Shown here: piece after piece, positions 1-64,000 of the stretch
Numbering within the stretch: the first letter of the stretch is position 1
Layout of the letters: each line of letters opens with the position of its first letter
Assembly (NCBI RefSeq): GCF_039649665.1
Contig: NZ_JBDJAW010000022.1
Span: forward strand, 1 to 64,000
Source: Microbispora sp. ZYX-F-249
GTDB taxonomy: Bacteria; Actinomycetota; Actinomycetes; Streptosporangiales; Streptosporangiaceae
Length of the DNA: 64,000 bases
Reading direction: 5' to 3'
The notes under the pieces: generated by a model
Database searches by the model: none
The model's input: the letters and a program-made list of their open reading frames with translations, nothing else
Told to the model about the DNA's origin: nothing
Made by a program: the position numbers and the translations under genes

Positions 1-99
1 CGCCGCGTTGGAGACGCCGGTGAAGACGCCGCCGACCAGGGCGGCGACCCCGACGACGGTGCCGATCACCCCGACTCCGGTTCTGGTACTCCTTCTCAA
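1..99 (-). CDS. N-terminus of a secreted or membrane-anchored protein (partial, runs off the left edge)
   Basis: Thirty-three codons of a minus-strand gene are visible, starting at a TTG (99-97) with GAGGAG seven bases upstream. The peptide opens with MRRSTRTG and then an uninterrupted Gly/Val/Ala hydrophobic stretch (about residues 8-29) ending in SNAA, as in a signal peptide or N-terminal membrane anchor. The function cannot be told because the body lies outside the window. The start is inferred from the ribosome site and the typical signal-peptide layout; the frame stays open to base 1. Confidence 0.5.
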   Translation of the reverse strand, partial: MRRSTRTGVGVIGTVVGVAALVGGVFTGVSNAA

Positions 100-179
100 A
101 ACCGAGCTCCTCGCAGATCGTGCAGGACCCCTGACCGAGGCGGTGGCGCGGGGGCCACTCCTGATCCCGCGGGGGGCAA

Positions 180-206
180 TTCATGAATGTGAACAACATC
201 CATGAA
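180..206. promoter_or_regulatory. 11-bp inverted repeat upstream of the left-edge gene
   Basis: TTCATGAATGT (180-190) and ACATCCATGAA (196-206) form an inverted repeat matching at 10 of 11 positions around a 5-base spacer. A second TTCATGAA core sits inside the perfect palindrome TTTCATGAAA at 340-349. The stretch 100-510 has no convincing gene. Besides these sites it holds a 6-bp hairpin with a CGAA loop (432-447) and the operator at 470-495. The repeat is 81 bases upstream of the TTG start at 99, so it could be an operator for that gene; no regulator can be assigned. Confidence 0.35.
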
Positions 207-469
207 CCGGAACGCGGCCTAAATTACGGATCACGAGAACCCGGGTCAATGCTCCGTGTCGGACGATTGACGGGCCAATTCGGGCAGTTGCCGGTTTGTC
301 CAGGTGAGGGGCGAAGCGCCGGGGTCTTCTCGGTGAAATTTTCATGAAACACCCGCGCCGGGCCAGCGCTCGGCGCGAGCGGCGCACTCTCGAAACCCCG
401 ACCGGCCTCACCAGGTGTAGGTGAGATCACACCCCGCCGAAGCGGGGCGAGGGTTCGTCGGCGATATCG

Positions 470-495
470 TTTTGTACCGACTGGTCAGTACAAAA
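470..495. promoter_or_regulatory. TetR-type operator of the ABC/YhgE/TetR operon
   Basis: A 26-bp palindrome: TTTTGTAC and GTACAAAA are perfect 8-bp arms around 10 bases, and the inside (CGACTGGTCA) continues the symmetry, so 11 of 13 half-site positions pair. It ends 15 bases before the ATG of the ABC ATPase. The operon's third gene is a TetR repressor, so autoregulation through this site is the simplest reading (inference). Confidence 0.7.
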
Positions 496-510
496 GAGTG
501 GAGCGCAGAC

Positions 511-1374
511 ATGGACGCCGGGCGGACCGTGAATCCCGCACCCGCTGCCGGAGCTCCCGCCCCACCGTCCGGCGGTGTCTCCGGCAGTGTTCCCGGCAGT
601 GTTCCCGGCAGTGTTCCCGGCGGTGTCTCCGGCAGTGTTCCCGGCGGTGTTCCCAGCGGTGCCTTCGCGGGTGCCGAGGTGGTGGCGCGGGAGCTGGGCG
701 TCCGGGGTGGTCACGGCTGGGTCTACCGGCACGTCTCACTGCACGCGGCTCCCGGCACGCTCACCGTCGTCACAGGTGAGGCGGGCAGCGGCCGTACGAG
801 CCTGCTGCTCACCCTCGCGGGACGGATGAAGCCCACCGAGGGGACGTGCACCGTGGGCGGCCTGGCCGCGCCCCGCAGGATCAGGCAGGTGGCCGCCCTC
901 GGGCTCTTTCCGCAGGTGAATCCCTTCGACGACGCCCTGTCCGTGCGGGAGCACCTGCAGGAGCGGCTGCGCCCGCACGGTTTCCTGTGGCGCAGGCGGC
1001 ACCCCGACGCCGCGTGGTCGGCCCTCGCCCACGCCGGGCTCGACCCGGGCGCGCTGCCACACGGCGATCGGACCCTGGCCAGGGAGCTCACCCGTGACCA
1101 GGCGGTCCGGCTGGGCGTGGCGCTCGCGCTGCTCGACCAGCCGGGTCTGCTCCTCGTGGACGACGCCGGCACCGGCGTTCCCGTGGGCAGGCGTCACGAG
1201 TTGTGGGACACGCTCCGCGGCCTGGCCGACGAGGGCCTCACGGTCGTCACGGCGTGCACCGACGCCGAGGAAGCGGCCGGCGTGGCCACCACGCTGCTGC
1301 CGCTGCCCGTCGAGCGGGTGGCCGCGCGCCGCGACGACGACCGTCACGATGCCGAGGAAGGGACACGTCGATGA
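511..1374 (+). CDS. ABC transporter ATP-binding subunit (degenerate) of a YhgE/Pip-type exporter
   Basis: 287 residues from an ATG preceded by GGAGCG. The first ~50 residues are a Pro/Gly/Ser/Val low-complexity leader made of tandem GSVP/GGVP units. A single ABC ATPase domain follows: Walker A GEAGSGRTS near residue 90 and a Walker B-like LLLVDDAG near residue 213. The usual LSGGQ signature is replaced by ELTRDQ, and the residue after the Walker B aspartate is Asp rather than the catalytic Glu, so ATP hydrolysis may be weak. It overlaps the next gene by ATGA. In this family the partner is a large YhgE/Pip membrane protein, which is exactly what follows. Likely TetR-regulated. Confidence 0.8.
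   Translation: MDAGRTVNPAPAAGAPAPPSGGVSGSVPGSVPGSVPGGVSGSVPGGVPSGAFAGAEVVARELGVRGGHGWVYRHVSLHAAPGTLTVVTGEAGSGRTSLLLTLAGRMKPTEGTCTVGGLAAPRRIRQVAALGLFPQVNPFDDALSVREHLQERLRPHGFLWRRRHPDAAWSALAHAGLDPGALPHGDRTLARELTRDQAVRLGVALALLDQPGLLLVDDAGTGVPVGRRHELWDTLRGLADEGLTVVTACTDAEEAAGVATTLLPLPVERVAARRDDDRHDAEEGTRR
571..654 (+). repeat. 12-bp tandem repeat, seven units, inside the ATPase gene
   Basis: Seven consecutive 12-base units of the type GGCAGTGTTCCC or GGCGGTGTCTCC. They encode the alternating GSVP/GGVS leader of the ABC ATPase. The unit keeps the reading frame, so copy-number change would only alter linker length. Confidence 0.85.
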
Positions 1375-3719
1375 GGGCCTCCCTCCCCGGCCGGTTCGAA
1401 CTGCGCAGGTTCATGCGCTCCCGGCTCACCAGGGCCGCGCTGGTCGCCGTCGTGATGCTGCCCCTGCTGTACGCCGGGCTTTACCTGTGGTCGTTCTGGG
1501 ATCCCCAGGCGAACCTGAGCCGCGTACCGGTGGCCCTCGTGGTGGAGGACCGTCCGGCCACCGTCGCCGGAGCCGCGGATGGCCGGCCGAGCACGGTGAA
1601 CGCCGGAAGCGAGCTCGCCGCAGAACTGGAGGAGCGCAGGGTCTTCGCCTGGCACCGGGTCGGCGCGGCCGAGGCCGACAGAGGCGTCCGCGAAGGGCGT
1701 TACTACCTGTCGCTGACGATCCCGGCCGACTTCAGCGCCGACCTCGCCTCGCCCTCGGGTGACGGCACGCCGCAGCCCGCCCGGCTCGGCGTGCGGGTGG
1801 ACACCGGGCGCAGCTACATCATGGGGACGATCTCGGACGCCGTGTTCCGCGAGGTCAAGGAGGCGGCCGGGCGCAGCGCGGTCAAGGACTACCTCGACCG
1901 GATCTTCCTGTCGTTCGGCGAGCTGCACGACAAGACCACCCAGGCGGCCAACGGCGCCGGCCGGCTGCACGACGGAGCCGCCACCGCCAGCGACGGCGCC
2001 GCCTCACTGGCTAAGGGGCTGGGGTCCGTGCAGGACGCGACGGGCCGGCTGTCATCCGGGGCCGGCGCCCTGTACGGCGGGTCGAAGCGGCTGACGAGCG
2101 GGCTGCACCAGGCCAGGACCGGCTCGGCCTCCTTGTCCGCCGGCCTGTCGAAGGCGGCCTCCGGCGCGGCCGCCCTGCGTGAGGGCCTGTCCGCGCTCGA
2201 CAAGGGGGCGGCCACGCTGGCGGAGGGCAACCGCGAGGCCTACCGCCAGGTGCACGCCCTGTCTCCGGCCGTCAACCGCGCGGCCGACACGTACGTCCCC
2301 GTGCTGGAGCAGAACGGCGACCGTATCCGGCGGGCCGCGCTCACCCTGGCGGAGGGCGCCGACGGCTTCGCGAACGCGCTCGACGGCCTGCCCCGGGAGG
2401 TGCGGAGCTCGGCCGGCGCGGCCCGGCAGGACCTGCGTGCCGTCGAACGCTGGCTGGGCGCCCATCCCGACGCCGACCCCGAGCTGCGCACGCTGGTGGA
2501 ACGGGCGGCGGGGTCGGCCGGCGACCTCGCGTCGGCCGCCGGACGGCTGCAGGACCGCCTCGGCGCCCAGGAGGGCAGACTCGACGACCTCGCCCGTACG
2601 GCGCGGACGGTGGCGGACGACGCCCGGGAGCTGGCCGCCGCCGCACCCGGCCTCGGCACCGCCCTGGACGACGCCCGCGACAAGTTCAACGAGCTGGACA
2701 AGGGCCTCAAGCGGCTGGCCGACGGAGCGTCCGACCTGCGCGACGGCACCGGCAAGGCGCTGAGCGGGGCCTCCTCGCTGTCCACCGGTCTCGGCACGCT
2801 GAACACGGGCGCGCGCCGCCTGTCCACCGGCCTGGCCGAACTCGACGACGGAGCGAGCGGCCTCACCACGGGCCTCGCCTCGCTCGCCTCCGGCGCGGGC
2901 AAGCTCGAGGGCGGCATCGGCGCGCTGCGGCGGGGGGCCGGAAAACTCGACTCCGGGCTGGTCAAGCTGACCGACGGCTCGGGCGAGCTGGCCGGCGAGC
3001 TCGGCGACGGGGCCGCCCGGATCCCCGACTACGGGGCAGGGGACCGTGACAGCCGTACGGACATGATGAGCGACCCCGTCCGGCTCGCCACCGAGGTGGA
3101 CAACGAGGTGCCCAACTACGGGACCGGGTTCGCGCCCTTCTTCGTGCCGCTGGCGCTGTGGGTCGGCGCGATGGTGACGTACATGGTGCTGCGGCCGGTC
3201 AACCCGCGGCTGCTCGCCGGGTCGGCGCCGGCCTGGCGTACGGCGCTCGCGGGGTGGCTCCCGGGGCTCGCGATGGGGACGCTCCAGGTGGCGGTGCTGC
3301 TCGCCGTGCTGCGCTTCGGGCTCGGGCTGCGGGCCGGCGACTGGCCGGGCATGGCGGCCTTCCTCGTGCTCGTGACCGCGGCGTTCCTCGCGATCGTGCA
3401 GGCGGTCAACGCGCTGCTCGGGCCGCCCGGACGGGTCGCGGTGCTGGCGCTGCTCATGCTGCAGCTCACCTCGTCGGCGGGCACCTACCCCATCGAGACC
3501 TCCCCCGGCTTCTTCCAGGCGATCTCGCCGTGGCTGCCGATGAGCTGGGTGGTGTCGGCGATGCGCCGGCTCATCAGCGGCGGCGACGCCACCGTGGTGT
3601 GGCAGGCTTGCGGCGTGCTGTCCCTGTTCGTCGCCCTCGGTCTCGCGCTCACCGTGCTCGCCGTCCACCGCGGCCGTACCTGGTCGATGCGCCGCCTCAA
3701 GCCGGAGCTGTCGCTGTGA
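1371..3719 (+). CDS. YhgE/Pip-family membrane protein (ABC-2-like permease)
   Basis: 782 residues. It has one transmembrane helix near residues 20-42, then a ~560-residue extracytoplasmic region rich in repeated A..L..G...L..G heptads (predicted long coiled coil), then about five transmembrane helices in the last 190 residues. This is the YhgE/Pip layout (phage-infection-protein-like, ABC-2-type membrane subunit). It starts at the ATGA overlap with the ATPase gene and ends with a GTGA overlap with the TetR gene, so the three are translationally coupled. Exported substrate unknown. In the family, the coiled-coil region is thought to project outside the membrane. Confidence 0.85.
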   Translation: MRASLPGRFELRRFMRSRLTRAALVAVVMLPLLYAGLYLWSFWDPQANLSRVPVALVVEDRPATVAGAADGRPSTVNAGSELAAELEERRVFAWHRVGAAEADRGVREGRYYLSLTIPADFSADLASPSGDGTPQPARLGVRVDTGRSYIMGTISDAVFREVKEAAGRSAVKDYLDRIFLSFGELHDKTTQAANGAGRLHDGAATASDGAASLAKGLGSVQDATGRLSSGAGALYGGSKRLTSGLHQARTGSASLSAGLSKAASGAAALREGLSALDKGAATLAEGNREAYRQVHALSPAVNRAADTYVPVLEQNGDRIRRAALTLAEGADGFANALDGLPREVRSSAGAARQDLRAVERWLGAHPDADPELRTLVERAAGSAGDLASAAGRLQDRLGAQEGRLDDLARTARTVADDARELAAAAPGLGTALDDARDKFNELDKGLKRLADGASDLRDGTGKALSGASSLSTGLGTLNTGARRLSTGLAELDDGASGLTTGLASLASGAGKLEGGIGALRRGAGKLDSGLVKLTDGSGELAGELGDGAARIPDYGAGDRDSRTDMMSDPVRLATEVDNEVPNYGTGFAPFFVPLALWVGAMVTYMVLRPVNPRLLAGSAPAWRTALAGWLPGLAMGTLQVAVLLAVLRFGLGLRAGDWPGMAAFLVLVTAAFLAIVQAVNALLGPPGRVAVLALLMLQLTSSAGTYPIETSPGFFQAISPWLPMSWVVSAMRRLISGGDATVVWQACGVLSLFVALGLALTVLAVHRGRTWSMRRLKPELSL

Positions 3720-4366
3720 GCCGCCCAGTGGACGGCACAGTGGACGGCACAGTGGACGGCCCGGCGGACAGTCCGGCGAAGGAACAGGGCGGCAGGCGGG
3801 CTGAGACGCGGCAACGGCTGTACCGTGCCGCGGCCGACCTCATCGCCGAGCAGGGTTTCGCGGCCACGACCGTCGACGCGATCGCCGAACGCGCCGGGGT
3901 GGCCAAGGGCACCGTCTTCTACAACTTCGGCAGCAAGGAGGCGCTGTTCGCCGGGCTGCTCGACCACGGGATCGAGCGGCTCGCCGACGCCCTCGCCGAG
4001 GCCGCGCGCGGCCCCGCCGCCTCGCCGGTCGCCGTGCTCGACGCGCTCATGCTCGCCCAGCTCCGCTTCTTCGACGAGTACGGGCCCTTCGCCCGGGTGC
4101 TGCTGGCCGAGTTGTGGCGGGCGGCGTGGCAGGACGCCGTCCTGCGGCTGCGTACGACCGTGCTCAGGACGTACGAGCGCGTTCTCGCGGACGCGGTGGC
4201 GGCCGGCGAGCTGCGCCCGGGGTTCGACACCGGCACCGCCGCGACGGCCGTCTTCGGCATGGTGCTCACCGTCGCCATCGAACGCCGCGCCCTGCGCCCC
4301 GACCAGCCGGTCGAGGACGTCCACGCCACACTCGCCGAACTCGTCCACCGCCGCATCACACCCTGA
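3716..4366 (+). CDS. TetR-family transcriptional repressor
   Basis: 216 residues from a GTG that overlaps the stop of the membrane-protein gene. Residues 1-22 are a VDGTVDGTVDGPADSP leader from a 12-bp DNA repeat. A TetR N-terminal helix-turn-helix follows (about residues 30-75; TTVDAIAERAGVAKGTVFYNF), with a helical ligand/dimer domain behind it. It very likely represses its own operon through the palindrome at 470-495. The ligand is unknown; exporter substrates are the usual inducers for this arrangement. Confidence 0.9.
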   Translation: MSRPVDGTVDGTVDGPADSPAKEQGGRRAETRQRLYRAAADLIAEQGFAATTVDAIAERAGVAKGTVFYNFGSKEALFAGLLDHGIERLADALAEAARGPAASPVAVLDALMLAQLRFFDEYGPFARVLLAELWRAAWQDAVLRLRTTVLRTYERVLADAVAAGELRPGFDTGTAATAVFGMVLTVAIERRALRPDQPVEDVHATLAELVHRRITP

Positions 4367-4464
4367 CCGGCCGCGGCGTGGAAAAGCCGGAATCTACCGG
4401 TCGTGCGAGCGCTGAGCCCGCACGGCGCCGACAAGGACCCCTGGCGTCAGCAGAGGCAGGGAGA

Positions 4465-4700
4465 TCAGGAGAAGAGGTCGTCCACTTCGCCGTGGCCGCC
4501 CGGCCAATCCACTGCTCCAGCAGGTGCAGGTCGGAGCATCGGCTGATCCGCTCAGGTGCCGCGGAAGGGATGTCCAGGCCCCGGGCGTCGAGCACGGCGA
4601 GGATCGCCTCGATCTCGCTCTCCGTGCGGCCCTCTTGACGACCCTGTTCCAGACCTTGTACCAGGCCCCTGTTCACCCACTCGGAGAAGGCGGACTTCAC
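4465..4700 (-). pseudogene. Relic of an Rpn/PD-(D/E)XK-type protein (C-terminal fragment, frameshifted)
   Basis: A minus-strand fragment reads GLEQGRQEGRTESEIEA, then VLDARGLDIPSAAPERIS and HLLEQWIGRAATA. This is the C-terminal tail commonly seen in actinobacterial Rpn-type (recombination-promoting nuclease/putative transposase) proteins. The normal ending of such proteins appears in a second frame (EVDDLFS then TGA at 4467-4465), which needs a one-base frameshift after GRAATA. The N-terminal nuclease domain is missing upstream. I read it as a decayed remnant. Family assignment is from remembered tail sequences and is moderate. Confidence 0.5.
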
Positions 4701-4852
4701 TCAAGGTGTTCACGCCATTACGGAGGATCATCGGAGTCTGTGGATGGCGTGGGAACGGGGCTGATGCGTTAGCGAGACGAGATGATCGGCAACTAACGTG
4801 AACCGCCGTTCGTCGGGATGAATGCAGGCATCCCGGAGCAATGGAGGAGATC

Positions 4853-6679
4853 GTGTACCCCCCACCGCAGCAGAAGCGCCGGCGCAGCGTGGCTCCGTTC
4901 ATCGTCGCGGTCGTCTTCGCGGGAGCGCTCATCGTCGGGTTGAAGCTGCTGTTCGGCGGGGTGTCGGGCGGCGGGAACGCCGGGGACGGCAAGGACGGGA
5001 ACGCGACCAGACGCGCCTGCGACGACGACGGGATCACGCTGACCGTCGCCGCCTCCAGTGAGAAGGCCGAGCTGCTGCGCACGATGGCCAACGACTACAA
5101 CGGCCACAAGGTGGACGGGAAGTGCGTGGACGTCGTCGTGAACTCCAAGGCGTCCGGCGGGGCGATGCAGGCCCTGGCGCGCGGCTGGGACGAGCGGCAG
5201 GACGGCCCGAAGCCGGACGTGTGGACGCCGGCGAGCGCCGGCTGGATCACCCTCCTGCGGCAGCGCGTCGAGGGCGGTGACCAGGCGTCCCCGGTGTCCG
5301 CGGAAAACCCGACGATCGCCACGTCTCCGCTGGTCATCGCGATGCCCAAGCCGATGGCCCAGGCGCTCGGCTGGCCGTCGAAGAAGATCGGCTGGTCCGA
5401 CATCCTGGACCTGGCCAACGACCCGAAGGGCTGGGCGAAGTACGACCACCCGGAATGGGGGCAGTTCCGTCTCGGCAAGACGAACCCGAACTTCTCGACA
5501 TCGGGCCTGAACGCGACCGTCGGGGCGTACTTCGCGGCCACCGGGCTGTCGGGCGACCTGACGGAACGGGACGTCGCCGCGGCGAAGACGCGTGACTTCG
5601 TCAAGGGGGTCGAGCGGTCCATCGTCCACTACGGCGACACCACGCTGACCTTCCTGTCCAACCTCCAGCACGCCGACGACTCCGGGACGGCCATGTCGTA
5701 CATCTCCGCCGTGACCGTGGAGGAGAAGTCGGTGTGGGACTACAACCAGGGCAACCCGACGGGCGACCCCAAGACGCTCGGCGACCACGCCAAGCCGAAG
5801 GTCCCGCTGGTGGCGATCTATCCCAAGGAGGGCACGCTCCTTTCCGACCACCCGTACGCCGTGCTGTCCTGGGCGGACGGCGCGAAGAAGGCCGCGGCGG
5901 CGGACTTCCTGAAGTACCTCCAGGCGCCCGAGCGGCAGCGGGAGTTCGAGAAGTACGCCTTCCGGTCCTTCGACGGCAAGCCGGGCAGCCTCGTCACGAC
6001 CGCCAACGGCCTCGACCCCAAGCAGCCGGCCACCACGCTCAGCACGCCGACTCCGCAGGTGCTCGACCGGATCCTCGCCAGCTGGGCCGAGCTGCGCAAG
6101 CCCGCCAACGTGCTGATGGTGATGGACGTCTCCGGCTCGATGGGCGCCGACGTCGCGGGCACCGGCAAGACCAAGCTCGACCTCGCCAAGCAGGCCGCGA
6201 TCAACGCGCTGCCGCAGTTCGGCCCGAACGACCGCGTGGGCCTGTGGCTGTTCAGCCTCAAGCAGGACGGCGACAAGGACTACCGCGAGCTCGTCCCCCT
6301 GGGCACGAACAACCAGTCGCGCCTCAAGAACCGCATCAACGGCCTGATACCCAGCGGCGGCACGGGGCTGTACGACACGGCCCTGGCGTCGTACCAGCAC
6401 GTGATGCGGCACCAGAGCGGCGACGCGATCAACGCGGTCGTGTTCCTGACGGACGGCAAGAACGAGGACAACAACTCCATCTCGCTCGAGAACCTGCTGC
6501 CCGAGCTGCGCAAGGAGGCAGGGCAGGAGACCGTGCGGATGTTCACCATCGCCTACGGCGGCGACGCCGACCTCGGCGTCCTGCGGAAGATCTCGCAGAC
6601 CACCGACGCGGCGGCCTACGATTCGCGCAAGCCGGGGAGCATCGACGAGGTGTTCACCGCCGTGATCTCCAACTTCTGA
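4853..6679 (+). CDS. Membrane-anchored solute-binding protein fused to a von Willebrand A domain
   Basis: 608 residues from the GTG at 4853, which has GGAGGAG three bases upstream; an in-frame ATG at 4841 would add four residues. A basic stretch (KRRRS) and one transmembrane helix (about 12-35) precede a periplasmic-binding-like domain (about 55-400, bacterial extracellular solute-binding type). A C-terminal VWA domain follows, with a complete-looking MIDAS: DVSGSMG near 425, a GGTG loop and FLTDGKNED. It has no lipobox cysteine. Binding-protein/VWA fusions are conserved in actinobacteria; the role is undefined, presumably metal-dependent protein contact at the membrane. The next gene follows after 16 bases. 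Confidence 0.85.
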   Translation: MYPPPQQKRRRSVAPFIVAVVFAGALIVGLKLLFGGVSGGGNAGDGKDGNATRRACDDDGITLTVAASSEKAELLRTMANDYNGHKVDGKCVDVVVNSKASGGAMQALARGWDERQDGPKPDVWTPASAGWITLLRQRVEGGDQASPVSAENPTIATSPLVIAMPKPMAQALGWPSKKIGWSDILDLANDPKGWAKYDHPEWGQFRLGKTNPNFSTSGLNATVGAYFAATGLSGDLTERDVAAAKTRDFVKGVERSIVHYGDTTLTFLSNLQHADDSGTAMSYISAVTVEEKSVWDYNQGNPTGDPKTLGDHAKPKVPLVAIYPKEGTLLSDHPYAVLSWADGAKKAAAADFLKYLQAPERQREFEKYAFRSFDGKPGSLVTTANGLDPKQPATTLSTPTPQVLDRILASWAELRKPANVLMVMDVSGSMGADVAGTGKTKLDLAKQAAINALPQFGPNDRVGLWLFSLKQDGDKDYRELVPLGTNNQSRLKNRINGLIPSGGTGLYDTALASYQHVMRHQSGDAINAVVFLTDGKNEDNNSISLENLLPELRKEAGQETVRMFTIAYGGDADLGVLRKISQTTDAAAYDSRKPGSIDEVFTAVISNF

Positions 6680-6695
6680 CCGGGAGCCCCTGCCT

Positions 6696-7448
6696 GTGTC
6701 CCGCTTCACCGACGAACTGCGCGACCCCTGGGCGCTGCTCCTGGGCGCCACGGCCGCCGGCGCCGCCTGGGCCGTCGACCTCCCTGCGGCGGGCGTGGCC
6801 GTCGCCGGGGTGGGGGTGTGGCTCATCAAGGCGTTCGCCTCCGCCTGGCAGTCCGCGGGAGGCGAGAGCCGTACGGAGCCGGAGGCCCCGCCGGTCGCGC
6901 GCGGCAGCGTGGAGGAGGCGTGGCTGCGCCGGGCGGAGCAGGCCGCCGCGTCCTTCGCCGACCTGGCCGCCTCGATGCGCGGGCAGCTCCTGCTCGACCG
7001 GATCGCGGCCATGCGCCCGCAGGTGGACGACACCGTCGCGACCCTGCGCCGGCTGGCCGGGCACGCCACCGTCACCGGCTCCGCGCTGGCCCGCTTCGAC
7101 CCCCGGTTCCTCGAGCAGGAGCGCGCACGGCTGACTCAGGCCCGGCGGACGGCCCGGCAGGAGGTCGCGGGCGAGCTCGACCGGTCGATCGCCGCCCTGG
7201 ACGCCCAGCGCGAGGTGTACGACCGGTTGTCGGGCGCGCGGGAGCGGGTGCTGGCCCGGCTGCAGTCGGGCGCCCTCAGCCTGGAGGGCCTGGTCGCCCG
7301 GGCGGTCGAGATCTCCGCCATGACCGCGACCGCCGACGGCGCGGGCGGCGGCGCCCGGGCGCTCGACGACCTGACCTCGGAGCTCGAACTCACCCGGCAG
7401 AGCCTGCACGAGGTCGAGGAGGCCACCCGCAACGACCTCGGCCCCTGA
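6696..7448 (+). CDS. Conserved actinobacterial membrane/coiled-coil protein linked to the VWA gene
   Basis: 250 residues from a GTG with GGGAG upstream. A hydrophobic N-terminal region (about residues 15-48) is followed by a charged helical body with long heptad-like stretches (about 65-245) and no recognisable catalytic motif. Its 16-base distance from the VWA gene suggests one transcript and a shared complex. I do not recognise a named family. It could be a cytoplasmic partner that senses or clusters the VWA protein (inference only). Confidence 0.7.
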   Translation: MSRFTDELRDPWALLLGATAAGAAWAVDLPAAGVAVAGVGVWLIKAFASAWQSAGGESRTEPEAPPVARGSVEEAWLRRAEQAAASFADLAASMRGQLLLDRIAAMRPQVDDTVATLRRLAGHATVTGSALARFDPRFLEQERARLTQARRTARQEVAGELDRSIAALDAQREVYDRLSGARERVLARLQSGALSLEGLVARAVEISAMTATADGAGGGARALDDLTSELELTRQSLHEVEEATRNDLGP

Positions 7449-7457
7449 TCGCCCGGC

Positions 7458-7681
7458 TCAGGCGGAGGACCCGGTCACGGCGTGCGACAGGCGGCTCAGC
7501 GACAGGCCGTGCCGCGCGATGCCGGGCAGGTCGCGCATCCGGTCCATCCGGAAGTCCGTCAGCGCGGCCACCAGTGGCCCCGGCCGCTCCGCGTCGGGCC
7601 CGGCGATCCAGCGCGACCTCAGCACGGTGCCATCGCCGCGTCGAGGTCGCCGAGAAGTCTCCGGACGCCACCTGCGGTCAT
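7458..7681 (-). pseudogene. Frameshifted short relic of unknown family
   Basis: A minus-strand reading frame starts at ATG 7681 (GGGAG five bases upstream) with MTAGGVRRLLGDLDAAMA and hits TGA at once. Dropping into the next frame gives a clean continuation, VLRSRWIAGPDAERPG to LSRLSHAVTGSSA, ending in TGA at 7460-7458. The span of 224 bases is one short of 75 codons, consistent with a single-base deletion. The downstream stretch has protein-like composition but I cannot assign a family. It could be a C-terminal fragment of an older, longer gene, since the frame stays open upstream of the ATG. Confidence 0.35.
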
Positions 7682-7816
7682 GTCAGTCTCCGGGAGAAGC
7701 GCGGGGCCGGGGCAGAGCGCACGCAGGCGCCGCAGCACGCCGCGGCGGGCGTGGACGGGGGCCCGCGCAACCCGCGCAGCCGCCGGCCGTCGTGTGTCAC
7801 CCGTCCATCTATCTGA

Positions 7817-7828
7817 CCGACCGGTCGG
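7817..7828. promoter_or_regulatory. Orphan TetR-like palindrome CCGACCGGTCGG
   Basis: A perfect 12-bp palindrome, extended by GA before it, between the stop of the PLP enzyme gene (7833) and the relic at 7458-7681. CCGACCGGTCGG is typical of TetR operators. No TetR gene adjoins it, so it may be a leftover from the same erosion that broke the relic. Confidence 0.4.
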
Positions 7829-7832
7829 CCTT

Positions 7833-8783
7833 CTATTCGGCAGGGGCGAGAAGACGGGACAGTTCGGCCGGGCCGGCGTTGCCGCCCGTACAGACGACGG
7901 CGACCTTCCGGCCGGCGAACTCCTCGCGCCGGGCCAGCAGCCCGGCGAGGGCGGCGGCCCCGGCGCCTTCGGCCAGGGTGTGCGCCTCGGTGAGCAGCAG
8001 GCGCTGGGCCCGCAGGATGTCGTCGTCGTCCACCAGGACGAAATCGGCCAGCCGGTCCCGCATGACGGCCTGCGGGGTCGCGAACGCCGAACCGGTCGCG
8101 AGCCCCTCCACGACGGTTTTCACGGGCCGGGTCACGAGCTCTCCCAGCCGCCAGGAGTCGTACGCGGCCGGGGCCTGGGCCGACTGGACGGCGATCACCC
8201 GGCAGCCGGGCGCGAGCGCGGCGGCGGCGAGGCACGCGGCGGCGGCACCGCTGCCGCTGCCCACGGGCACGAACACCGCCTCCAGATCCGGCCGGGCGGT
8301 GAACATCTCGACGTAGAGCGTGCCCACCCCCGCCAGGATGTCCGGCTCGTCGGCCGGGCTGATCAACCTGCGTCCGGTCTCGGCGGCGAAGACCCGCGCG
8401 TGCTCCCCGGTCTCCACCATCGTCGCACCCCGGACCTCGACGGCCGCCCCGAGCGCCTCGACCGCCGCGACCTTGGCGGGGTTCGGGTTCTCCGGCATCA
8501 GGACCGCGCAGGGCACGCCGTACAGGCGGCAGGCGTACGCGATGGATTGCGCGTGGTTGCCGGTCGAGTACGCCACGACCCCGCGGGCGCGGTCGGCCAT
8601 GCGGGCCAGCAGCGCGATGCCGCCGCGGACCTTGAACGCCCCCGTCGGCTGGACGTTCTCGTGCTTGACGTGGACCTCGGCGCCGACGGCCGCGTCGAGC
8701 ACGGGATAGGACCACATGGGAGTCTCGGGCAGGTGAGGGGCGATGAGCCGCCGGGCGTCCAGGATGTCGCGGATGTTCGTCAT
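7833..8783 (-). CDS. PLP-dependent threonine/serine dehydratase-like enzyme
   Basis: 316 residues, tryptophan-synthase-beta fold (PLP type II). The PLP lysine lies in GAFKVRGG near residue 52, an asparagine-loop STGNHAQ follows near 80, and a glycine-rich phosphate loop GSGSGAAA is near 180. It most resembles threonine ammonia-lyase or serine racemase-like proteins without a C-terminal regulatory ACT domain, so it is a short catabolic type. It is divergent from a LysR gene across 75 bases that include imperfect dyads, so that LysR probably controls it. Exact amino-acid substrate not determinable. Confidence 0.85.
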   Translation of the reverse strand: MTNIRDILDARRLIAPHLPETPMWSYPVLDAAVGAEVHVKHENVQPTGAFKVRGGIALLARMADRARGVVAYSTGNHAQSIAYACRLYGVPCAVLMPENPNPAKVAAVEALGAAVEVRGATMVETGEHARVFAAETGRRLISPADEPDILAGVGTLYVEMFTARPDLEAVFVPVGSGSGAAAACLAAAALAPGCRVIAVQSAQAPAAYDSWRLGELVTRPVKTVVEGLATGSAFATPQAVMRDRLADFVLVDDDDILRAQRLLLTEAHTLAEGAGAAALAGLLARREEFAGRKVAVVCTGGNAGPAELSRLLAPAE

Positions 8784-8858
8784 GGCCTCAGCCTGGCCCG
8801 CGGCCCGACAATAGGTCCAACTGAAGTTTCCAGGCAAATCCATAGACGGGATCGATGA

Positions 8859-9773
8859 ATGCCGCTTGACGTCGTACGACTGCGGGTTCTCGTGGCCGTG
8901 GCCCGGGCCGGGACGGTGACCGCGGCGGCGCGGGAGCTGCACTACTCGCAGCCCTCGGTGAGCCACCACCTGGCCCGGCTGGAGGCGGAGACGGGCGCGA
9001 AGCTGGTGCAGCGGGCGGGCCGCGGCATCCGCCTCACCGAGGCCGGCCGCCTGCTCGCCGAGCGCGGCGCGGAGATCCTCGGCCGGCTCGACGCGGCGTC
9101 CGCGGAGTTGTCCGCGCACGTCGGGCTGCGGGCCGGGCGCGTACGGCTGGCCGCGTTCCCCTCGGCCCTCGGCACGTTCGTCCCGGCCGCCGCCGCGCGG
9201 CTCGCCGACGACCACCCCGGGCTGGACCTGCGGCTGATGGAGGCCGAGCCGCCCGAGGCGCTGCGGCTGCTGCGGGCGGGCCGGGTCGACGCGGCCGTGG
9301 TCTTCCGGTACGGCGAGAGCGGCCCGGACGATGACACCGACGATGACACCGACAATGACACCGAGGACGACGGCGTCCGGCTGGTCCACCTGCTCGACGA
9401 CCCGAGTCTCCTCGTCACCTCGGCCGCGCACGACGGCGCGGGAGACCTGGCGGCGTACGCGGACGGGCCGTGGATCGCGGGCTGCGAGCGGTGCCGGGCC
9501 CACCTGCTCGCGCTGTGCGCCGAAGCGGGCTTCGAGCCGCGCGTCTCGTTCACCACGGACGACTACGTCGCCGTCCAGGCCATGGTCGCGGCAGGTCTGG
9601 GCGTCACGGTCCTCCCCCGGCTGGCGCTGTCGGCCCATCGCCATCCCGGCGTACGCGTGACCGAACTGCCGGGCTCGACCCGCCGGGTCTACGCCGCGAC
9701 GTACGGCGAGCCGCCCGACCCGCCCGCCACCACGGCCCTGGTCGCCGCGCTCCGGTCCCGTAGAGATGGGTGA
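8859..9773 (+). CDS. LysR-family regulator, divergent from the dehydratase
   Basis: 304 residues: N-terminal winged helix-turn-helix (about 1-60; TVTAAARELHYSQPSVSHHL) and a LysR effector-binding domain. An unusual acidic insert DDDTDDDTDNDTEDD (about residues 158-172), encoded by a 12-bp repeat, sits in the effector domain. Divergent placement next to the dehydratase gene is the classic LysR arrangement, so it likely activates that gene in response to its substrate (inference). Confidence 0.85.
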   Translation: MPLDVVRLRVLVAVARAGTVTAAARELHYSQPSVSHHLARLEAETGAKLVQRAGRGIRLTEAGRLLAERGAEILGRLDAASAELSAHVGLRAGRVRLAAFPSALGTFVPAAAARLADDHPGLDLRLMEAEPPEALRLLRAGRVDAAVVFRYGESGPDDDTDDDTDNDTEDDGVRLVHLLDDPSLLVTSAAHDGAGDLAAYADGPWIAGCERCRAHLLALCAEAGFEPRVSFTTDDYVAVQAMVAAGLGVTVLPRLALSAHRHPGVRVTELPGSTRRVYAATYGEPPDPPATTALVAALRSRRDG

Positions 9774-9871
9774 CATGTCCCGGATGATCCAGCGCGGGAC
9801 CCGGCCGTGGGCCGCGATACTTCGACACGTCCACGGCAGACCGGCCGATCGCTCGAAGGAGACGTCGAGGC

Positions 9872-10978
9872 ATGAACGCGCCCCCATCACCGTCCGGGGT
9901 GGAGCACACTGACGAATCATCCATCCGGATCGGCGTTCTCGTGCCGCTGACCCGCCCCGGCTGGGTCGAGGCGGGCCGGCACCTGCTCGCCGGGCTCGAA
10001 CTGGCCGCCGGCGACGTCAACGACGCCGGTGGGATCGCCGGAAGACCGCTCGAACTGGTGGTCCGGGACACCGCGGCCGATCCGCACAGGGCCGCGGCGG
10101 CCGTGGACGAACTGGCCCGCCTGGGCGTGGCCGCCCTGGCGGGGGAGTATCACAGCGTCGTCGCCCGCGCGGCCGCCGCCAGGGCCGACGCCCTCGGCCT
10201 GCCGTTCCTCTGCTCGTCGGCGGTTCTCGACGCGCTCACCGAACGGCCGACGCGATGGGTCGCGCGCCTGGCCCCGGCGCAGTCCCACGGCTGGCGGATC
10301 TACGCGGACTTCCTCCTCGGCGCGGGCCACCGCCGAATCGCCGTGGCCGCCGACGCGAGTGTCTATTGGGCGTCCGGGACTCGCATTCTGCGGGACCACC
10401 TCGCTCCCCGGGGCGGCACCGTGACCGAACTCGACATGCGCGCGCTCACCCCCGCGGCCGTGTGCGACGCGCTCGCCGCCGATCGCGCGACGGCCCTGCT
10501 GATTCTGGCCGGCCACCCGGAGCCGGCCGTGCCGATCGTCAGGTCGGTCCGCCGCGACCGGCGCCTGGCCGAGATCATGATCGGTGCTCCGGCCGGGCAG
10601 CCGGAGCTCGCCGAATGGGCGGCGTCACTGGGCGGCGACGGCGCCGGGGTCCCGTTCCTGCGCTACCTGCCCGAGCGCCTCGGCCCACTCGGCGCGCGGG
10701 TCGAGGCGGCCCTGCGCGAACGCCTGGCCCAAGCGCCCTCCTTCGTCGCCTTCGAGGGCTACGACACGATCGCCGTCCTCGCCGACCTGCTCCTTACCGG
10801 TGGCGCGGACCGGGCGCGGATCGCGGAGTCCTGGCCACGCGTCGCGGTCGAAGGCACCCGCGGGCTGATCCGGTTCTCCCGTACGCCGGGCATCGACGTA
10901 TGGCAATGGGCGTGGCCGCCGGTCCAGGTCGCCGACAGGGATCCGGCGGAACCCGCTCGCTTCCGTGTCCGGGGGTGA
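9872..10978 (+). CDS. Periplasmic-binding-protein-like (amide/branched-chain type) sensor without signal peptide
   Basis: 368 residues, Leu/Ile/Val- or amide-type receptor fold (Peripla_BP_6-like): IRIGVLVPLT near residue 18, GLELAAGDVNDAGGIAGRP near 47, and a second lobe with FEGYDTIAVLADLL near 300. GAAGGAG lies ahead of the ATG. It lacks a signal peptide and lipobox, and no permease or ATPase genes adjoin it, so it probably works in the cytoplasm as a ligand-binding protein rather than in transport. AmiC- and UrtA-like relatives bind short amides or urea; the ligand here is unknown. Confidence 0.75.
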   Translation: MNAPPSPSGVEHTDESSIRIGVLVPLTRPGWVEAGRHLLAGLELAAGDVNDAGGIAGRPLELVVRDTAADPHRAAAAVDELARLGVAALAGEYHSVVARAAAARADALGLPFLCSSAVLDALTERPTRWVARLAPAQSHGWRIYADFLLGAGHRRIAVAADASVYWASGTRILRDHLAPRGGTVTELDMRALTPAAVCDALAADRATALLILAGHPEPAVPIVRSVRRDRRLAEIMIGAPAGQPELAEWAASLGGDGAGVPFLRYLPERLGPLGARVEAALRERLAQAPSFVAFEGYDTIAVLADLLLTGGADRARIAESWPRVAVEGTRGLIRFSRTPGIDVWQWAWPPVQVADRDPAEPARFRVRG

Positions 10979-11003
10979 GGAACCCGTGGACAGCCGCGAC
11001 GGA

Positions 11004-11828
11004 TCAGCTCGGGCTCGGTGCGGGCGACGGGGTGGCGACGTCGTTGTCCAGCTCCCTCGCGGTCCACAGGGCGACGCCGCTGCCCGGCAGCTGGCTGATC
11101 CGGGACAGGAACGTCGCGGTGCCGTCCGCCGCGTCGTCGTCCTCCGCCGCGAAGACGGTGAGGGACTGCCAGGTGCTCCACTGGTCGGCGGGGAAGAGCA
11201 GCCGGGGGCCGATGGACAGGTCCGGATCGCCGAGCAGCCGCTCGCTGTCGACGGTCACCCAGCCGTACGACGGCTTCTGGCTGAGCCGCACGTGGATCAG
11301 CGCCGAGCCGCCTTCGGGCACGACGATGTCCGCGGGCGAGACGACGACGCTCGGCGTGGCGCTCGGGCTCGGCGACGGGACGGGCGTGGGCGCGGCGGAG
11401 GGCGGTGGGGCGGCCACGCACGGCACGCCGTTGACGGCGAAGTCCGTGGGCCGCGGATTGCTCCCGCGCCAGGTGCCGGCGAACCCGACGGCGGCGGACG
11501 CGCCGGGCGAGATCGAGCCCGCCGGGACCGAGGCGGCGACCAGGCGGCCGGTCTGGGCCCACTGCGCCGACCAGCCGTACGTGAGCCGCTGCGAGCCGGG
11601 AAAGGTGAACGTCAGCGTCCAGCCCGCGATGTGGTCACCGGTGTTGGCGACGTCCACACTGGCCGTGAAGCCGCCCCCGTCCTCTCCCCACTGCGTGGTC
11701 GCGTACGTGACCTCGCAGGAGACCGCGGCGTCGGCCGTCCCCTGGACGAGCCCGGTCGTTGCGGCCGCCGCGACCATGGCGGCCGCGAGGACGGCCGAGC
11801 GACGCAAGCGGCCGTGGGGGAATCGCAT
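11004..11828 (-). CDS. Secreted cellulose-binding (CBM2) protein with Calx-beta-like domain
   Basis: 274 residues from an ATG behind GGAGGTG. A signal peptide (about 1-35, ending TADA) precedes a CBM2-like domain (about 36-135; WGEDGGGFTASVDVANTG, then GWTLTFTFPGSQ) and a Pro/Ser/Thr linker. A ~90-residue beta domain then resembles Calx-beta modules (VVVSPADIVVPEGG). The protein stops inside a second PSPAPSPS linker, as if a further C-terminal domain had been lost. No catalytic domain is visible, so it is probably an accessory carbohydrate-binding protein. Upstream candidate ATG at 11855 is less likely. Confidence 0.75.
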   Translation of the reverse strand: MRFPHGRLRRSAVLAAAMVAAAATTGLVQGTADAAVSCEVTYATTQWGEDGGGFTASVDVANTGDHIAGWTLTFTFPGSQRLTYGWSAQWAQTGRLVAASVPAGSISPGASAAVGFAGTWRGSNPRPTDFAVNGVPCVAAPPPSAAPTPVPSPSPSATPSVVVSPADIVVPEGGSALIHVRLSQKPSYGWVTVDSERLLGDPDLSIGPRLLFPADQWSTWQSLTVFAAEDDDAADGTATFLSRISQLPGSGVALWTARELDNDVATPSPAPSPS

Positions 11829-11915
11829 CCGGCACCTCCATGGTGAGCTGACCACCGCCCTGGCCGGCTGCGACTGATCGCCGGCGACGCTCCCAGCGTC
11901 AGCTCTCCTTGGCGG

Positions 11916-11993
11916 CCTGTACAGGAATCACCCCCGCGGTCGCGGCGAAACGGCCGGGCCACGAGGCAGGCGGCCGGCGATCTACCTGAGGTA
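11916..11993. promoter_or_regulatory. Two small palindromes in the 265-bp divergent region
   Basis: CCTGTACAGG (11916-11925) is a perfect 10-bp palindrome and TACCTGAGGTA (11983-11993) has perfect 5-bp arms around one base. They lie between the divergent CBM2 gene and the beta-propeller gene (starts 11828 and 12094). Possible operators; no regulator is adjacent. Confidence 0.25.
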
Positions 11994-12093
11994 ACCCGTC
12001 ACCGGCCGCGGTTCACCCGGCGATCGGGCCGCTGAAAGATTCAGAGGAGACGGTTCCCGCGACGGGTTCGGTCCCCCGTGCGATCATCTCCGG

Positions 12094-13230
12094 GTGCGTA
12101 CCAGTATGGGGGTACTCGCCGCGCTGGCCCTCGTGTGCGCGTCCGCGCTGATGGCCGACACGGCCCGGTACGACGCCGGGCGGACGGCCGCCCACGCTGT
12201 CGAGTGGTCGTCGCGGTGGACCCTGAGATACGCCGCCAGGGAGCACGAGGACCTTCCGTTGTCGATGGTCCCCGCGGCGGACGGCGGAGTGTCGCTGTTC
12301 GTCAGGCAGAGACCTGGCCCCGGCTGGTCGATGCTGCGGTGGGACGGGACCTCCTGGAGGCGCGCTCGCCTGCCCGCGCAGTTCGGCGAGGCCCGGGGGC
12401 TCGAGATCGGCGGATCCGCGTCCGGGGAGACGATGTGGGCGGCCCTGAGCGTGCCCCAGGAGTACGACAGCGTGACAGAGCACCTGTGGCGGTTCTCCGC
12501 CGGGCGCTGGACACGCCTGCTCTCCCGGGACGCGACGTGGAACCCGGTGGTCGGCATCTCCCTCGACTCGCGGGGCGGCGCCTGGTTCGTCACCGGCATG
12601 GACCCGGACGGGGGTCGCTCCACCGTGCTGCGCTGGAGCGGCGGCACCTGGCGAAGGCAGCCGTCGCCGCCGGATTTCGACCTCATCGCGGTCGCCGCCG
12701 CGAGCCCGGACGACGTGTGGATCGTCAGCCGGGAGCGGGGGGACAGGTTGCTGCACTGGAACGGCGCGTCATGGCAGGACGTGCCCTACCCCTGCGCGAT
12801 CGGCTCCGCCCGTCCACCCTGTCGCGGGCGCGCTCACCTGAGCGATCTGCACCTGACCGCGCGGCCGGACGGCGAGGCGTGGGCGGCCGGGCCCTACTGG
12901 GCGGACGGCGGCGGCCCCGTCGTCCTCCACCGGGACCGCACGCGATGGGAGCAGGTGGGCACGGACCTGGTGCGGACAGGCCTGACGGCGGTGCGTGCGG
13001 ACCCGGTGGACGGCGTGTGGATGGCGGCCCATCCCGCCTCCGGCGCGCCCTATGTCCTCGGCCTGCGCGACGGCGGCTGGACCAGATCCACCCTGCCGGC
13101 GAGCGGCCCCGGCGAGCGCATCGTCGGCATCGCGCCCATGCGGGGCACGGAGCGACTCTGGGTGCACACACGGCGGCCCGATCCCAGCGGCGACGGAACG
13201 ACCTCGCTGGTGTACGAGCTCTCCCGGTGA
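12094..13230 (+). CDS. Secreted beta-propeller-like protein
   Basis: 378 residues from GTG (an ATG four codons later is an alternative). A short signal peptide or anchor (about 1-22) precedes six or so repeats carrying the pattern LLHWNGASWQ, MLRWDGTSWR or VLRWSGGTWR. That W-dG..W unit recurs every ~45-60 residues, as in bacterial Kelch/WD-like propellers. No enzymatic motif is seen. It is probably a cell-surface or secreted binding protein. It stands alone, between the CBM2 protein (divergent) and the XRE regulator (convergent). Confidence 0.65.
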   Translation: MRTSMGVLAALALVCASALMADTARYDAGRTAAHAVEWSSRWTLRYAAREHEDLPLSMVPAADGGVSLFVRQRPGPGWSMLRWDGTSWRRARLPAQFGEARGLEIGGSASGETMWAALSVPQEYDSVTEHLWRFSAGRWTRLLSRDATWNPVVGISLDSRGGAWFVTGMDPDGGRSTVLRWSGGTWRRQPSPPDFDLIAVAAASPDDVWIVSRERGDRLLHWNGASWQDVPYPCAIGSARPPCRGRAHLSDLHLTARPDGEAWAAGPYWADGGGPVVLHRDRTRWEQVGTDLVRTGLTAVRADPVDGVWMAAHPASGAPYVLGLRDGGWTRSTLPASGPGERIVGIAPMRGTERLWVHTRRPDPSGDGTTSLVYELSR

Positions 13231-13246
13231 CGGCACGGCCGGGGCG

Positions 13247-13522
13247 TCAGCCGGCTTGGCGGAACTCGGCGGCGTGTGGGCCCTCGGCGCAGGCGGCGGC
13301 CAGCTCGTCCAGCGACAGGCCGAGCGCGGCGGCCAGCGCGGCGACGGTGAAGAAGGCCGGGGTCGGGGCCCGGCCGGTCTCGATCTTGCGCAGCGTCTCG
13401 GCCGACAGCCCGGCCGCCGCCGCGACCTCGACCATGCTGCGCTCGCCGCGCGCCTGCCGGAGCAGGGCGCCGAACCGCTCTCCCCGCAGGCGTTCCTCGG
13501 GGGTCAGGGGCACTCTCACCAT
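13247..13522 (-). CDS. XRE-family helix-turn-helix regulator
   Basis: 91 residues from the ATG at 13522. An HTH_3-type domain spans most of the protein (about 15-75): LLRQARGERSMVEVAAAAG, then LSAETLRKIETGRAPTP. The start is close to a TAGTAT box on the minus strand, so the message may be nearly leaderless. It is divergent from a methionine aminopeptidase gene with an ATACCGGTAT palindrome between them, and probably controls both genes. Confidence 0.85.
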   Translation of the reverse strand: MVRVPLTPEERLRGERFGALLRQARGERSMVEVAAAAGLSAETLRKIETGRAPTPAFFTVAALAAALGLSLDELAAACAEGPHAAEFRQAG

Positions 13523-13530
13523 GACCGTGA

Positions 13531-13550
13531 TACTAATACCGGTATAGTTA
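13531..13550. promoter_or_regulatory. Palindromic operator/promoter between XRE and map
   Basis: ATACCGGTAT (13536-13545) is a perfect palindrome, with weaker symmetry to 13531-13550. It overlaps likely -10 boxes on both strands (TATAGT forward, TAGTAT reverse), so a protein bound here would block both promoters. The XRE product is the natural candidate. Confidence 0.6.
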
Positions 13551-13578
13551 TTGGTGCCACTTGGGAAGGGCAAGTGTC

Positions 13579-14346
13579 ATGGTGGAGATCAAGACCGATG
13601 CCGCGCTGGACGCGATGCGGGAGGCGGGGCGCGTGGTGGCCCGCACGCTCGACGCCGTACGGAAAGCCGCGGCCATCGGGGTGCGGCTCACGGACCTGGA
13701 CGAGACCGCGCGGGCGGTGCTGCGCGAGGCGGGGGCGAGCTCGCCGTTCCTCGGCTACCGGCCGCGGTTCGCGCCGACCCCGTTTCCCGCGGTGATCTGC
13801 GTGTCCGTCAACGACGCGATCGTGCACGGCATCCCGACGGACTACCGGCTGCGCGACGGTGACGTCGTCGGCGTCGACTGCGGTGCGGAACTGGACGGCT
13901 GGACGGCCGACGCCGCCGTCACGTTCATCGTGGGCACGCCGCGGCCCGGCGACCTGGAGCTCGTCGACACCACGCGCCGGGCCCTGGAGGCCGGGATCGC
14001 CGCCGCGACCGTGGGCAACCGCATCGGGGACATCTCGGCGGCGATCGGCGCGGTCGCCGGGAAGGCCGGGTACGGCATGCCCAGGGACTTCGGCGGCCAC
14101 GGCATCGGCCGCCGCATGCACGAGGACCCGTCGGTGCCCAACCACGGCCGGCCGGGGCGGGGCTATCCCCTGCGGCACGGCCTCGCGCTGGCCATCGAGC
14201 CGATGTTCATCGCCGGAGGCCGGGACGGCTACCGCACGGCGGACGACGGCTGGACGCTGCACAGCGTGGACGGCAGCCGGGCCGCCCACATGGAGCACAC
14301 GATCGCGGTCACCGAGGACGGCCCCCGCGTGCTGACCGTGCTCTGA
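13579..14346 (+). CDS. map: Type I methionine aminopeptidase
   Basis: 255 residues from the ATG at 13579 (GGAAGGG upstream; a TTG at 13561 would add six). M24 metallopeptidase fold that removes the initiator Met from nascent proteins. Family landmarks: HGIPTDYRLRDGDVVGVDCG with the first metal Asp, TADAAVTF with the second, GGHGIG with the metal His, AIEPMF with a metal Glu, and MEHTIAV with the final Glu. No N-terminal zinc-finger extension. It is separated from the usual secY/adk/map/infA locus and paired with a divergent XRE gene, suggesting an accessory, specially regulated paralogue. Confidence 0.9.
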   Translation: MVEIKTDAALDAMREAGRVVARTLDAVRKAAAIGVRLTDLDETARAVLREAGASSPFLGYRPRFAPTPFPAVICVSVNDAIVHGIPTDYRLRDGDVVGVDCGAELDGWTADAAVTFIVGTPRPGDLELVDTTRRALEAGIAAATVGNRIGDISAAIGAVAGKAGYGMPRDFGGHGIGRRMHEDPSVPNHGRPGRGYPLRHGLALAIEPMFIAGGRDGYRTADDGWTLHSVDGSRAAHMEHTIAVTEDGPRVLTVL

Positions 14347-14403
14347 GCAGGAGCCGCTAAATAGGAGTGCTTGAACAGGGGCGTTGTCCGTACCATCCGA
14401 GCC

Positions 14404-15042
14404 ATGCCGACTCTGCCGACACTCGCCCTGTTCGCCGCCGCCACACTGGCGCTGCTCGTGGTCCCGGGACCCGCCGTGCTCTACATCGTCACCCGCAGCG
14501 TGGCCCAGGGCCGTTCGGCGGGACTGGTGTCGGTGCTCGGCGTGCACGCCGGTTCGCTGGTGCACATCGCCGCCGCGGCGCTCGGGATCACCGCGTTGCT
14601 CGCCGCCTCGGCCACCGCCTTCGCCGTCGTGAAGTACCTCGGTGCGGCCTACCTCGTCTACCTGGGGGTCCGCAAGCTCATGCGGCGGCCGGAGACGGAG
14701 GACGCGGAGGTCAAGGTGGCCTCGAACACCCGGCTGTTCGGCGAGGGCTTCGTGGTCAACGTGCTGAACCCCAAGACCGCCATGTTCTTCCTGGCGTTCC
14801 TGCCGCAGTTCGTCGACCCGGCGCGCGGTCCGGTGGCGCCGCAGGTGCTCGTGCTCGGGGCCGTCTGGGTCGCGCTGGGCATGGCCAGCGACGGCACCTA
14901 CGCGCTGCTGGCCTCGGTCCTCGCCGGCCGGATGCGCTCCTCGGCCCGGGCCCGGCGGCGGCTCGACCGGGGCAGCGGCGTCGTCTACCTCGGTCTCGGC
15001 GCGGTGGCGGCCCTGGCCACCGAAGGCGCCAGGAAGCTCTGA
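14404..15042 (+). CDS. LysE/RhtB-family amino-acid exporter
   Basis: 212 residues, about six transmembrane helices. The opening PTLPTLALFAAATLALLVVPGPAVLYIV carries the family's early PGP, with VSVLGVHAGSLVHIAAAALG and FVVNVLNPKTAMFFLAFLPQF further on. The N-P-K motif near residue 120 is characteristic. It would export amino acids or derivatives across the cytoplasmic membrane. The ATG has no clear Shine-Dalgarno, so the message may be leaderless or have a short leader. Substrate unknown. Confidence 0.85.
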   Translation: MPTLPTLALFAAATLALLVVPGPAVLYIVTRSVAQGRSAGLVSVLGVHAGSLVHIAAAALGITALLAASATAFAVVKYLGAAYLVYLGVRKLMRRPETEDAEVKVASNTRLFGEGFVVNVLNPKTAMFFLAFLPQFVDPARGPVAPQVLVLGAVWVALGMASDGTYALLASVLAGRMRSSARARRRLDRGSGVVYLGLGAVAALATEGARKL

Positions 15043-15149
15043 CGGCTACCGGGACATTTGTACTGCCGTAATCGGGATCGCTGAATCTGCCCGGCTCCTC
15101 CGGCTTTCGAGACGCTTGACGCGTGCGGAGAGACGAGCTGGAGGAGCCG

Positions 15150-15836
15150 ATGACGCAGACCCTGACCGCGCCGCCGAGAGCCGAGCAGCCCCGGAAGGGC
15201 AATCTCGGCAGGATGCTCATACCGCTGGCGCTCGACGTCGCCACGCCGATGGCGTGCTACTACCTGCTGCACGGCGCGTTCGGCATGAGCGAGGTCGCCG
15301 CGCTGGCCGTGAGCGGCGTGATCCCGGCCGTCCGGGTGGTCGCCGGGATCGTCAGGGACCGCACGCTGAACGGGCTCGCCGGGCTGACGCTGGCGGTCAA
15401 CGTGGCCGGCATCGCGCTGAGCTTCGTCACCGGCGACGCCCGCATGATGATCGCCAAGGACTCCGGCCTCAGTGCCGTGCTGAGCCTGGCGATCATGCTC
15501 TCGGCGTTCACCCGGCAGCCGGTGATGTCGGCGGGCATGCGCCCGTTCGTCACCCGGGGCACACCGGAGAGGGAGGCCGCCTGGGACCGGCTCGCGGAGG
15601 GGTCGCCCCGGTTCCGCCGGGCGGTGCGGCTGTTCAGCGGCATCTGGGGCGGCGTGCTGCTCGCCGAGTGCGTGGCCCGGCTGATCGGCGCGTTCACGCT
15701 GCCGGTGTCCACCATGGTCTGGCTGTCCAACGTGATGCTGATCGTCGCGATCGTGGTGGGGCTCCTGGTCGCGGGCGCCTTCGCCTCCGGGCCGATCATG
15801 ATGATGGTCAGGATGGAGGCGAGGGGCGCGCGATGA
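15150..15836 (+). CDS. VC0807-family membrane protein
   Basis: 228 residues from an ATG behind GGAGGAG. Six or so hydrophobic segments; LIPLALDVATPMACYYLLHG, then VSGVIPAVRVVAGIVRDR and FVTGDARMMIAKDSGLSAVL, match the VC0807 family as I remember it. Members are integral membrane proteins of unknown function, sometimes compared with septation protein A. ATGA overlap couples it to the next gene. Confidence 0.7.
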   Translation: MTQTLTAPPRAEQPRKGNLGRMLIPLALDVATPMACYYLLHGAFGMSEVAALAVSGVIPAVRVVAGIVRDRTLNGLAGLTLAVNVAGIALSFVTGDARMMIAKDSGLSAVLSLAIMLSAFTRQPVMSAGMRPFVTRGTPEREAAWDRLAEGSPRFRRAVRLFSGIWGGVLLAECVARLIGAFTLPVSTMVWLSNVMLIVAIVVGLLVAGAFASGPIMMMVRMEARGAR

Positions 15837-16834
15837 GGGGCAGGGGCATCAACTACGACACCGGTTTCCTGCCCGGCGGGCGCATCAGCCGGGAGACGTT
15901 CGACTCCGAGACGGTCCGGGCGGAGATGCGGGTCATCGCCGGGGAACTGCACTGCACGGCCGTCCGCATCACGGGCGGCCACCCGGAACGGCTCGGCGTC
16001 GCCGCGCGGCACGCCGCCGACGCCGGGCTGGAGGTGTGGTTCGCGCCCTTCCCCTGTGAGATGACCACGCGGGAGCTCGCGCCGTTCTTCGCGGAATGCG
16101 CCGAGCGGGCCGAGGAGGTGCGGCGCGGCGGCGCGGAGGTGGTGCTCGTCACCGGCTGCGAGCTGAGCATGTTCGCCGCCGGCTTCCTCCCCGGCGACAC
16201 CGTCTTCGAGCGCATCGCCGGCCTCATGAAGGGCGACCCCGAGGTGTACGCCCGGTTCGCCGGGATTCCCGCGCTGCTGAACCCCTTCCTGACGGAGACC
16301 GTCCGGGCGGCGCGCGAGGTCTTCGGCGGGCGGGTGACGTACGCCTCGGGGGACTGGGAGGGGATCGACTGGAGCCCGTTCGACATCGTCGCGGTGGACG
16401 CCTACCGCGACGAGCGCAACGCGGCGACCTACCGCGAGGGGCTGCGCTCCCTCTTCGGGCACGGCAAGCCGGTCGCCGTCACCGAGTTCGGCACGTGCGC
16501 CTACACAGGGGCGGGCGCACGCGGCGGCATGGCCTGGGCCATCGTGGACCGGTCGCGAAGGCGGCCCCGGCTCACCGCTGACTTCACCCGCGACGAGGGC
16601 GAGCAGGTCCGCTACCTGCGTGAACTGCTCGCCGTGTTCGAGGAGGAGGGCGTGGACAGCGCCTTCTGGTTCACCTTCGCCGGGTACGGCCTGCCGTACG
16701 ACCCCCACCCGCGCAGGGACCTCGACCTGGCCTCCTACGGGGTGGTCCGGCTGCTGAAGGACGGCGGCAGGGAGCCGAAGGAGGTCTTCCACGCCCTCGC
16801 GGCCGCCTACTCCGACGGACGCGCGACCGGCTGA
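15833..16834 (+). CDS. Glycoside-hydrolase-like TIM-barrel protein
   Basis: 333 residues, starting at the ATGA overlap. Alternating strand/helix pattern of a (beta/alpha)8 barrel, with VRITGGHPERLG near residue 41, an AVDAY strand near 190 and VAVTEFGTCAYTGAG near 215. The TEFG glutamate is placed like a GH-A nucleophile. Homologues are often labelled 'abortive infection protein', a label I do not think the sequence supports. No signal peptide, so probably cytoplasmic. Its last 28 bases overlap the convergent acyl-CoA synthetase gene. Role unknown. Confidence 0.6.
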   Translation: MRGRGINYDTGFLPGGRISRETFDSETVRAEMRVIAGELHCTAVRITGGHPERLGVAARHAADAGLEVWFAPFPCEMTTRELAPFFAECAERAEEVRRGGAEVVLVTGCELSMFAAGFLPGDTVFERIAGLMKGDPEVYARFAGIPALLNPFLTETVRAAREVFGGRVTYASGDWEGIDWSPFDIVAVDAYRDERNAATYREGLRSLFGHGKPVAVTEFGTCAYTGAGARGGMAWAIVDRSRRRPRLTADFTRDEGEQVRYLRELLAVFEEEGVDSAFWFTFAGYGLPYDPHPRRDLDLASYGVVRLLKDGGREPKEVFHALAAAYSDGRATG

Positions 16835-18462
16835 GATGCGGGCCGCTGAGATGCGGGCGGCTGAGATGCGGGCGGCTGAGATGCGGCGGCGGCCACCTGA
16901 CCGGCCCACCGGTAGTCGGCCTTGCCCGCCGGGGAGCGGACGATCTCCTCCACGAACGCGTAGGTCCGCGGCACCTTGTAGCCCGACAGCCGGGTGCGGC
17001 AGTGCGCGTCGAGCTGCTCCGCCGTCGGCGCGGTCCCGCCGTACGGCTGGACGACGGCCGCGACCCGCGAGCCCCAGCGTTCGTCGGGGATGCCGGTGAC
17101 CACGGCGTCGAACACGGCGGGATGCCCCTTGAGCACCGCCTCGACCTCCTCGGGGAAGACCTTCTCCCCGCCGGTGTTGACGCACTGGGACCCGCGTCCG
17201 CAGAACCGGATCGTGCCGTCCTCCTCGACCGTCGCGAGGTCGCCGGTGAGCAGCCACCGCACGCCATGGGCGTCGGTGACGAAGGTGCGGGCGGTCTTGT
17301 CCGGGTCGTTGTGGTAGCCGAAGGCGATCCGGCCGCTCCTGGCCACCGTGCCGATCCGCCCGGAGCCCGGCTCGACCGGGGTCAGCGTCTCGTCCAGCAC
17401 GGCCACGGTGGCGTTCGCGTTGGGCCGGTAGCGCAGGCCGGACTCCGGCGACGACCCGTCGACGCCCGAGGCCGTGTATCCGGACTCGGTCGAGCCGAAG
17501 TTGTCGAGGATCATCCGGCCCGGCAGCAGCTCCTCCAGCCGCGCGCGCACGGCGCCGCTGAGGATCGCCCCGGTCGAGCTGAGCACGAACAGCGACGACA
17601 GGTCGTAGGACCCGGCGGCCATCTCCTCGGCGAGCGGGCGGGCCATCGCGTCGCCGGTGATGTTCAGGCTGACGACCTTCTCCCGATCGATCGCGCGCAG
17701 CACGGCGGCCGCGTCGAACCGGCGGACGTGCACCATCGTGCCGCCCATCCACCAGGCGATGAAGGTGCCCATCTGGGCCGCGCCGTGCATCAGCGGGGCC
17801 CCCGTCATCATGACGACCGGGGACGCCGTGCCGCGCGCCTGCTCGATGACCGCCTCGGGCGTCTTCAGCGGGTCGCCGTACGGGTTGCCGCCGCCGAAGG
17901 CGAAGAACAGGTCCTCCGACCGCCACATCACGCCCTTGGGCATGCCGGTCGTGCCGCCGGTGTAGATGACGTACACGTCGTCGCCGGAGCGGGGCGGGAA
18001 GTCCCTGCCTTCGGACTCCCCCGCCACCGCCTCCTCGTACGGCACCGCCCCCGGCACGGCGGTGGGGCCGCCGACGGCGACGAGGTGGCGCAGCCCGGGG
18101 ACCTGCGCGGCCACGGCCGCGACCCGGTCGCCGAACTCCACGTCGAACAGCAGGGCCGCGATGCCGGAGTCCCGGTAGAGGTAGCGCAGCTCCGACTCGA
18201 CGTACCGGTAGTTGACGTTGACCGGGACGGCCCGCAGCTTCAGCGTCGCCAGCAGGGCCGCGACGTACTCCATCCCGTTGTAGAGCTGCATGCCCACGTG
18301 CGTTCCGTGGCCGACGCCGTGCGCGGCCAGGTGGTGGGCCAGCCGGTTGGCGTGGGCGTCGAGCTCGGCGTACGTCGCGCGGTCGTCGCCGCAGACCACC
18401 GCGACGCGGTCCCCGATGGCGTCGGCGAGCCCCTCGAAAAGATCGGCGTGGTTGAACTCCAT
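16807..18462 (-). CDS. Acyl-CoA synthetase, FadD19-like (steroid side-chain type)
   Basis: 551 residues, AMP-forming ligase: YTGGTTGMPKGV (P-loop, about 168), DNFGSTESG, LLTGDLATVEEDG and the hinge/Lys end KVPRTYAFVEEIVRSPAGK. It activates a carboxylic acid to its CoA thioester with ATP. Length and genomic partners (two SCP2 thiolases, DUF35 protein, crotonase) match M. tuberculosis FadD19 (Rv3515c), which loads cholesterol side-chain acids; substrate identity is inference. The last ~25 residues are ASQPPASQPPASQ repeats from a 15-bp DNA repeat overlapping the convergent gene. Last gene of the minus-strand operon, 37 bases after the thiolase gene. Confidence 0.85.
   Translation of the reverse strand: MEFNHADLFEGLADAIGDRVAVVCGDDRATYAELDAHANRLAHHLAAHGVGHGTHVGMQLYNGMEYVAALLATLKLRAVPVNVNYRYVESELRYLYRDSGIAALLFDVEFGDRVAAVAAQVPGLRHLVAVGGPTAVPGAVPYEEAVAGESEGRDFPPRSGDDVYVIYTGGTTGMPKGVMWRSEDLFFAFGGGNPYGDPLKTPEAVIEQARGTASPVVMMTGAPLMHGAAQMGTFIAWWMGGTMVHVRRFDAAAVLRAIDREKVVSLNITGDAMARPLAEEMAAGSYDLSSLFVLSSTGAILSGAVRARLEELLPGRMILDNFGSTESGYTASGVDGSSPESGLRYRPNANATVAVLDETLTPVEPGSGRIGTVARSGRIAFGYHNDPDKTARTFVTDAHGVRWLLTGDLATVEEDGTIRFCGRGSQCVNTGGEKVFPEEVEAVLKGHPAVFDAVVTGIPDERWGSRVAAVVQPYGGTAPTAEQLDAHCRTRLSGYKVPRTYAFVEEIVRSPAGKADYRWAGQVAAAASQPPASQPPASQRPASQPVARPSE
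16831..16887. repeat. 15-bp tandem repeat, 3.8 units
   Basis: Units of CTGAGATGCGGGCGG repeat from 16831 to 16887. They lie at the convergent junction and encode the Ala/Ser/Gln/Pro tail of the acyl-CoA synthetase on the minus strand. The first unit also covers the stop of the plus-strand gene. Confidence 0.85.
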
Positions 18463-18499
18463 CGGGCGGACCTCCCGCTCGTCAGGGTCTGCGACTACC

Positions 18500-19648
18500 T
18501 CACGGTCTGCTGCTTCCGACGATCCACATCGCGAAGAACTGCGCGCCTCCGCCGTACGCGTGGCCGAGCGCGAGGCGTGCCCCCTCGACCTGGTGCTCCC
18601 CCGCCATGCCCCGCACCTGGAGCGCCGCCTCGGCGAAGCGGATGAGGCCGGACGCGCCGATCGGGTTGGACGACAGCACGCCGCCGGAGGCGTTCCACGG
18701 GGTGTCGCCGTCGAGCGCCGTGCATCCGGCCTCGGTGAGCTTCCAGCCCTCCCCCTCGGCGGCGAAGCCCAGGTTCTCCAGCCACATCGGCTCGTACCAG
18801 GAGAAGGGCACGTACACCTCGGCGACGTCGATCTCCCGGCGCGGGTCGGTGACGCCGGCCTGGCGGTAGACGTCGGCGGCGCAGTCGCGGCCCGCGCGCG
18901 GGCTGACGACGTCGCGGCCGGCCACCATGATCGGCTCCGAGCGCATCGCCGTGCCGTGGATCCAGGCGGGCGTGCCGGTCACCTTGTCCTCGGCGGCGAG
19001 CACGATCGCGCAGGCGCCGTCGGACGACGGGCAGGTCTCCAGGTAGCGGATCGGCTCCCACAGCATCGGGGTCGACTCGACCATCTCCCGGCTGATCCCC
19101 GGGATGCGCAGGTGGGCGTAGGGGTTCTTCAGCGCGTTGAGCCGGTCCTTGACCGCGACCAGCGTGCCGATGTGGTCCGGCGCGCCCGACCTGCGCATGT
19201 ACTCCCTGATGTGCGGAGCGAAGTAGCCGCCCGCGCCCACGACCAGGGAGGCGTTGAAGGGCAGGTGCGTGGACAGGGCCCAGGTGGCGTTCGACTCCGA
19301 CTGCTTCTCGAAGGCGACGACCAGCACCCGCCCGTGCACGCCGCCCTGCACGAGCGACGCGCCGACCAGCGCGGTCGAGCCGCCGACCGAGCCCGCCGTG
19401 TGCACGCGCATCACCGGCTTGCCGGCCCCGCCGAGCGCGTCGGCGAGGTACGCCTCGGGCATCATCACGCCCTCGAACAGGTCCGGCGCCTTGCCGATGA
19501 CGACCGCGTCGATGTCGGCGAACGTCAGCCCGGCGTCCTCCAGCGCCCGCAGGGCGGCCTCGCGGACCAGCCCGGCCAGCGACACGTCCCGCCGTCTGGT
19601 CTGGTAGCGGGTCTGGCCCACGCCGATGACGGCACAGCGGTTTCCCAC
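18500..19648 (-). CDS. SCP2-type thiolase / lipid-transfer protein, Ltp3-like
   Basis: 382 residues from a GTG behind AGGAG. Non-decarboxylating thiolase fold: VGQTRYQTRR near the N-terminus, HTAGSVGGSTALVGAS near 83, LALGHAYGGGAQFFAMW at the C-terminus. In M. tuberculosis the two-thiolase-plus-DUF35 set (Rv3521-Rv3523) belongs to steroid side-chain catabolism, where such proteins form aldolase or thiolase complexes with DUF35 partners. Here the same three lie in the same operon, 8 bases apart. Retro-aldol versus thiolytic activity cannot be decided from sequence. Confidence 0.8.
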   Translation of the reverse strand: MGNRCAVIGVGQTRYQTRRRDVSLAGLVREAALRALEDAGLTFADIDAVVIGKAPDLFEGVMMPEAYLADALGGAGKPVMRVHTAGSVGGSTALVGASLVQGGVHGRVLVVAFEKQSESNATWALSTHLPFNASLVVGAGGYFAPHIREYMRRSGAPDHIGTLVAVKDRLNALKNPYAHLRIPGISREMVESTPMLWEPIRYLETCPSSDGACAIVLAAEDKVTGTPAWIHGTAMRSEPIMVAGRDVVSPRAGRDCAADVYRQAGVTDPRREIDVAEVYVPFSWYEPMWLENLGFAAEGEGWKLTEAGCTALDGDTPWNASGGVLSSNPIGASGLIRFAEAALQVRGMAGEHQVEGARLALGHAYGGGAQFFAMWIVGSSRP

Positions 19649-19656
19649 GGCGACTC

Positions 19657-20697
19657 CTACAGAGACTGGTCGAGGACGGCGCCTTCGAGCACGGCGACGA
19701 GGTTCTGCTGCAGGCACGGTCCCGAGGTGGCGTGCGCCACCGCGCGGGCGGCCGAGCCGTCGAGGATCCGCCGGGCCGCCTCCCCGACGCGGATCAGGCC
19801 GGTGGCCATGACCGGGTTGGCCGCGAGCGGCCCGCCGGACGGGTTGACCGTCACCTCGCCGGACAGGCCGAGCGCCGCCCGCAGGATCGGCTCCTCGTGG
19901 CTGAACTGGGTGTGCAGCTCGGCCACGTCGACCGGGCCCTTGCCCACTCCGGCCGCCCGGCCCGCCTCCGCCGTGGACACCGACCGGGACAGGTCGCGCA
20001 TGCCCAGGTAGTGGGGCTCGGCGCGGTGGGCGATGCCGGTGATCCAGGCGGGCCGCCCGGTTAGCTCGCGGGCACGGTCCCCGGCGGCCAGCACCACGGC
20101 CGCCGCCCCGTCCGTGACCGGCGCGACGTCGTACGGCCGCAGCGGCTCGACCTCGAACTCCTCTCCGGAAGGGTCGGGCAGGTCGAGGGCGTGGGGGTTG
20201 GCCCGGCCGTCGGCCCGGCTGCGCCGTACGATCTCGTCCAGCGCCGGTCTGTCCGCGTTCACCGCGCAGGCCTGCAGGGCGGCGTACGACACCTGGTCGA
20301 GCCCGAGCGGCGCGAGATAGTACGGATCGAGCTGGAGCGTCATGATCTCCCGGATGTCCGACATCGACGACTTGCCGAAGCCGTAGACCAGGGCGGTGTC
20401 GATGTCGCCGTGCTGGAGCCGCACCCACGCCTCGTACAGCGCGAACGCGCCGTCCATCTCGACGTGGCTCTCGCTGATCGGCGGCCAGGCGCCGACCGCG
20501 TCAAGCGCCGAGACGAACGAGAACGGCGCGCCGGCCAGGTAGTCGCACGAGCCGGAGCAGGTGAAGCCGAACCTCTTCAGCCCGGTCGCCCGCTTGACCT
20601 CGTCGATCACCGGCAGCAGCAGCTCGGGCTCGGCCAGCCCGGTGTCGTGCCCGGTGTGCACGGTCTGGGCGAAGGCGACGACCGCGACCTCCCTCAT
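19657..20697 (-). CDS. SCP2-type thiolase / lipid-transfer protein, Ltp4-like
   Basis: 346 residues; the ATG overlaps the stop of the DUF35 gene (TGATG). Thiolase-like fold with FTCSGSCDYLAG near residue 49, DVAPVTDGAAAVVLAAG near 192 and NPSGGPLAANPVMATGLIR near 285. Size and position next to an Ltp3-like gene and a double DUF35 gene match Ltp4 (Rv3522). Probably acts with the neighbouring DUF35 protein on an acyl-CoA intermediate in the cytoplasm. Confidence 0.8.
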   Translation of the reverse strand: MREVAVVAFAQTVHTGHDTGLAEPELLLPVIDEVKRATGLKRFGFTCSGSCDYLAGAPFSFVSALDAVGAWPPISESHVEMDGAFALYEAWVRLQHGDIDTALVYGFGKSSMSDIREIMTLQLDPYYLAPLGLDQVSYAALQACAVNADRPALDEIVRRSRADGRANPHALDLPDPSGEEFEVEPLRPYDVAPVTDGAAAVVLAAGDRARELTGRPAWITGIAHRAEPHYLGMRDLSRSVSTAEAGRAAGVGKGPVDVAELHTQFSHEEPILRAALGLSGEVTVNPSGGPLAANPVMATGLIRVGEAARRILDGSAARAVAHATSGPCLQQNLVAVLEGAVLDQSL

Positions 20698-21617
20698 CAG
20701 GCACCCCCGATGGAGTCGTCGAGGTCGGCGTCCGGCTCGCCGGTCGGCTCGAACCACTTGACGTTGGTCATCGACAGCGTCCGCTCCTCCGGCGGCACCC
20801 ACACGGCGCGCACCCGCATGCCCTGCCGCACCTCGTGTGCCGGGATGCCGCCGATCAGCGCGATCATCGGCGTGTCCGCGCCGTCCAGCAGCACGTACGC
20901 CGAGACGAACGGCACCTCGGGGGCCCGGGGGTCGGGCAGGTTGTTGATCGCGTAGGTGGTGACGGTGCCGGTGTCGGCGACCTCCACCTCCTCCTCCACG
21001 ACGGAGCCGCAGGCGGGGCAGGACACGCGGTAGGGCACGTAGACGGCGTCGCATTCGGCGCACCGGCCGCCGAGGAACCTGCCGTCGCGCACGCCTTCGA
21101 GGAAGCGGGTGAGCGCCCGGCCCGGCGTGACGCGATACTCGGCCCGCACCGGCGCGACGAGCGAGGTGACCTCGGGCACGAAGCACTCGATGTCCGTGAT
21201 GTGGCCCGTCGTGGCGGCCCGCCAGCGCGGGCGCACCCGCAGTCCCGGCCGCAGCGCCTTCGGGCTTCCCGCGTCCAGCGCGTGGACCAGGGCGGTGTCG
21301 GCGCCGTCGAGCTTGATGAGCGCCCAGGCGAACGGCCGGTCGAGCGGGTGGCCGGGGCGCGGGGAGCCGACCCAGGCCCACGCCTGGACGGTCCCGGCCG
21401 GTCCGACCTCCACGTAGTCGTCCGTGACCGGCTCGCCCGTGTCCGGGTCGTACTCCAGCGGCGGGACCAGCACCCGCCCGCCGGCCGTGCGGACCCCGAC
21501 CAGCCGCCGGTCGCGCAGCTCGGTGAGGAACCGCCCGATGACCGGACCGGTCGTCCGCGTGTAGCCGCCGGGGAACTCCAGGACGTGAATGGCGGCCGGC
21601 GATTCCTCAGATGGCAC
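20697..21617 (-). CDS. Double OB-fold zinc-ribbon (DUF35) protein
   Basis: 306 residues from a GTG that overlaps the upstream synthetase gene by 11 bases. Two tandem DUF35 OB-fold modules: the first (about 20-140) lacks a zinc ribbon; the second (about 165-290) has CAECDAVYVPYRVSCPACG with four Cys ligands. Such proteins are obligate partners of SCP2-type thiolases or aldolases and of MaoC-like hydratases in steroid side-chain degradation. The size matches Rv3521. The overlaps on both sides indicate tight co-expression with the two thiolases. Confidence 0.85.
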   Translation of the reverse strand: MPSEESPAAIHVLEFPGGYTRTTGPVIGRFLTELRDRRLVGVRTAGGRVLVPPLEYDPDTGEPVTDDYVEVGPAGTVQAWAWVGSPRPGHPLDRPFAWALIKLDGADTALVHALDAGSPKALRPGLRVRPRWRAATTGHITDIECFVPEVTSLVAPVRAEYRVTPGRALTRFLEGVRDGRFLGGRCAECDAVYVPYRVSCPACGSVVEEEVEVADTGTVTTYAINNLPDPRAPEVPFVSAYVLLDGADTPMIALIGGIPAHEVRQGMRVRAVWVPPEERTLSMTNVKWFEPTGEPDADLDDSIGGA

Positions 21618-23154
21618 GGTCCCTGCCTTCCCAGTAGGGGGCGCGGAGCTTGCGTTTGAGCAGCTTGCCGTTCGGCTCGCGGGGCATCTCGTCGATGAAC
21701 TGGATCATTCTCGGCCACTTCATGTGGGCCAGGCGGCCCTGCAGCGACAGGACGATCTCCGCGGCCAGTTCCTGCCCGGGAACAGCGCCGGGCGCGGGCT
21801 CGACGACTGCCATGATCCGCTCGCCCCACTCGTCGTCCGGGATGCCGAACACGGCCACGTCCGCCACTTTCGGGTGGACCATGAGCTCGTTCTCGATCTC
21901 GGCCGGGTAGATGTTGGCGCCACCCGAGATGATCATGTCGGCCTTACGGTCGCAGAGGAACAGGAAGCCGTCCTCGTCCAGGTAGCCGATGTCGCCGACG
22001 GTGAAGTGGTCACGCAGCCGATTGGCCGCGGTCTTCTCCGGGTCGCCCTTGTACTCGAAGGAGACGCCCATCTTCATGTAGACGGTGCCGGGCGTGCCCG
22101 CGGGCACCGGTGCGAGCTCGTCGTCCACGATCAGCAGCTCACTGCCCGGCCAGGCCTTCCCGACCGTGCCCGGCCGTTTCTTCCAGTCGTCGGGGGTGGC
22201 GATCGTGCCGCCGCCCTCGGTGGCGGCGTAGTACTCGTAGATCACGTCGCCCCACCACTCCAGCATCTGCCACTTCACGGGCACGGGACACGGCGCGGCG
22301 GCGTGGATCATCCAGCGCAGCGACGACAGGTCGTAGGACCGCCGCGTCTCCTCGGGCAGCGACAGCAGCCGTTTGAAGTGCGTGGGAACCATGTGGGAGT
22401 TCGTCACGTGGTGCCGCTCGCACAGGCGCAGCGTCTCCTCGGCGTCCCACTTGTCCATGAAGACCAGCGTGTGGCCCATGTGCAGCGCCGTACCGGCGAA
22501 CTGGGTGACGGCCGTGTGGTAGCTCGGCGAGGTGACGAGGTGGGCGTTCGGCCGGCCCGGCGTCACGCCGAACAGCCGCAGCAGGCCCGTCATCAGCTCG
22601 GCCGAGTCGTCGGGGTCGAGGCCCGTGAGCGCGCGCCGCACGCCCTTCGGCCGTCCGGTCGTGCCGGAGGTGTAGTGCATGGTGGCCCCGGCCGTACGGT
22701 CGCCGGGCAGGGTGTCGGGCATGCCGGCGGTCAGCTCGGCCACCGGGCGGAAGCCCTCGATCTCGCCGTAGGAGAAGCACCGCCCGGCCGCGATGCCGGC
22801 CTCCCGGGCGGCCCTGGCGGCCTCGGCGGCGTACCGCTCGTGGGCGAGGAACGCGGCCGCCTCGCTGTCGGCGACGATGTAGCCGATCTCCGGTCCGGTG
22901 AGGTGCCAGTTGACCGGCGTGTAGTACCACCCCGCCTGCAGGGCGGCGAGATAGAGCACGAGGCCGTCCGCGCCGTTGGGCAGCAGGCCGCAGATGCCGT
23001 CCCCGGGTCCCAGGCCCAGCGCGCGCAGGCCGTGGACCATGCGGTTGGCCCGGGCGAGCAACTCGCCCGCGGAGTGTTCCGTGCCGTCGGGATCGACCGC
23101 CGCGATCCACGCCGGGTCGGTCTGCGCGAGCCTCCAGAAACCGAGTGAGCCCAT
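21607..23154 (-). CDS. Acyl-CoA synthetase (AMP-forming), first gene of the minus-strand operon
   Basis: 515 residues from an ATG with GGGAGC upstream (the open frame extends to 23382, but this start fits the ribosome site and family length). AMP-binding motifs: MHYTSGTTGRPKGV near 165, EYYAATEGGG near 300, VGDIGYLDEDGFL near 400, C-terminal PREPNGKLLKR. Could be FadD17-like or another long-chain or steroid acid ligase; I cannot separate these. It is divergent from the enoyl-CoA hydratase gene, with a KstR-like site between them. Confidence 0.85.
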   Translation of the reverse strand: MGSLGFWRLAQTDPAWIAAVDPDGTEHSAGELLARANRMVHGLRALGLGPGDGICGLLPNGADGLVLYLAALQAGWYYTPVNWHLTGPEIGYIVADSEAAAFLAHERYAAEAARAAREAGIAAGRCFSYGEIEGFRPVAELTAGMPDTLPGDRTAGATMHYTSGTTGRPKGVRRALTGLDPDDSAELMTGLLRLFGVTPGRPNAHLVTSPSYHTAVTQFAGTALHMGHTLVFMDKWDAEETLRLCERHHVTNSHMVPTHFKRLLSLPEETRRSYDLSSLRWMIHAAAPCPVPVKWQMLEWWGDVIYEYYAATEGGGTIATPDDWKKRPGTVGKAWPGSELLIVDDELAPVPAGTPGTVYMKMGVSFEYKGDPEKTAANRLRDHFTVGDIGYLDEDGFLFLCDRKADMIISGGANIYPAEIENELMVHPKVADVAVFGIPDDEWGERIMAVVEPAPGAVPGQELAAEIVLSLQGRLAHMKWPRMIQFIDEMPREPNGKLLKRKLRAPYWEGRDRAI

Positions 23155-23261
23155 GTGCCAGCTCCCTAGGGGGTGCGCCGCGAAGCCGGGCGTCAGCGGC
23201 CGGGCAGTGAAACACGACGGGACGACGCTGACAAGATCTGGCAATGCGGAGCGACTCAGAT

Positions 23262-23275
23262 GAGAATCGGTTCTA
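23262..23275. promoter_or_regulatory. KstR-like palindrome between acyl-CoA synthetase and crotonase genes
   Basis: GAGAATCGGTTCTA; on the other strand TAGAACCGATTCTC. It differs from the remembered KstR pattern TnnAACnnGTTnnA at one half (ATT for GTT). It lies ~108 bases from the synthetase start and ~85 from the crotonase start, so it could govern both. Confidence 0.5.
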
Positions 23276-23359
23276 GTTCTTGCGGGCAGACTAACCCCGC
23301 GCGCGATGTCTAACAAGCGCTTGATCGAACCGGTGACGCCGTCCCGCTGGAGGACACCT

Positions 23360-24175
23360 GTGGAGCTCCTGCCCATCAGCACCCCGCACTGCCGGATCGA
23401 GCGCGACGGTCACGTGGTGATCGTCACGATGGACCGCCCCGAGGCCAGGAACGCGCTCTCGCAGGACATGCTGGTGGGGCTGGCCGAGGCGTGGCAGTAC
23501 GTCTCGGACGAGCCCGAGGTGCGGGTCGGCATCCTGACCGGGGCGAACGGCACGTTCTGCGCCGGGGCCGACCTCAAGGCGATGGGCACGCCCTCGCAGG
23601 ACGAGCGGGTGCGCCGCCGGGCCGCCGAGATCCCCGACTACCACTGGAAGGGCCTGCTGCGCGATCCCGAGGCGCTGCCGTCCAAGCCGATCGTGTGCGC
23701 GGTCGAGGGATACGCCGTGGCGGGCGGCACCGAACTGCTCGTCGGCACCGACCTGCGCGTCGCCGCCGAGAGCGCCACGCTCGGGCTTTTCGAGGCCAGG
23801 CGGGCGCTGTTCCCGATGGGCGGCAGCGCCATCCGGCTGCCCCGCCAGATCCCGTACGCGTTCGCCATGGACGTGCTGCTCACCGGCCGGGCGGTCACGG
23901 CGGCCGAGGCGCTCGCGATGGGCATGGTCAACCGGGTCGTGCCGGACGGCGGGGCGCTCGCGGCGGCCCGTGAGATCGCCGAGCAGGTGGCCGCCTGCGG
24001 GCCGCTGGCCACGCGGGCGATCCTGCGCGCCTACCGCGAGACGCTGGGCATGCCGGAGGCCGAGGCGCTCAAGGTCTCCGACGCGATCGGCTGGCCGGTC
24101 ATCGGCTCCGAGGACGCCAAGGAGGGCGCCCGCGCCTTCCGCGACAAGCGCCCGCCCGTCTACCGGGGCCGATAG
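23360..24175 (+). CDS. Enoyl-CoA hydratase / crotonase (EchA-like)
   Basis: 271 residues from a GTG with GGAGG upstream; the longer frame from 23306 has no better ribosome site. Crotonase fold: DRPEARNALSQDM near 29, GTFCAGADLKAM (oxyanion loop) near 69, GYAVAGGTELLVGTDLRVA near 115. It hydrates trans-2-enoyl-CoA. The second catalytic Glu position falls in LFEARRALFP. Size and neighbourhood recall EchA19 (Rv3516), which sits beside fadD19. Converges on the ARMT1-like gene with 4 bases between stops. Confidence 0.85.
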   Translation: MELLPISTPHCRIERDGHVVIVTMDRPEARNALSQDMLVGLAEAWQYVSDEPEVRVGILTGANGTFCAGADLKAMGTPSQDERVRRRAAEIPDYHWKGLLRDPEALPSKPIVCAVEGYAVAGGTELLVGTDLRVAAESATLGLFEARRALFPMGGSAIRLPRQIPYAFAMDVLLTGRAVTAAEALAMGMVNRVVPDGGALAAAREIAEQVAACGPLATRAILRAYRETLGMPEAEALKVSDAIGWPVIGSEDAKEGARAFRDKRPPVYRGR

Positions 24176-24179
24176 CCGT

Positions 24180-25361
24180 TCAGGGACGGACCTGGACCAT
24201 GGCGTGGGTGCCCGTGGTGCGCCATGGGCGGCCGGTCGCGTCCAGCTCCGCCAGCGTCCGCTCCGGCACGCCGACCAGCGCGTCCGACTTCAGCGTGCGC
24301 AGCGCGACGACGGGCCCCGGGAAGTAACCGGTGACCGCGGCGAACGGCATGGTCGCCGGCCACATCCGGTCGCCGACGAGCCGCCGGTAGTTCAGGTCGC
24401 CCTTCAGGACGGTCAGCGAGGCCGACGCGAACTCCGCGCGCAGGTCGTCCGGCATGTCCGAGTAGGGCAGCGGAGCGCAGGCGAAGGGATGCGCCCGCAG
24501 CCGAAGACGCCCCTCCTCCATCGCGGCCCACAGGCGGGCGCCGGCCTCCCCGGCCCGGCCGGGGGCCGCGGCGAGCCGCCGCACGCACGCGAGCACGTCG
24601 GCCGGGGTGGCGTCCGACACGAAGTACGGAACGGGCTTCACGTGGAGGACGACCTCGCCCGCGAGCCCGCGGGTGAGGAGGTGGTCGACGAGCACGAGGT
24701 CGGGCAGCAGTTCACGCCCCGCGTTGTCGGCGACCAGGCAGATCCGCCCCGGCGCGGCGGCCTCGACAAGCGTCCACAGCAGCGGGCCGTCGTCCACGAC
24801 CAGGCCTGCCGCCCTCTCGTGGTCGCCGTCGAGCGTGACGCCGAAGGACAGGTCGGCGCGGTTGCCCCACAGCGAGCCGAGCAGGAGCGCCCGGGCCTGC
24901 TCGTCCGGGGGCAGCGCCGCCGTCTCGTCGAGCGCCGCCAGTTCCCCGTCCACGACCGGGCCCTCGAGCTCGGCCTGCTTCATCGGGCCGAACGGGTCGA
25001 CTCCGCGCCACGGACCGTCGCCGAAGTATCCGGTGGCCTCCAGCAGCTTGCGGTAGAAGTAGCTCTCACCCCACAGGAACGGCACGTCGACGTAGCGACC
25101 GCCGATCTTGCCGCGTCCCCACTCGGCCCAGGCGGCGCCGTCGTGGGCCGACGGCCCCAGCGGCGCCATGACGTCGCGCACGACCTCGTCGAGCAGCCGG
25201 TCGAGCGCGCGCCGCCGGTCCGGGTCGTACGGCAGCGCCCGCGCGACCTGGCGGACGAGCACGGGATGCCGCTCCCTGAAGACGCTCAGGGCGTAGGAGC
25301 CGGGGACGTTCCCCATGATCGGCGGGGCCTCGGCCACGGTCTCGTCGCGGGCACCACTCAT
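24180..25361 (-). CDS. ARMT1-like damage-control phosphatase (DUF89)
   Basis: 393 residues from the ATG at 25361; an ATG three codons earlier touches the ribosome site. DUF89/ARMT1 fold: LGSLWGNRADLSFG near 165, VADNAGRELLPDLVLVD near 213 with the metal-binding Asp-Asn...Asp pattern, KPVPYFVSDATPADV near 245. Family members are metal-dependent phosphatases of damaged phosphometabolites, once proposed as protein-glutamate methyltransferases. Its promoter region contains six 13-bp tandem repeats. No obvious link to the flanking acyl-CoA genes. Confidence 0.8.
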   Translation of the reverse strand: MSGARDETVAEAPPIMGNVPGSYALSVFRERHPVLVRQVARALPYDPDRRRALDRLLDEVVRDVMAPLGPSAHDGAAWAEWGRGKIGGRYVDVPFLWGESYFYRKLLEATGYFGDGPWRGVDPFGPMKQAELEGPVVDGELAALDETAALPPDEQARALLLGSLWGNRADLSFGVTLDGDHERAAGLVVDDGPLLWTLVEAAAPGRICLVADNAGRELLPDLVLVDHLLTRGLAGEVVLHVKPVPYFVSDATPADVLACVRRLAAAPGRAGEAGARLWAAMEEGRLRLRAHPFACAPLPYSDMPDDLRAEFASASLTVLKGDLNYRRLVGDRMWPATMPFAAVTGYFPGPVVALRTLKSDALVGVPERTLAELDATGRPWRTTGTHAMVQVRP

Positions 25362-25461
25362 CCCCGGCATCCTCCCTCGGCTCGCCGAACTGCACGGCCA
25401 GTAAATCGCAGCGGCCGAGCGACCGAGGGAGGCGGGGCGGCGGTGTGGGGCAGGGGTGAGG

Positions 25462-25539
25462 GACCGGGGCGAGGGACCGGGGCGAGGGACCGGGGCGAGC
25501 GACCGGGGCGAGCGACCGGGGTGAGCGACCGGGGTGAGC
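25462..25539. repeat. Six 13-bp tandem repeats upstream of the ARMT1-like gene
   Basis: Six exact-length units GACCGGGGCGAGG, with variants ending GAGC and GTGAGC, run 25462-25539 between the nitronate monooxygenase stop and the ARMT1-like start. Both flanking genes are on the minus strand, so the array lies in the upstream region of the ARMT1-like gene. Likely slippage-prone; could set promoter spacing. Confidence 0.9.
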
Positions 25540-25575
25540 GAGGACCCCGCCCGCCTCGCCCGCTCGCTCGCGGCG

Positions 25576-26691
25576 TCAGCCGTCGCCGGTGATGCTGCCG
25601 AGGCGTTCCATGGCCTCGACGTACTCCTCCACCATCTCGAAGACGACCTGTTTGGCCGGCTTGACCTGGTTCATCGCGCCGATGATCTGCCCGGCGGGGA
25701 ACGTGGCCAGCTCGGTCGCGTCCGACCTGCCGATCCGCCGCAGCGCGTCGGAGATCAGCATGAACTGCAGCGGCATCGGCAGCGTGCCGGGCGACTCCGC
25801 CGACTCCCACGCGTCGGTCCACTCGTTCTTCAGCAGACGGGCGGGCTTGCCGGTCCAGCTCCGCGACCTGACGGTGTCACGGGAGGTGGCCGCGATGATG
25901 CGCCGCCGTACGGTCTCGGAGGTGTCGGCCTCCTCCACGGCCAGCCAGATCGAGCCGGTCCACACGCCCTCGGCGCCGAGCGCCATGCCCGCGGCCATCT
26001 GGCGGCCGGAGCCGATGCCGCCCGCGGCCAGGACCGGGACGTCCACCGCGTCCACGACCTGCGGGATGAGCACCATCGTGGAGATCTCGCCGGTGTGGCC
26101 GCCCGCCTCGGTGCCCTGCGCCACGACCACGTCCACGCCGACCTCGACCTGCTTGACGGCGTGGCGCGGCGTGGAGGCGAGCGCGGCCACCTTCACGCCC
26201 TTGGCGTGCGCCTGCTCCACGACGTCGGCGGGCGGCGGGCCGAGGGCGTTGGCGAGCAGCGCGATGGGATGCCGGAGCGCGACCTCGACCTGCGGCCGGG
26301 CCGTCGCGTCGGTCCAGCCGAGCAGGACCTTGCCCGAGTCGGATCCGTCCAGCGGCGGCACGCCGTGCCGGGCCAGCAGGTCCTCCACGAAGGCCCGATG
26401 CCCCTGCGGGATCATCCCCTGCAGCCGCGCCACCAGGTCGGCCGGGGAGTCCACGTCGAGGTCCGACCCCGCGTAGGAGGCGGGCATCACCACGTCCACG
26501 CCGTACGGACGGCCGTCCACGTGGTCGTCGATCCACTTGAGCTCGATCTCGAGCTCCTCGGGGGTGAAGTACAGGGCGCCGAGCACTCCCATGCCGCCGG
26601 CGCGGCTGACCGCGGCGACGACGTCCCGGCAGTGGCTGAAGGCGAAGATCGGAAACTCGATACCGAACATGTCGGTGACACGTGTCCGCAT
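25576..26691 (-). CDS. Nitronate monooxygenase-like FMN enzyme
   Basis: 371 residues from an ATG behind GAAGG. TIM-barrel FMN oxidoreductase: FGIEFPIFAFSHCRDV at the start, SRAGGMGVLGAL near 31, QGTEAGGHTGEI near 190 and LAAGGIGSGRQMAAGM near 224 (FMN phosphate site). Catalogued as nitronate monooxygenase/2-nitropropane dioxygenase, but relatives in actinobacterial lipid and steroid loci have other roles (for example IpdC of ring degradation). A KstR-like site lies 32 bases upstream of the start, supporting a link to the acyl-CoA cluster. Substrate unknown. Confidence 0.8.
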   Translation of the reverse strand: MRTRVTDMFGIEFPIFAFSHCRDVVAAVSRAGGMGVLGALYFTPEELEIELKWIDDHVDGRPYGVDVVMPASYAGSDLDVDSPADLVARLQGMIPQGHRAFVEDLLARHGVPPLDGSDSGKVLLGWTDATARPQVEVALRHPIALLANALGPPPADVVEQAHAKGVKVAALASTPRHAVKQVEVGVDVVVAQGTEAGGHTGEISTMVLIPQVVDAVDVPVLAAGGIGSGRQMAAGMALGAEGVWTGSIWLAVEEADTSETVRRRIIAATSRDTVRSRSWTGKPARLLKNEWTDAWESAESPGTLPMPLQFMLISDALRRIGRSDATELATFPAGQIIGAMNQVKPAKQVVFEMVEEYVEAMERLGSITGDG

Positions 26692-26722
26692 GCCTTCGAA
26701 CGTACGACGGCCTCCGGCGAAC

Positions 26723-26736
26723 TGCAACGCGTTCTA
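26723..26736. promoter_or_regulatory. KstR-like operator (full match to TnnAACnnGTTnnA)
   Basis: TGCAACGCGTTCTA fits the remembered KstR pattern at every fixed position. It is 32 bases upstream of the nitronate monooxygenase start, in a plausible repressor position. Confidence 0.6.
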
Positions 26737-26805
26737 CTAACTGGGGATCGACCCGTTCCTACCAGCCGGTAACTCGACGGCCGGGGACGCGACGGGAAGC
26801 CGCAC

Positions 26806-26819
26806 GAGAACACGTTCCA
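26806..26819. promoter_or_regulatory. Second KstR-like palindrome in the same divergent region
   Basis: GAGAACACGTTCCA has a perfect AACnnGTT core and the GAACACGTTC inner sequence typical of KstR consensus sites. It lies about 100 bases upstream of the LysR start and 115 bases from the monooxygenase start. Confidence 0.55.
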
Positions 26820-26919
26820 GCACCCGGGGCGGCGATCATCCCGCGATGACCACCGTTAAAGTCAGATTTCATGACAATGCGGGATTGCGGCCATACCACG
26901 GGAGTCGTACCTTCCCCCT

Positions 26920-27882
26920 ATGGATCTGGAGATCCGCCACCTCAGAATCGTGCACGCGGTCGCCGAAGCCGGGAGCGTCACGAAAGCGGCCACCCGGCTC
27001 GGCCTCGCCCAACCGTCGCTCACCGCTCAGCTCAAGCGCATCGAGCGCTCGCTCGGGGGCCCGCTGTTCGAACGCGACCGCAACGGCGCACGTCCCACTC
27101 CTCTCGGCGAGATGGTGCTGTCCCGCGCCCGGGTGCTGCTGCCCGCCGTACGGGACCTCCAGGAGGACGCGGTACGGTTCGCCAACACCTCGGTCAAGCT
27201 GCCCGGCTATCGCATCGGCGCGACGAACGGGCCCATACTCGGCGGGCTGGTCGAGCGCCTGACCGCCGACCAGCCCGGCGTCCCGGTCACCACCCGCACG
27301 TCCTGGTCGGCCGGTGAGCTGACCTCGCTCGCGGTGGCCGGCCGGCTCGACTTCGTGCTGCTCGGCACGTGCGGCGACAGCCCGCCTCCCCCGGCCGAGG
27401 CGATGAACTGGACCACGGTCGGCACCGACCCGGTCTTCGTGCTGCTGTCGGCCGACCACCCGCTCGCCGGGGAGAGGGAACTGGAGCTGTCCAGCCTCGC
27501 CGACGAACACTGGACGGTCGCCCCCGGCGACGGCTGTTTCGCCGACTGCTTCGCCGCCGCCTGCGCCCGGGCCGGGTTCGTCCCCGAGTCCATCTACGAG
27601 ACGGACGTGGCGACCTGCCTGCACCTGGTCGGGGTGGGCAAGGCGGTCGCCCTGTGCCAGGCCACCTTCCGGCTCACCGCCGGGCTGGTCATGATGCCGC
27701 TGGCCGGCGCGCCGCTGCGCTGGCGGCACCTGCTCGGCTGGCACGCCGACTCGATGGGCGCGCGGGCCGCCGCCCCCGTGGTCGCCGCCCACGCCCGGGC
27801 GGCGTACGCCGACGCGGTCCGCCTCAGCGCCCGCTACGCGGACTGGCTCGTCACCAACCCCGAATACGGCACCGTCCCCTGA
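26920..27882 (+). CDS. LysR-family regulator
   Basis: 320 residues; winged helix-turn-helix at the N-terminus (AGSVTKAATRLGLAQPSLTAQL), a helical linker, and an effector domain with LTSLAVAGRLDFVLLG and a Cys-containing segment (GDGCFADCFAAACARAG near 200-216). It is divergent from the nitronate monooxygenase gene with two KstR-like sites between, so it may either regulate the lipid genes or be regulated with them. Ligand unknown. Confidence 0.85.
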   Translation: MDLEIRHLRIVHAVAEAGSVTKAATRLGLAQPSLTAQLKRIERSLGGPLFERDRNGARPTPLGEMVLSRARVLLPAVRDLQEDAVRFANTSVKLPGYRIGATNGPILGGLVERLTADQPGVPVTTRTSWSAGELTSLAVAGRLDFVLLGTCGDSPPPPAEAMNWTTVGTDPVFVLLSADHPLAGERELELSSLADEHWTVAPGDGCFADCFAAACARAGFVPESIYETDVATCLHLVGVGKAVALCQATFRLTAGLVMMPLAGAPLRWRHLLGWHADSMGARAAAPVVAAHARAAYADAVRLSARYADWLVTNPEYGTVP

Positions 27883-28068
27883 CGCGGCGGCGGGCGCACC
27901 CCCCTGCGCCCCCGCACGTCCGTCCACGCGATCCGGCCCCGCGATCCGGCCACGCGTCCCGCCACGCCTTCCGTCCACGCGTTCCGGGCCACGCCCAGTC
28001 ACCCGCCCGGCCGCCGGTGCAACTCCGCGACGCCTCCCTCCTCTCGCGCTCGCGCACGCCCGGAGGTC

Positions 28069-28115
28069 CGAGGGCGGTTATTTCCGGGCCAGCGAATCCC
28101 CCAGCGAGGGCGGTT
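28069..28115 (+). promoter_or_regulatory. 11-bp direct repeat upstream of the S1 protease gene
   Basis: CGAGGGCGGTT occurs at 28069-28079 and 28105-28115, 36 bases apart start to start. The 327-base stretch 27883-28209 holds no gene. It is GC-rich with short GATCCGGCC-type repeats on the left and becomes less GC-rich towards the protease start. The direct repeats are possible activator sites for the secreted protease. Confidence 0.3.
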
Positions 28116-28209
28116 CCATAACTCGGTGATAGGGGCGAATTGATAGATCCACGTGACAGCGGAGGTCGGTTACGTTGACGGCACCCCCCAAAGACAAGGA
28201 GAGCCCCAC

Positions 28210-29364
28210 ATGCTCCACAGACGCACCGTACTCGCCGGATGCGCTCTGGCCGTCACGGCCCTCGCCACGGTCGCCACCCCCGCCATGGCCGAGCCGAACA
28301 ACTCTCCCGCCTCCTCCGCCGTCAAGCCGCCGCCCGCGATGGTGGAGGCGATGCAGCGGGACCTCGGGCTCACCTCAGCCCAGGTCGACGCCCGCCTCGC
28401 GAACGAGGCGAAGGCCATGGCCACCGAGGCCAAGGTGCGCGCCACCATCGGTGACGCCTACGCCGGGTCATGGGTCTCCGGCACCACCTCGGAGAGCTTC
28501 ATCGTCGCCACCGCCGACGCGTCCAAGGCCGGCGCGATCCTGGCCGCGGGCGCGCAGCCGAAGCTCGTCGGCCGCAGCCTCGCCACGCTCGAGTCCGCCG
28601 AGGCCGCGCTGGACCGGGCCGCCGCCGGCGCGCCCGCCTCCACGTCCGTCTGGTACGTCGACGTGCTCAGCAACAGCGTCGTCGTGCTGTCCTCCAACGC
28701 CGCCGAGGCCGAGGCGTTCGTGGCCGCGAGCGGCGCCGACAGGTCGGCCGTACGCGTCGAGCAGTCCAACGAGCAGCCGCAGACCTACTACGACGTGCGC
28801 GGCGGCGACGCCTACTACATCAACAGCTCGGCCCGGTGCTCGATCGGCTTCTCCGTACGCAGGGGAACCACGAACGGCTTCGTCAGCGCCGGTCACTGCG
28901 GCCGCGCCGGCAACAGCACGACCGGCTACAACCGGGTCGCCCAGGGCACCTTCCAGGGCTCCTCGTTCCCCGGCAACGACTACTCCTGGGTCGCGGTCAA
29001 CAGCAACTGGACGCCCAGGGGCTGGGTCAACAACTACAGCGGCGGCAATGTGGCGGTGCGGGGCTCGTCCGCCGCGCCCGTGGGCTCGTCGATCTGCCGG
29101 TCCGGCTCGACCACCGGCTGGCACTGCGGCACGGTCCAGCAGCTCAACGCCAGCGTCCGCTACTCCCAGGGCACGGTGAGCGGCCTGACCCGGACCAACG
29201 TCTGCGCCGAGCCCGGTGACTCCGGCGGCTCGTTCATCTCGGGCAACCAGGCTCAGGGCATGACCTCCGGCGGCTCCGGCAACTGCTCCTCCGGCGGCAC
29301 CACCTACTTCCAGCCCGTCAACGAGGCCCTCTCGGCGTACGGCCTCACCCTCGTCACCGGCTGA
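28210..29364 (+). CDS. Secreted S1 serine protease, alpha-lytic/streptogrisin type with prodomain
   Basis: 384 residues from an ATG behind AAGGAG. Signal peptide (about 1-29, ending AMA), an alpha-lytic-type propeptide (about 30-195) that in this family folds and inhibits the protease, then the mature chymotrypsin-fold domain. The triad appears as SAGHCG, DYSW and GDSGGS, with paired cysteines around the His and Ser. Extracellular after self-cleavage. Its stop is 22 bases before the 243-bp palindromic repeat element. Confidence 0.9.
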   Translation: MLHRRTVLAGCALAVTALATVATPAMAEPNNSPASSAVKPPPAMVEAMQRDLGLTSAQVDARLANEAKAMATEAKVRATIGDAYAGSWVSGTTSESFIVATADASKAGAILAAGAQPKLVGRSLATLESAEAALDRAAAGAPASTSVWYVDVLSNSVVVLSSNAAEAEAFVAASGADRSAVRVEQSNEQPQTYYDVRGGDAYYINSSARCSIGFSVRRGTTNGFVSAGHCGRAGNSTTGYNRVAQGTFQGSSFPGNDYSWVAVNSNWTPRGWVNNYSGGNVAVRGSSAAPVGSSICRSGSTTGWHCGTVQQLNASVRYSQGTVSGLTRTNVCAEPGDSGGSFISGNQAQGMTSGGSGNCSSGGTTYFQPVNEALSAYGLTLVTG

Positions 29365-29386
29365 CCCCCACCCCCCACCCCCCACC

Positions 29387-29629
29387 GCCCGTGATCTTGT
29401 AGTTTGTCGCAACAAAGGCTGTGTCCAGGGCCGCCACGGTCCGTGATCTTGCACAAAAGCGCACCCTGGGTCCACGACCAGCGAGAACGCCCTCCGTGAT
29501 CATGCAATTGCTAGATCACGGAGGGCGTTTTCGCAGGTCGAGCACATGACCAGTGAGTCGACCACAAGATCACGAAGGATAACACTGCAGGTCAGCGGCT
29601 TCTCTGCGACAAACTACAAGATCACGGGC
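29387..29629. repeat. 243-bp palindromic element built from a CGTGATCTTG motif every ~53 bp
   Basis: The ends are perfect 25-bp inverted repeats (29387-29411 and 29605-29629; they read GCCCGTGATCTTGTAG.. and its complement). Forward motifs CGTGATCTTG/CATG start at 29390, 29442 and 29495; reverse motifs start at 29511, 29565 and 29617. Steps are 52, 53, then 54 and 52 bases, about five turns of B-DNA. A 19-bp stem sits at the centre. It fills the gap between two convergent genes. It may be a MITE-like element, a bidirectional terminator cassette or a phased protein-binding array. Confidence 0.85.
29483..29532. terminator. Bidirectional hairpin at the centre of the repeat element
   Basis: GAGAACGCCCTCCGTGATC (29483-29501) pairs with GATCACGGAGGGCGTTTTC (29514-29532), 18 of 19 positions, around a 12-base loop. 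The plus strand ends in TTTT and the minus strand in TTCTC, and it lies between convergent genes, so it can terminate both transcripts. Confidence 0.65.
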
Positions 29630-29644
29630 TGTGTGTGGGTGGGG

Positions 29645-30394
29645 TCAGCGGGGGAGCCTGCGCCATATGGGGCGGGGAAGCAGCCGCATGACGGCGAACG
29701 CGAGCCGCAGCCGGGCGGGGACCCACACGGTCCCCTTCCGCGTGTCCAGGGCCTCCACGACCGCGTCCGCGACCTCGGCCGCCGTCACCGACATCGGGGC
29801 GGGGGTCATCCCCCGCGTCATCCGGCCGATCACGAACCCCGGCCGGACGACCACGACCCGGGCCCCGGAGCCGTGCAGTGCGTCGGCCAGTCCCTGGGCG
29901 AAGCCGTCCAGCCCGGCCTTGGCCGAGCCGTACACGAAGTTGGCCCTGCGCACCCGCACCCCGGCCACCGACGACAGCACGACGAGCGTGCCGTGTCCCT
30001 GCTCGCGCAGCCGTCGCGCGGCGGCCAGCCCGATCGAGACGTGGCCGCCGAAGTTGACCGCGACGTCGCGGGCGGCGGCCACCGGGTCGGCGTCGTAGAC
30101 CGCCTGGCTGCCGAGCACGCCGAACGCCGGGATCACCACGTCGAGGTCGCCCACCTTGGCGGCGGCCTCCTCGATCAAGGCGGCGTGCGCCTGCGGACGG
30201 GCGGCGTCGAAGTCCAGCATGTGGACCTCGGCTCCGAGCCGTTCGAGGTCCTCCACCGGCGCGGTCCCACCGCGTGCGGCGAGCACGACCCGGCGGGCGC
30301 CCCGCCGGACCAGCCGCTCCACGATCGCGAGGCCGATCTCGCTGCGCCCGCCGAGCAGCAGGACCGTGTCGACCGAGCCCAGTGCGTTCCTCAC
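29645..30394 (-). CDS. dprE2: Decaprenylphospho-ribose 2'-keto reductase subunit DprE2
   Basis: 249 residues from a GTG five bases after GGGAG. Short-chain dehydrogenase: LLLGGRSEIG cofactor loop near residue 11, VLSSVAGVR near 140, YGSAKAGLD catalytic Tyr/Lys near 155. It reduces the 2-keto intermediate made by DprE1 to decaprenylphosphoryl-arabinose, the arabinose donor. It follows dprE1 by 22 bases in the order DUF3068-ubiA-dprE1-dprE2. Identification rests on motifs plus gene order matching Rv3791/Rv3790. Confidence 0.9.
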   Translation of the reverse strand: MRNALGSVDTVLLLGGRSEIGLAIVERLVRRGARRVVLAARGGTAPVEDLERLGAEVHMLDFDAARPQAHAALIEEAAAKVGDLDVVIPAFGVLGSQAVYDADPVAAARDVAVNFGGHVSIGLAAARRLREQGHGTLVVLSSVAGVRVRRANFVYGSAKAGLDGFAQGLADALHGSGARVVVVRPGFVIGRMTRGMTPAPMSVTAAEVADAVVEALDTRKGTVWVPARLRLAFAVMRLLPRPIWRRLPR

Positions 30395-30416
30395 AACCAC
30401 TCCCTCGACGACGGAA

Positions 30417-31766
30417 TCAGCACAGGCGCAGCCTACGGGCGAGGTCGGAGACGAAGACGCCGTCCGGATCGGCCCGGCGCCGGATCTCCCGCCACTGCGG
30501 CAGCCGGGGGTACGTCGCGGCCATGGTGGCGGCGGACATGCGGGAGTCCTTGGCCAGGTAGAGGCGGCCCCCGGCCGCGGCGACCCACTCGTCGAACTCG
30601 GTCAGCATCGCGGCCAGCCCGCTCTGCCCGGCGGGGATGTCCAGGGCCAGCGTCCATCCCGGCATGGGGAACGACAGCATGCCGGGAGTGCCCGCCCCGA
30701 ACCTCTTCAGCACGGTCAGGAACGACACGACCCCCGCGCCGGACAGCCGCTCGACCACCCGGCGCAGCGTCTCCTCCGCCCCGAGCGGCACCACGAACTG
30801 GTACTGCACGAAGCCGCGCGGGCCGTACATCCGGTTCCAGCCGTCCACGCCGTCGAGCGGGTGGAAGAACGGCGCGATGCCCTGGACGATACGGCGCGGG
30901 GCGGCGGGGGCCTTGCCGTACCAGGCGGCGTTGAAGGCCCGTACGGTGGCCCGGTTGAGCAGGCCGCCGGGCACCCGGGGCGGGGCCGACAGCAGGGGCC
31001 GCGGCGCGAAGGCGAGCGGGTTCCCGCGCGCGCGGGCGGGCAGGTCGCCGGGCACGGCGTGGTCGCCCCGGGTGAGCACGCCCCGGCCCATCCGCCCGCC
31101 GCGCGCCAGCAGGTCGATCCACGCGACCGTGTAGCGGTGGCCGTCGTCGGTCGCGGTCATCGTCGCCAGGGTCTCGTCGAGGTCGCGGGTGCGCTCGACG
31201 TCCACCCGCACCCACGCGGTCTCGACCGGCACGCACCGGAACGTCGCCTCGGTGATCACCCCGGTCAGCCCCATGCCGCCCACGGTGGCCCAGAACAGGT
31301 CGTCGCGGGGGGTGAGCGTCCGCAGGCTCCCGTCGGCGGTGAGCAGGCGCAGCGAGCGCAGGTGGGCGCCGAAGGAGGAGTCCACGTGGTGGTTCTTTCC
31401 GTGCACGTCGGCCGCGACGGCCCCGCCGACCGTGACGTACCGGGTGCCGGGGGTCACCGGGACGAACCAGCCGCGCGGGACGAGCGCGGTCATGAGGTCG
31501 TGCAGGCTGATCCCCGCCGACGCGGTGACGAGCCCCGCGGAGTCGACGTGCCACGACCGCTCCAGCGCGGTGCAGTCGAGCACGAGCCCGCCCGCGTTCT
31601 GCGCGGCGTCGCCGTACGCGCGGCCGAGGCCGCGGGCGACGACGCCGCGGCCCCCCGCCTTCGCCAGCAGCGCGGCCGCCTCCTCGGCGGTGCGCGGGCG
31701 GGCCACGGTGGCGCGCGTGGGCGCCGTGCGCCCCCATCCCGTCAGCAGCGTCATGCCAGGAGTCAT
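30417..31766 (-). CDS. dprE1: Decaprenylphosphoryl-ribose 2'-oxidase DprE1
   Basis: 449 residues; the ATG overlaps the ubiA stop (ATGA), with a second ATG four codons later. VAO-type flavoprotein: PRTAEEAAALL, GLGRAYGDAAQNAGG near 45, VTVGGAVAADVHGKNHH near 110 (FAD contact), catalytic Lys in AKDSR near 406. It oxidises decaprenylphosphoryl-ribose at C2. In the segment PGWTLALDIP the residue aligned to Cys387 of M. tuberculosis (GWNICVDF) is Ala at about 374. That replacement is known to give benzothiazinone resistance in mycobacteria, so covalent inhibition is not expected here. Confidence 0.92.
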   Translation of the reverse strand: MTPGMTLLTGWGRTAPTRATVARPRTAEEAAALLAKAGGRGVVARGLGRAYGDAAQNAGGLVLDCTALERSWHVDSAGLVTASAGISLHDLMTALVPRGWFVPVTPGTRYVTVGGAVAADVHGKNHHVDSSFGAHLRSLRLLTADGSLRTLTPRDDLFWATVGGMGLTGVITEATFRCVPVETAWVRVDVERTRDLDETLATMTATDDGHRYTVAWIDLLARGGRMGRGVLTRGDHAVPGDLPARARGNPLAFAPRPLLSAPPRVPGGLLNRATVRAFNAAWYGKAPAAPRRIVQGIAPFFHPLDGVDGWNRMYGPRGFVQYQFVVPLGAEETLRRVVERLSGAGVVSFLTVLKRFGAGTPGMLSFPMPGWTLALDIPAGQSGLAAMLTEFDEWVAAAGGRLYLAKDSRMSAATMAATYPRLPQWREIRRRADPDGVFVSDLARRLRLC

Positions 31767-32719
31767 GCCAGTTGGATACCGCATGCCAGCAGGACCAGCA
31801 TCAGCGCGAGGAAGATCTGGAGCGGGCGGTCGCGCAGCACCAGTTCCTCGGGCTCCTCCCCCACTCCGCGGTCGACCAGCAGCGCGTGCCGCAGCACGAC
31901 CAGCACGAACGGCACGATGCTGAGCGCGCAGAACGCCCTGGCCGGCCCGGTGTGCTCCTGGAGCGCCCACAGGCAGTAGGTGACGATCATCGCCCCCGAG
32001 GCCATGACGCGCACGTGGCCGAGGTAGCTCGCGGTGTAGGTCTCCAGCGTGGCCCGGGCGATCGAGCCGTCCCCGGGCCGGGCGCGGAGCTCGGCCTCCC
32101 GCTTGCCGGTCACCAGCAGCAGCGAGCCGAGCGAGACGACGACCAGGAACCAGCTCGTCACCGGCACGGCCACGGCGACCGCCCCCGCGTACGCGCGCAC
32201 CACGTGACAGCCGGCCACCGCGACCAGGTCCACCACGGGCTGGTGCTTGAGCCAGAGGGTGTAGGCGAAGGTGAGCGCGAGATAGCCGGCGACGACGGCG
32301 GCGAGCGGCCACCCGCCCGCGAGCCCGGCGAGCAGGCCGGCCGCCAGCAGCGCCGCGCCGGCGGTCCGCGCGAGCCGTACGGACACGGTCCCGGCCGCGA
32401 TCGGCCGCAGCCGCTTGCGCGGGTGCCGCCGGTCGGCGGCCACGTCGGCCGCGTCGTTGAAGAGGTAGGAGCCACTGGCGGCCAGGCAGAAGGCGGCGAA
32501 CGCGATGAGCGAGCCGCGCAGGCCCGCCCCGGTGGTCAGCACCCCGGCGGCGGCCGGCGCGGCGAAGACGAGCGCGTTCTTGAGCCACTGCCGGGGCCGG
32601 CAGGCCCGCACCAGCCCCGACGCGCGTGCGCGCCGGGAGGGCGCGCACGCCGGAGGCGTCGCCACCGGCGGGCCCATCGGCGGCCCCATCGGCGGGTTCA
32701 ACGCGCTCTCCCGCTTCAC
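31763..32719 (-). CDS. ubiA: UbiA-family decaprenyl-phosphate phosphoribosyltransferase
   Basis: 318 residues, about nine transmembrane helices. Two Asp motifs of the UbiA fold are visible: NDAADVAADRRHPRKR near 88 (NDxxDxxxD), and the second conserved loop includes KREAE near 207. With DprE1/DprE2 downstream it should be the Rv3806c-type enzyme that puts PRPP-derived 5-phosphoribose on decaprenyl phosphate. A GTG is used as start; a TTG at 32701 has a better ribosome site and would remove the MGPPMGPP-preceding residues only. It is 19 bases after the DUF3068 gene. Confidence 0.88.
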   Translation of the reverse strand: MKRESALNPPMGPPMGPPVATPPACAPSRRARASGLVRACRPRQWLKNALVFAAPAAAGVLTTGAGLRGSLIAFAAFCLAASGSYLFNDAADVAADRRHPRKRLRPIAAGTVSVRLARTAGAALLAAGLLAGLAGGWPLAAVVAGYLALTFAYTLWLKHQPVVDLVAVAGCHVVRAYAGAVAVAVPVTSWFLVVVSLGSLLLVTGKREAELRARPGDGSIARATLETYTASYLGHVRVMASGAMIVTYCLWALQEHTGPARAFCALSIVPFVLVVLRHALLVDRGVGEEPEELVLRDRPLQIFLALMLVLLACGIQLA

Positions 32720-32738
32720 GGACAGGTCCGTCTTCGGG

Positions 32739-33668
32739 TCACTTCACGCGGCCGGGCCGCAGCAGCAGCCACGCCCCGACGACGGCGAGCGCGAGCCCGA
32801 GGATGAGCGCCACCAGCGGGAGCGTCGTCCTGATCAGGGTGATCTGGGCCATGTTGTCGCGGGCCGTCTGCACCAGATTGCTGACGGTCTCCGGGGTGAA
32901 CGACGCGGTGGCGATGAAGGCGGGCAGGCGCTCGACGCCGTCGGACGTCTTGAGCACCTCGTGACGCTGCTGCTCCTGCTTGACCGCCACGCCGGTGTTC
33001 GGCTCCACCCAGAACGTGATGGTGCCGTCGTAGACGCGCTCGACCTGGATGTCCCCGGTGCCCTTCATGCCGAGCACGGAGGCGGGCGCGCTGAGCGTGT
33101 CGGTGACGGTCGGGGGGATCTGCTGCGTGAACTTGTAGACCGGCAGCCCGTTGACCGTGTCCTCACCGGCGAACGTCGCGTCGTACGCCTTGCGGGCGTC
33201 GGCGTTGAACACCTGGTAGGTCTTCTTCTCGACGCCGAAGGGGAACAGGAAGACCTGGCCCCGCAGTTGCACGGGCTGCGCGCCCTCCCCGGTGTCGACG
33301 CTGGTGCCGCAGCAGGTGACGCCCTGACCGTTGAACTTGTTGAACGCGCTGCGGAACTGCGTCATCGAGATCCGCGGGTTGTTGTTGGTGACGTCGCTCG
33401 CGGCGGTGAACTGGTCCCACACCACGTGGTCGTCCTTGGACTCCTTGACGTCGCCCCGGACGGTGACCGTGATGTCGAGGTCGCCGGTGAGGACCTTCAG
33501 GTCGCGCATGCTGAAGTAGCGCGCGTTGGGAGCGGTCAGCTTCGCGACGCTGTACTGGTCGGCCGGCGCCTGCACGAGCTTGTCCGCCACCTGGAACCGC
33601 AGCAGTGGCGCGAAGACGACGAGGAACGCCCCGATTGCCAAGAGAACAACTCCCACTCCGCGGCGCAT
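32739..33668 (-). CDS. DUF3068 (PorA-family-like) membrane protein, copy 1
   Basis: 309 residues from an ATG behind AGGAGG. One N-terminal transmembrane helix (about 5-27), a large extracytoplasmic beta-rich domain with a CC pair (TCCGTSVDTG near 138) and FWVEPNTGV, and a C-terminal transmembrane helix (about 278-303). This is the topology of DUF3068, represented by Rv0227c, a protein of unknown but apparently important envelope role. First gene of the ubiA-dprE1-dprE2 operon, and divergent from an acyltransferase gene. Confidence 0.85.
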   Translation of the reverse strand: MRRGVGVVLLAIGAFLVVFAPLLRFQVADKLVQAPADQYSVAKLTAPNARYFSMRDLKVLTGDLDITVTVRGDVKESKDDHVVWDQFTAASDVTNNNPRISMTQFRSAFNKFNGQGVTCCGTSVDTGEGAQPVQLRGQVFLFPFGVEKKTYQVFNADARKAYDATFAGEDTVNGLPVYKFTQQIPPTVTDTLSAPASVLGMKGTGDIQVERVYDGTITFWVEPNTGVAVKQEQQRHEVLKTSDGVERLPAFIATASFTPETVSNLVQTARDNMAQITLIRTTLPLVALILGLALAVVGAWLLLRPGRVK

Positions 33669-33708
33669 CGCTCCTCCTGGGGGCAGACCAGTTGATGCCT
33701 ATTTATCC

Positions 33709-33795
33709 TGAAACAGGTTTCTATTTCGCTGTATGTTAGACGGGGCAGTGACCGACGTCACGAGGGATATGGAAAAGTGACCGAAACAGGTTCTA
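33709..33795. promoter_or_regulatory. Two AAACAGGTT palindromes in the divergent DUF3068/acyltransferase promoter
   Basis: TGAAACAGGTTTCT (33709-33722) and CGAAACAGGTTCTA (33782-33795) share a nine-base core AAACAGGTT and both have the AACnnGTT dyad. The first is between the divergent genes; the second is inside the first codons of the acyltransferase gene. Two identical cores 73 bases (about seven turns) apart suggest a cooperative regulator. Confidence 0.5.
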
Positions 33796-35108
33796 GCTCG
33801 TCGGCCACTCGTGACATGTTACCCGCCGGTTCGCAACCCGTTCGTGACACTGGCGTGCCCGTCGGCCACGTCGACGCCCTCGACGGCGTGCGGGCGCTCG
33901 CGGCCGTCGCCGTCCTCGTCTTCCACGTCGCGATCGAGTCGGCGGCGGCGCTGCACGACAACTTCTTCAGCAGCCTGCTCGCCCGTGGCGACGTCGCGGT
34001 CCCGATCTTCTTCGCGCTGTCCGGGCTGCTCCTCTACCGGCCGTACGCGCGTGCCGCGCTGCTCGGGGAGCGTCCCCCGGACACCCGCGTCTACCTGGTC
34101 AAGCGCGCCCTGCGCATCCTCCCGGCGTACTGGCTGGTCGTGGTCGTGGCGATGGTGCTGTGGTCCAAGCCGCACCTCGGCGACGTCAAGACGTGGCTGC
34201 AACTGCTGCTGCTCGGCCACACCTACGAGATCCACCCCTGGTGGTTCGGCCTCGGGCCGCGCGGGCTCGCCCAGATGTGGAGCCTGTGCGTCGAGGCCGC
34301 CTTCTACGTGCTGCTGCCGCTGGTCGCCGCCGTGCTCGCGGCGTTCGCGCGGCGCGGCGGCCCCGGCCTCGACGCCCGCGCGCGGCGGCTGCTGACCGGC
34401 GTCGCCGTGCTCGCCGCGTCGTCGTTCGCGTGGGCGCTGCTCACCTACTACCCGGTCTACCGGCCCTACCTGAACGCCTGGCTGCCCCGGGCCTGGGTGT
34501 TCTTCGCGGTCGGCATGGCGCTGGCCGTCGTCTCCGAGTGGGCCCGGCAGGAAACCGGCGAGAACGGCCCGGCGCGCCGGTTCGTCCGGGCGGTGGGCGC
34601 GTCGGCGGGCTCGTTCCTGCTCGTCGCCGCCCTCGCGTACGCCGTGGCGGCCTCGCCGCTGACCGGCACGCGGTTCAGCGGCGTGGACGGCGTCTGGGCC
34701 GACCTGTCGGAGCTGGCCCTGTACGCCACCGTGGCGGCCGGGCTGGTGACCCCGGCAGCGCTGCTGCCGGCCGGCGGCTCGCCGTACGGCCGCTTCCTGA
34801 GCAGCCGCGTGATGCGCTTCCTCGGCCGGGTGTCGTACGGCGTGTTCCTGTGGCAGTTCGTGGCCCTCTATCTCTGGTACGACTTCACCGAGCAGCAGGC
34901 GTGGAGCGGGAACTTCGCCGGCAACCTGGTCGTGGTCGGCGCGCTCACGCTGCTGCTCGCCACGCTCACCCATCGGTACGTCGAGGAGCCGGCGAGGCGC
35001 CTCGCCCGCCTGGCGACCTCTTCCCGGAGGGAGAAGCGGACGGGGACGCCGACGGAGACGGCGACGGAGACGGCGACGGAGAAGGCGGCGGCGTCGCCGC
35101 TGCCGTAG
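33777..35108 (+). CDS. Acyltransferase-3 family membrane protein
   Basis: 443 residues from a GTG; a poly-transmembrane acyltransferase-3 protein with the start signature HVDALDGVRALAAVAVLVFH near 31, SGLLLYRPYARAALL near 81 (the Arg motif) and MWSLCVEAAFYVLLPL near 166, and a YVEEPARRL end. Members O-acylate extracytoplasmic sugars. Homologous position to Rv0228. The last ~30 residues are a TETATETATEK tail whose DNA is shared, on the opposite strand, with the Pro/Ser tail of the next gene (143-base overlap). Confidence 0.88.
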   Translation: MTETGSSSSATRDMLPAGSQPVRDTGVPVGHVDALDGVRALAAVAVLVFHVAIESAAALHDNFFSSLLARGDVAVPIFFALSGLLLYRPYARAALLGERPPDTRVYLVKRALRILPAYWLVVVVAMVLWSKPHLGDVKTWLQLLLLGHTYEIHPWWFGLGPRGLAQMWSLCVEAAFYVLLPLVAAVLAAFARRGGPGLDARARRLLTGVAVLAASSFAWALLTYYPVYRPYLNAWLPRAWVFFAVGMALAVVSEWARQETGENGPARRFVRAVGASAGSFLLVAALAYAVAASPLTGTRFSGVDGVWADLSELALYATVAAGLVTPAALLPAGGSPYGRFLSSRVMRFLGRVSYGVFLWQFVALYLWYDFTEQQAWSGNFAGNLVVVGALTLLLATLTHRYVEEPARRLARLATSSRREKRTGTPTETATETATEKAAASPLP

Positions 35109-36972
35109 GGGCGGGCGCGCCGGGCACGGGGTCGCCGTAGGCGAAGCCCTTCAGGCAGACCCCCGACGGGTCGTCCAGCCGGATCAGCAGCCCCCTGCCG
35201 ACGGCCGTGACCGGGAACCGCACCAGCGCGCCGCCGGAACCGGTGGCGTGGAACCGCAGCTGTCCCCGCTGCCCGCTCATCTCGTAGCTGCCGGTGCCCG
35301 CGCGCTCGGCGGTGTAGGCCAGCCCGGCGATCGGCCCGGGCCCGCCGAAGGACACGACGTCGGGGAAGAAGATCGCGTCGCCGAGGAGCGGGAAGCACGA
35401 GCGGCCCCCCGGCGGCACCACCCCGACCGACGCCTTGACCTCGACCGGCGCGAGCCCGCCCTTGTCGTCGAAGACGAGCGCCTGCTCCGACGGCTCGGGC
35501 ACCCGCATCCGGGCGCGCAGCGCGGGCCGGGCGAGCGGGGCCAGCAGGTGGTGGCTGAGCCTGCGGTTGCCGTTCCAGGGCAGCACGATGTCCTCGGGCA
35601 GCGGGCTGGAGTAGATGACGGCCGTGTCCGGCACCCGGGCGAGCGAGGCCCGCACCGCGGCCAGGTAGGCCCGCACGCGGTCGCCCGACAGCGTGTCGCG
35701 GTAGTTCTGAATCGAGACGATCGACATCGCGAGGTAGGCGCCCGCGAGGAGCCCCGCCGCCGTCGGCAGCCCGCTCCCTGCCGGGATCGGCCGCCGGTAC
35801 GGCTCGGTCTCGTCCCGCATGGGCAGCAGCGCGAGTCCCAGGCAGACCGCGAGCACGATCGCCGCGTCGGCGACGTACCGCGTCTCGGAGCCGACGACCT
35901 GGGCGAGCCCGGTGCCCCGCGCGATCGCGGTGGGCACGCCGTCGGCGGCGACCAGGTAGCCCGCCAGGATCAGCCAGGCCCGCACGGCCCGCCGCCGCCA
36001 CAGCACCGTGCCGGCCACCAGCACGGCGAGCACGGCCCATCCGGCGGCCACCAGCAGCGGACCCGGGTCGGCCAGCCCGCCGTTGGGCAGCACCGGGCCC
36101 CACGACAGCGGCCCGCCGACCACCCCGGCGGGGAAGATCTCGCCGAGCAGGCGGCCCAGCAGGTCCGCCGCGTCGCCCGGCGCCGGGACGGCCGCGCCCT
36201 CGCCCGGCGCGGTGCCGCGGCGGGCCAGGTAGAGCGCCGCGTACGCGCCCGTCAGCAGCGCGTACGAGCCCCACAGGCGCCAGTGGGAGCGCAGCTCGCG
36301 CAGCATGAGCGCCGGCCACGGGCCCGCCCACGGCCGCAGGTGCGACGTGGTGAGCGCGAACAGCAGGAACGGGACGAAGACCCCCTTCGTGCTGAACGCC
36401 ATGCCGGCGAGGACCCAGAAGAAGGCCCGGCGGGCGTGCCGAGCCCCGCCCTCCCGGACGTACCTCACCTGGGCGGCGAGGGCCATGACCATGGCGAGCT
36501 GGAGCGGCACCGCGTTGACGGCGGCCGACCACCAGCCGAAGGCCGGGATGGTCAGCGGCGAGAACAGGGCGAGGGTGAGCGGCAGCAGGATGCCCGGCCG
36601 CGTGCCGAACAGCCGCACGAGCAGCCGCAGCAGCATGACCGCCGCGGCGGCCTGGACCGCGAACGTGACCGCCGAGACCAGCAGCCAGTCGTACGCCGAC
36701 AGCCGCGACAGCACCCAGGTGAGCCCGAGCGCCCCCGGCATCAGGTGACCCTTGTGGACGCGGAACAGGAAGTCGAACGTGAGGGAGTGCTCGTAGGCGT
36801 CACCCACGAACAGGAAGTCGTCCTCGACGAAGGACGACGACGTGAGGACGGGGACGCGGACCGCCAGCGACGCCACGACCAGCAGGACCGCCGCGATCAT
36901 GACGGGATTCGCCAGGCCCGCTCGCCATGCCGGCGCGATGCCGGGCCGTCCGGTACGCATGATCTGACTCAT
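34966..36972 (-). CDS. GT-C-like polytopic membrane glycosyltransferase
   Basis: 668 residues from an ATG behind GGGAG. About ten to eleven transmembrane helices (first near 22-40) with an EDD motif just after the first helix (SSSFVEDDFLFVG near 50), typical of GT-C polyprenyl-phosphate-sugar transferases. A soluble beta-rich C-terminal domain (about 460-620) follows, then a PSPSPSPSPSAS tail. Donor probably a polyprenyl-phospho-sugar made by the neighbouring operon (inference). Specificity unknown. Its 3' end overlaps the acyltransferase gene. Confidence 0.7.
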   Translation of the reverse strand: MSQIMRTGRPGIAPAWRAGLANPVMIAAVLLVVASLAVRVPVLTSSSFVEDDFLFVGDAYEHSLTFDFLFRVHKGHLMPGALGLTWVLSRLSAYDWLLVSAVTFAVQAAAAVMLLRLLVRLFGTRPGILLPLTLALFSPLTIPAFGWWSAAVNAVPLQLAMVMALAAQVRYVREGGARHARRAFFWVLAGMAFSTKGVFVPFLLFALTTSHLRPWAGPWPALMLRELRSHWRLWGSYALLTGAYAALYLARRGTAPGEGAAVPAPGDAADLLGRLLGEIFPAGVVGGPLSWGPVLPNGGLADPGPLLVAAGWAVLAVLVAGTVLWRRRAVRAWLILAGYLVAADGVPTAIARGTGLAQVVGSETRYVADAAIVLAVCLGLALLPMRDETEPYRRPIPAGSGLPTAAGLLAGAYLAMSIVSIQNYRDTLSGDRVRAYLAAVRASLARVPDTAVIYSSPLPEDIVLPWNGNRRLSHHLLAPLARPALRARMRVPEPSEQALVFDDKGGLAPVEVKASVGVVPPGGRSCFPLLGDAIFFPDVVSFGGPGPIAGLAYTAERAGTGSYEMSGQRGQLRFHATGSGGALVRFPVTAVGRGLLIRLDDPSGVCLKGFAYGDPVPGAPAPTAAATPPPSPSPSPSPSPSASPSASPSGKRSPGGRGASPAPRRTDG

Positions 36973-37042
36973 CGGGATTCTCCCAGCGCTGTGGGACAAA
37001 AGGGGTGTTATGCTCCGGCGCACCCGACAGGAGAGGGACGTC

Positions 37043-37780
37043 GTGCACGCCGAGCCGTTCCGCGCCGACCTGGCCCGTTCGATTCGCCTGTTCAGCGCCT
37101 TCCGCAAGGAGCAGACCGACCCCGACTTCTTCTACGGCCTGCTCGCCCGCGACACCGTCGCCCAGCTCGCGGCGTACGCCGACCTGGACGGCGCACTCGT
37201 CGCGGACGTCGGCGGCGGGCCCGGTTACTTCACCGACGCGCTGCGCGCCGTGGGCGCGCGGCCGGTGTGCGTGGACTGCGACGCCGGGGAGATGAGCGCG
37301 CGCACCGGCGCGATCCCCGACGGCGCGGTGCTCGGCAGCGCCCTCGACCTGCCGCTGAAGACCGGTGCCGTGGACGTGTGCTTCTCCTCCAACGTGCTGG
37401 AGCACGTGCCCGACCCGTGGCGGATGGGCGACGAGATGGTGCGGGTGACGCGGCCGGGCGGCCTGGTCTACCTGTCGTTCACCAACTGGCTGTCGCCCTG
37501 GGGCGGCCACGAGACCTCGCCGTGGCACTACCTGGGCGGGCATCGGGCCGCGCGCCGCTACACGCGCCGCCACGGCCACTCCCCCAAGAACGTGTACGGC
37601 ACGAGCCTGTACGCCGTCTCGGTGGCCCGGGCGCTCGCGTGGGCCCGGCGGCACCCCGGCGCCGACCTGGTCGACGCCCTGCCGCGCTACCACCCTCGCT
37701 GGGCGACCCCGGTGATCCATCTACCCGGCGTTCGCGAAATCGTGACGTGGAACCTGCTGCTGGTGCTGCGCCGCCGCTGA
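37043..37780 (+). CDS. SAM-dependent methyltransferase (Rv0224c-like)
   Basis: 245 residues from a GTG with GGAGAGGG upstream. Class I methyltransferase: VADVGGGPGYFTDAL (motif I, near 53), VDCDAG (motif II acidic residue), and DVCFSSNVLEHVPDPWRMG (motif IV region). The C-terminal part with HYLGGHRAARRYTRRHGH is characteristic of the actinobacterial Rv0224c-type family. Located among envelope genes, it may methylate a sugar or lipid precursor. Converges on and overlaps the second DUF3068 gene by 60 bases. Confidence 0.82.
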   Translation: MHAEPFRADLARSIRLFSAFRKEQTDPDFFYGLLARDTVAQLAAYADLDGALVADVGGGPGYFTDALRAVGARPVCVDCDAGEMSARTGAIPDGAVLGSALDLPLKTGAVDVCFSSNVLEHVPDPWRMGDEMVRVTRPGGLVYLSFTNWLSPWGGHETSPWHYLGGHRAARRYTRRHGHSPKNVYGTSLYAVSVARALAWARRHPGADLVDALPRYHPRWATPVIHLPGVREIVTWNLLLVLRRR

Positions 37781-38692
37781 CCTTCTCGTCCGCGCGCCGA
37801 TCCGGTGGACCAGGGCGAGCACGACCGCGAGCAGGCCGCACGCCAGCGGGATCCACTCGCGCGTCAGCAGGATCCACCGGCGGAACCGGGCCGCCTCGTC
37901 GGCGAACGCCCGCACCTCGGCGGCGCTCGTCGTCAGGTCGGCGTCGAAGGCGACCTGACGCTCGACCTGGTCGGGCGTGCGCAGGGTGTCGCGCCGCCGC
38001 TCCCGGGTGCGCACGGTCAGCCCGCTCTCCGGCTCGACCCAGATCGTGCGGGTGATCTCGGTGTACCTCGCCACGGTGACCCGCCGCTCGCCGGGCATGC
38101 CGACCGACGTGCCGGGCACCGGGCCGGGCAGGTCGGCCGTCTTCACCGGCCCGGCCGAGTAGGTGTAGCGGTAGGTCCGCAGGCCCTCGACGGTCTCCTC
38201 GCGCTCGAACCGCATCGGCGCCTCCCGCCGCAGCACCGGGTCGAACATGCCGTACGAGCGCGGCTCCGCGCCCGCGGGCAGGCGGAAGGCGAGCCCGGTC
38301 TGCCGTACGCCGGGATCCTCGTCGACGTATCCGCCACAGCAGTCGACGGCGAGGCCGGTCCGCCGGTCGAAGGCCGTGCGGCGCTCGTGGTAGTCGACCC
38401 GCTCGCCGTCCCGGGTGTCGAGCGAGGAGAACTCCACCCACACGGCCGTGCGCTCGTCCCCGGCCCGCGGATCGCCGTAGACGGCCACCGTGTTCTGCAC
38501 GGGCACGCCTCTGTGGAGCCGGAACGTGGCGGTGTCGAGGTAGGTGGCCGAGGGCGAGACGAGCCGCTGGATCCTCGTCAGCTCCAGCGGCAGCACCGTG
38601 GTCCGCGGGGCGACGTAGAAGTGGAACAGCACCCCCACGGTGACCAGGAAGGCGATGCCCGCCAGGAGCAGCGTGCGCGGCGACCGCCCCAT
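37721..38692 (-). CDS. DUF3068 membrane protein, copy 2
   Basis: 323 residues starting at the ATG 38692; the ribosome-like AGGGGGGAG abuts the start, and a GTG four codons upstream is possible. Transmembrane helix near 6-27, extracytoplasmic domain with a CC pair (VDCCGGYVDED near 112) and IWVEPESGL near 237, and a second helix near 290-310. Same topology and the same paired cysteines as the copy at 32739-33668, but diverged. Follows aftD by 8 bases on the same strand, so probably co-transcribed. Confidence 0.85.
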   Translation of the reverse strand: MGRSPRTLLLAGIAFLVTVGVLFHFYVAPRTTVLPLELTRIQRLVSPSATYLDTATFRLHRGVPVQNTVAVYGDPRAGDERTAVWVEFSSLDTRDGERVDYHERRTAFDRRTGLAVDCCGGYVDEDPGVRQTGLAFRLPAGAEPRSYGMFDPVLRREAPMRFEREETVEGLRTYRYTYSAGPVKTADLPGPVPGTSVGMPGERRVTVARYTEITRTIWVEPESGLTVRTRERRRDTLRTPDQVERQVAFDADLTTSAAEVRAFADEAARFRRWILLTREWIPLACGLLAVVLALVHRIGARTRRSAAAQHQQQVPRHDFANAG

Positions 38693-38700
38693 CTCCCCCC

Positions 38701-41700
38701 TCACACCCCCACCCCCCTGCCGTGATCTTGCAGTTTGTCGCAGGAACCCGGCGCGACCTGCGCGTCTTCCGTTCGTGATCTTGCACTTGAGCGGCCGAAA
38801 GCGCCCCCACCAGCACCGTTCCCGTCCGTGATCTTGCGATCGTCGTCCGGATCCCGTACGGCGGCCAGCAGCCGGGCGAGCACGACGAGACAGAGCGCGT
38901 CGGCGGCCGCGCCCTGCCCGGCCGCCTGGGCCACGCCGGCGAGGCCGAGCGCGACGAGCACCACCCACGCGGAGGCGGCCCGGCGGGCGAGGGCCCGCGG
39001 GCGGCTCGGGCCCGCGTGCTGGGCGGCGGCGATCCCGCGCAGCCACAGGAACGCCGCGAGCGCCGCGGCGACGACGGCCACGCCCGCCACGCCCCCGGCC
39101 CACAGCCCGGCGAGCGGCGCCGCGATCCACACCCACGGCGCGCGGACGCGTCCCGGCCCCACGGGTCGCAGCCGCGACCGGCCCCGCACCAGTGCCAGGG
39201 CCACCACCACGAGGGCCAGGCCCAGCCCGGCCAGCAGCGCCGCGCGGTAGGCCGGATCGGGCTCGTAGCGCAGCACCACCTCGCCGCCGCCGGCCGGCAG
39301 CTCCCACGCCTGCCGCCAGCCGTCGAGCCGTGCCGGGGTGAGCCGCGCGCCGTCGAGGTACGCCTGCCAGCCGGCGTTGAAATTCTCGTTGACCACCAGA
39401 TAGGACGGCGCGGCGGCGGCGACCCGGAGGCGGCGCTCCTGCGGCCCCCACGAGGTCACCGTGGCGGGGGCGGCCGTCACCGCCTTCCGCTCCTGCCCGG
39501 TGCCGTCGGCCAGCACCACCGAGCGAACCCGGAAGGCGTCGCCCGGCGCCACGCTGACCCTGCTGCGGCCCTCGGTGAGGTGCACGGGCGCGCAGCCCGA
39601 GTAGGTCAGCGGGCGGCCGTTGAGCACGTCGTCGAGCGTGCCCTCGACCACCCGGGTCGGCACGTCGTCGCCGTCCACCCGCAGGGTCGGGCCGTACCCG
39701 CAGGGCAGCCGCAAGGGGATCGCGCCGAGGCCGCCGAGGGGTTTCACCCCGGGGATGGCGATCTCGGCGACCTCGATCGCGCGGGAGGCGGGCGCGGTGA
39801 ACTCGATGGTGAACGTCCGCGTCCTCACCGTGGGGAAGGTGAACACGCCGTCGCGGTCCACCCAGCCCTGCACCGCTCGCTCTCCGGCACGCAGCGTGAG
39901 CTTCACCGGCGGGATGCCCTGCGCCGAGTCGGGGAACAGCACCCGGATCCGCGAGAAGCTCCGGGTCGTCCCCAGGTCGATCGACAGCGTCGGATGCCGG
40001 TCGAACGGCTGGGCGAACCACAGCGTCGAGGGGTCGCCGTCCATCGCCTGGCGGCCCAGCACGGCGCCGTGCTCGGCCGCCGTCGAGGACGCGCTCACAT
40101 GCGGGTACTGCTTCGGCAGCGTGGTGAGCAGGTCCGCCGCCTTCGGATCGGTCAGCACGGCCTGCCCGCGCAGCGTGCGCACGCCGTCGCGCGCCACCGG
40201 GACGAGCCGGTCGAAGCCGTTGCCGTCCTCGCCCAGGATCTGGAGGCGGGAGGAGCACGTCCAGGTGACCGAGCCCCGCATGCACGCGTCGGCGTCCCCC
40301 TGCTTGGTCAGCAGCATGGTGCCCGGGTCGCCCGCGCCGGTGCCCGTGTTGGATGTGTCCGGCACCGAGATCGTCCGCACCGCCCGCACGCCCGGGACGC
40401 GCAGGTCGGTGATGCCGACCCGGCTGCCGAGCGCCGTCTTCGGCTCGTACGCGAGCCTGGTCACCCGGATCCGCAGCCACCGGCTCTTGCCCGGCACCGG
40501 TGGCAGCGGCTGGAGCGCGTCGGTCCGCGCCACCGGGACGCGCCGCACGCCGCGCTCGGTCTCCAGCGCGACCTCGGCCACGGGCGGCCCGGCCGCCTCC
40601 TGCTCGAACGCCGCCGAGATCTCGGTCAGGTCGACCTGGCCGGTGAAGCGGACCTCCAGCCACTCCCCGACCGCGCCGTGCCAGCCGTCCGACCGCCATC
40701 CCGTGCGCGGGTCGTCGTCGAGCGCGGCGTACGGCTGCCGCCCGGGGTCGCGCTGGCCCACGGCGGCCGTGACACCGGAGTCCGCCGACGAGGCGGTGAC
40801 GTCCTTCACGTCGAGATAGCGGGCGGTCGAGGTGGCCGCCGACCAGGCCGGATCGGTGAGATCGGTGGTCACGAGCGCCTGGTCGTCCGGCAGCGTGGCC
40901 GACGCGATGCGCCGTACGTCGCCGAACACGATGTCCCGTTTCCGCAGCGTGTCGGTGAGGATCGTGTCGCGGGCCGGGATCGCGGCCGCGCCCGGCTCGT
41001 CGCCGACGAGCACCGGCCGGTCGCCGGTGAGCAGGCCCTCCTCGGCCAGGTCGAGCACGGCCTCGGGGGCGCCCTCCACGTGCAGCGTGCCCGCACGGGG
41101 CACGGTCGAGGCGAGCGGAGCCGTCCCCGGGATCGTGTAGACCTCCAGCGCCGGGTACGGCTGGTCGAGCCAGCCCGAGGCGGTCCCGCTCGCGGTCAGG
41201 CCGACCAGCGGCCCGAACTCGGCGGTCCTGGAGAGCCCGGAGTCCTGCAGGGTCTGGTGCACCCGGGCGGGCCAGGCGGTGCCGAGCGTCTCCCTGATCA
41301 GGTCGTTGCGGATGAGCAGGTGGCTCACCCCGGCGCGGCGCAGGGCCGCGGTCAGGCCGGGCGAGCCGCGCCCGGTGGCGAAGCGCTCGTCCACCGCCTG
41401 CACGAGCCGGGCGAGGCCGGGCGAGCCCCACGGCACGTTGGCGTGGGTGGCCCAGCGCACGGTCAGCAGCGACTGCATGGGCTCGTCGAGCGGCCGGCCC
41501 CACAGGTACTCCCCCCGGGCCGAGCCGGGCATGGCGAGCACCATGCCGTCGCCCGCGTTGCGGTTCAGCCAGGCCGCCGCCTCCCGCCAGTAGGTGGGGA
41601 GGTCCGCGAAGGAGCCGCGGGCGGTCACCCCGGCCGTGCCGACCGGCACGAGCGTGAGCGCGAGCAGCCCGGCGATCGCGGCGGTGACCGGCCCGCGCAG

Positions 41701-42987
41701 GCGCGCCGGCCCTGTCGCCGGCCCTGTCGCCGGCAGGGCAGCGGGAAGCGCGGCCAGGCCGAGCGCCAGCGGCAGCCGGATCAGCGCGTCGAACTTGTGC
41801 AGGTTGCGGAAGGGCGCGAGCGGCCCGTCGAACAGGTCCCTGACCTGGCCGGTCCAGGGGTGGGCGAGGTCGCCCGCGTGGCCCGCGGTGACGATCAGCA
41901 GGCCGGCGACCACGCTCAGGACCAGGAACGTCCGCTCCGGGGTCGCCCGGCGGACGACGCCGGTCAGCCCGAGCCCGGCCACCAGCGCCGTCGCGGCGAC
42001 CAGCCACGGCACGGTGGCCTGGTCGTAGGCCGCCGGCAGCCACGGCTGCCCGTCCACCGGCAGGAACGAGATCCAGCTCGACGTGCCGCGCAGCGCGTTC
42101 ACCAGCGAGGTGACGCTGGTGGTCGCCGACGCCGTCTCGATGAACGGCAGGAACGAGAAGATGTAGCGCCCGAGCAGCAGCAGCGGGACGAGCCACCACA
42201 TCGACACGAGGCCGGCGAACAGCAGCCACCAGCCGAGCAGGGCCCATTTGCGCCCGCCGTTCCGGCGGCTGAGCAGGTAGACGAGCGGGACGACGAGCAC
42301 GGCCAGTTCCGCCGCCGCGTTGACGCCGCCCGCGAACAGGAACGCGACGGCCGAGAGCGCGGCGGCCCGGCGCGGGCTCACGCCCTCCCGGGTGCCGCGG
42401 ACCAGCGGCAGCAGCACCCACGGCAGCACGGCGCTCGGCTGGAACTCCGAGGAGTTGATCCCGATCAGGGCCAGCGCGTGCGGGGCCAGGGCGTAGGCGA
42501 GCGCGCCGAGGATCCGGGTGCCGGGCGAGCCGATCCCCATCGCCCGGGCCAGCCGCTCGGTCCCGAGGAACGCCGCGCACAGCACGAGCGACATCCACAG
42601 CCGCTGGATGTCCCAGGCGGGCATGTCCATGGCCCGGAAGAGCACGTAGAACGGCCCCATCGGGAAGAGATAGCCGTACGCCTGGTTCTGCAGGTGGCCG
42701 AAGTAGGCCGGATCCCACAGGTGCAGCGCGCGTGACAGGAACCCCAGGGGGTTCACCGCCATGTCGAGCTTGGTCTCGGAGATCACCGCGCCGGGCGCGG
42801 TGTTGAAGGCGACGGCCGCCAGCAGCAGGCAGCCCGCGAGCAGCCGCAGCCGGTGGCGCAGCGTCCGGCCCGGCGGCGCGGGACGGGCGGCGGGGGCGGG
42901 CTCCGGGGCTCCGGCGCTCTCGCCGGGCGCGCGGGTCACCTCTTCCGGCGCGGGCTCCCGCGGCTGGACCGGGACGTCGACGGACAC
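38701..42987 (-). CDS. aftD: AftD-type alpha-(1->3)-arabinofuranosyltransferase
   Basis: 1428 residues from a GTG. A GT-C N-terminal membrane part (about 11 helices, residues 45-430) opens with a loop holding SETKLD and a DPAYFG motif, as in DUF3367/AftD. Extracytoplasmic modules follow, including two discoidin-like carbohydrate-binding segments (DDDPRTGWRSDGW near 745; DGDPSTLWFAQPFD near 990), then about four C-terminal helices. It would transfer arabinofuranose from decaprenylphosphoryl-arabinose to a growing glycan. The last ~45 residues (from RKITDG) are translated CGTGATCTTG repeats, so the ancestral stop was probably near 38845. Follows the GT4 gene by 8 bases. Confidence 0.85.
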   Translation of the reverse strand: MSVDVPVQPREPAPEEVTRAPGESAGAPEPAPAARPAPPGRTLRHRLRLLAGCLLLAAVAFNTAPGAVISETKLDMAVNPLGFLSRALHLWDPAYFGHLQNQAYGYLFPMGPFYVLFRAMDMPAWDIQRLWMSLVLCAAFLGTERLARAMGIGSPGTRILGALAYALAPHALALIGINSSEFQPSAVLPWVLLPLVRGTREGVSPRRAAALSAVAFLFAGGVNAAAELAVLVVPLVYLLSRRNGGRKWALLGWWLLFAGLVSMWWLVPLLLLGRYIFSFLPFIETASATTSVTSLVNALRGTSSWISFLPVDGQPWLPAAYDQATVPWLVAATALVAGLGLTGVVRRATPERTFLVLSVVAGLLIVTAGHAGDLAHPWTGQVRDLFDGPLAPFRNLHKFDALIRLPLALGLAALPAALPATGPATGPARLRGPVTAAIAGLLALTLVPVGTAGVTARGSFADLPTYWREAAAWLNRNAGDGMVLAMPGSARGEYLWGRPLDEPMQSLLTVRWATHANVPWGSPGLARLVQAVDERFATGRGSPGLTAALRRAGVSHLLIRNDLIRETLGTAWPARVHQTLQDSGLSRTAEFGPLVGLTASGTASGWLDQPYPALEVYTIPGTAPLASTVPRAGTLHVEGAPEAVLDLAEEGLLTGDRPVLVGDEPGAAAIPARDTILTDTLRKRDIVFGDVRRIASATLPDDQALVTTDLTDPAWSAATSTARYLDVKDVTASSADSGVTAAVGQRDPGRQPYAALDDDPRTGWRSDGWHGAVGEWLEVRFTGQVDLTEISAAFEQEAAGPPVAEVALETERGVRRVPVARTDALQPLPPVPGKSRWLRIRVTRLAYEPKTALGSRVGITDLRVPGVRAVRTISVPDTSNTGTGAGDPGTMLLTKQGDADACMRGSVTWTCSSRLQILGEDGNGFDRLVPVARDGVRTLRGQAVLTDPKAADLLTTLPKQYPHVSASSTAAEHGAVLGRQAMDGDPSTLWFAQPFDRHPTLSIDLGTTRSFSRIRVLFPDSAQGIPPVKLTLRAGERAVQGWVDRDGVFTFPTVRTRTFTIEFTAPASRAIEVAEIAIPGVKPLGGLGAIPLRLPCGYGPTLRVDGDDVPTRVVEGTLDDVLNGRPLTYSGCAPVHLTEGRSRVSVAPGDAFRVRSVVLADGTGQERKAVTAAPATVTSWGPQERRLRVAAAAPSYLVVNENFNAGWQAYLDGARLTPARLDGWRQAWELPAGGGEVVLRYEPDPAYRAALLAGLGLALVVVALALVRGRSRLRPVGPGRVRAPWVWIAAPLAGLWAGGVAGVAVVAAALAAFLWLRGIAAAQHAGPSRPRALARRAASAWVVLVALGLAGVAQAAGQGAAADALCLVVLARLLAAVRDPDDDRKITDGNGAGGGAFGRSSARSRTEDAQVAPGSCDKLQDHGRGVGV
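38719..38836 (+). repeat. Three CGTGATCTTG units, exactly 53 bp apart, at the 3' end of aftD
   Basis: CGTGATCTTG occurs at 38721, 38774 and 38827, all in the plus orientation and 53 bases apart. The first unit continues CAGTTTGTCGCA, as does unit 1 at 29390 (one mismatch), and the second continues CAC, as does unit 2 at 29442, so the order of units is conserved between the two loci. Confidence 0.85.
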
Positions 42988-42995
42988 GGGCGCGC

Positions 42996-44282
42996 TCAGG
43001 CCTCCTGCTCACGGCGGTCGTCCGGCGGCCGTGCGGCCGGACGTACGGGGAGCCGGCCGAGCTCGCCCGCGACCAGCCCGGTCATGGCGGCCCCGGTCTT
43101 CCCCCAGGTGAACTCGCCCGCCCAGCGCCGGCACGCCCGGGCCATCCGGGCCCTCGTCAGGGGGTCGTCCAGCTCCCGCAGGGCGTGGTCGACCACGTCG
43201 GCGAGCCGCTCGCCGTCGCGGACCAGCCAGCCCGTCACGCCGTGCCGTACGGAGTCGCGCAGGCCGGCCACGTCGTAGGCGACGGTGGGCACGCCGAGGG
43301 CCGCCGCCTCGATCACGGTCAGCCCCCAGCCCTCGAACTCCGAGGCCGTGACGTTGAGCCTGGCCCGGCTCAGCACGGCGTTCTTCTCCGCCTCCGGCAG
43401 GAATCCGTGCAGGTGGACGCGTCCGGCGACGTCGGGCCTGCCCGCCCGCTCGGCCAGCCGCTCGTGCTCGGGCCCCCTCCCGACGACGTGCACGTGCAGG
43501 CCCGGACGGCCGGGCGCCAGGTCGGCGGCGAGCTCGACCACCCGCTCGACGCGCTTGTGCCCGACCAGGCGTCCGAGGTAGACGACGGCCGGGTCGCCCG
43601 GCACCGGCTCGCTCGCGACGGGCCTGGCGGTCGGGCTGCCGTTGGGCACCACCTCGATCGGGGCCAGCCAGCGCAGGCGCTCGCGCAGTTCGTGGCGGGA
43701 GGACTCGGAGACCGTCACCGTCGTGCACCGGCGATACAGCAGCCGCGCCACCGGCCCCTCGATGAAGCAGCCGATCCGCGCCAGCCAGCGCGGGAAGAAG
43801 GCGTAGAACTGCCGGTCGTGCACGTGGTGGACCACGCAGATCACCCGCGTACGGCGGCGCGCCACGACCGGGGAGAAAAACGGGATGCCGTTCATGCAGT
43901 CGACGACGACGTCGAACCGGCGGCGGTGCAGCAGCAGCCAGAGCGGGACGAGGAGATAGACCAGGTATTTGCCGCCCATCCTGCGCAGCCGGATGCCGTC
44001 ACGCGACTCGGCGCGGGCCTGGTACCGCTCCCGGCTGGTGAGGAAGCTGACGCTCGCGCCCTGGCCGACGAGGTAGGCGGAGACCCGCCACGCGTACTCC
44101 TCCGCGCCGCCGGCGACGGTCTGGCTCGGCTCGCGGAAGTTCAGCACGGCCACGCGTACGCCCGCGAGAAGGGGAACGGCGGCCGGGGCGGCGCCGGCCG
44201 CCGCCAGGTGCGGCCTTTCGGGCGGCTCGGGAAGGGGGGCCGGGCGCCCCGAGGATTTCGCCTTCGCACCCTGTGCGACCAC
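42996..44282 (-). CDS. GT4-family glycosyltransferase (Rv0225-like)
   Basis: 428 residues from the GTG at 44282, five bases after AAGGAG; the open frame reaches 44336 but lacks a site there. GT-B fold: VAVLNFREPSQTVAGGAEEYAW near 44, VYLGRLVGHKRVERVVELA near 255, HGFLPEAEKN near 315 and the EFEGWGLTVIEAAALGVPTVAYD signature (EX7E) near 338. Cytoplasmic, uses a nucleotide sugar. The gene precedes aftD in the same operon; in M. tuberculosis the corresponding Rv0225 also sits in the Rv0224c-Rv0228 cluster. Acceptor unknown. Confidence 0.85.
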   Translation of the reverse strand: MVAQGAKAKSSGRPAPLPEPPERPHLAAAGAAPAAVPLLAGVRVAVLNFREPSQTVAGGAEEYAWRVSAYLVGQGASVSFLTSRERYQARAESRDGIRLRRMGGKYLVYLLVPLWLLLHRRRFDVVVDCMNGIPFFSPVVARRRTRVICVVHHVHDRQFYAFFPRWLARIGCFIEGPVARLLYRRCTTVTVSESSRHELRERLRWLAPIEVVPNGSPTARPVASEPVPGDPAVVYLGRLVGHKRVERVVELAADLAPGRPGLHVHVVGRGPEHERLAERAGRPDVAGRVHLHGFLPEAEKNAVLSRARLNVTASEFEGWGLTVIEAAALGVPTVAYDVAGLRDSVRHGVTGWLVRDGERLADVVDHALRELDDPLTRARMARACRRWAGEFTWGKTGAAMTGLVAGELGRLPVRPAARPPDDRREQEA

Positions 44283-44466
44283 GACCACTCCTTCGGGTGA
44301 CACGTCTCGGCGGGAGTTCGGGGGGCACCGCGTCACCCGGACGGGGCGGTTACGGCGGTGCGGGCGAATCGGGGCACGGACGCATGAGGGCGTGGCGAGA
44401 CCACACCCCCTGGCGGGCTCGGACTTCGCGGAGGTCCTTATGGAACGGGTCTCAGGTCTGCCGCGT

Positions 44467-44598
44467 TCACCTGTCGCCGTAGTTGTAGAGCGGCTTGTTC
44501 GGCGGCTCCGCGGTGGGCGCTGCCACGTTGACGACCGCCACGGAGGCGACGCCGGCGAGCACGGCCCCGACCGCGAGAGCAGCCAGCACCTTCAACAC
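44467..44598 (-). CDS. 43-residue DUF2613-type small secreted/membrane protein
   Basis: A very short gene: GTG at 44598 with AAGGAGG eight bases upstream, TGA at 44469-44467. It reads MLKVLAALAVGAVLAG, a hydrophobic segment to about residue 27, then APTAEPPNKPLYNYGDR. This matches the DUF2613 pattern (single N-terminal helix, short tail with PLYNYG). In M. tuberculosis the DUF2613 protein Rv0236A lies directly beside aftD, as this one is near aftD, which supports it strongly. Probably an accessory of the arabinosyltransferase; function unknown. Confidence 0.75.
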   Translation of the reverse strand: MLKVLAALAVGAVLAGVASVAVVNVAAPTAEPPNKPLYNYGDR

Positions 44599-44735
44599 GG
44601 ATGCTTCCTCCTTGTCGGGAGCGGGCGATAGAGGCCGAGAGTAGAACGTGATACAGGTCCTACACCATAGCCTTGGTCAAACCGTGATAAAAAGACTTAC
44701 TGTCCAGTATGCCATCCGTCCCCGATCTTGGCTGG

Positions 44736-46478
44736 TCACAGCCGCACCAGCAGTAGCTCCCGGCCTCTGTATACGGGGGTCGCCCCCGGCAGCCGGGACA
44801 AGAACGTGTTCTCATCAAGCCCGGCCGCGAGCACGTAGCGCACCCCCTCCCGCCGCAGCCCGTCCGCCGCGGACGACACCGGAGGGCCGGCGGGCGGTGT
44901 GCCCCCGGCCGTGGTGGGTTCCGTGGTGGGTTCCGTGGTGGGTTCCGTGGTGAGCCCCGTGGTGAGCGCCGACGCCACCGCCTCGATCCGGCGGACCCGC
45001 GGGCTCTCGGCCGCGACCCGGATCCGCCCGCCGCCCGGCACGCCGACGACGAGCGTCTCGTTCCACAGCACGGGCCGGGAGAACATCTTGGTCGCGGGGT
45101 CGAGGACCACCCGTCCCGAATTCCAGGAGAAGGCCCGGTAGGCGCTCCAGGGCAGCGACAGCAGCGCGCCGGGAGCGGGATCGCCGTTGACGACGGCCTG
45201 GACGCGGCGCCATTCGCCGGGATATCCGGCCGTTCCGAGCCTGCCGGACGCGCCCAGCGCGAAGGTCGGCAGCACGAGCACCGGCACCGCCACGGCGGCC
45301 GCCGCCACCGGGGCGGGCAGGCTCCGGCACAGGGCCGCCGCCACGACCGCGACGCCCGCCGCCTGCGCGAGCGCGAGCGGCGCGACGTACACCTGCCCGT
45401 CGCGAAGCGGGCCGAAGCCCGCCCACCATCCGACGAGCTCCCGCAGCACACCGGACGCGAAGGCCCCGGCGCAGGCGATCAGGACACCCGCGCACGCCGC
45501 CACCGCCAGTCCCCGCCACCACGCGGGCCTGCGGGTGGCACCGCCGAGCCGTACGAACCCGGCGACCGCGACGAGCGTCAGCGCCAGGCGGACGGCGGCG
45601 AGCCCCGGGCCGTCCTGGCCGGGCACGACGGCGTGGGAGTTCCAGATGCCGCCGAGGCTGAGCAGGCTGCCGAGCGTGCCGAACGGCCCGTCCGCCCGGG
45701 GCGCGAACGCGGCCACCCCGGCGGGGTCGGTCACGGCGTCCGACCGGAGGGCGGGCACGAGCCACGGCAGGCTGAGCACCACGACCACGGCCGACGCCCA
45801 CGACACCGACCTGAGCACCGCGCGCGCCCGTCCTGTCCCGGCGCGCAGCACGGCCACCGGGAGCACGGCCAGGGCGCTGACCAGCATGGCCTGGAACCCG
45901 CCCACGGCGGCGGGCAGGAGGGCCGCGGCGAGCCGCCCGGGCCCGCCGCGCGCCGCGGCGCGCACGGCCCAGGGCAGTCCGGCGTACCCCAGCAGCAGCG
46001 CCCAATGGCCGAGGAGCAGGCGCTGCGCGAGATAGGCGTTCCAGGCGTAGAAGGCGGCGGCGGCCAGCCGGGGCACGAGCACCGCCGCCCGCACCCGGGC
46101 CTCGGGCGCGCCGCCGGCGGCGGACCCGTAGGACAGGGCCTCACCGGCCAGGGCCGCCGCCCCGGAGGCGGCCAGCGTGAACAGCCCGAGCAGGATCGCC
46201 TTCTGCACGATCTCGGCCGGGATCACGGCGGACAGCAGCGCCACGACCTGGTCGCTCGGCACGGCCCGGGGGAAGCCGTCGCCGAAGCGCAGCGGCGGGT
46301 CCGGCACGAAGACCATGTCGTAGCGCAGCGTGAACCCCGGCCCCAGCGCGGGCCCGAGCGCGAGCACGCCGAACGCCAGGCCGAGCAGGGCCGGCCCGAA
46401 CCGCACGATCGCCGGCCCCCGTGCGGCGCCCGCATGCCCCACAAGGCCAAGCCGCACAAACCGGAAGGGCCGCCACAT
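44736..46478 (-). CDS. Polytopic membrane protein of the arabinan-type locus
   Basis: 580 residues from the ATG at 46478. About 12 transmembrane helices; an acidic loop after the first helix (RYDMVFVPDPPLRFGDGF near 52) hints at a GT-C type catalytic site. A hydrophilic C-terminal domain contains a TTEPTTEPTTEP linker from a 12-bp repeat. Length is close to Rv0226c (a membrane protein of the same M. tuberculosis cluster) as I recall, but I cannot align them. Likely a lipid-linked-sugar glycosyltransferase. Confidence 0.65.
   Translation of the reverse strand: MWRPFRFVRLGLVGHAGAARGPAIVRFGPALLGLAFGVLALGPALGPGFTLRYDMVFVPDPPLRFGDGFPRAVPSDQVVALLSAVIPAEIVQKAILLGLFTLAASGAAALAGEALSYGSAAGGAPEARVRAAVLVPRLAAAAFYAWNAYLAQRLLLGHWALLLGYAGLPWAVRAAARGGPGRLAAALLPAAVGGFQAMLVSALAVLPVAVLRAGTGRARAVLRSVSWASAVVVVLSLPWLVPALRSDAVTDPAGVAAFAPRADGPFGTLGSLLSLGGIWNSHAVVPGQDGPGLAAVRLALTLVAVAGFVRLGGATRRPAWWRGLAVAACAGVLIACAGAFASGVLRELVGWWAGFGPLRDGQVYVAPLALAQAAGVAVVAAALCRSLPAPVAAAAVAVPVLVLPTFALGASGRLGTAGYPGEWRRVQAVVNGDPAPGALLSLPWSAYRAFSWNSGRVVLDPATKMFSRPVLWNETLVVGVPGGGRIRVAAESPRVRRIEAVASALTTGLTTEPTTEPTTEPTTAGGTPPAGPPVSSAADGLRREGVRYVLAAGLDENTFLSRLPGATPVYRGRELLLVRL
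44911..44970. repeat. 12-bp tandem repeat, five units
   Basis: Five units of GTGGTGGGTTCC or GTGGTGAGCCCC from 44911 to 44970, in frame within the membrane protein gene on the minus strand. They encode its TTEP-type linker. Confidence 0.85.
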
Positions 46479-46677
46479 GTCGTCCAGGCTAGTGGCCCGC
46501 CTTGACGGCGTTCGATCGCGTCGGCGCCTGTCGGCGGCCTGTGCCCAGCGGAGAAAGGGGACGGCAAGGCCGTTGCAAGCGCTCGGCCTTACCACTGGGA
46601 CACGGCCGCCGCGACTCCCGGGCGGCGACCCGCCCCGCCCGCACGTCACGGCGCACCCCAGTACACCGGAGGATCAC

Positions 46678-47232
46678 ATGCCCCGCTCGACCCGCCACCT
46701 GACCGGTCTCGCCGTCCTCGCCGTCGTCGCGGGCGGCCTGGCCGCGCTCACCGTCCCGGCCCAAGCGACGCCCACCCCCTCCGTCGCGGCCGCTCCCGAC
46801 ACCACCCCGACTCCCAGGCCCACCCCGACCGCCCGCCCCGGCGAGGTCGCCGCCTTCAGCTACACCGGCCTGGACGCCGACTGGGGGCCCTTCTACTCGG
46901 CGTACCGGAACGGCGCGCGGGCCATGGTCCGCGGCCGGGTGTGGGAGGACGAGGACAACGGCAGCTTCAACGTCGAGGCGCGGCTGTACGACCGGAACTC
47001 CCCGGCCAGGCTGTGCGCCTACCTGCGCCTGAAGGCCAAGACCGAGGAAGAGACGTGGAGCAGGACGCTGAAGAAGTGCGGGCCGGACGGCTACGCCCGC
47101 TTCTCCTTCCACGACTGGGAAGAGCATGTTCCCCAGGACCTCCGGGTCCAGGTCTGCTACCGGGACGCGCTCACCCGCACGGTCACCTCCTGCGGCGGGT
47201 GGTGGCACGCCTACCGCTGGATCGAGCGGTGA
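46678..47232 (+). CDS. Small secreted protein of unknown function
   Basis: 184 residues from an ATG behind GGAGG. Signal peptide (about 1-30, ending AQA), a Pro/Thr-rich stretch (about 32-54), and a compact domain of ~130 residues with four cysteines (LCAYLRLKAK, KKCGPDGYARFSF, VCYRD, TSCGGWW), consistent with two disulphides. I do not recognise the domain; it reads like a beta-sandwich. Stand-alone gene. Confidence 0.75.
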   Translation: MPRSTRHLTGLAVLAVVAGGLAALTVPAQATPTPSVAAAPDTTPTPRPTPTARPGEVAAFSYTGLDADWGPFYSAYRNGARAMVRGRVWEDEDNGSFNVEARLYDRNSPARLCAYLRLKAKTEEETWSRTLKKCGPDGYARFSFHDWEEHVPQDLRVQVCYRDALTRTVTSCGGWWHAYRWIER

Positions 47233-47306
47233 CCGCCGGTCGGCGCTGACGGCGATCGGAGCCGCCGGTGTCGCCGGAGATCGACGTCACCGAACTCGAC
47301 CGGTCC

Positions 47307-48302
47307 TCAGCGGCTCTCGTAGAGGCGGTAGGTGGCCAGGACGTTCAGCCGGTGCAGGTCGCGGCAGAGAGTGAGCATGCCCTGCCGGGCGAGTTCCGGT
47401 GGCACCGGATAACGCGCGAGGGCGGCCGACAGCCGCGGATCGAGGCGCTCGGCCCACGGATCGGTGCACGCCGCGAACGTCTCCTCCAGATCGCGACCCG
47501 CCCGCACGCTCGCCTCCACCTCGGCGTGGAGTCGTTCGAGGTAGCCGATGAGATCGTCCAGGGCCGCGGGACCGTCTCCCATCGGGCCGTGACCGGGGAC
47601 GACGGTCTCCAGGTCCGGCAGGGCCTCGCGCATCCTGCGCAGCGAGCCCACGTACGGTTCGGGGCCGCCCTGGAGCAGCATGTGGGCCGTGCCGGCGTGG
47701 CAGAGGAAGTTGCCGGTCCAGGCGGTGCGGGCGTCGGGGACGTACACGATCGTGTCTCCCGGGCCGTTGCCGGGGCCGAAGTGATGAAGCTGGACGACGC
47801 GTCCTCCCAGGTCGATCTCGGCGGACAAGTCGAACGTCAGGTCCGGCGTCCGCCACACGGTGACCTCGTCGAGCAGCGCGGCGTCACCGTACATGTTGGC
47901 CGACCGGGTCTGTTTCTCGTATGCCAGGTCGGTCATGTTCGCCTTGTTCGCCCCGGACGAGATGATCACGACCTCCCGGGGGAACGCGGCGTTGCCGAAG
48001 GTGTGGTCGCCGTGGTAGGTCGTGTTGACCAGGTAGCGGAGCGGCCGGTCGGTGAGACCGGTGACGGCCGCCTGGATCCGGGCCGAGACGCCCGGGGTGA
48101 TCCCGGCGTCGACCACCAGGGCGGCGTTCCGCCCCGCGATCACGCCGTTGTTGTCCTTCGGCGGCAGGTTGGCCATGAGCGCCCACACGCCGGGCGCGAG
48201 TTCGTGCGGCACCAGTTCGAGGCCCACCGGCGACAGGTTCGGGCCGCCGTAGCCGGCGGGCCGCTCGGCGATCTCCCGATCCGGGATGTGAGACAGGGGC
48301 AT
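47307..48302 (-). CDS. Metallo-beta-lactamase-fold hydrolase
   Basis: 331 residues. MBL fold: VVDAGITPG near 61, NTTYHGDHTFGNAAF near 93 (a HxxDH form of the HxHxDH motif, the first His being Tyr-shifted), HHFGPGNGPGDTIVYVPD near 174 and VPGHGP near 232. The GPGNGPGDT segment replaces the usual G-x-x-H-x-P, so metal ligation may be atypical. QuiP/alkylsulphatase-like and PQQ-cluster MBL relatives are possible. Followed at 17 bases upstream on the same strand by an HXXEE membrane protein gene. Confidence 0.75.
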   Translation of the reverse strand: MPLSHIPDREIAERPAGYGGPNLSPVGLELVPHELAPGVWALMANLPPKDNNGVIAGRNAALVVDAGITPGVSARIQAAVTGLTDRPLRYLVNTTYHGDHTFGNAAFPREVVIISSGANKANMTDLAYEKQTRSANMYGDAALLDEVTVWRTPDLTFDLSAEIDLGGRVVQLHHFGPGNGPGDTIVYVPDARTAWTGNFLCHAGTAHMLLQGGPEPYVGSLRRMREALPDLETVVPGHGPMGDGPAALDDLIGYLERLHAEVEASVRAGRDLEETFAACTDPWAERLDPRLSAALARYPVPPELARQGMLTLCRDLHRLNVLATYRLYESR

Positions 48303-48319
48303 GACGATTCCCTTCGGTG

Positions 48320-48916
48320 TCAGACGGAGGCGGCGATCGGGCGGGCGTCCGGGGTGACGGCCGCCCGGGGAAGACCGGCGGTCCAGAGGCGGTGGACGAG
48401 GATCGGGCCGATGACCCAGTAGCCGAGGGAGGTGACGATGCCGGGGAAGGCGAGGTCTCCCGAGACCAGGTCGTAGACGGGGTGGCCGATCGCGTTGCCC
48501 ATCGCCCCCATGACGGCGAAGAACCAGGCGATGAGCAGCGGCACCCGCCAGCCCCGGTAGATCGCGAGCGCGCCCAGCGCGAAGGCCGCGTAGGAGATCA
48601 TGTTGATCCAGACGAACAGGGACAGTGACATCGCCTGCGCGCCGAAGACCTCGACGGGCCAGCGCCGGTTGAATCCGTTCATGAACTCCTCCCCGAAGTG
48701 AAGGAACTGCCAGGCCAGGCCGATGAGGTAGACCGGCAGCACCCGGGAGGGGTCGGGGGGCCGGCGGTCGGTGGTCGCGAGGTGGCAGCCGTAGGCGATC
48801 AGCATCGCCGGGATGAAGGTCAGCCAGAGCGCCAGACCGGGTGACAGGTAGGCGAACACGGCGATCAGGGCGGCGGCGACGACCCCGGCGGCGACGGCGG
48901 AACGGTGACTGGTCAT
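48320..48916 (-). CDS. HXXEE-type membrane protein
   Basis: 198 residues from an ATG behind AGGAG, about six transmembrane helices. LHFGEEFMNGF near 72 carries the H-x-x-E-E motif that names the family, with a second His-containing segment NAIGHPVYD near 144. Function undefined; polar residues in the membrane suggest a metal- or redox-dependent enzyme. It is the first gene of a two-gene unit with the MBL-fold gene and is divergent from the large LuxR regulator, which may control it. Confidence 0.7.
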   Translation of the reverse strand: MTSHRSAVAAGVVAAALIAVFAYLSPGLALWLTFIPAMLIAYGCHLATTDRRPPDPSRVLPVYLIGLAWQFLHFGEEFMNGFNRRWPVEVFGAQAMSLSLFVWINMISYAAFALGALAIYRGWRVPLLIAWFFAVMGAMGNAIGHPVYDLVSGDLAFPGIVTSLGYWVIGPILVHRLWTAGLPRAAVTPDARPIAASV

Positions 48917-49059
48917 CCGGTGCTCCTCATGAGGTGCTTGGTGACGGTGTCGAGAAGAGCCATGCCGACGACGCTAGGGCGGCGCCGCCCACCCGGAATC
49001 CGTCATGTGACCGGTCATCCCGAAGCGGGCATACGTCACGTCCTCCATAAGATCGGTCC

Positions 49060-51858
49060 GTGCTGTACGGGCGGAGGGCCGAAACCGATCGGATAGATCA
49101 CTTGCTGGCCGAGGCCGGGAACGGCCGGAGCGGCGCTCTGGTGATTCGCGGTCCGGCGGGGATCGGCAAGACGGCGCTCCTCGACCACGCGGCGCGGAAG
49201 GCGTCCGCCACCGGGATGCGGACGTTGCGCGGGGTGGGCATCGAAAGCGAGGCCGAGCTGGCGTTCGCCGCGCTCCACCTGTTGCTGCGCTCCGGGCTCG
49301 ACCGCCTCGACCGGCTGCCGGCCCCGCAGGCGGAGGCCCTCAGAGGAGCCCTCGGGCTGGCCCCCGCGACCACGCCCGACCGCTTCCTGGTCGGGCTCGG
49401 CGCGCTGACCCTGCTGTCCGAGCTCGCCGGCGACGGGCCCCTGCTGTGCCTGGTGGACGACGCCCAGTGGCTGGACCGCTCCTCGGCCGACGCGCTGCTG
49501 TTCGCCGCCCGGCGGCTGGAGGCGGAGGGGGTGGCGCTGATCCTGTCCCTGCGGGACGGCGGTCACGGTCTCCCGCCGGCCGGCCTGCCCGAGATGAGGC
49601 TCGGCGGCCTCGGACCGGCGGACGCGGCCACGCTGCTGGGTGCGACCGCCGGCACGCTGGCGCCGCACGTGAGGGACCGCGTCCTCGCCGAGAGCGAGGG
49701 CAACCCGCTCGCGCTCATCGAACTCTCCGGGGGGCTCACGCCCGGACAGCGGGCCGGGCACGTCAGTCCGCTGGCCTACCACCTCGGGCCGCTCCCGCTT
49801 CCCGGGCGGATGCGGGAGGCCTTCCAGACGCAGATCCAGGCCCTGCCCGAACCCGCCAGGGCCCTGCTGCTCGTGGCGGCCGCGGAGAGCACCGGCGACC
49901 TCGCCGTCATCCTCGCGGCCGCGCAGCGGCTGGGCGTCGGCCCTGACGCGGCCGAACCGGCTGAGCGTGCCGGGCTCATCCGCGTCGACGGGGAGCTCTC
50001 CTTCCGTCACCCGCTGATCAGGGCGGCCGCCTACCAGGGAGCGCCGTTCACCAGGCGCGTGGCCGCCCACCGGGCACTGGCCGCCGCACTCGGCGAGGCC
50101 GCCGGCGGGAGCCGGCACGCCGACGCACGGGCCTGGCATCTGGCCGCCGCCTGCACCGGACCCGACGAGGCCGTCGCCGCCGTGCTGGAACACGCGGCCG
50201 AGCGGGCCAGGCGCAGAAGCGGCCACGCCGCCACGACCGCGGCCTACGAGCGCGCCGCGCAGCTCACCCCGGACCCGCGCGAGCGGGTACGCCGGCTGAT
50301 CAGCGCCGCCGAGGCGGCGATGGACGCCGGCCAGCTCCCGCGGTCGCGCGCGCTGGCCGACCGGGCGGCCCTGCTCACCGACGATCCGCGTCAGCAGGCC
50401 AAACTCGCGAGGGTCCGCGCGGCCGTCGAGTTCGAGCAGGGCTCACCGCGCGTCGCGCACGGCATCCTCATGACCGCCGCCACCCCCATCACGGCGGCAG
50501 ACCCGGCCATGGCCGGGTCCATGCTGGCGGAAGCCGTACGCGACGCCTGGTTCGCCGGCGCGCCCGAACTCGCCGGGCAGGCCGTCGAACGGCTCCACGC
50601 CCTGGATCTGCCGGCCGGGCACCCCCTCCACCCGGTCATCTCCGCGTTGACCGGACTGGCCGCCCTGCTGGCGGGCGACTCCGCCCGCGGGCTGGTGCCC
50701 ATCCACGCGGCACTCGCCGACGCCGGGAGGTCCCAGGCCGCCGGCCCCGGAGAACGGCTCATCATCGCGTCGATGGCCTTCATGGTGGGCGACGACGAGA
50801 CGTCCCTCGATCTGGCCGCCGGCCTGGCCGGCGACTGCCGGGCCCAGGGGATGATCGGCTGGCTGCCGCACGCGCTGCAGAACCTCGCCAGCAGCCAGCT
50901 CTACCTCGGCCGGTTCCGGGACGCGAAGGCGTCGGCCACCGAGGCCGTGCGCATCGCCGAGGACACCGGGCAGCATCACCGGGTCGACCACCTGCAGGGC
51001 GTGCTCGCGTGGCTCGCCGCGGTCTCCGGCGACGACCGGACCTGCGAACGGCTCACGAGCCGCGTTCGCGCCCACGCCATGGACCACGACAACGTGTCGA
51101 GCCTGGCCTGGGCCGTCTGGGCGCAGGGACTGCTCGCCCTCGGACAGGGCAGGACGCGGGCCGCACTGGACCATCTGGAGACAGGTATCGCCGGCACCGT
51201 CCGCCACCAGCTCTCGACCACCTTGTTCGTGCCGGATCTGGTGGAGGCGGCGGTCCGGTGCGAGCAGCCCGAACGGGCCGGGGCGCCGCTCGCCCGGTTC
51301 GACGAGTGGGCCGCCGCCACCGGGCAGCCCTGGGCGCGTGCCGTCGCCCTGCGCTGCAGAGCGCTGACCGCCGCGCGGGACGAGGAGGCGGAGAGCGACT
51401 ACGTCCGTGCCGTCCGCCTGCACCTCAACGGAGGGCGGCCGTTCGAGGAGGCCCGCACCAGACTCCTGTTCGGAGAATGGCTACGCAGAAACCGGCGCAA
51501 GGCCGACGCCAGAGTCCACCTCAGGCAGGCGCTGGACATGTTCGAACGCGCCGGCGCCGCCCCCTGGGCCACGCGTGCCCGCGCCGAACTGCGCGCCACG
51601 GGCGAAGTGTCCGGCGACGTCCGCGCGGTGGGCGCGGCCGGTCTGCTCACCCCGCAGGAGCTGCAGATCGTCCGCCTGGCCGCGCGGGGCGCCACGAACC
51701 GCGACATCGGCGCCCAGCTCTTCCTGAGTCCGCGCACCGTGGGCTACCACCTGCACAAGGCCTTTCCCAAGCTCGGCGTCGCCTCCAGAACCGAACTGGG
51801 CCGGCTCGACCTCGACGATCCCGCCCTCGCGACGAGTTCGCGCCACCGCGACGGCTGA
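49060..51858 (+). CDS. LAL-type large ATP-binding LuxR regulator
   Basis: 932 residues from a GTG. N-terminal AAA/STAND ATPase module: Walker A GPAGIGKTALL near 31, Walker B CLVDDAQWLD near 132. A long helical, TPR-like middle follows (about 300-840). The C-terminal LuxR HTH (LLTPQELQIVRLAARGATNRD, then LSPRTVGYHLHKAF, about 865-925) binds DNA. Such regulators are typical actinomycete activators responding to a small ligand. Divergent from the HXXEE/MBL pair across 143 bases, which is the likely target. Confidence 0.9.
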   Translation: MLYGRRAETDRIDHLLAEAGNGRSGALVIRGPAGIGKTALLDHAARKASATGMRTLRGVGIESEAELAFAALHLLLRSGLDRLDRLPAPQAEALRGALGLAPATTPDRFLVGLGALTLLSELAGDGPLLCLVDDAQWLDRSSADALLFAARRLEAEGVALILSLRDGGHGLPPAGLPEMRLGGLGPADAATLLGATAGTLAPHVRDRVLAESEGNPLALIELSGGLTPGQRAGHVSPLAYHLGPLPLPGRMREAFQTQIQALPEPARALLLVAAAESTGDLAVILAAAQRLGVGPDAAEPAERAGLIRVDGELSFRHPLIRAAAYQGAPFTRRVAAHRALAAALGEAAGGSRHADARAWHLAAACTGPDEAVAAVLEHAAERARRRSGHAATTAAYERAAQLTPDPRERVRRLISAAEAAMDAGQLPRSRALADRAALLTDDPRQQAKLARVRAAVEFEQGSPRVAHGILMTAATPITAADPAMAGSMLAEAVRDAWFAGAPELAGQAVERLHALDLPAGHPLHPVISALTGLAALLAGDSARGLVPIHAALADAGRSQAAGPGERLIIASMAFMVGDDETSLDLAAGLAGDCRAQGMIGWLPHALQNLASSQLYLGRFRDAKASATEAVRIAEDTGQHHRVDHLQGVLAWLAAVSGDDRTCERLTSRVRAHAMDHDNVSSLAWAVWAQGLLALGQGRTRAALDHLETGIAGTVRHQLSTTLFVPDLVEAAVRCEQPERAGAPLARFDEWAAATGQPWARAVALRCRALTAARDEEAESDYVRAVRLHLNGGRPFEEARTRLLFGEWLRRNRRKADARVHLRQALDMFERAGAAPWATRARAELRATGEVSGDVRAVGAAGLLTPQELQIVRLAARGATNRDIGAQLFLSPRTVGYHLHKAFPKLGVASRTELGRLDLDDPALATSSRHRDG

Positions 51859-51967
51859 CCCGGCGGCACGGACGCGGACCGGCGCGTCGCCGGGCACGGC
51901 GGACGCACGGGGTCACCGCACGAGCGGCCGGGCGGGCCTGCCACCGGCCCGCCCGGCCGCCCGGATG

Positions 51968-54175
51968 CTACTTGCCCGGCTCGGGGTCGCGGGGCAGGCC
52001 GAGCATGCGCTCGGCGACGATGTTGAGCTGCACCTCGGTGGTGCCGCCGTAGATGGTCATCGCCCGGGTGGCGAGCACGGCGCGGTTCCAGTAGCCGGCG
52101 TCGCCGAGCTTCCAGTCGGCGGCCGTGACGGCGGCCGGGCCGAGCAGGGAGACCGCCACCTCGGAGACGTTCTGCGCGTGCGCGGTGGACAGCAGCTTGC
52201 GCACCGAGGCGTCGGCGCCCGGCTCGCTGCCGGCGAGCTGCTTGAGCGTCACCCGCAGCGACAGCGCGTTGATCGAGTGGGACTCGCAGACGACGCGGGC
52301 GAGGTCCTGCCGCTCGGCCGCGGTGAGCTCGCGGCCCAGCCGGCCCGCCAGGCCGAGCAGGTCGGGCACCGAGGCGCCGGTGCCGCCCGAGCCGGACGAC
52401 AGCGAGACCCGCTCGTTCGACAGAGTGTTCCGCGCGACCCGCCAGCCCTCGTCGACCTCGCCGACGACCAGCTCGTCGGGCACGAAGACGTCGTCGAGGA
52501 AGACCTCGTTGAACAGGTTCTCCCCGGTCATCTCGGTCAGCGGCCGCACGGTGACGCCGGGCGCCTTCATGTCGACGAGGAAGTACGTGATGCCGTCGTG
52601 CTTGGGCTTGGAGGTGTCGGAACGGGCGATGCAGATGGCCCACTCGGCGACGTGTGCCACCGACGTCCAGATCTTCTGGCCGTTGAGCTTCCAGCCGCCC
52701 TCGACCCTCTCCGCCTTCATCTGCAGCGACGCGAGGTCGGACCCGGCCCCCGGCTCGGAGAAGAGCTGGCACCAGATCAGCTCGCCGCTCAGCGTCGGCG
52801 GCAGGAACCGCTCCTGCTGCTCCGGCGTGCCGTACGTGACCAGCGACGGCACCACCCACGCACCGATGATCATCTGCGGCAGCTTGATCTTGGCCGCCCT
52901 GACCTCCTGGTGGATGAGCACCTGCTCCAGCGGGGAGGCCGCGCGGCCCCAGGGCCTGGGCAGGTGCGGCATGACGAAGCCCGCCTTGGCCAGGGCCCGC
53001 TTCTGCTCGGCGCCCTCCAGGGCGGCGATCTCGGCGAGCTCCGCCCGGATGGACTCGCGCAGCGGCTCCGACTCCTCCGGCAGGTCGATCTCCATCTCGC
53101 GCGCGACGCCTCCCAGCGCGAGCGCGGCCACCAGGTCGGACCACTCGGAGGACGAGCCCAGCAGCGCGCGGATCGTCAGCGCCCGGCGGTAGTACAGGTG
53201 CGCGTCGTGCTCGAAGGTGTAACCGATGCCGCCGAACGTCTGGATCGCGTCCTTGGCGCACTGCACGGCGGCGTCGGGCGCCATGACGGCGGCGATCGCG
53301 GCGGCGTAGTCGCGCTCGGCGCCCTCCGCCCGGGTGGCGTCCCAGACCGTGGCCCGCGCCTGCTCCAGCGCCACCAGCATCCGCGAGATCTTGTGCTTGA
53401 TGCCCTGGAACTGGCCGATCGGCCGGCCGAACTGCACCCGGACCTTCGCGTAGTCGGCGGCGGCGGTTACGCACCAGGCGGCCACCCCGACCGCGTCCGC
53501 GCCGAGGACGATCGCGGCGATGTTGCGCACCTCGGCGCCGGTCAGGCCGGTCAGCACCCGCTCGGCGGGCACCCGTACGCCGTCGAGCTCGACCTTGGCC
53601 ACGCCGCGGGTGAGGTCGAGCGACTTGACCTCGGTGACCGTCGCCTGGGCGGCGTCGATCGCCACCCACTCCTCACCGGCGTCCGTGGCGACCGGCAGGA
53701 CCAGCACGTCGGCGACCGCCGCGCCGAGGACGTACGCGGCCACCCCGCCGATCGTCAGCGCGTCGCCGTCGCGCGCGCCGGTGACCGCGCCGTCGAGCGC
53801 CACCGCGCCGGTCAGCGATCCGTCCGCGAGCCCGGGCAGCAGGTCTGCCTGCGCCTTGCCCTCCGCGGCGAGGATCGCGGCGCTCGCGAGCACGGTCGGC
53901 ACCATCGGCCCGGGCGCCACCCGCTCCGACAGCGCCTCGATCGCCACCGCGGCCTCCAGCAGGCCGTAGCCGGAGCCGCCGTACTCCTCGGGGACGTGCA
54001 GCCCGAGCAGCCCCTGGCCGGCGAGAGCGGACCAGAAGGGCGGACGCTCCTCCGTGCCCGCATCGGCGAGGACGCCTACCGCGCTCCGCACGAGGTCGGC
54101 GGGCACGGCCCGCTCGGCCCATCCGGTCACCGACTCGCGAAGCGCCTCGTGCTCCTCGCTCAGCCCGATCCCCAT
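51968..54175 (-). CDS. Two-domain acyl-CoA dehydrogenase, FadE34/ChsE3-like
   Basis: 735 residues from an ATG behind GGAGG. Two acyl-CoA dehydrogenase modules are fused head to tail. The first (about 1-365) has QFGRPIGQFQGIKHKI and QTFGGIGYTFEHD. The second (about 390-735) has CQLFSEPGAGSDLASL, LNGQKIWTS and IYGGTTEVQLNIVAERMLG. In M. tuberculosis FadE34 (Rv3573c) has this fused architecture and desaturates the steroid side-chain CoA ester; other actinobacterial ACADs of this pathway use separate alpha and beta chains. FAD-dependent, cytoplasmic. Promoter carries TAGAA-N5-TTCTA. Confidence 0.85.
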   Translation of the reverse strand: MGIGLSEEHEALRESVTGWAERAVPADLVRSAVGVLADAGTEERPPFWSALAGQGLLGLHVPEEYGGSGYGLLEAAVAIEALSERVAPGPMVPTVLASAAILAAEGKAQADLLPGLADGSLTGAVALDGAVTGARDGDALTIGGVAAYVLGAAVADVLVLPVATDAGEEWVAIDAAQATVTEVKSLDLTRGVAKVELDGVRVPAERVLTGLTGAEVRNIAAIVLGADAVGVAAWCVTAAADYAKVRVQFGRPIGQFQGIKHKISRMLVALEQARATVWDATRAEGAERDYAAAIAAVMAPDAAVQCAKDAIQTFGGIGYTFEHDAHLYYRRALTIRALLGSSSEWSDLVAALALGGVAREMEIDLPEESEPLRESIRAELAEIAALEGAEQKRALAKAGFVMPHLPRPWGRAASPLEQVLIHQEVRAAKIKLPQMIIGAWVVPSLVTYGTPEQQERFLPPTLSGELIWCQLFSEPGAGSDLASLQMKAERVEGGWKLNGQKIWTSVAHVAEWAICIARSDTSKPKHDGITYFLVDMKAPGVTVRPLTEMTGENLFNEVFLDDVFVPDELVVGEVDEGWRVARNTLSNERVSLSSGSGGTGASVPDLLGLAGRLGRELTAAERQDLARVVCESHSINALSLRVTLKQLAGSEPGADASVRKLLSTAHAQNVSEVAVSLLGPAAVTAADWKLGDAGYWNRAVLATRAMTIYGGTTEVQLNIVAERMLGLPRDPEPGK

Positions 54176-54200
54176 AAGATCCTCCAGCGCTAGGTCCTTG

Positions 54201-54215
54201 TAGAACCATATTCTA
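54201..54215. promoter_or_regulatory. TAGAA-N5-TTCTA inverted repeat upstream of the FadE34-like gene
   Basis: TAGAACCATATTCTA lies 26 bases upstream of the ATG. The outer arms equal those of KstR consensus sites (TAGAA...TTCTA) but the spacing is five rather than four bases. It is a plausible operator; KstR assignment is weak. Confidence 0.4.
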
Positions 54216-54346
54216 GAGGAATATTCGCTGGCTAGACCGGGGGTTCCGGGGGCTCCGGTATCGGCTGCCCCCGGCACCCGTCATGACCTGCGCCGGTCCC
54301 GGCGCGCCGCCTTGCGGCGGCCGTTCGCGCAGGTAGACAGGGGGCT

Positions 54347-55429
54347 ATGCAGCTCTCACGGAAGGTCCTCCGTACGGTCGCCGGCCCGGCCGTGGCCGCG
54401 CTGGTCACGGGGGGATGCGCGTCGGGAACCACGCCGGGCGGGGCCGCCACCCCGGCCGCGCCCCGGACGACGGGCACGGCGGCGCCCGCGCCCAGCCGCC
54501 CGATCGAGCTCGAGACGACCTACGAGCAGGTCATCAAGAGGGTCCTTCCGTCGATCGTGCAGATCACCACGGGCCAGGCCCTCGGCTCCGGCATCGTCTA
54601 CGACACCGAAGGCCACATCCTGACCAACGCCCACGTCGTGGGCGCCGCGAGGGAGTTCCAGGTCACGCTGGCCACCGGCGGCAAGCCGAGGAGGGCCCGG
54701 CTGGTGAGCTCCTATCCTCCCGGCGACCTGGCGATGATCCAGGTCGAGAACGCGACCGGGCTCACGCCCGCCACCTTCGGCCGCTCCGCCGACCTCAAGG
54801 TCGGGCAGATCGTGCTCGCCATGGGCAACCCGCTCGGTTTCTCCGGCAGCGTGACCCAGGGCATCGTGTCGGCCCTGGGCCGCACCGTGACGGGTGAAAG
54901 GCACGCCGGCGGCGGGGCCGCGACCATCACCAACGCCATCCAGACCTCCGCGCCCATCAACCCCGGCAACAGCGGCGGCGCCCTGGTCGACCTGTCCGGC
55001 CGGGTCATCGGCATCCCGACGCTGGCGGCCGTCGATCCGCAGCAGGGCACCGCGCCCGGCCTCGGCTTCGCGATCCCGAGCGACACCGCGACCGACGTGG
55101 CCCGCCAGATCATCCGGTACGGCCAGGTCGTCAACAGCCGACGGGCGGCCCTCGGCGTACGGGTCGGCACCGCGGTCGACGCGAGCGGCGAACCGATCGG
55201 CGTGGCCGTCGGCTCCGTGTCTCCCGGCGGCGGCGCGGACAAGGCGGGCATCCGCCCCGGCGACGTGATCGTCAAGGTCGAGGGGACCGCCACCCCCACC
55301 GCCAGCGACCTCTCGCAGATCCTGGCCACGCTCAAGCCGGGCGACAAGGTGCGGGTGGAGCTGATGCGTCCGGACGGCACCAGGAGGACGGTCACGGTGG
55401 TGCTCAGCGAACTGCCGGCCGGGGGCTGA
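54347..55429 (+). CDS. HtrA/DegP-like serine protease lipoprotein with PDZ domain
   Basis: 360 residues. Signal peptide with lipobox VTGGC (Cys 24), a Pro/Ala/Thr linker, then a trypsin-like domain with triad His96 (TNAHVV), Asp127 (PGDLAMI) and Ser209 (NPGNSGGAL). A single PDZ domain (about 260-355; PGGGADKAGIRPGDVIVKVEG) follows. Anchored to the outer membrane face; degrades or refolds damaged extracytoplasmic proteins. No adjacent two-component genes. The ATG has only a weak ribosome site. Confidence 0.9.
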   Translation: MQLSRKVLRTVAGPAVAALVTGGCASGTTPGGAATPAAPRTTGTAAPAPSRPIELETTYEQVIKRVLPSIVQITTGQALGSGIVYDTEGHILTNAHVVGAAREFQVTLATGGKPRRARLVSSYPPGDLAMIQVENATGLTPATFGRSADLKVGQIVLAMGNPLGFSGSVTQGIVSALGRTVTGERHAGGGAATITNAIQTSAPINPGNSGGALVDLSGRVIGIPTLAAVDPQQGTAPGLGFAIPSDTATDVARQIIRYGQVVNSRRAALGVRVGTAVDASGEPIGVAVGSVSPGGGADKAGIRPGDVIVKVEGTATPTASDLSQILATLKPGDKVRVELMRPDGTRRTVTVVLSELPAGG

Positions 55430-55507
55430 GCCCGATCCTGACAAAGTGGTGTGAGATACCGCGATTTCGCTTGGAAGGGACTCCCGCCTGGTTGTTACGG
55501 TCGGTCC

Positions 55508-56548
55508 GTGATCTCCCCGGAACTCACCCGGTTCATCGCCGGGCTGCCCAAGGTCGAACTGCACGTGCACCACATCGGCGCGGCGTCCCCGCACATCGTC
55601 GCCGAACTCGCCGCCCGGTATGAGGGGGCGACGTCCGTGCCCGCCGACCCCGCGCTGGTCGCCGCGTTCTACGACTTCCGCGACTTCGCCCACTTCCTGC
55701 AGGTCTATCCACAGATCGTCGACTTGGTGAGGACGCCCGAGGACCTGTGGACGCTGATCCACGGCGTGGGCGGCGACCTGGCCGCCCAGCGGGTGCGGTA
55801 TGCCGAGCTCACCGTCACGCCGCAGCCCCACCTGGACCGGGGCTTCGCCCCGGAGGAGTTCTGCGAGGTGATCGAGGACGCCCGCCGCAGGGTCGAGGCG
55901 GACTTCGGCACCGTCCTGCGCTGGTGCTTCGACATCCCGGGCATCCCCGGCCCGCCCGCCGACCAGACGCTCGCCATCGCGCTCGACCAGCGGCCGGACG
56001 GCCTGGTCAGCCTGGGCCTCGGCGGTCCCGAGGTGGGGGTGTCCCGGGCGCAGTTCGCCCCGCACTTCGCCGCGGCCCGCGCCGCCGGGCTCCACTCGGT
56101 GCCGCACGCCGGCGAGGTCACCGGCCCCGAGTACATCTGGCAGGCCGTACGCGACCTCGGCGCCGAGCGGATCGCCCACGGCATCCACAGCGTGCGGGAC
56201 CCGGCCCTGCTGGAGCACCTGGCCGAGCACCGGATCACGCTGGAGGTCTGCCCGACCTCCAACGTGTGCACGCGGGCCGTGCCCAGCCTGGCCGAGCACC
56301 CGCTCCCCGCGCTGGTCGCGGCCGGAGTGCCGGTCACCGTGAACACCGACGACCCGCCCATGTTCGGCACCGACCTCAACCGGGAGTACGCCGTGGCGGC
56401 CGAGCTGCTCTCCCTCGACGAGAAGGGCGTCGCCGATCTGGCCCGCGCCGCGGTGCACGCGTCCTTCCTCGACGCCGGGGGCAAGTCGGCCCTGCTCGCG
56501 GAGATCGACGCCTACGCCGCTCAGAACTCGTCGGCGCCGCTCACCTGA
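55508..56548 (+). CDS. add: Adenosine deaminase
   Basis: 346 residues from GTG 55508. TIM-barrel metal enzyme of the adenosine/AMP deaminase family: VELHVHHIGA near 17 (HxH zinc ligands), PHAGEVTGPEYIW near 200 (His/Glu), RIAHGIHSVRDP near 222 and VTVNTDDPPMFGTDL near 278 (Asp-Asp). Converts adenosine to inosine in purine salvage. The region before the GTG shows little Shine-Dalgarno, so it may be leaderless. Its last 28 bases overlap a convergent UTRA-only gene. Confidence 0.88.
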   Translation: MISPELTRFIAGLPKVELHVHHIGAASPHIVAELAARYEGATSVPADPALVAAFYDFRDFAHFLQVYPQIVDLVRTPEDLWTLIHGVGGDLAAQRVRYAELTVTPQPHLDRGFAPEEFCEVIEDARRRVEADFGTVLRWCFDIPGIPGPPADQTLAIALDQRPDGLVSLGLGGPEVGVSRAQFAPHFAAARAAGLHSVPHAGEVTGPEYIWQAVRDLGAERIAHGIHSVRDPALLEHLAEHRITLEVCPTSNVCTRAVPSLAEHPLPALVAAGVPVTVNTDDPPMFGTDLNREYAVAAELLSLDEKGVADLARAAVHASFLDAGGKSALLAEIDAYAAQNSSAPLT

Positions 56549-57078
56549 ACGATGTCGAAGACGTGCCGGGATGCCGCGCAGACCGTCTCCAGCACGTGGA
56601 TCGGCAGGTCGTCGGCCGAGTAGGCGGCCCGCACGATCTGAATCACCCACTCGCCGGGATCCAGCTCCAGCGTGACCGCCTCGTCGTCCCGGGGCGGCCG
56701 GGCGACCAGCTGCTCCTCCGCCCGCCCGAACCGGTGGCCCAGCTCCTCGATCCGCGACTGCAGGCTCGGCGACAGGAAGCCCGGCTCGCACAACGGGGTG
56801 TCCGCGAAGAGGTCGAGCCGCAGGAAGCTCGTGGCCACCCGCACCGGCACGTCGCCGGCGAGCAGCAGCTTGCGCCGGGCCAGCACCGGCGTGCCCGGCT
56901 CGACCCGCAGCCCGGCGGCCACGTGCTCGGAAGCGGGCTCCGGGCCGACGTACAGCATCCTGCGCCCGGCCCGCACCCCCTGCCGCTGCGCCTCCGTCAG
57001 GAACAGCGAGGCCGATCCCCGTACGGCCGGCTCCGACGGCAGCGACCGCCGCACCACTACCCTCGACGCGCCCGGCAT
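56521..57078 (-). CDS. UTRA-domain protein lacking the GntR DNA-binding domain
   Basis: 185 residues from an ATG six bases after GGGGAG. It corresponds to the ligand domain of HutC-subfamily GntR regulators: LARRKLLLAGDVPVRVATSFLRLDLF near 70, ELDPGEWVIQIVRAAYSADD near 142, and a VLETVCAASRHVFDI end. The ~70-residue winged helix normally in front is absent; the first ~35 residues do not look like it. Either a truncated regulator or a stand-alone ligand-binding protein. Overlaps add by 28 bases and might sense a purine (speculative). Confidence 0.7.
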   Translation of the reverse strand: MPGASRVVVRRSLPSEPAVRGSASLFLTEAQRQGVRAGRRMLYVGPEPASEHVAAGLRVEPGTPVLARRKLLLAGDVPVRVATSFLRLDLFADTPLCEPGFLSPSLQSRIEELGHRFGRAEEQLVARPPRDDEAVTLELDPGEWVIQIVRAAYSADDLPIHVLETVCAASRHVFDIVQVSGADEF

Positions 57079-57241
57079 TTTCGGCTCCCCCACCTCAGCG
57101 CCCCTCCCACGTACGCCCCGACTCTAGGTACTCGTCATACCTGAGAGCCACTCCGCAGGTCGGCTCGCCAGGGTGACGCGGGTCAGGGACGCCGATCCAT
57201 AACTTCCTGCCCAGATCAGACATCTGGAAGGGAGTCCCGCG

Positions 57242-58222
57242 ATGACGATCCCCGCGTACCGCACCCGGGCCGGGCGCGCCGTGCTGGCCTCGCTGGTGAC
57301 CGCCGCGCTATGCGTTCCGGTCCCGGCCGCGGCGCGGGCGCGGGCGACCGCCCCCGCACCGGCGAACCTGCCCGCGCTGACCGCGGCGACCCTGCCGGCC
57401 CGGTACGCCGCCAACCGTGCGGTCATCACCAGCGCCGCCCGGATGGCCGAGGCGAAGGGGGACCTCCGCAGGGCGCGGGCGCTGCGTGCCATGGCGGGCC
57501 GGGCGTTCCTGTCGTTCGACGCGCGGGGCGACGGCCGGGCCGTCGAGGTGCTCGGCGACCTGGCGACGGCCGAGCGGGTCGCCGTGCTCGTCCCCGGCGC
57601 GGACACCACCCTGGACACCTACGACGCGCTCACCCCCGCGCCGCACGCCCGGCTCGGCGGCGCCGCGCGGGCGCTGTACGACCGGATCCGGGCCGACGGC
57701 CCGGCGGCCAGGACGGCAGTCGTGGCCTGGCTCGGCTACACCCCGCCCCATCTGGTCGGCACCGGCGTACTGACGACCGGCCCGGCCGACGAGGGCGCCC
57801 GCGCCCTGCGCGCCTTGGTCGCGTCACTGCGCGCGGCCGTGCCGTCGGCGCGGGTGTCCCTGCTGTGCCACTCGTACGGCTCGGTCGTCTGCGGCCGGGC
57901 CGCTCCCGGCCTCCGGGTGTCCGACATCGCCCTGTTCGGCAGCCCGGGCACCGGAGCGGCGTCGGCGGCGGCGCTGCGCACCCCGGCCCGCGTGTGGGCG
58001 GGACGCGGCGCGCGCGACTGGATCTCCCGCGTCCCCCACGTCAGCCTCTCCCTGTTCGGCGCCACGATCGGCTTCGGCGCGGACCCCGTCGCGGGGGGCT
58101 TCGGCGCCCGCGTGTTCGGCGCGGGCGGCGGCGGTCACAGCGACTACCTCGCGCCCGGTTCGGCCTCCCTCGCCAACCTCTCCCGCATCGCGCTGGGCCG
58201 CATCACGGAGGTGACCCGGTGA
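57242..58222 (+). CDS. Alpha/beta hydrolase (DUF1023-like), secreted
   Basis: 326 residues from an ATG with GGAAGG upstream. Signal peptide (about 1-33, ending AARA), a helical stretch, then an alpha/beta-hydrolase domain with VAVLVPGADTTLDTYD near 113 and the nucleophile elbow LLCHSYGSVVCG near 207 (Ser in CHSYG). A later Asp in ARDWISRVPH and His in GGGHSDYL (near 300) could complete the triad. Lipase or esterase-like, natural substrate unknown. First gene of a four-gene overlapping operon (GTGA, TGATG, GTGA junctions). Confidence 0.8.
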   Translation: MTIPAYRTRAGRAVLASLVTAALCVPVPAAARARATAPAPANLPALTAATLPARYAANRAVITSAARMAEAKGDLRRARALRAMAGRAFLSFDARGDGRAVEVLGDLATAERVAVLVPGADTTLDTYDALTPAPHARLGGAARALYDRIRADGPAARTAVVAWLGYTPPHLVGTGVLTTGPADEGARALRALVASLRAAVPSARVSLLCHSYGSVVCGRAAPGLRVSDIALFGSPGTGAASAAALRTPARVWAGRGARDWISRVPHVSLSLFGATIGFGADPVAGGFGARVFGAGGGGHSDYLAPGSASLANLSRIALGRITEVTR

Positions 58223-59367
58223 CCGGCCCTGCGGCACCGCCACTCGCGAAACGGACCACGGACCTGCGAAAGCTGGTCCGGAGGGTCGACGCCGCCACCC
58301 CGGCCGGCCGCGACCGGGCTCTCGACACCCTGCGCGGCCTGGCCGTGCTCGGCGTCGTGACCGGCCACTGGCTGGTCACGGCCCTGGTGGACACCGGGCA
58401 CGGCACGCTGACCGGCGACAGCCCGCTGCGGCACCTGCCGTGGCTCGCGCCGGTCTCCTGGGTCCTCCAGACCCTCGCGGTGTTCTTCCTCGTCGGCGGG
58501 CACGTCGCGGCCAAGGGCCTCGCGGGGGCGCGGCGGCGCGGCGTTCCGTACCACCGGTGGCTGCGTGAGCGCCTCGCGCGGCTGTCCCGCCCGGTTGTCC
58601 CGCTCGCCGCCGTCTGGACGGTGGCCGCCGCCGTGCTGGTCGCCGGCGGCGCGGAGCCCGGCACCCTCGGCGCCCTGCTGCGCCTCGTGCTGTCGCCGTT
58701 GTGGTTCCTCGTCGTGTTCGCCGCGCTCACGGCGGCCACGCCGATCGCCGCGTGGATCGGCCCGTTCCGGCCCCTGCTCGCCGTCGCCTGCGTGGACGCG
58801 GCCCGCTTCGCGCTGGGCGCCCCGGCGTGGCTCGGCTGGGTGAACGTGGCCGCCGCCTGGCTGGTGCCGTACGCGCTGGGCGCATGGTGGGCCGAGGGCC
58901 GGTTCGAGCGGCGTGGAGCGCTGTGCGCGCTGGTGTGCGGAGCGGTGGGCGCGGCCGCCCTCGTGGTGTGGGGCGGCTATCCCGCGTCGATGGTCGGCGT
59001 TCCGGGGCAGGCGGTGTCCAACCTCAGCCCGCCCACGCTGGCCGCGGTCGCGTTCGGGCTGGCCCAGTGCGGCGCGGCCGTGCTGCTGGCCGATCGGCTG
59101 CGCCGCCTCGCCGCCCGCCCGGTGGTATGGGCGGCGGTGGCCCTGGTCAACCTCTTCGCGATGACACTCTTCCTGTGGCACCAGACAGCCATGATCGTGA
59201 TCACCCTGGCGGGGCTGCCGTTCGGCCCGCTGCCCGGCCTCGGCGCCTCCCCTGACGGCCTCGGCTGGGTCGCGGCACGGCTGTGCTGGCTGCCGGCCTT
59301 CGCACTGGCGCTCGCCGTCTGCTGGGCCGCCTTCGGTCCGGCGGAACGACGACCGGAAGGTGCCTGA
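58219..59367 (+). CDS. Acyltransferase-3 family membrane protein (operon gene 2)
   Basis: 382 residues from a GTG overlapping the hydrolase stop. About ten transmembrane helices; RDRALDTLRGLAVLGVVTGHW near 33 replaces the usual DGLRGLA...H, LQTLAVFFLVGGHVAAKG near 89, RLSRPVVPL near 122. The catalytic His of the first helix (GH-W) is kept. Likely acylates an extracytoplasmic substrate, perhaps processed by the neighbouring hydrolase. The gene ends with a TGATG overlap to the histidine kinase gene, so the two-component system may control it. Confidence 0.8.
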   Translation: MTGPAAPPLAKRTTDLRKLVRRVDAATPAGRDRALDTLRGLAVLGVVTGHWLVTALVDTGHGTLTGDSPLRHLPWLAPVSWVLQTLAVFFLVGGHVAAKGLAGARRRGVPYHRWLRERLARLSRPVVPLAAVWTVAAAVLVAGGAEPGTLGALLRLVLSPLWFLVVFAALTAATPIAAWIGPFRPLLAVACVDAARFALGAPAWLGWVNVAAAWLVPYALGAWWAEGRFERRGALCALVCGAVGAAALVVWGGYPASMVGVPGQAVSNLSPPTLAAVAFGLAQCGAAVLLADRLRRLAARPVVWAAVALVNLFAMTLFLWHQTAMIVITLAGLPFGPLPGLGASPDGLGWVAARLCWLPAFALALAVCWAAFGPAERRPEGA

Positions 59368-60764
59368 TGTCTAGGATCGAGATCGTGAAGGAGGCCCGCC
59401 CAGAAGAGCGAGCCGGTGGGTCGCGCGGCCGGCGGATGACCACGGGCGCGAGTGAGCGCCCCCACGGCGAGCGGGGATCCGGCCTCGCGGGAGCGCTGCG
59501 CGCCCTGCGGGCGGACCTGCTCACCCTCGCGCCCCAGCCGCTGCCTCCCCTGCGCAGGCCGCGGCCGTTCAGGCGACTGCCGCACGTGGCGATCGTGGTC
59601 GTCGCCGCGCTCCTCGCCTCGGCCGCCCAGGACACGCCCGCGCTGCCGTTCGCGATCGCCCACGCGGCCGTGCTGGTCGTGGCCCTGCGCTGGCCGCTGC
59701 CCGCGTGGTGGCTGTCCACCGCGTTCCTGGCCTGCACGGTCACGAGCACCTACTCTCCCGCGCACTCGGGCGAATCGTGGCCATGGACGGTGCACGCGGG
59801 CGTCCTGTTCCTCGTGGCGTTGCGCAACCGGCCCCGGGTGGCCGCCGAGACGCTGCTGCTCGGCGTCCCTCTGGCCTGGGGCATGGGGTCGGTCGCGGGC
59901 GACACCACGATCTGGCTGGACGTCACCTTCCCCTCGTTCGTGGTCGAGGTGCTGCCCGTCTTCGCGGCCGCCGTGCTCGCCGGCGCGGCCGTACGCGCCC
60001 GGCGGGTGGCCCGCGAGCGGCTGGCCGAGCAGGAGACGGCGGTCATCCGGGAGCGGGAGCGGCGGACCCTGCTGGAGGAGCGCGCCCGGATCGCCAGGGA
60101 GCTGCACGACGTCGTCGCCCACCACATGTCCGTCATCTCCGTGCAGGCCGACGCCGCGCCGTACCGTGTCCCCGACCCGCCGCAGGAGCTGGTCGCCTCC
60201 TTCGCCGTCATCCGGCAGAACGCGCTGGAGGCGCTCACCGAGCTGCGCCGCGTGCTCGGTGTGCTGCGCGCGGAGAGCGCGCCGGACCCGGCCGCTCCCG
60301 GTGCTCCGCAGCCCACACTGGACGATCTCGGTGATCTCGTTACGAACGTGCGCGCCGCGGGGCTGCGCGTGGAGACGGACGTCCGCGGCACGCCCGGCGC
60401 ACTGTCGCCGGGGGTGGAGCTGTCGGCCTTCCGCATCGCACAGGAGGCGCTGAGCAACGCCCTGCGGCACGCGCCGGGCGCACGGGTCCACGTCGAGATC
60501 GCCCACACCGCCACGGCGCTGCGCCTGACCGTGCGCAACGGCCCGGGCCGGCACGCCCCCGCACCGTCGCCGGGCGCGGGCCACGGCCTGCTCGGGATGC
60601 GCGAGCGGGCGGCGATGCTGGGTGGCGACCTCGCCGCCGGTCCCGTGCCCGGCGGCGGTTACGAGGTCACCGCCGTGCTGCCGTTGTCCGCGTCCGCCGC
60701 CGATCCCGCCGACCACAGCGACACCGCTGACCACGCCGACACCGGGAGGGAAGTCCACCCGTGA
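59367..60764 (+). CDS. DesK/NarL-type sensor histidine kinase
   Basis: 465 residues from an ATG in a TGATG overlap. A basic N-terminal region, about four to five transmembrane helices (about 70-205), then the HisKA_3 dimerisation/phosphoacceptor motif ARIARELHDVVAHHMSVISVQ near 245, and an HATPase domain with AQEALSNALRHAPG (N box) and GAGHGLLGMRERAAMLGG. It phosphorylates the response regulator encoded in the next, overlapping gene. A DHSDTADHADT tail from a DNA repeat ends the protein. Signal unknown. Confidence 0.92.
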   Translation: MSRIEIVKEARPEERAGGSRGRRMTTGASERPHGERGSGLAGALRALRADLLTLAPQPLPPLRRPRPFRRLPHVAIVVVAALLASAAQDTPALPFAIAHAAVLVVALRWPLPAWWLSTAFLACTVTSTYSPAHSGESWPWTVHAGVLFLVALRNRPRVAAETLLLGVPLAWGMGSVAGDTTIWLDVTFPSFVVEVLPVFAAAVLAGAAVRARRVARERLAEQETAVIRERERRTLLEERARIARELHDVVAHHMSVISVQADAAPYRVPDPPQELVASFAVIRQNALEALTELRRVLGVLRAESAPDPAAPGAPQPTLDDLGDLVTNVRAAGLRVETDVRGTPGALSPGVELSAFRIAQEALSNALRHAPGARVHVEIAHTATALRLTVRNGPGRHAPAPSPGAGHGLLGMRERAAMLGGDLAAGPVPGGGYEVTAVLPLSASAADPADHSDTADHADTGREVHP

Positions 60765-61435
60765 CGATCCGCGTCGTGATCGCCGACGACCAGGCCATGA
60801 TCCGTGAGGGGTTCTCCGTCCTGCTCGCCGCCCAGCCGGGCATCGAGGTCGCGGGCGTCGCGGCCGACGGGCTCGAGGCCGTCGCCATGGCGGCCGAGCT
60901 GCGCCCGGACGTCGTCGTGATGGACATCCGCATGCCGGGCCTGAACGGCATCGAGGCGACCCGCCGGATCACCGCCGACCCCGCGCTGGACGTCAAGGTT
61001 CTCGTGCTGACCACGTTCGACCTGGACGAGTACGTGTACGACGCCCTGCGCGCCGGCGCCTGCGGGTTCCTGCTCAAGGACGCCTCCGGGGTGCAGCTCG
61101 CCGAGGCGGTGCGCGTCGTCGCCGCCGGTGACGCCCTGCTGGCTCCGAACGTCACCCGGCGCCTGATCGAGGAGTTCTCGCGGCTGGGCGGCAGCCCCAG
61201 GCCGCCCGCGCGGATCCGGCTGGAGGGCCTCACCGAACGGGAGACCGAGGTGCTCACCCTCATCGCCCACGGCCTGTCGAACGCGGAGATCGCCCGCCGC
61301 CTCGTCGTGGCCGAGCAGACCGTCAAGACGCACGTGGGCCGCATCCTGGGCAAGCTGCACCTCCGGGACCGCACGCAGGCCGCCGTCTTCGCGTACGAGA
61401 CCGGCCTCGTCTCGCCCGGCCACACCACCGCCTGA
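60761..61435 (+). CDS. NarL/LuxR-type response regulator
   Basis: 224 residues from a GTG overlapping the kinase stop. Receiver domain (about 1-120) with IADDQAMIREGF acidic pocket, phospho-Asp in VVVMDIRMPG near 54, and the Lys in LLKDAS near 105. A LuxR helix-turn-helix (about 155-215; LTERETEVLTLIAHGLSNAE, then AEQTVKTHVGRILGKLHLRDR) binds DNA. Transcription ends at the 17-bp hairpin at 61456-61493. Confidence 0.95.
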   Translation: MTIRVVIADDQAMIREGFSVLLAAQPGIEVAGVAADGLEAVAMAAELRPDVVVMDIRMPGLNGIEATRRITADPALDVKVLVLTTFDLDEYVYDALRAGACGFLLKDASGVQLAEAVRVVAAGDALLAPNVTRRLIEEFSRLGGSPRPPARIRLEGLTERETEVLTLIAHGLSNAEIARRLVVAEQTVKTHVGRILGKLHLRDRTQAAVFAYETGLVSPGHTTA

Positions 61436-61455
61436 CCCGGCCGGGAAAAAGCGAA

Positions 61456-61493
61456 AGGGGCGGGGAGGAAGCATGCGCTTCCTCCCCGCCCCT
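61456..61493. terminator. Perfect 17-bp hairpin terminator between the two-component operon and ssrA
   Basis: AGGGGCGGGGAGGAAGC (61456-61472) pairs perfectly with its complement at 61477-61493 around a 4-base ATGC loop. No long T-tract follows on the plus strand (CTGG) but the minus strand ends in TTTCGC then TTTTT. It can serve both the plus-strand operon and the convergent ssrA gene. Confidence 0.8.
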
Positions 61494-61501
61494 CTGGCAG
61501 A

Positions 61502-61887
61502 CAGTGGAGGTGGCGGGAATCGAACCCGCGTCCTTCAACACCAAGACAGGGCTTCTCCGGGTGCAGCCTGTTGCGCTTTTCTCGGCCCCGGCAATCTCAC
61601 AGGCGAGTCGCCGACGGGCCCAGTCACTGTTTGATTTCCCGTACGGCCCCGTGACCGGGCCGGACGGTTGAGCCTTCTAGCGATGTCAGTTCCGGGCCGA
61701 AGGCACTCCCGGGCTGACAGAGGTTTCTCGCTGCTTAGGCGGCGAGAGCCAGGGAAGCCTGGCTGACCTCAGTGCTCTTGTTATTGGCACTTATTTGTTC
61801 GCGGTCACAGTGTTGACGGGGTTATGTCCGCAGTCCCCGACCCGCTTCCCCTGACTTGCAATGTCGAAGTCGAAACCGGTCACCCCC
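61502..61887 (-). ncRNA. ssrA: Transfer-messenger RNA (tmRNA, SsrA)
   Basis: The 5' end GGGGGUG (61887 downward), followed by ACCGGUUUCGACUUCGAC, pairs with CACCUCC at 61506-61512, giving the tRNA-like acceptor stem. The T-arm GGACGCGGGTTCGATTCCCG precedes it. The tag frame starts after TAAGT with GCC and reads ANNKSTEVSQASLALAA then TAA. After the discriminator A the DNA reads CTG, so the terminal CCA does not appear to be encoded fully and would be added by the CCA enzyme. It rescues stalled ribosomes with SmpB. Confidence 0.95.
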
Positions 61888-62057
61888 TGTGCAGTTGTCA
61901 ACCCGGCCCCGGAGGGCCGACGTCACAAGCTTACTCAAGACAACACCGGTGACGCGACTCCAATTCCGCCCGGCCGGCGGGACGCCGAAGCCCCCGGGAC
62001 GCGGCCTGCGGCGCACGCCCCGGGGGCCGACCGGCAGGGTCGAGCCGGTCCGGACGG

Positions 62058-62132
62058 CAGGGCTCCCCCCGAGATGGAGCCCTGTCCTCATCACGGCGAC
62101 TGGGCCCGCAACCCCCCAAGCGGGTCCCAGTC
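62058..62132. terminator. Two hairpins downstream of the PBP-like gene
   Basis: CAGGGCTCC/GGAGCCCTG (62058-62084, 9-bp stem, 9-base loop) and GACTGGGCCCGC/GCGGGTCCCAGTC (62098-62132, 12 pairs with one bulged T, 10-base loop) lie between ssrA and the PBP-like gene. Both genes read leftwards, so these fit a terminator for the PBP-like gene. The 298-base gap 61888-62185 otherwise contains GC-rich inverted repeats (for example GCCCCCGGG/CCCGGGGGC) and no gene. Confidence 0.5.
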
Positions 62133-62185
62133 ACCTAGAAAGACGCCGGTCATCGCCTCGATGGTTGCTCGCCCTCGCGCCTTTT

Positions 62186-64000
62186 TCAGGTCTGGGGCTG
62201 AGCGGTGCGGAAGAAGCTCCCGGCGATCGCCGGAGCGGCCGACAGGTCGCCGCTTTTGGCCAGCACGGCGACCGCGACGTCCCCCTGCCAGCCCACGAAC
62301 CACGAGAGCTTCGTGCGCTCCTTCTTGTCCGTCTGGGTGACCTCGGCGGCCACGCCGTACACGGGATCACCGGGGGCGGAGGCTGCGGAGGCCGCGCCGG
62401 ACGACACACCGGCCCGCATGAGCGTGCGCAGCTTCGCGGTGACCGCGGGGTCGAGCGTCACGGGCTGCGCGGCGGCCGCGGCGGTGCCACCCTCGGCGCC
62501 CGGATCGGGCGCGGTGGGCGAGACCACCAGCGTCGGCGGCCGCCACGTGCCGGACCTGACGGCCGCGGCGACGAGGGCCATCGCCAGCGGGCTCACCCGC
62601 GCGCCCTGTCCGGCGATGATCTTGGCGATGGCCGCGTCGCCGTCCGGCTCGGCGATCGATCCGCTGAAGGTCTTCAGCGGCAGCTTCCAGTCGCTGCCGA
62701 TGCCGAACTGGTTCGCGCTGGTGGCCAGCCGCTGGCCGCTGATCCGCCGGGCCAGCGACGCCAGCGCGGTCACGCAGCCCTGCGCGAAGTCGGCCTGGAA
62801 GGTGGGCGTCGTCACACCGTCGACGCCGGGCTGCTGGAAGCGCGCCCCGCCCACGGTGCGGTCGGCGCTGCACGGCACCTTCTGCTTCGGGTCGAGGCCC
62901 GACTGGAGCAGTCCCTCCGCGGCGATGATCGAGAAGGCGCTGCCCGCCACGTACTTGCCGGCCAGCGCGTCGTCCTCCTGGTGCAGCTGGTTGGTGGAGA
63001 CGGCGAGCACCTCGCCGGTGGACGCCTGCACCGCGACGAGCGCGGCCGGGCGGGACCCCGCGACCGCGGCGTCCCCGGCGCTCTGCAGCCGGCTGTCGAT
63101 CGTGGTCTGGACCGACGAGTTCTCCCGCCCCGGCCACGCCTTGAGCTCCTTGACCTGCTGCCCGGTGGCGTTGTCGAGGATGACGACCCGGGTCTCGGTC
63201 GAGCCGGTGAGCTGGTCCTGGTAGGCCTGCTGCAGGCCGTCCCGGCCCAGCGTGTCGCCGGCCCGCTGCGGTCCGCCGAGCCGCTGCTCCGCCTCCGGGG
63301 TGATGGCCGAGACCACGCCGACGATCTGGGTGGGCGACTTGGGCGCGACCGGCGGATTGTCGGTCTGGAACTCCAGCCCTCTGATCGCCTCCAGCTTGGA
63401 CCTGATCTGGGCGAACTTCGTCCGGCCGAACGTCGCGAGGGGGACGAAGTCCTGCGGGGGCGACGACAGGATGCGGCTCAGCAGGCGGTCCTGGGCGAAG
63501 CCGGTGATCTTCGACAACTGGTCGCAGAGCCGGCCGGGGTCCTTGACCTTGGCGGGGGTGACCCCGGCGACGTGCAGCACGGTCTCGTCCTGCAGCGAGT
63601 TGCCGTTGCGGTCGAGGATGGGCTTGCGGCCCTTGGGGACGGTGGCGACCGCGAGCCGCTGCCCGGGGTGCAGGTCGGGGTGGATGACGCTCGGCGACCA
63701 CCGCACCTTCCACTGGCCGCCGACCAGGTGCAGGGGCAGGTTGCCGTCGTACTGCCAGAGGGGGTTGTTCTCCCCGAGGTCCACCTCGGCGTGGTAGCCG
63801 GCCTGCGCCGCGTCGCCGTCCTGGGTGATCCCCCGCAGGGAGAAGCGGACCGAGGCGGCGTCCAGCTGCAGGCGGGCGTCCTCCAGCGCCTTGCGCACCG
63901 CCGCCTGGTCGCCGTCGGCCCGTCGCGCGGCGGCCGCGTAGTCCCCCGTCTGCCAGCCGACGAGGAAGTCGCGCACCGCCTCGTGCGGCGACGGCTCCTC
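62186..64000 (-). CDS. Penicillin-binding-protein-like transpeptidase homologue, probably inactive (5' end outside window)
   Basis: About 604 residues are visible and the frame is open through base 64000; the true start lies beyond. An NTF2-like N-terminal domain (PHEAVRDFLVGWQTGDYAAAA) and a PBP dimerisation-like region precede a transpeptidase-like domain. The SxxK site appears as AGSAFSIIAAEG, where the Lys is replaced by Ser; a SAN motif is present (ATSANQFG); the KTG box region reads YGVAAEVTQTD with no KTG. The fold end is normal (LSWFVGWQGDVAVAV). Class B PBP-type layout, likely with a structural or regulatory role. It is the only gene beyond ssrA. Confidence 0.75.
   Translation of the reverse strand, partial: EEPSPHEAVRDFLVGWQTGDYAAAARRADGDQAAVRKALEDARLQLDAASVRFSLRGITQDGDAAQAGYHAEVDLGENNPLWQYDGNLPLHLVGGQWKVRWSPSVIHPDLHPGQRLAVATVPKGRKPILDRNGNSLQDETVLHVAGVTPAKVKDPGRLCDQLSKITGFAQDRLLSRILSSPPQDFVPLATFGRTKFAQIRSKLEAIRGLEFQTDNPPVAPKSPTQIVGVVSAITPEAEQRLGGPQRAGDTLGRDGLQQAYQDQLTGSTETRVVILDNATGQQVKELKAWPGRENSSVQTTIDSRLQSAGDAAVAGSRPAALVAVQASTGEVLAVSTNQLHQEDDALAGKYVAGSAFSIIAAEGLLQSGLDPKQKVPCSADRTVGGARFQQPGVDGVTTPTFQADFAQGCVTALASLARRISGQRLATSANQFGIGSDWKLPLKTFSGSIAEPDGDAAIAKIIAGQGARVSPLAMALVAAAVRSGTWRPPTLVVSPTAPDPGAEGGTAAAAAQPVTLDPAVTAKLRTLMRAGVSSGAASAASAPGDPVYGVAAEVTQTDKKERTKLSWFVGWQGDVAVAVLAKSGDLSAAPAIAGSFFRTAQPQT

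Follow-up and report, generated by a model that had tools for sequence, protein, structure and literature searches.

In some Microbispora and in further genera of the family, dozens of genes end at short DNA arrays in which conserved boxes recur at a fixed 53-bp step. The arrays sit mostly at gene 3′ ends, are preceded by a C-rich, weakly folding leader that avoids G even at synonymous sites of the adjoining gene, and at two loci have replaced the native junction. We propose that such an array, coated by a putative DNA-binding factor, may act as a polar, two-sided terminator or insulator, perhaps with Rho acting on the rut-like leader; we rate the chances of this proposal as about even.

Anatomy of the arrays in the window

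The window is the whole 64,000-nt stretch of Microbispora sp. ZYX-F-249 DNA that was analyzed. It holds two array loci, with the following parts (position, strand, description and, in parentheses, basis).

28210–29364, plus: secreted trypsin/alpha-lytic-type protease gene; its 3′ end abuts the locus 1 element
29365–29389, plus: left outer leader, C-rich and G-poor, directly after the trypsin-like protease stop codon (sequence)
29390–29411, plus: A1 box with extension, CGTGATCTTGTAGTTTGTCGCA, left arm (sequence, box scan, profile)
29422–29429, plus: degenerate B box (TGTCCAGG), left arm, unit 1 (position from profile)
29442–29453, plus: A2 box, left arm (sequence, box scan)
29475–29481, plus: B box (CGACCAG), left arm, unit 2 (sequence, profile)
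29486–29529, no strand: central perfect 16-bp hairpin (both A3 boxes plus flanks), then TTTTC on the plus strand (sequence)
29495–29506, plus: A3 box (CGTGATCATGCA), left arm (sequence, box scan)
29509–29520, minus: A3 box, right arm (sequence, box scan)
29534–29540, minus: B box (CGACCTG), right arm, unit 2 (sequence, profile)
29563–29574, minus: A2 box, right arm (sequence, box scan)
29588–29594, minus: B box (TGACCTG), right arm, unit 1 (sequence, profile)
29605–29626, minus: A1 box with extension, right arm (sequence, box scan, profile)
29627–29644, minus: right outer leader, C-rich on the minus strand, up to the SDR gene stop codon
29645–30394, minus: short-chain dehydrogenase (SDR) gene; its 3′ end abuts the locus 1 element
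37721–38692, minus: PorA/DUF3068-like gene flanking locus 2
38693–38720, plus: locus 2 leader, next to the PorA/DUF3068-like gene start, with the displaced AftD-like ORF stop inside
38701–42987, minus: AftD-type arabinofuranosyltransferase gene, its frame running through the locus 2 array
38721–38742, plus: locus 2 A1 box with extension (sequence, box scan)
38754–38760, plus: locus 2 B box (CGACCTG) (sequence, profile)
38774–38785, plus: locus 2 A2 box (sequence, box scan)
38807–38813, plus: locus 2 B box (CCACCAG) (sequence, profile)
38827–38838, plus: locus 2 A3 box (CGTGATCTTGCG) (sequence, box scan)

A sequence-only reading of the window had described locus 1 as six motif copies, three per arm, spaced 52 to 54 bp, bounded by perfect 25-bp inverted ends and filling the gap between convergent genes, and each of these points was borne out. 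Locus 1 is an inverted 3+3-box element with boxes at 29390, 29442 and 29495 (CGTGATCATG) on the plus strand and at 29511–29520 (CGTGATCTAG), 29565–29574 and 29617–29626 on the minus strand, four of them exact and two with one mismatch. The 5′-to-5′ steps, outer step first, are 52 and 53 bp in the left arm and 52 and 54 bp in the right arm; the inverted ends, 29387–29411 and 29605–29629, are identical over 25 bp, and the element occupies 29365–29644, the whole gap between two convergent stop codons. The second locus that the reading had pointed to (38721–38838) does carry the same motif, in three exact boxes with steps of 53 and 53 bp, but it is a half element (a single arm) and lies between AftD-like and PorA/DUF3068-like genes that run in the same direction. 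The AftD-like reading frame continues through this array to a new stop, and the last tens of residues of the ORF are array-encoded.

In the window, 12 sites match the box with at most one mismatch, against 2.06 expected, a count reached by 0 of 100 shuffles; four exact pairs at 50 to 56 bp compare with none in each of 200 dinucleotide shuffles. The reversed pattern, used as a control, gave a count of zero; this control is weak, because the reversed pattern contains CTAG, which is rare in such genomes. The two loci are not alone: the source genome (8.78 Mb in 206 contigs) holds 101 exact CGTGATCTTG sites and 20 exact pairs. The original observation is confirmed and larger than first seen, and its interpretation is partly supported. 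Gene calls were made with a simple codon model that missed at least one gene (33777–35108). Rfam models at gathering score detected only the tmRNA gene in the window (61502–61887, minus strand) and no known RNA family at the element.

Architecture across copies

A profile of 210 deduplicated chains of at least two boxes gives the order of a half element, from outside inward, as C-rich leader, A1, B, A2, B and A3. A1 reads CGTGATCTTGTAGTTTGTCGCA, and A2 and A3 both read CGTGATCWTGCA; the A box core GTGATC(T/A)TG recurs every 53 bp, with a B box near GACCTG in between (YGACCTGSG, about 34 bp past the A1 start). Conservation of the A core is partly a matter of construction, because box detection required GATC; the A1 extension was not required for arrays of at least two boxes, and the B box never was. 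Three boxes are present in 148 of the 210 chains. Out of 430 steps, 305 measure 53 bp, 66 measure 54, 55 measure 52, three measure 51 and one measures 55. The 53-bp step inside arms is found in each host genus examined, in 132 of 149 steps in the g23 and g81 data sets and in 51 of 56 in g56 together with one array of G088. Bases that follow the A core differ between genera, CACAGGTTCGG-like in g23 and GAATTCTCGCA-like in g56, and the B core is unchanged.

An opposite arm lies within 200 bp in 178 of 224 arrays, and 46 have no partner arm. This set was obtained with a slightly different detection rule from that of the 210 chains, and its counts (224 or 222 arrays) include one chance match, L193, from a MAG labelled Proteobacteria, which was left out of the codon, folding and C/G analyses. 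The innermost boxes of the 86 full elements are 26 bp apart in 43 cases and 36 to 37 bp apart in 15. After orthologues were collapsed (52 loci), a whole-turn preference across the dyad was still seen, but it is modest, with p about 0.005 to 0.01 at 10.5 to 11 bp, once the 26-bp class is removed (n = 23); no such phasing was present in g23 and g81 (n = 16, p 0.4 to 0.6). The helical phasing read from the window thus stands inside the arm, where the fixed step is robust, but is not established across the dyad. The central stem is extended in 12 of the 86 elements, which have at least 9 of 12 flank matches against about 2 expected, and locus 1 is among them. A short tandem repeat around GTGAGATCGCAGT lies beside an array in H11081 (L162, minus strand near 3385).

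Distribution among genomes

When the named-genome collection (84,980 species) was scanned for the exact pattern, 113 stretches matched, from Microbispora bryophytorum, M. rosea and Microbispora sp. H11081, with one stretch in Microbispora sp. H13382; a single MAG stretch labelled Proteobacteria was taken as a chance match. A search of the family matched 8 of 297 genomes, and a search of the order with the GTGATCNTG box matched 16 of 345. By counts of exact GTGATCNTG box pairs, arrays are borne by 5 of 15 Microbispora genomes (29 in G000, 35 in G003, 24 in G006, 116 in G007 and 3 in G004), by G071 (20) and G120 (116) in genus g56 and by G096 (195) in genus g81; in genus g23 all five sampled species were positive, with 327, 350, 83, 352 and 440 pairs. 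G088, from another genus, has one array of three boxes, and one match each in G295 and G037 is probably due to chance. The same architecture is present in three further genera of the family beyond Microbispora, which suggests that the array family is old. Several actinobacterial genera carry dozens or more copies.

In a sample of the class (394 genomes), the three matches were G000, G003 and one single match among 353 genomes outside the family. Viral contigs, plasmids and phages gave no match, and an origin from any of these was rejected for those collections. A de novo search for another motif at 52- to 54-bp spacing in 400 kb of the 8.8-Mb array-free genome G010 found nothing conspicuous.

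Orthologues in H11081 (72 elements) were found for 18 of 21 elements of the source genome, 19 of 22 of M. bryophytorum and 18 of 19 of M. rosea, counting only stretches with an exact 20-mer from the named-genome scan plus the source-genome loci. On a single-gene tree of the protease locus, array bearers do not form one clade; three changes are needed, a number as low in 152 of 500 shuffles, and the tree is uninformative. Microbispora sp. H13382, otherwise almost devoid of arrays, carries a few, partly decayed, at L260 and L261, which we read as a naturally occurring instance of either loss or introgression.

Conservation in place and replacement of native junctions

Across 75 orthologous array pairs, divergence is 3.6% in the A1 extension, 10.7% in B and 28.3% in the spacers, with 16.1% at four-fold sites. 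Comparison of sequences in place strongly supports the view that these are binding arrays under selection. Spacers of non-orthologous arrays agree at 12.21 of 34 positions, against 12.39 expected from column composition, and with one exception this comparison rejects a copy-paste origin. The exception, L126/L151, is the sole clear non-orthologous pair with similar spacers (29 of 34) and is probably a recent duplication; several other high spacer scorers look like orthologues missed by the flank filter. A1 mismatches, set against the H11081 orthologues, number 31 versus 12 in M. rosea (26 pairs), 28 versus 21 in M. bryophytorum (29 pairs) and 15 versus 14 in the source genome (27 pairs); there are hints here that selection may be relaxed in M. 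rosea.

At locus 1, the element is present in the source genome, G006 (with the first box degraded) and G007. In seven congeners (G003, G004, G008, G010, G012, G013 and G014) the stop codon is instead 35 to 48 bp from the right anchor; boxes are absent within 320 bp, and a long hairpin is present, with a 70-nt minimum free energy (MFE) of −44.8 to −51.4 kcal/mol. The more distant G001, G009 and G011, whose right side is unaligned, likewise lack a box and form a hairpin (−34.6 to −43.8 kcal/mol). In all ten array-free congeners the hairpin follows the stop codon directly, while in the three element bearers the MFE is −12.5 to −18.2 kcal/mol. G002 and G005 are uninformative, since the left anchor matched a gene copy without comparable surroundings. 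In this comparison, which covers one locus, the element occupies the position that an ordinary hairpin terminator has in relatives.

The locus 2 array is shared with G007; six congeners (G004, G008, G010, G012, G013 and G014) have 26 to 44 bp there, the distant G002 has 155 bp of other sequence, and the remaining genomes gave no alignment across the junction. The native junction has been replaced at both loci, and no target-site duplication is visible at either. The suggestion of a MITE-like family finds no support in these replaced junctions or in the unrelated spacers of non-orthologous copies.

Position relative to genes

On its outer side an array adjoins a 3′ end in 167 of 222 cases and a 5′ end in 55; 3′ ends adjoin 24 of 33 arrays in the g56 data set and 38 of 52 in that of g23 and g81. 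The 86 full elements comprise 39 between convergent genes, 43 between co-directional genes, one between divergent genes and three not assignable, compared with 135 convergent, 465 co-directional and 118 divergent among 718 background junctions (Fisher's test, p = 6e-8 for convergent enrichment and 3e-5 for divergent depletion). The suspected bias for convergent regions is real in the sense of an excess (39 of the 83 full elements that could be classified), but about half of the full elements lie between co-directional genes, and “at a gene 3′ end” is the better rule. In 22 of the 46 half arrays, the outer neighbour is a 3′ end and a co-directional gene starts on the inner side, often within about 10 to 66 bp, and the half array at locus 2 sits in a former gene overlap.

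Among arrays with enough flank, the stop codon falls inside A1 in 65 (the TGA of CGTGATC or the TAG of CTTGTAG) and 0 to 60 bp ahead of A1 in 90, and 55 face a 5′ end. The stop is TAA in 58 of these 90, against 93 of 765 background genes, and CCCC comes next in 65. TAA stops number 6 of 15 in g56, against 19 of 322; in g23 and g81 the enrichment is absent (1 of 22).

A few intervals between inward-facing arms carry genes. One interval, aligned in three genomes (L137, 870–2340; G000:C3:9657–11066; L097, 4412–5757), has in L137 a DUF559-type gene (Pfam REase_MTES_1575 and AbiEi_1) between the two arms of one element, which itself has a GDP-mannose-dehydratase-like gene on one side and a P450 gene on the other; array-free congeners have about 50 to 136 bp there (G002, G005 and G014) or longer inserts. 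At L095 (2057–4836), inward-facing arms bracket two genes, which by eye from their translations we take to be a deaminase and a glycerate kinase gene, and the next gene, allantoinase-like by the same token, seems to be without its own start codon, lost to the G-rich side of the arm. A third such interval holds what is presumably an ABC ATPase gene, also named by eye. No transposase gene was found inside the three intervals.

G avoidance and weak folding of the outer leader

Over about 60 to 90 bp outside A1, C rises and G falls, and at synonymous sites this trend extends into the gene. Within 30 bp of A1, codons for K, E and Q end in A in 64% of cases (n = 58) versus 16% (n = 402), four-fold sites hold C at.79 and G at.14 (n = 771) versus.49 and.37 (n = 2,198), and Y-ending codons have C at.98 versus.87. 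No such trend was seen at 557 control gene ends, from which any with a box within 400 bp had been excluded. In g23 and g81 (30 ends, up to 60 bp), the A-ending fractions are.67 and.37 versus.19 and.12, and four-fold G is.19 and.18 versus.34 and.39; in g56 (20 ends), four-fold G is.18 and.17 versus.34 and.34, with no K/E/Q avoidance in a sample of only 5 and 27 codons. Boxes are missing at the end of a P450 gene in seven congeners, M. rosea included, which read AAG ACG CTG there, and the three with the array read AAA TCC CTC, AAA ACC CTC and AAG ACC CTG.

The leader also folds weakly: the median is −17.8 kcal/mol for the 70 nt ahead of A1 versus −26.4 kcal/mol for 300 sampled controls, and −13.8 kcal/mol for the 60 nt past the stop codon versus −24.2 kcal/mol for 172 convergent controls. 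The median C/G ratio of the 78-nt leader is 1.95 (n = 155), compared with 1.03 at 556 control gene ends; the RhoTermPredict criterion, as given in a passage of its description (PMC6407284), is a C/G ratio over 1 in 78 nt. Arrays that face 5′ ends have equally C-rich leaders (median 2.06, n = 55), so the leader follows the array and not sense transcription. In genes that face an array by their 5′ end, the bias is mirrored, with four-fold G at.52 and C at.33 within 60 bp (n = 116) versus.37 and.56 beyond 90 bp, and the synonymous bias thus follows the strand of the array; the mirrored effect looks weaker (17 genes and 116 codons, without a matched control).

A possible role in ending transcription

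In the model that we propose, each arm would be an ordered DNA platform (leader, A1 with its extension, B, A2, B and A3) that presents one A box per 53 bp, or five helical turns. Both box types could be occupied, from one side of the helix, by one or two putative factors, which would form a polar nucleoprotein block. The platform would usually lie directly past a stop codon and point away from the gene, a full element being two facing platforms. A polymerase leaving the gene would first make a G-poor, weakly structured, C-rich leader RNA that might suit Rho loading, and would then meet the array, where it could be held and released, making the element a two-sided terminator/insulator able to replace hairpin terminators. 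We infer the binding factor, the roadblock, termination and the use of the leader by Rho from the patterns above, and for termination by the array itself we see the chances as evenly balanced. The initial suggestion of a terminator cassette or protein-binding array remains the best-supported direction among those first offered. A wider claim, on which we are more tentative and lean slightly against, is that this is a transcription-boundary system of the lineage's own, in which a dedicated binding factor and periodic two-box arrays displaced hairpin terminators at dozens of gene ends, in one genus probably more than 100, and shaped the adjoining codon usage toward G-poor leader transcripts.

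Several observations fit termination poorly. They include the 55 of 222 arrays whose outer neighbour is a 5′ end and the unenriched TAA stops of g23 and g81; half arrays with a co-directional gene start inside, and the former overlap at locus 2, are awkward for a strong terminator. Dyad phasing that is weak in Microbispora and missing in g23 and g81 also counts against the proposed platform.

The arrays could instead serve chromosome architecture, as sites for a nucleoid, condensin or topoisomerase-type factor at intergenic spots where supercoils build up, and have no part in termination. Their location at 3′ ends and between convergent genes, a spacing set at the DNA level, a leader of the same kind beside 3′ and 5′ gene ends and the abundance of arrays (in the richer hosts, 20 to 440 exact box pairs per genome) are all in line with such a role, and BIME-2 elements bind gyrase, according to a passage in PMC2817692. 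Architecture alone, however, leaves unexplained the loss of G at synonymous sites on the strand entering the array, the weak folding of the leader, the direct abutment on stop codons and the missing strong hairpin at the element site, and we consider it unlikely.

A mutational origin of the leader would require that machinery acting at the array, through nicking, resection or stalled forks, biases one strand against G for some 60 to 90 bp outward, leaving a leader without function. The gradient does depend on the distance from A1 and follows the strand of the array rather than that of the gene, and four-fold divergence is higher near arrays (0.195 and 0.211 versus 0.159), but only slightly so, and the base that replaces G at four-fold sites is C, not A as expected from ordinary cytosine deamination on the other strand. 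We find this footprint explanation quite improbable.

The inverted three-site arms resemble multi-site transposon ends, of which Mu and Tn7 provide examples, and the gene-carrying intervals (DUF559-type gene; deaminase and glycerate kinase; ABC ATPase) could be taken as cargo between transposon ends or within a MITE family with three transposase sites per end, the conserved copies being merely old. Against this stand the loss of the native junction at two loci with no target duplication, the much lower divergence of boxes than of spacers between orthologous copies, the dissimilar spacers of non-orthologous copies (bar one duplicated pair) and gene-carrying intervals that lack a transposase, and we regard such an origin as very unlikely. 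An RNA element, in which the palindrome forms a long 3′ UTR hairpin that affects stability or RNase III cleavage, could draw on the pairing of the two A3 boxes and on the 12 extended stems, but RNA pairing needs no 52- to 54-bp spacing, complementarity outside A3 is near the shuffled level past the first bases, and as a general function the hairpin is rejected because half elements exist, which makes this reading extremely improbable.

A conserved array at gene ends, with a synonymous-codon footprint and able to occupy the place of a hairpin, would add a third way of ending transcripts to intrinsic and plain Rho termination, or else mark a new type of chromosome boundary. To our knowledge, the transcription ends of most genes in high-GC actinobacteria are poorly mapped; array-rich and array-free congeners are natural controls.

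Comparison with known systems

By the layout of their repeats the arrays are not a CRISPR, as had been concluded at the outset: a conserved B box recurs at a constant position in the intervals, and the arrays are short, inverted and scattered. Nor do they have the makeup of intrinsic terminators, since the 60 nt past the stop codon are less folded than control convergent ends and the extended central hairpin is confined to a minority. MITEs are likewise short, with inverted ends and many copies; the arrays differ in having no target duplication at two loci, no family of near-identical copies (they are not alike over their whole length, L126/L151 excepted) and boxes conserved in place, and membership among MITEs or transposons found no support in these comparisons. 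No IS-like copy was seen, in line with the initial description.

REP/BIME elements of E. coli and Pseudomonas, which are associated with RAYT, resemble the arrays in being extragenic and 3′ of coding regions, between convergent and co-directional ORFs. Passages in PMC2817692 and PMC3733652 state that REP/BIME termini can supply a stop codon, as the arrays do too, and report that such elements aid Rho termination and that BIME-2 binds gyrase. The arrays differ in having, by their profile, no 20- to 40-bp REP hairpin with a GTAG/CGTC tag (the A and B boxes are not such palindromes), in their two box types and direct repeats every 53 bp and in spacers that are unrelated between copies. Of 22 genomes, 13 contain PF01797, the domain of IS200/IS605-like Y1 (RAYT) transposases, but its presence is not tied to that of the arrays: it is absent from array-bearing G000, G007, G096, G088 and four of five g23 genomes and present in array-bearing G003, G006, G004, G113, G120 and G071 and in seven of eight array-free genomes. 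Together with the lack of a REP palindrome, this led us to reject REP/BIME membership.

Rho-dependent terminators share with the arrays a weakly structured leader of about 78 nt with more C than G before a presumed arrest zone, as described in PMC6407284. The rut-like composition and weak structure of the array leader bear on how the element may work and not on the class to which it belongs. In the arrays, unlike at Rho-dependent terminators, a repeated, sequence-conserved DNA array follows the leader. We know of no ordinary rut site with a partner DNA array. TTF-I and Reb1 sites are protein-roadblock terminators, ordered sites for a DNA-binding protein directly after a transcription unit; the arrays differ in being genome-wide, two-sided and bacterial and in having two box types, and their factor is only putative. 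No description of the element was found in the open-licence PMC literature, judged by title and start of abstract, and among the matches listed for the A-box 10-mer in that literature all were unrelated by title. We rate the element type as new, with REP/BIME and Rho terminators as its nearest neighbours in habit.
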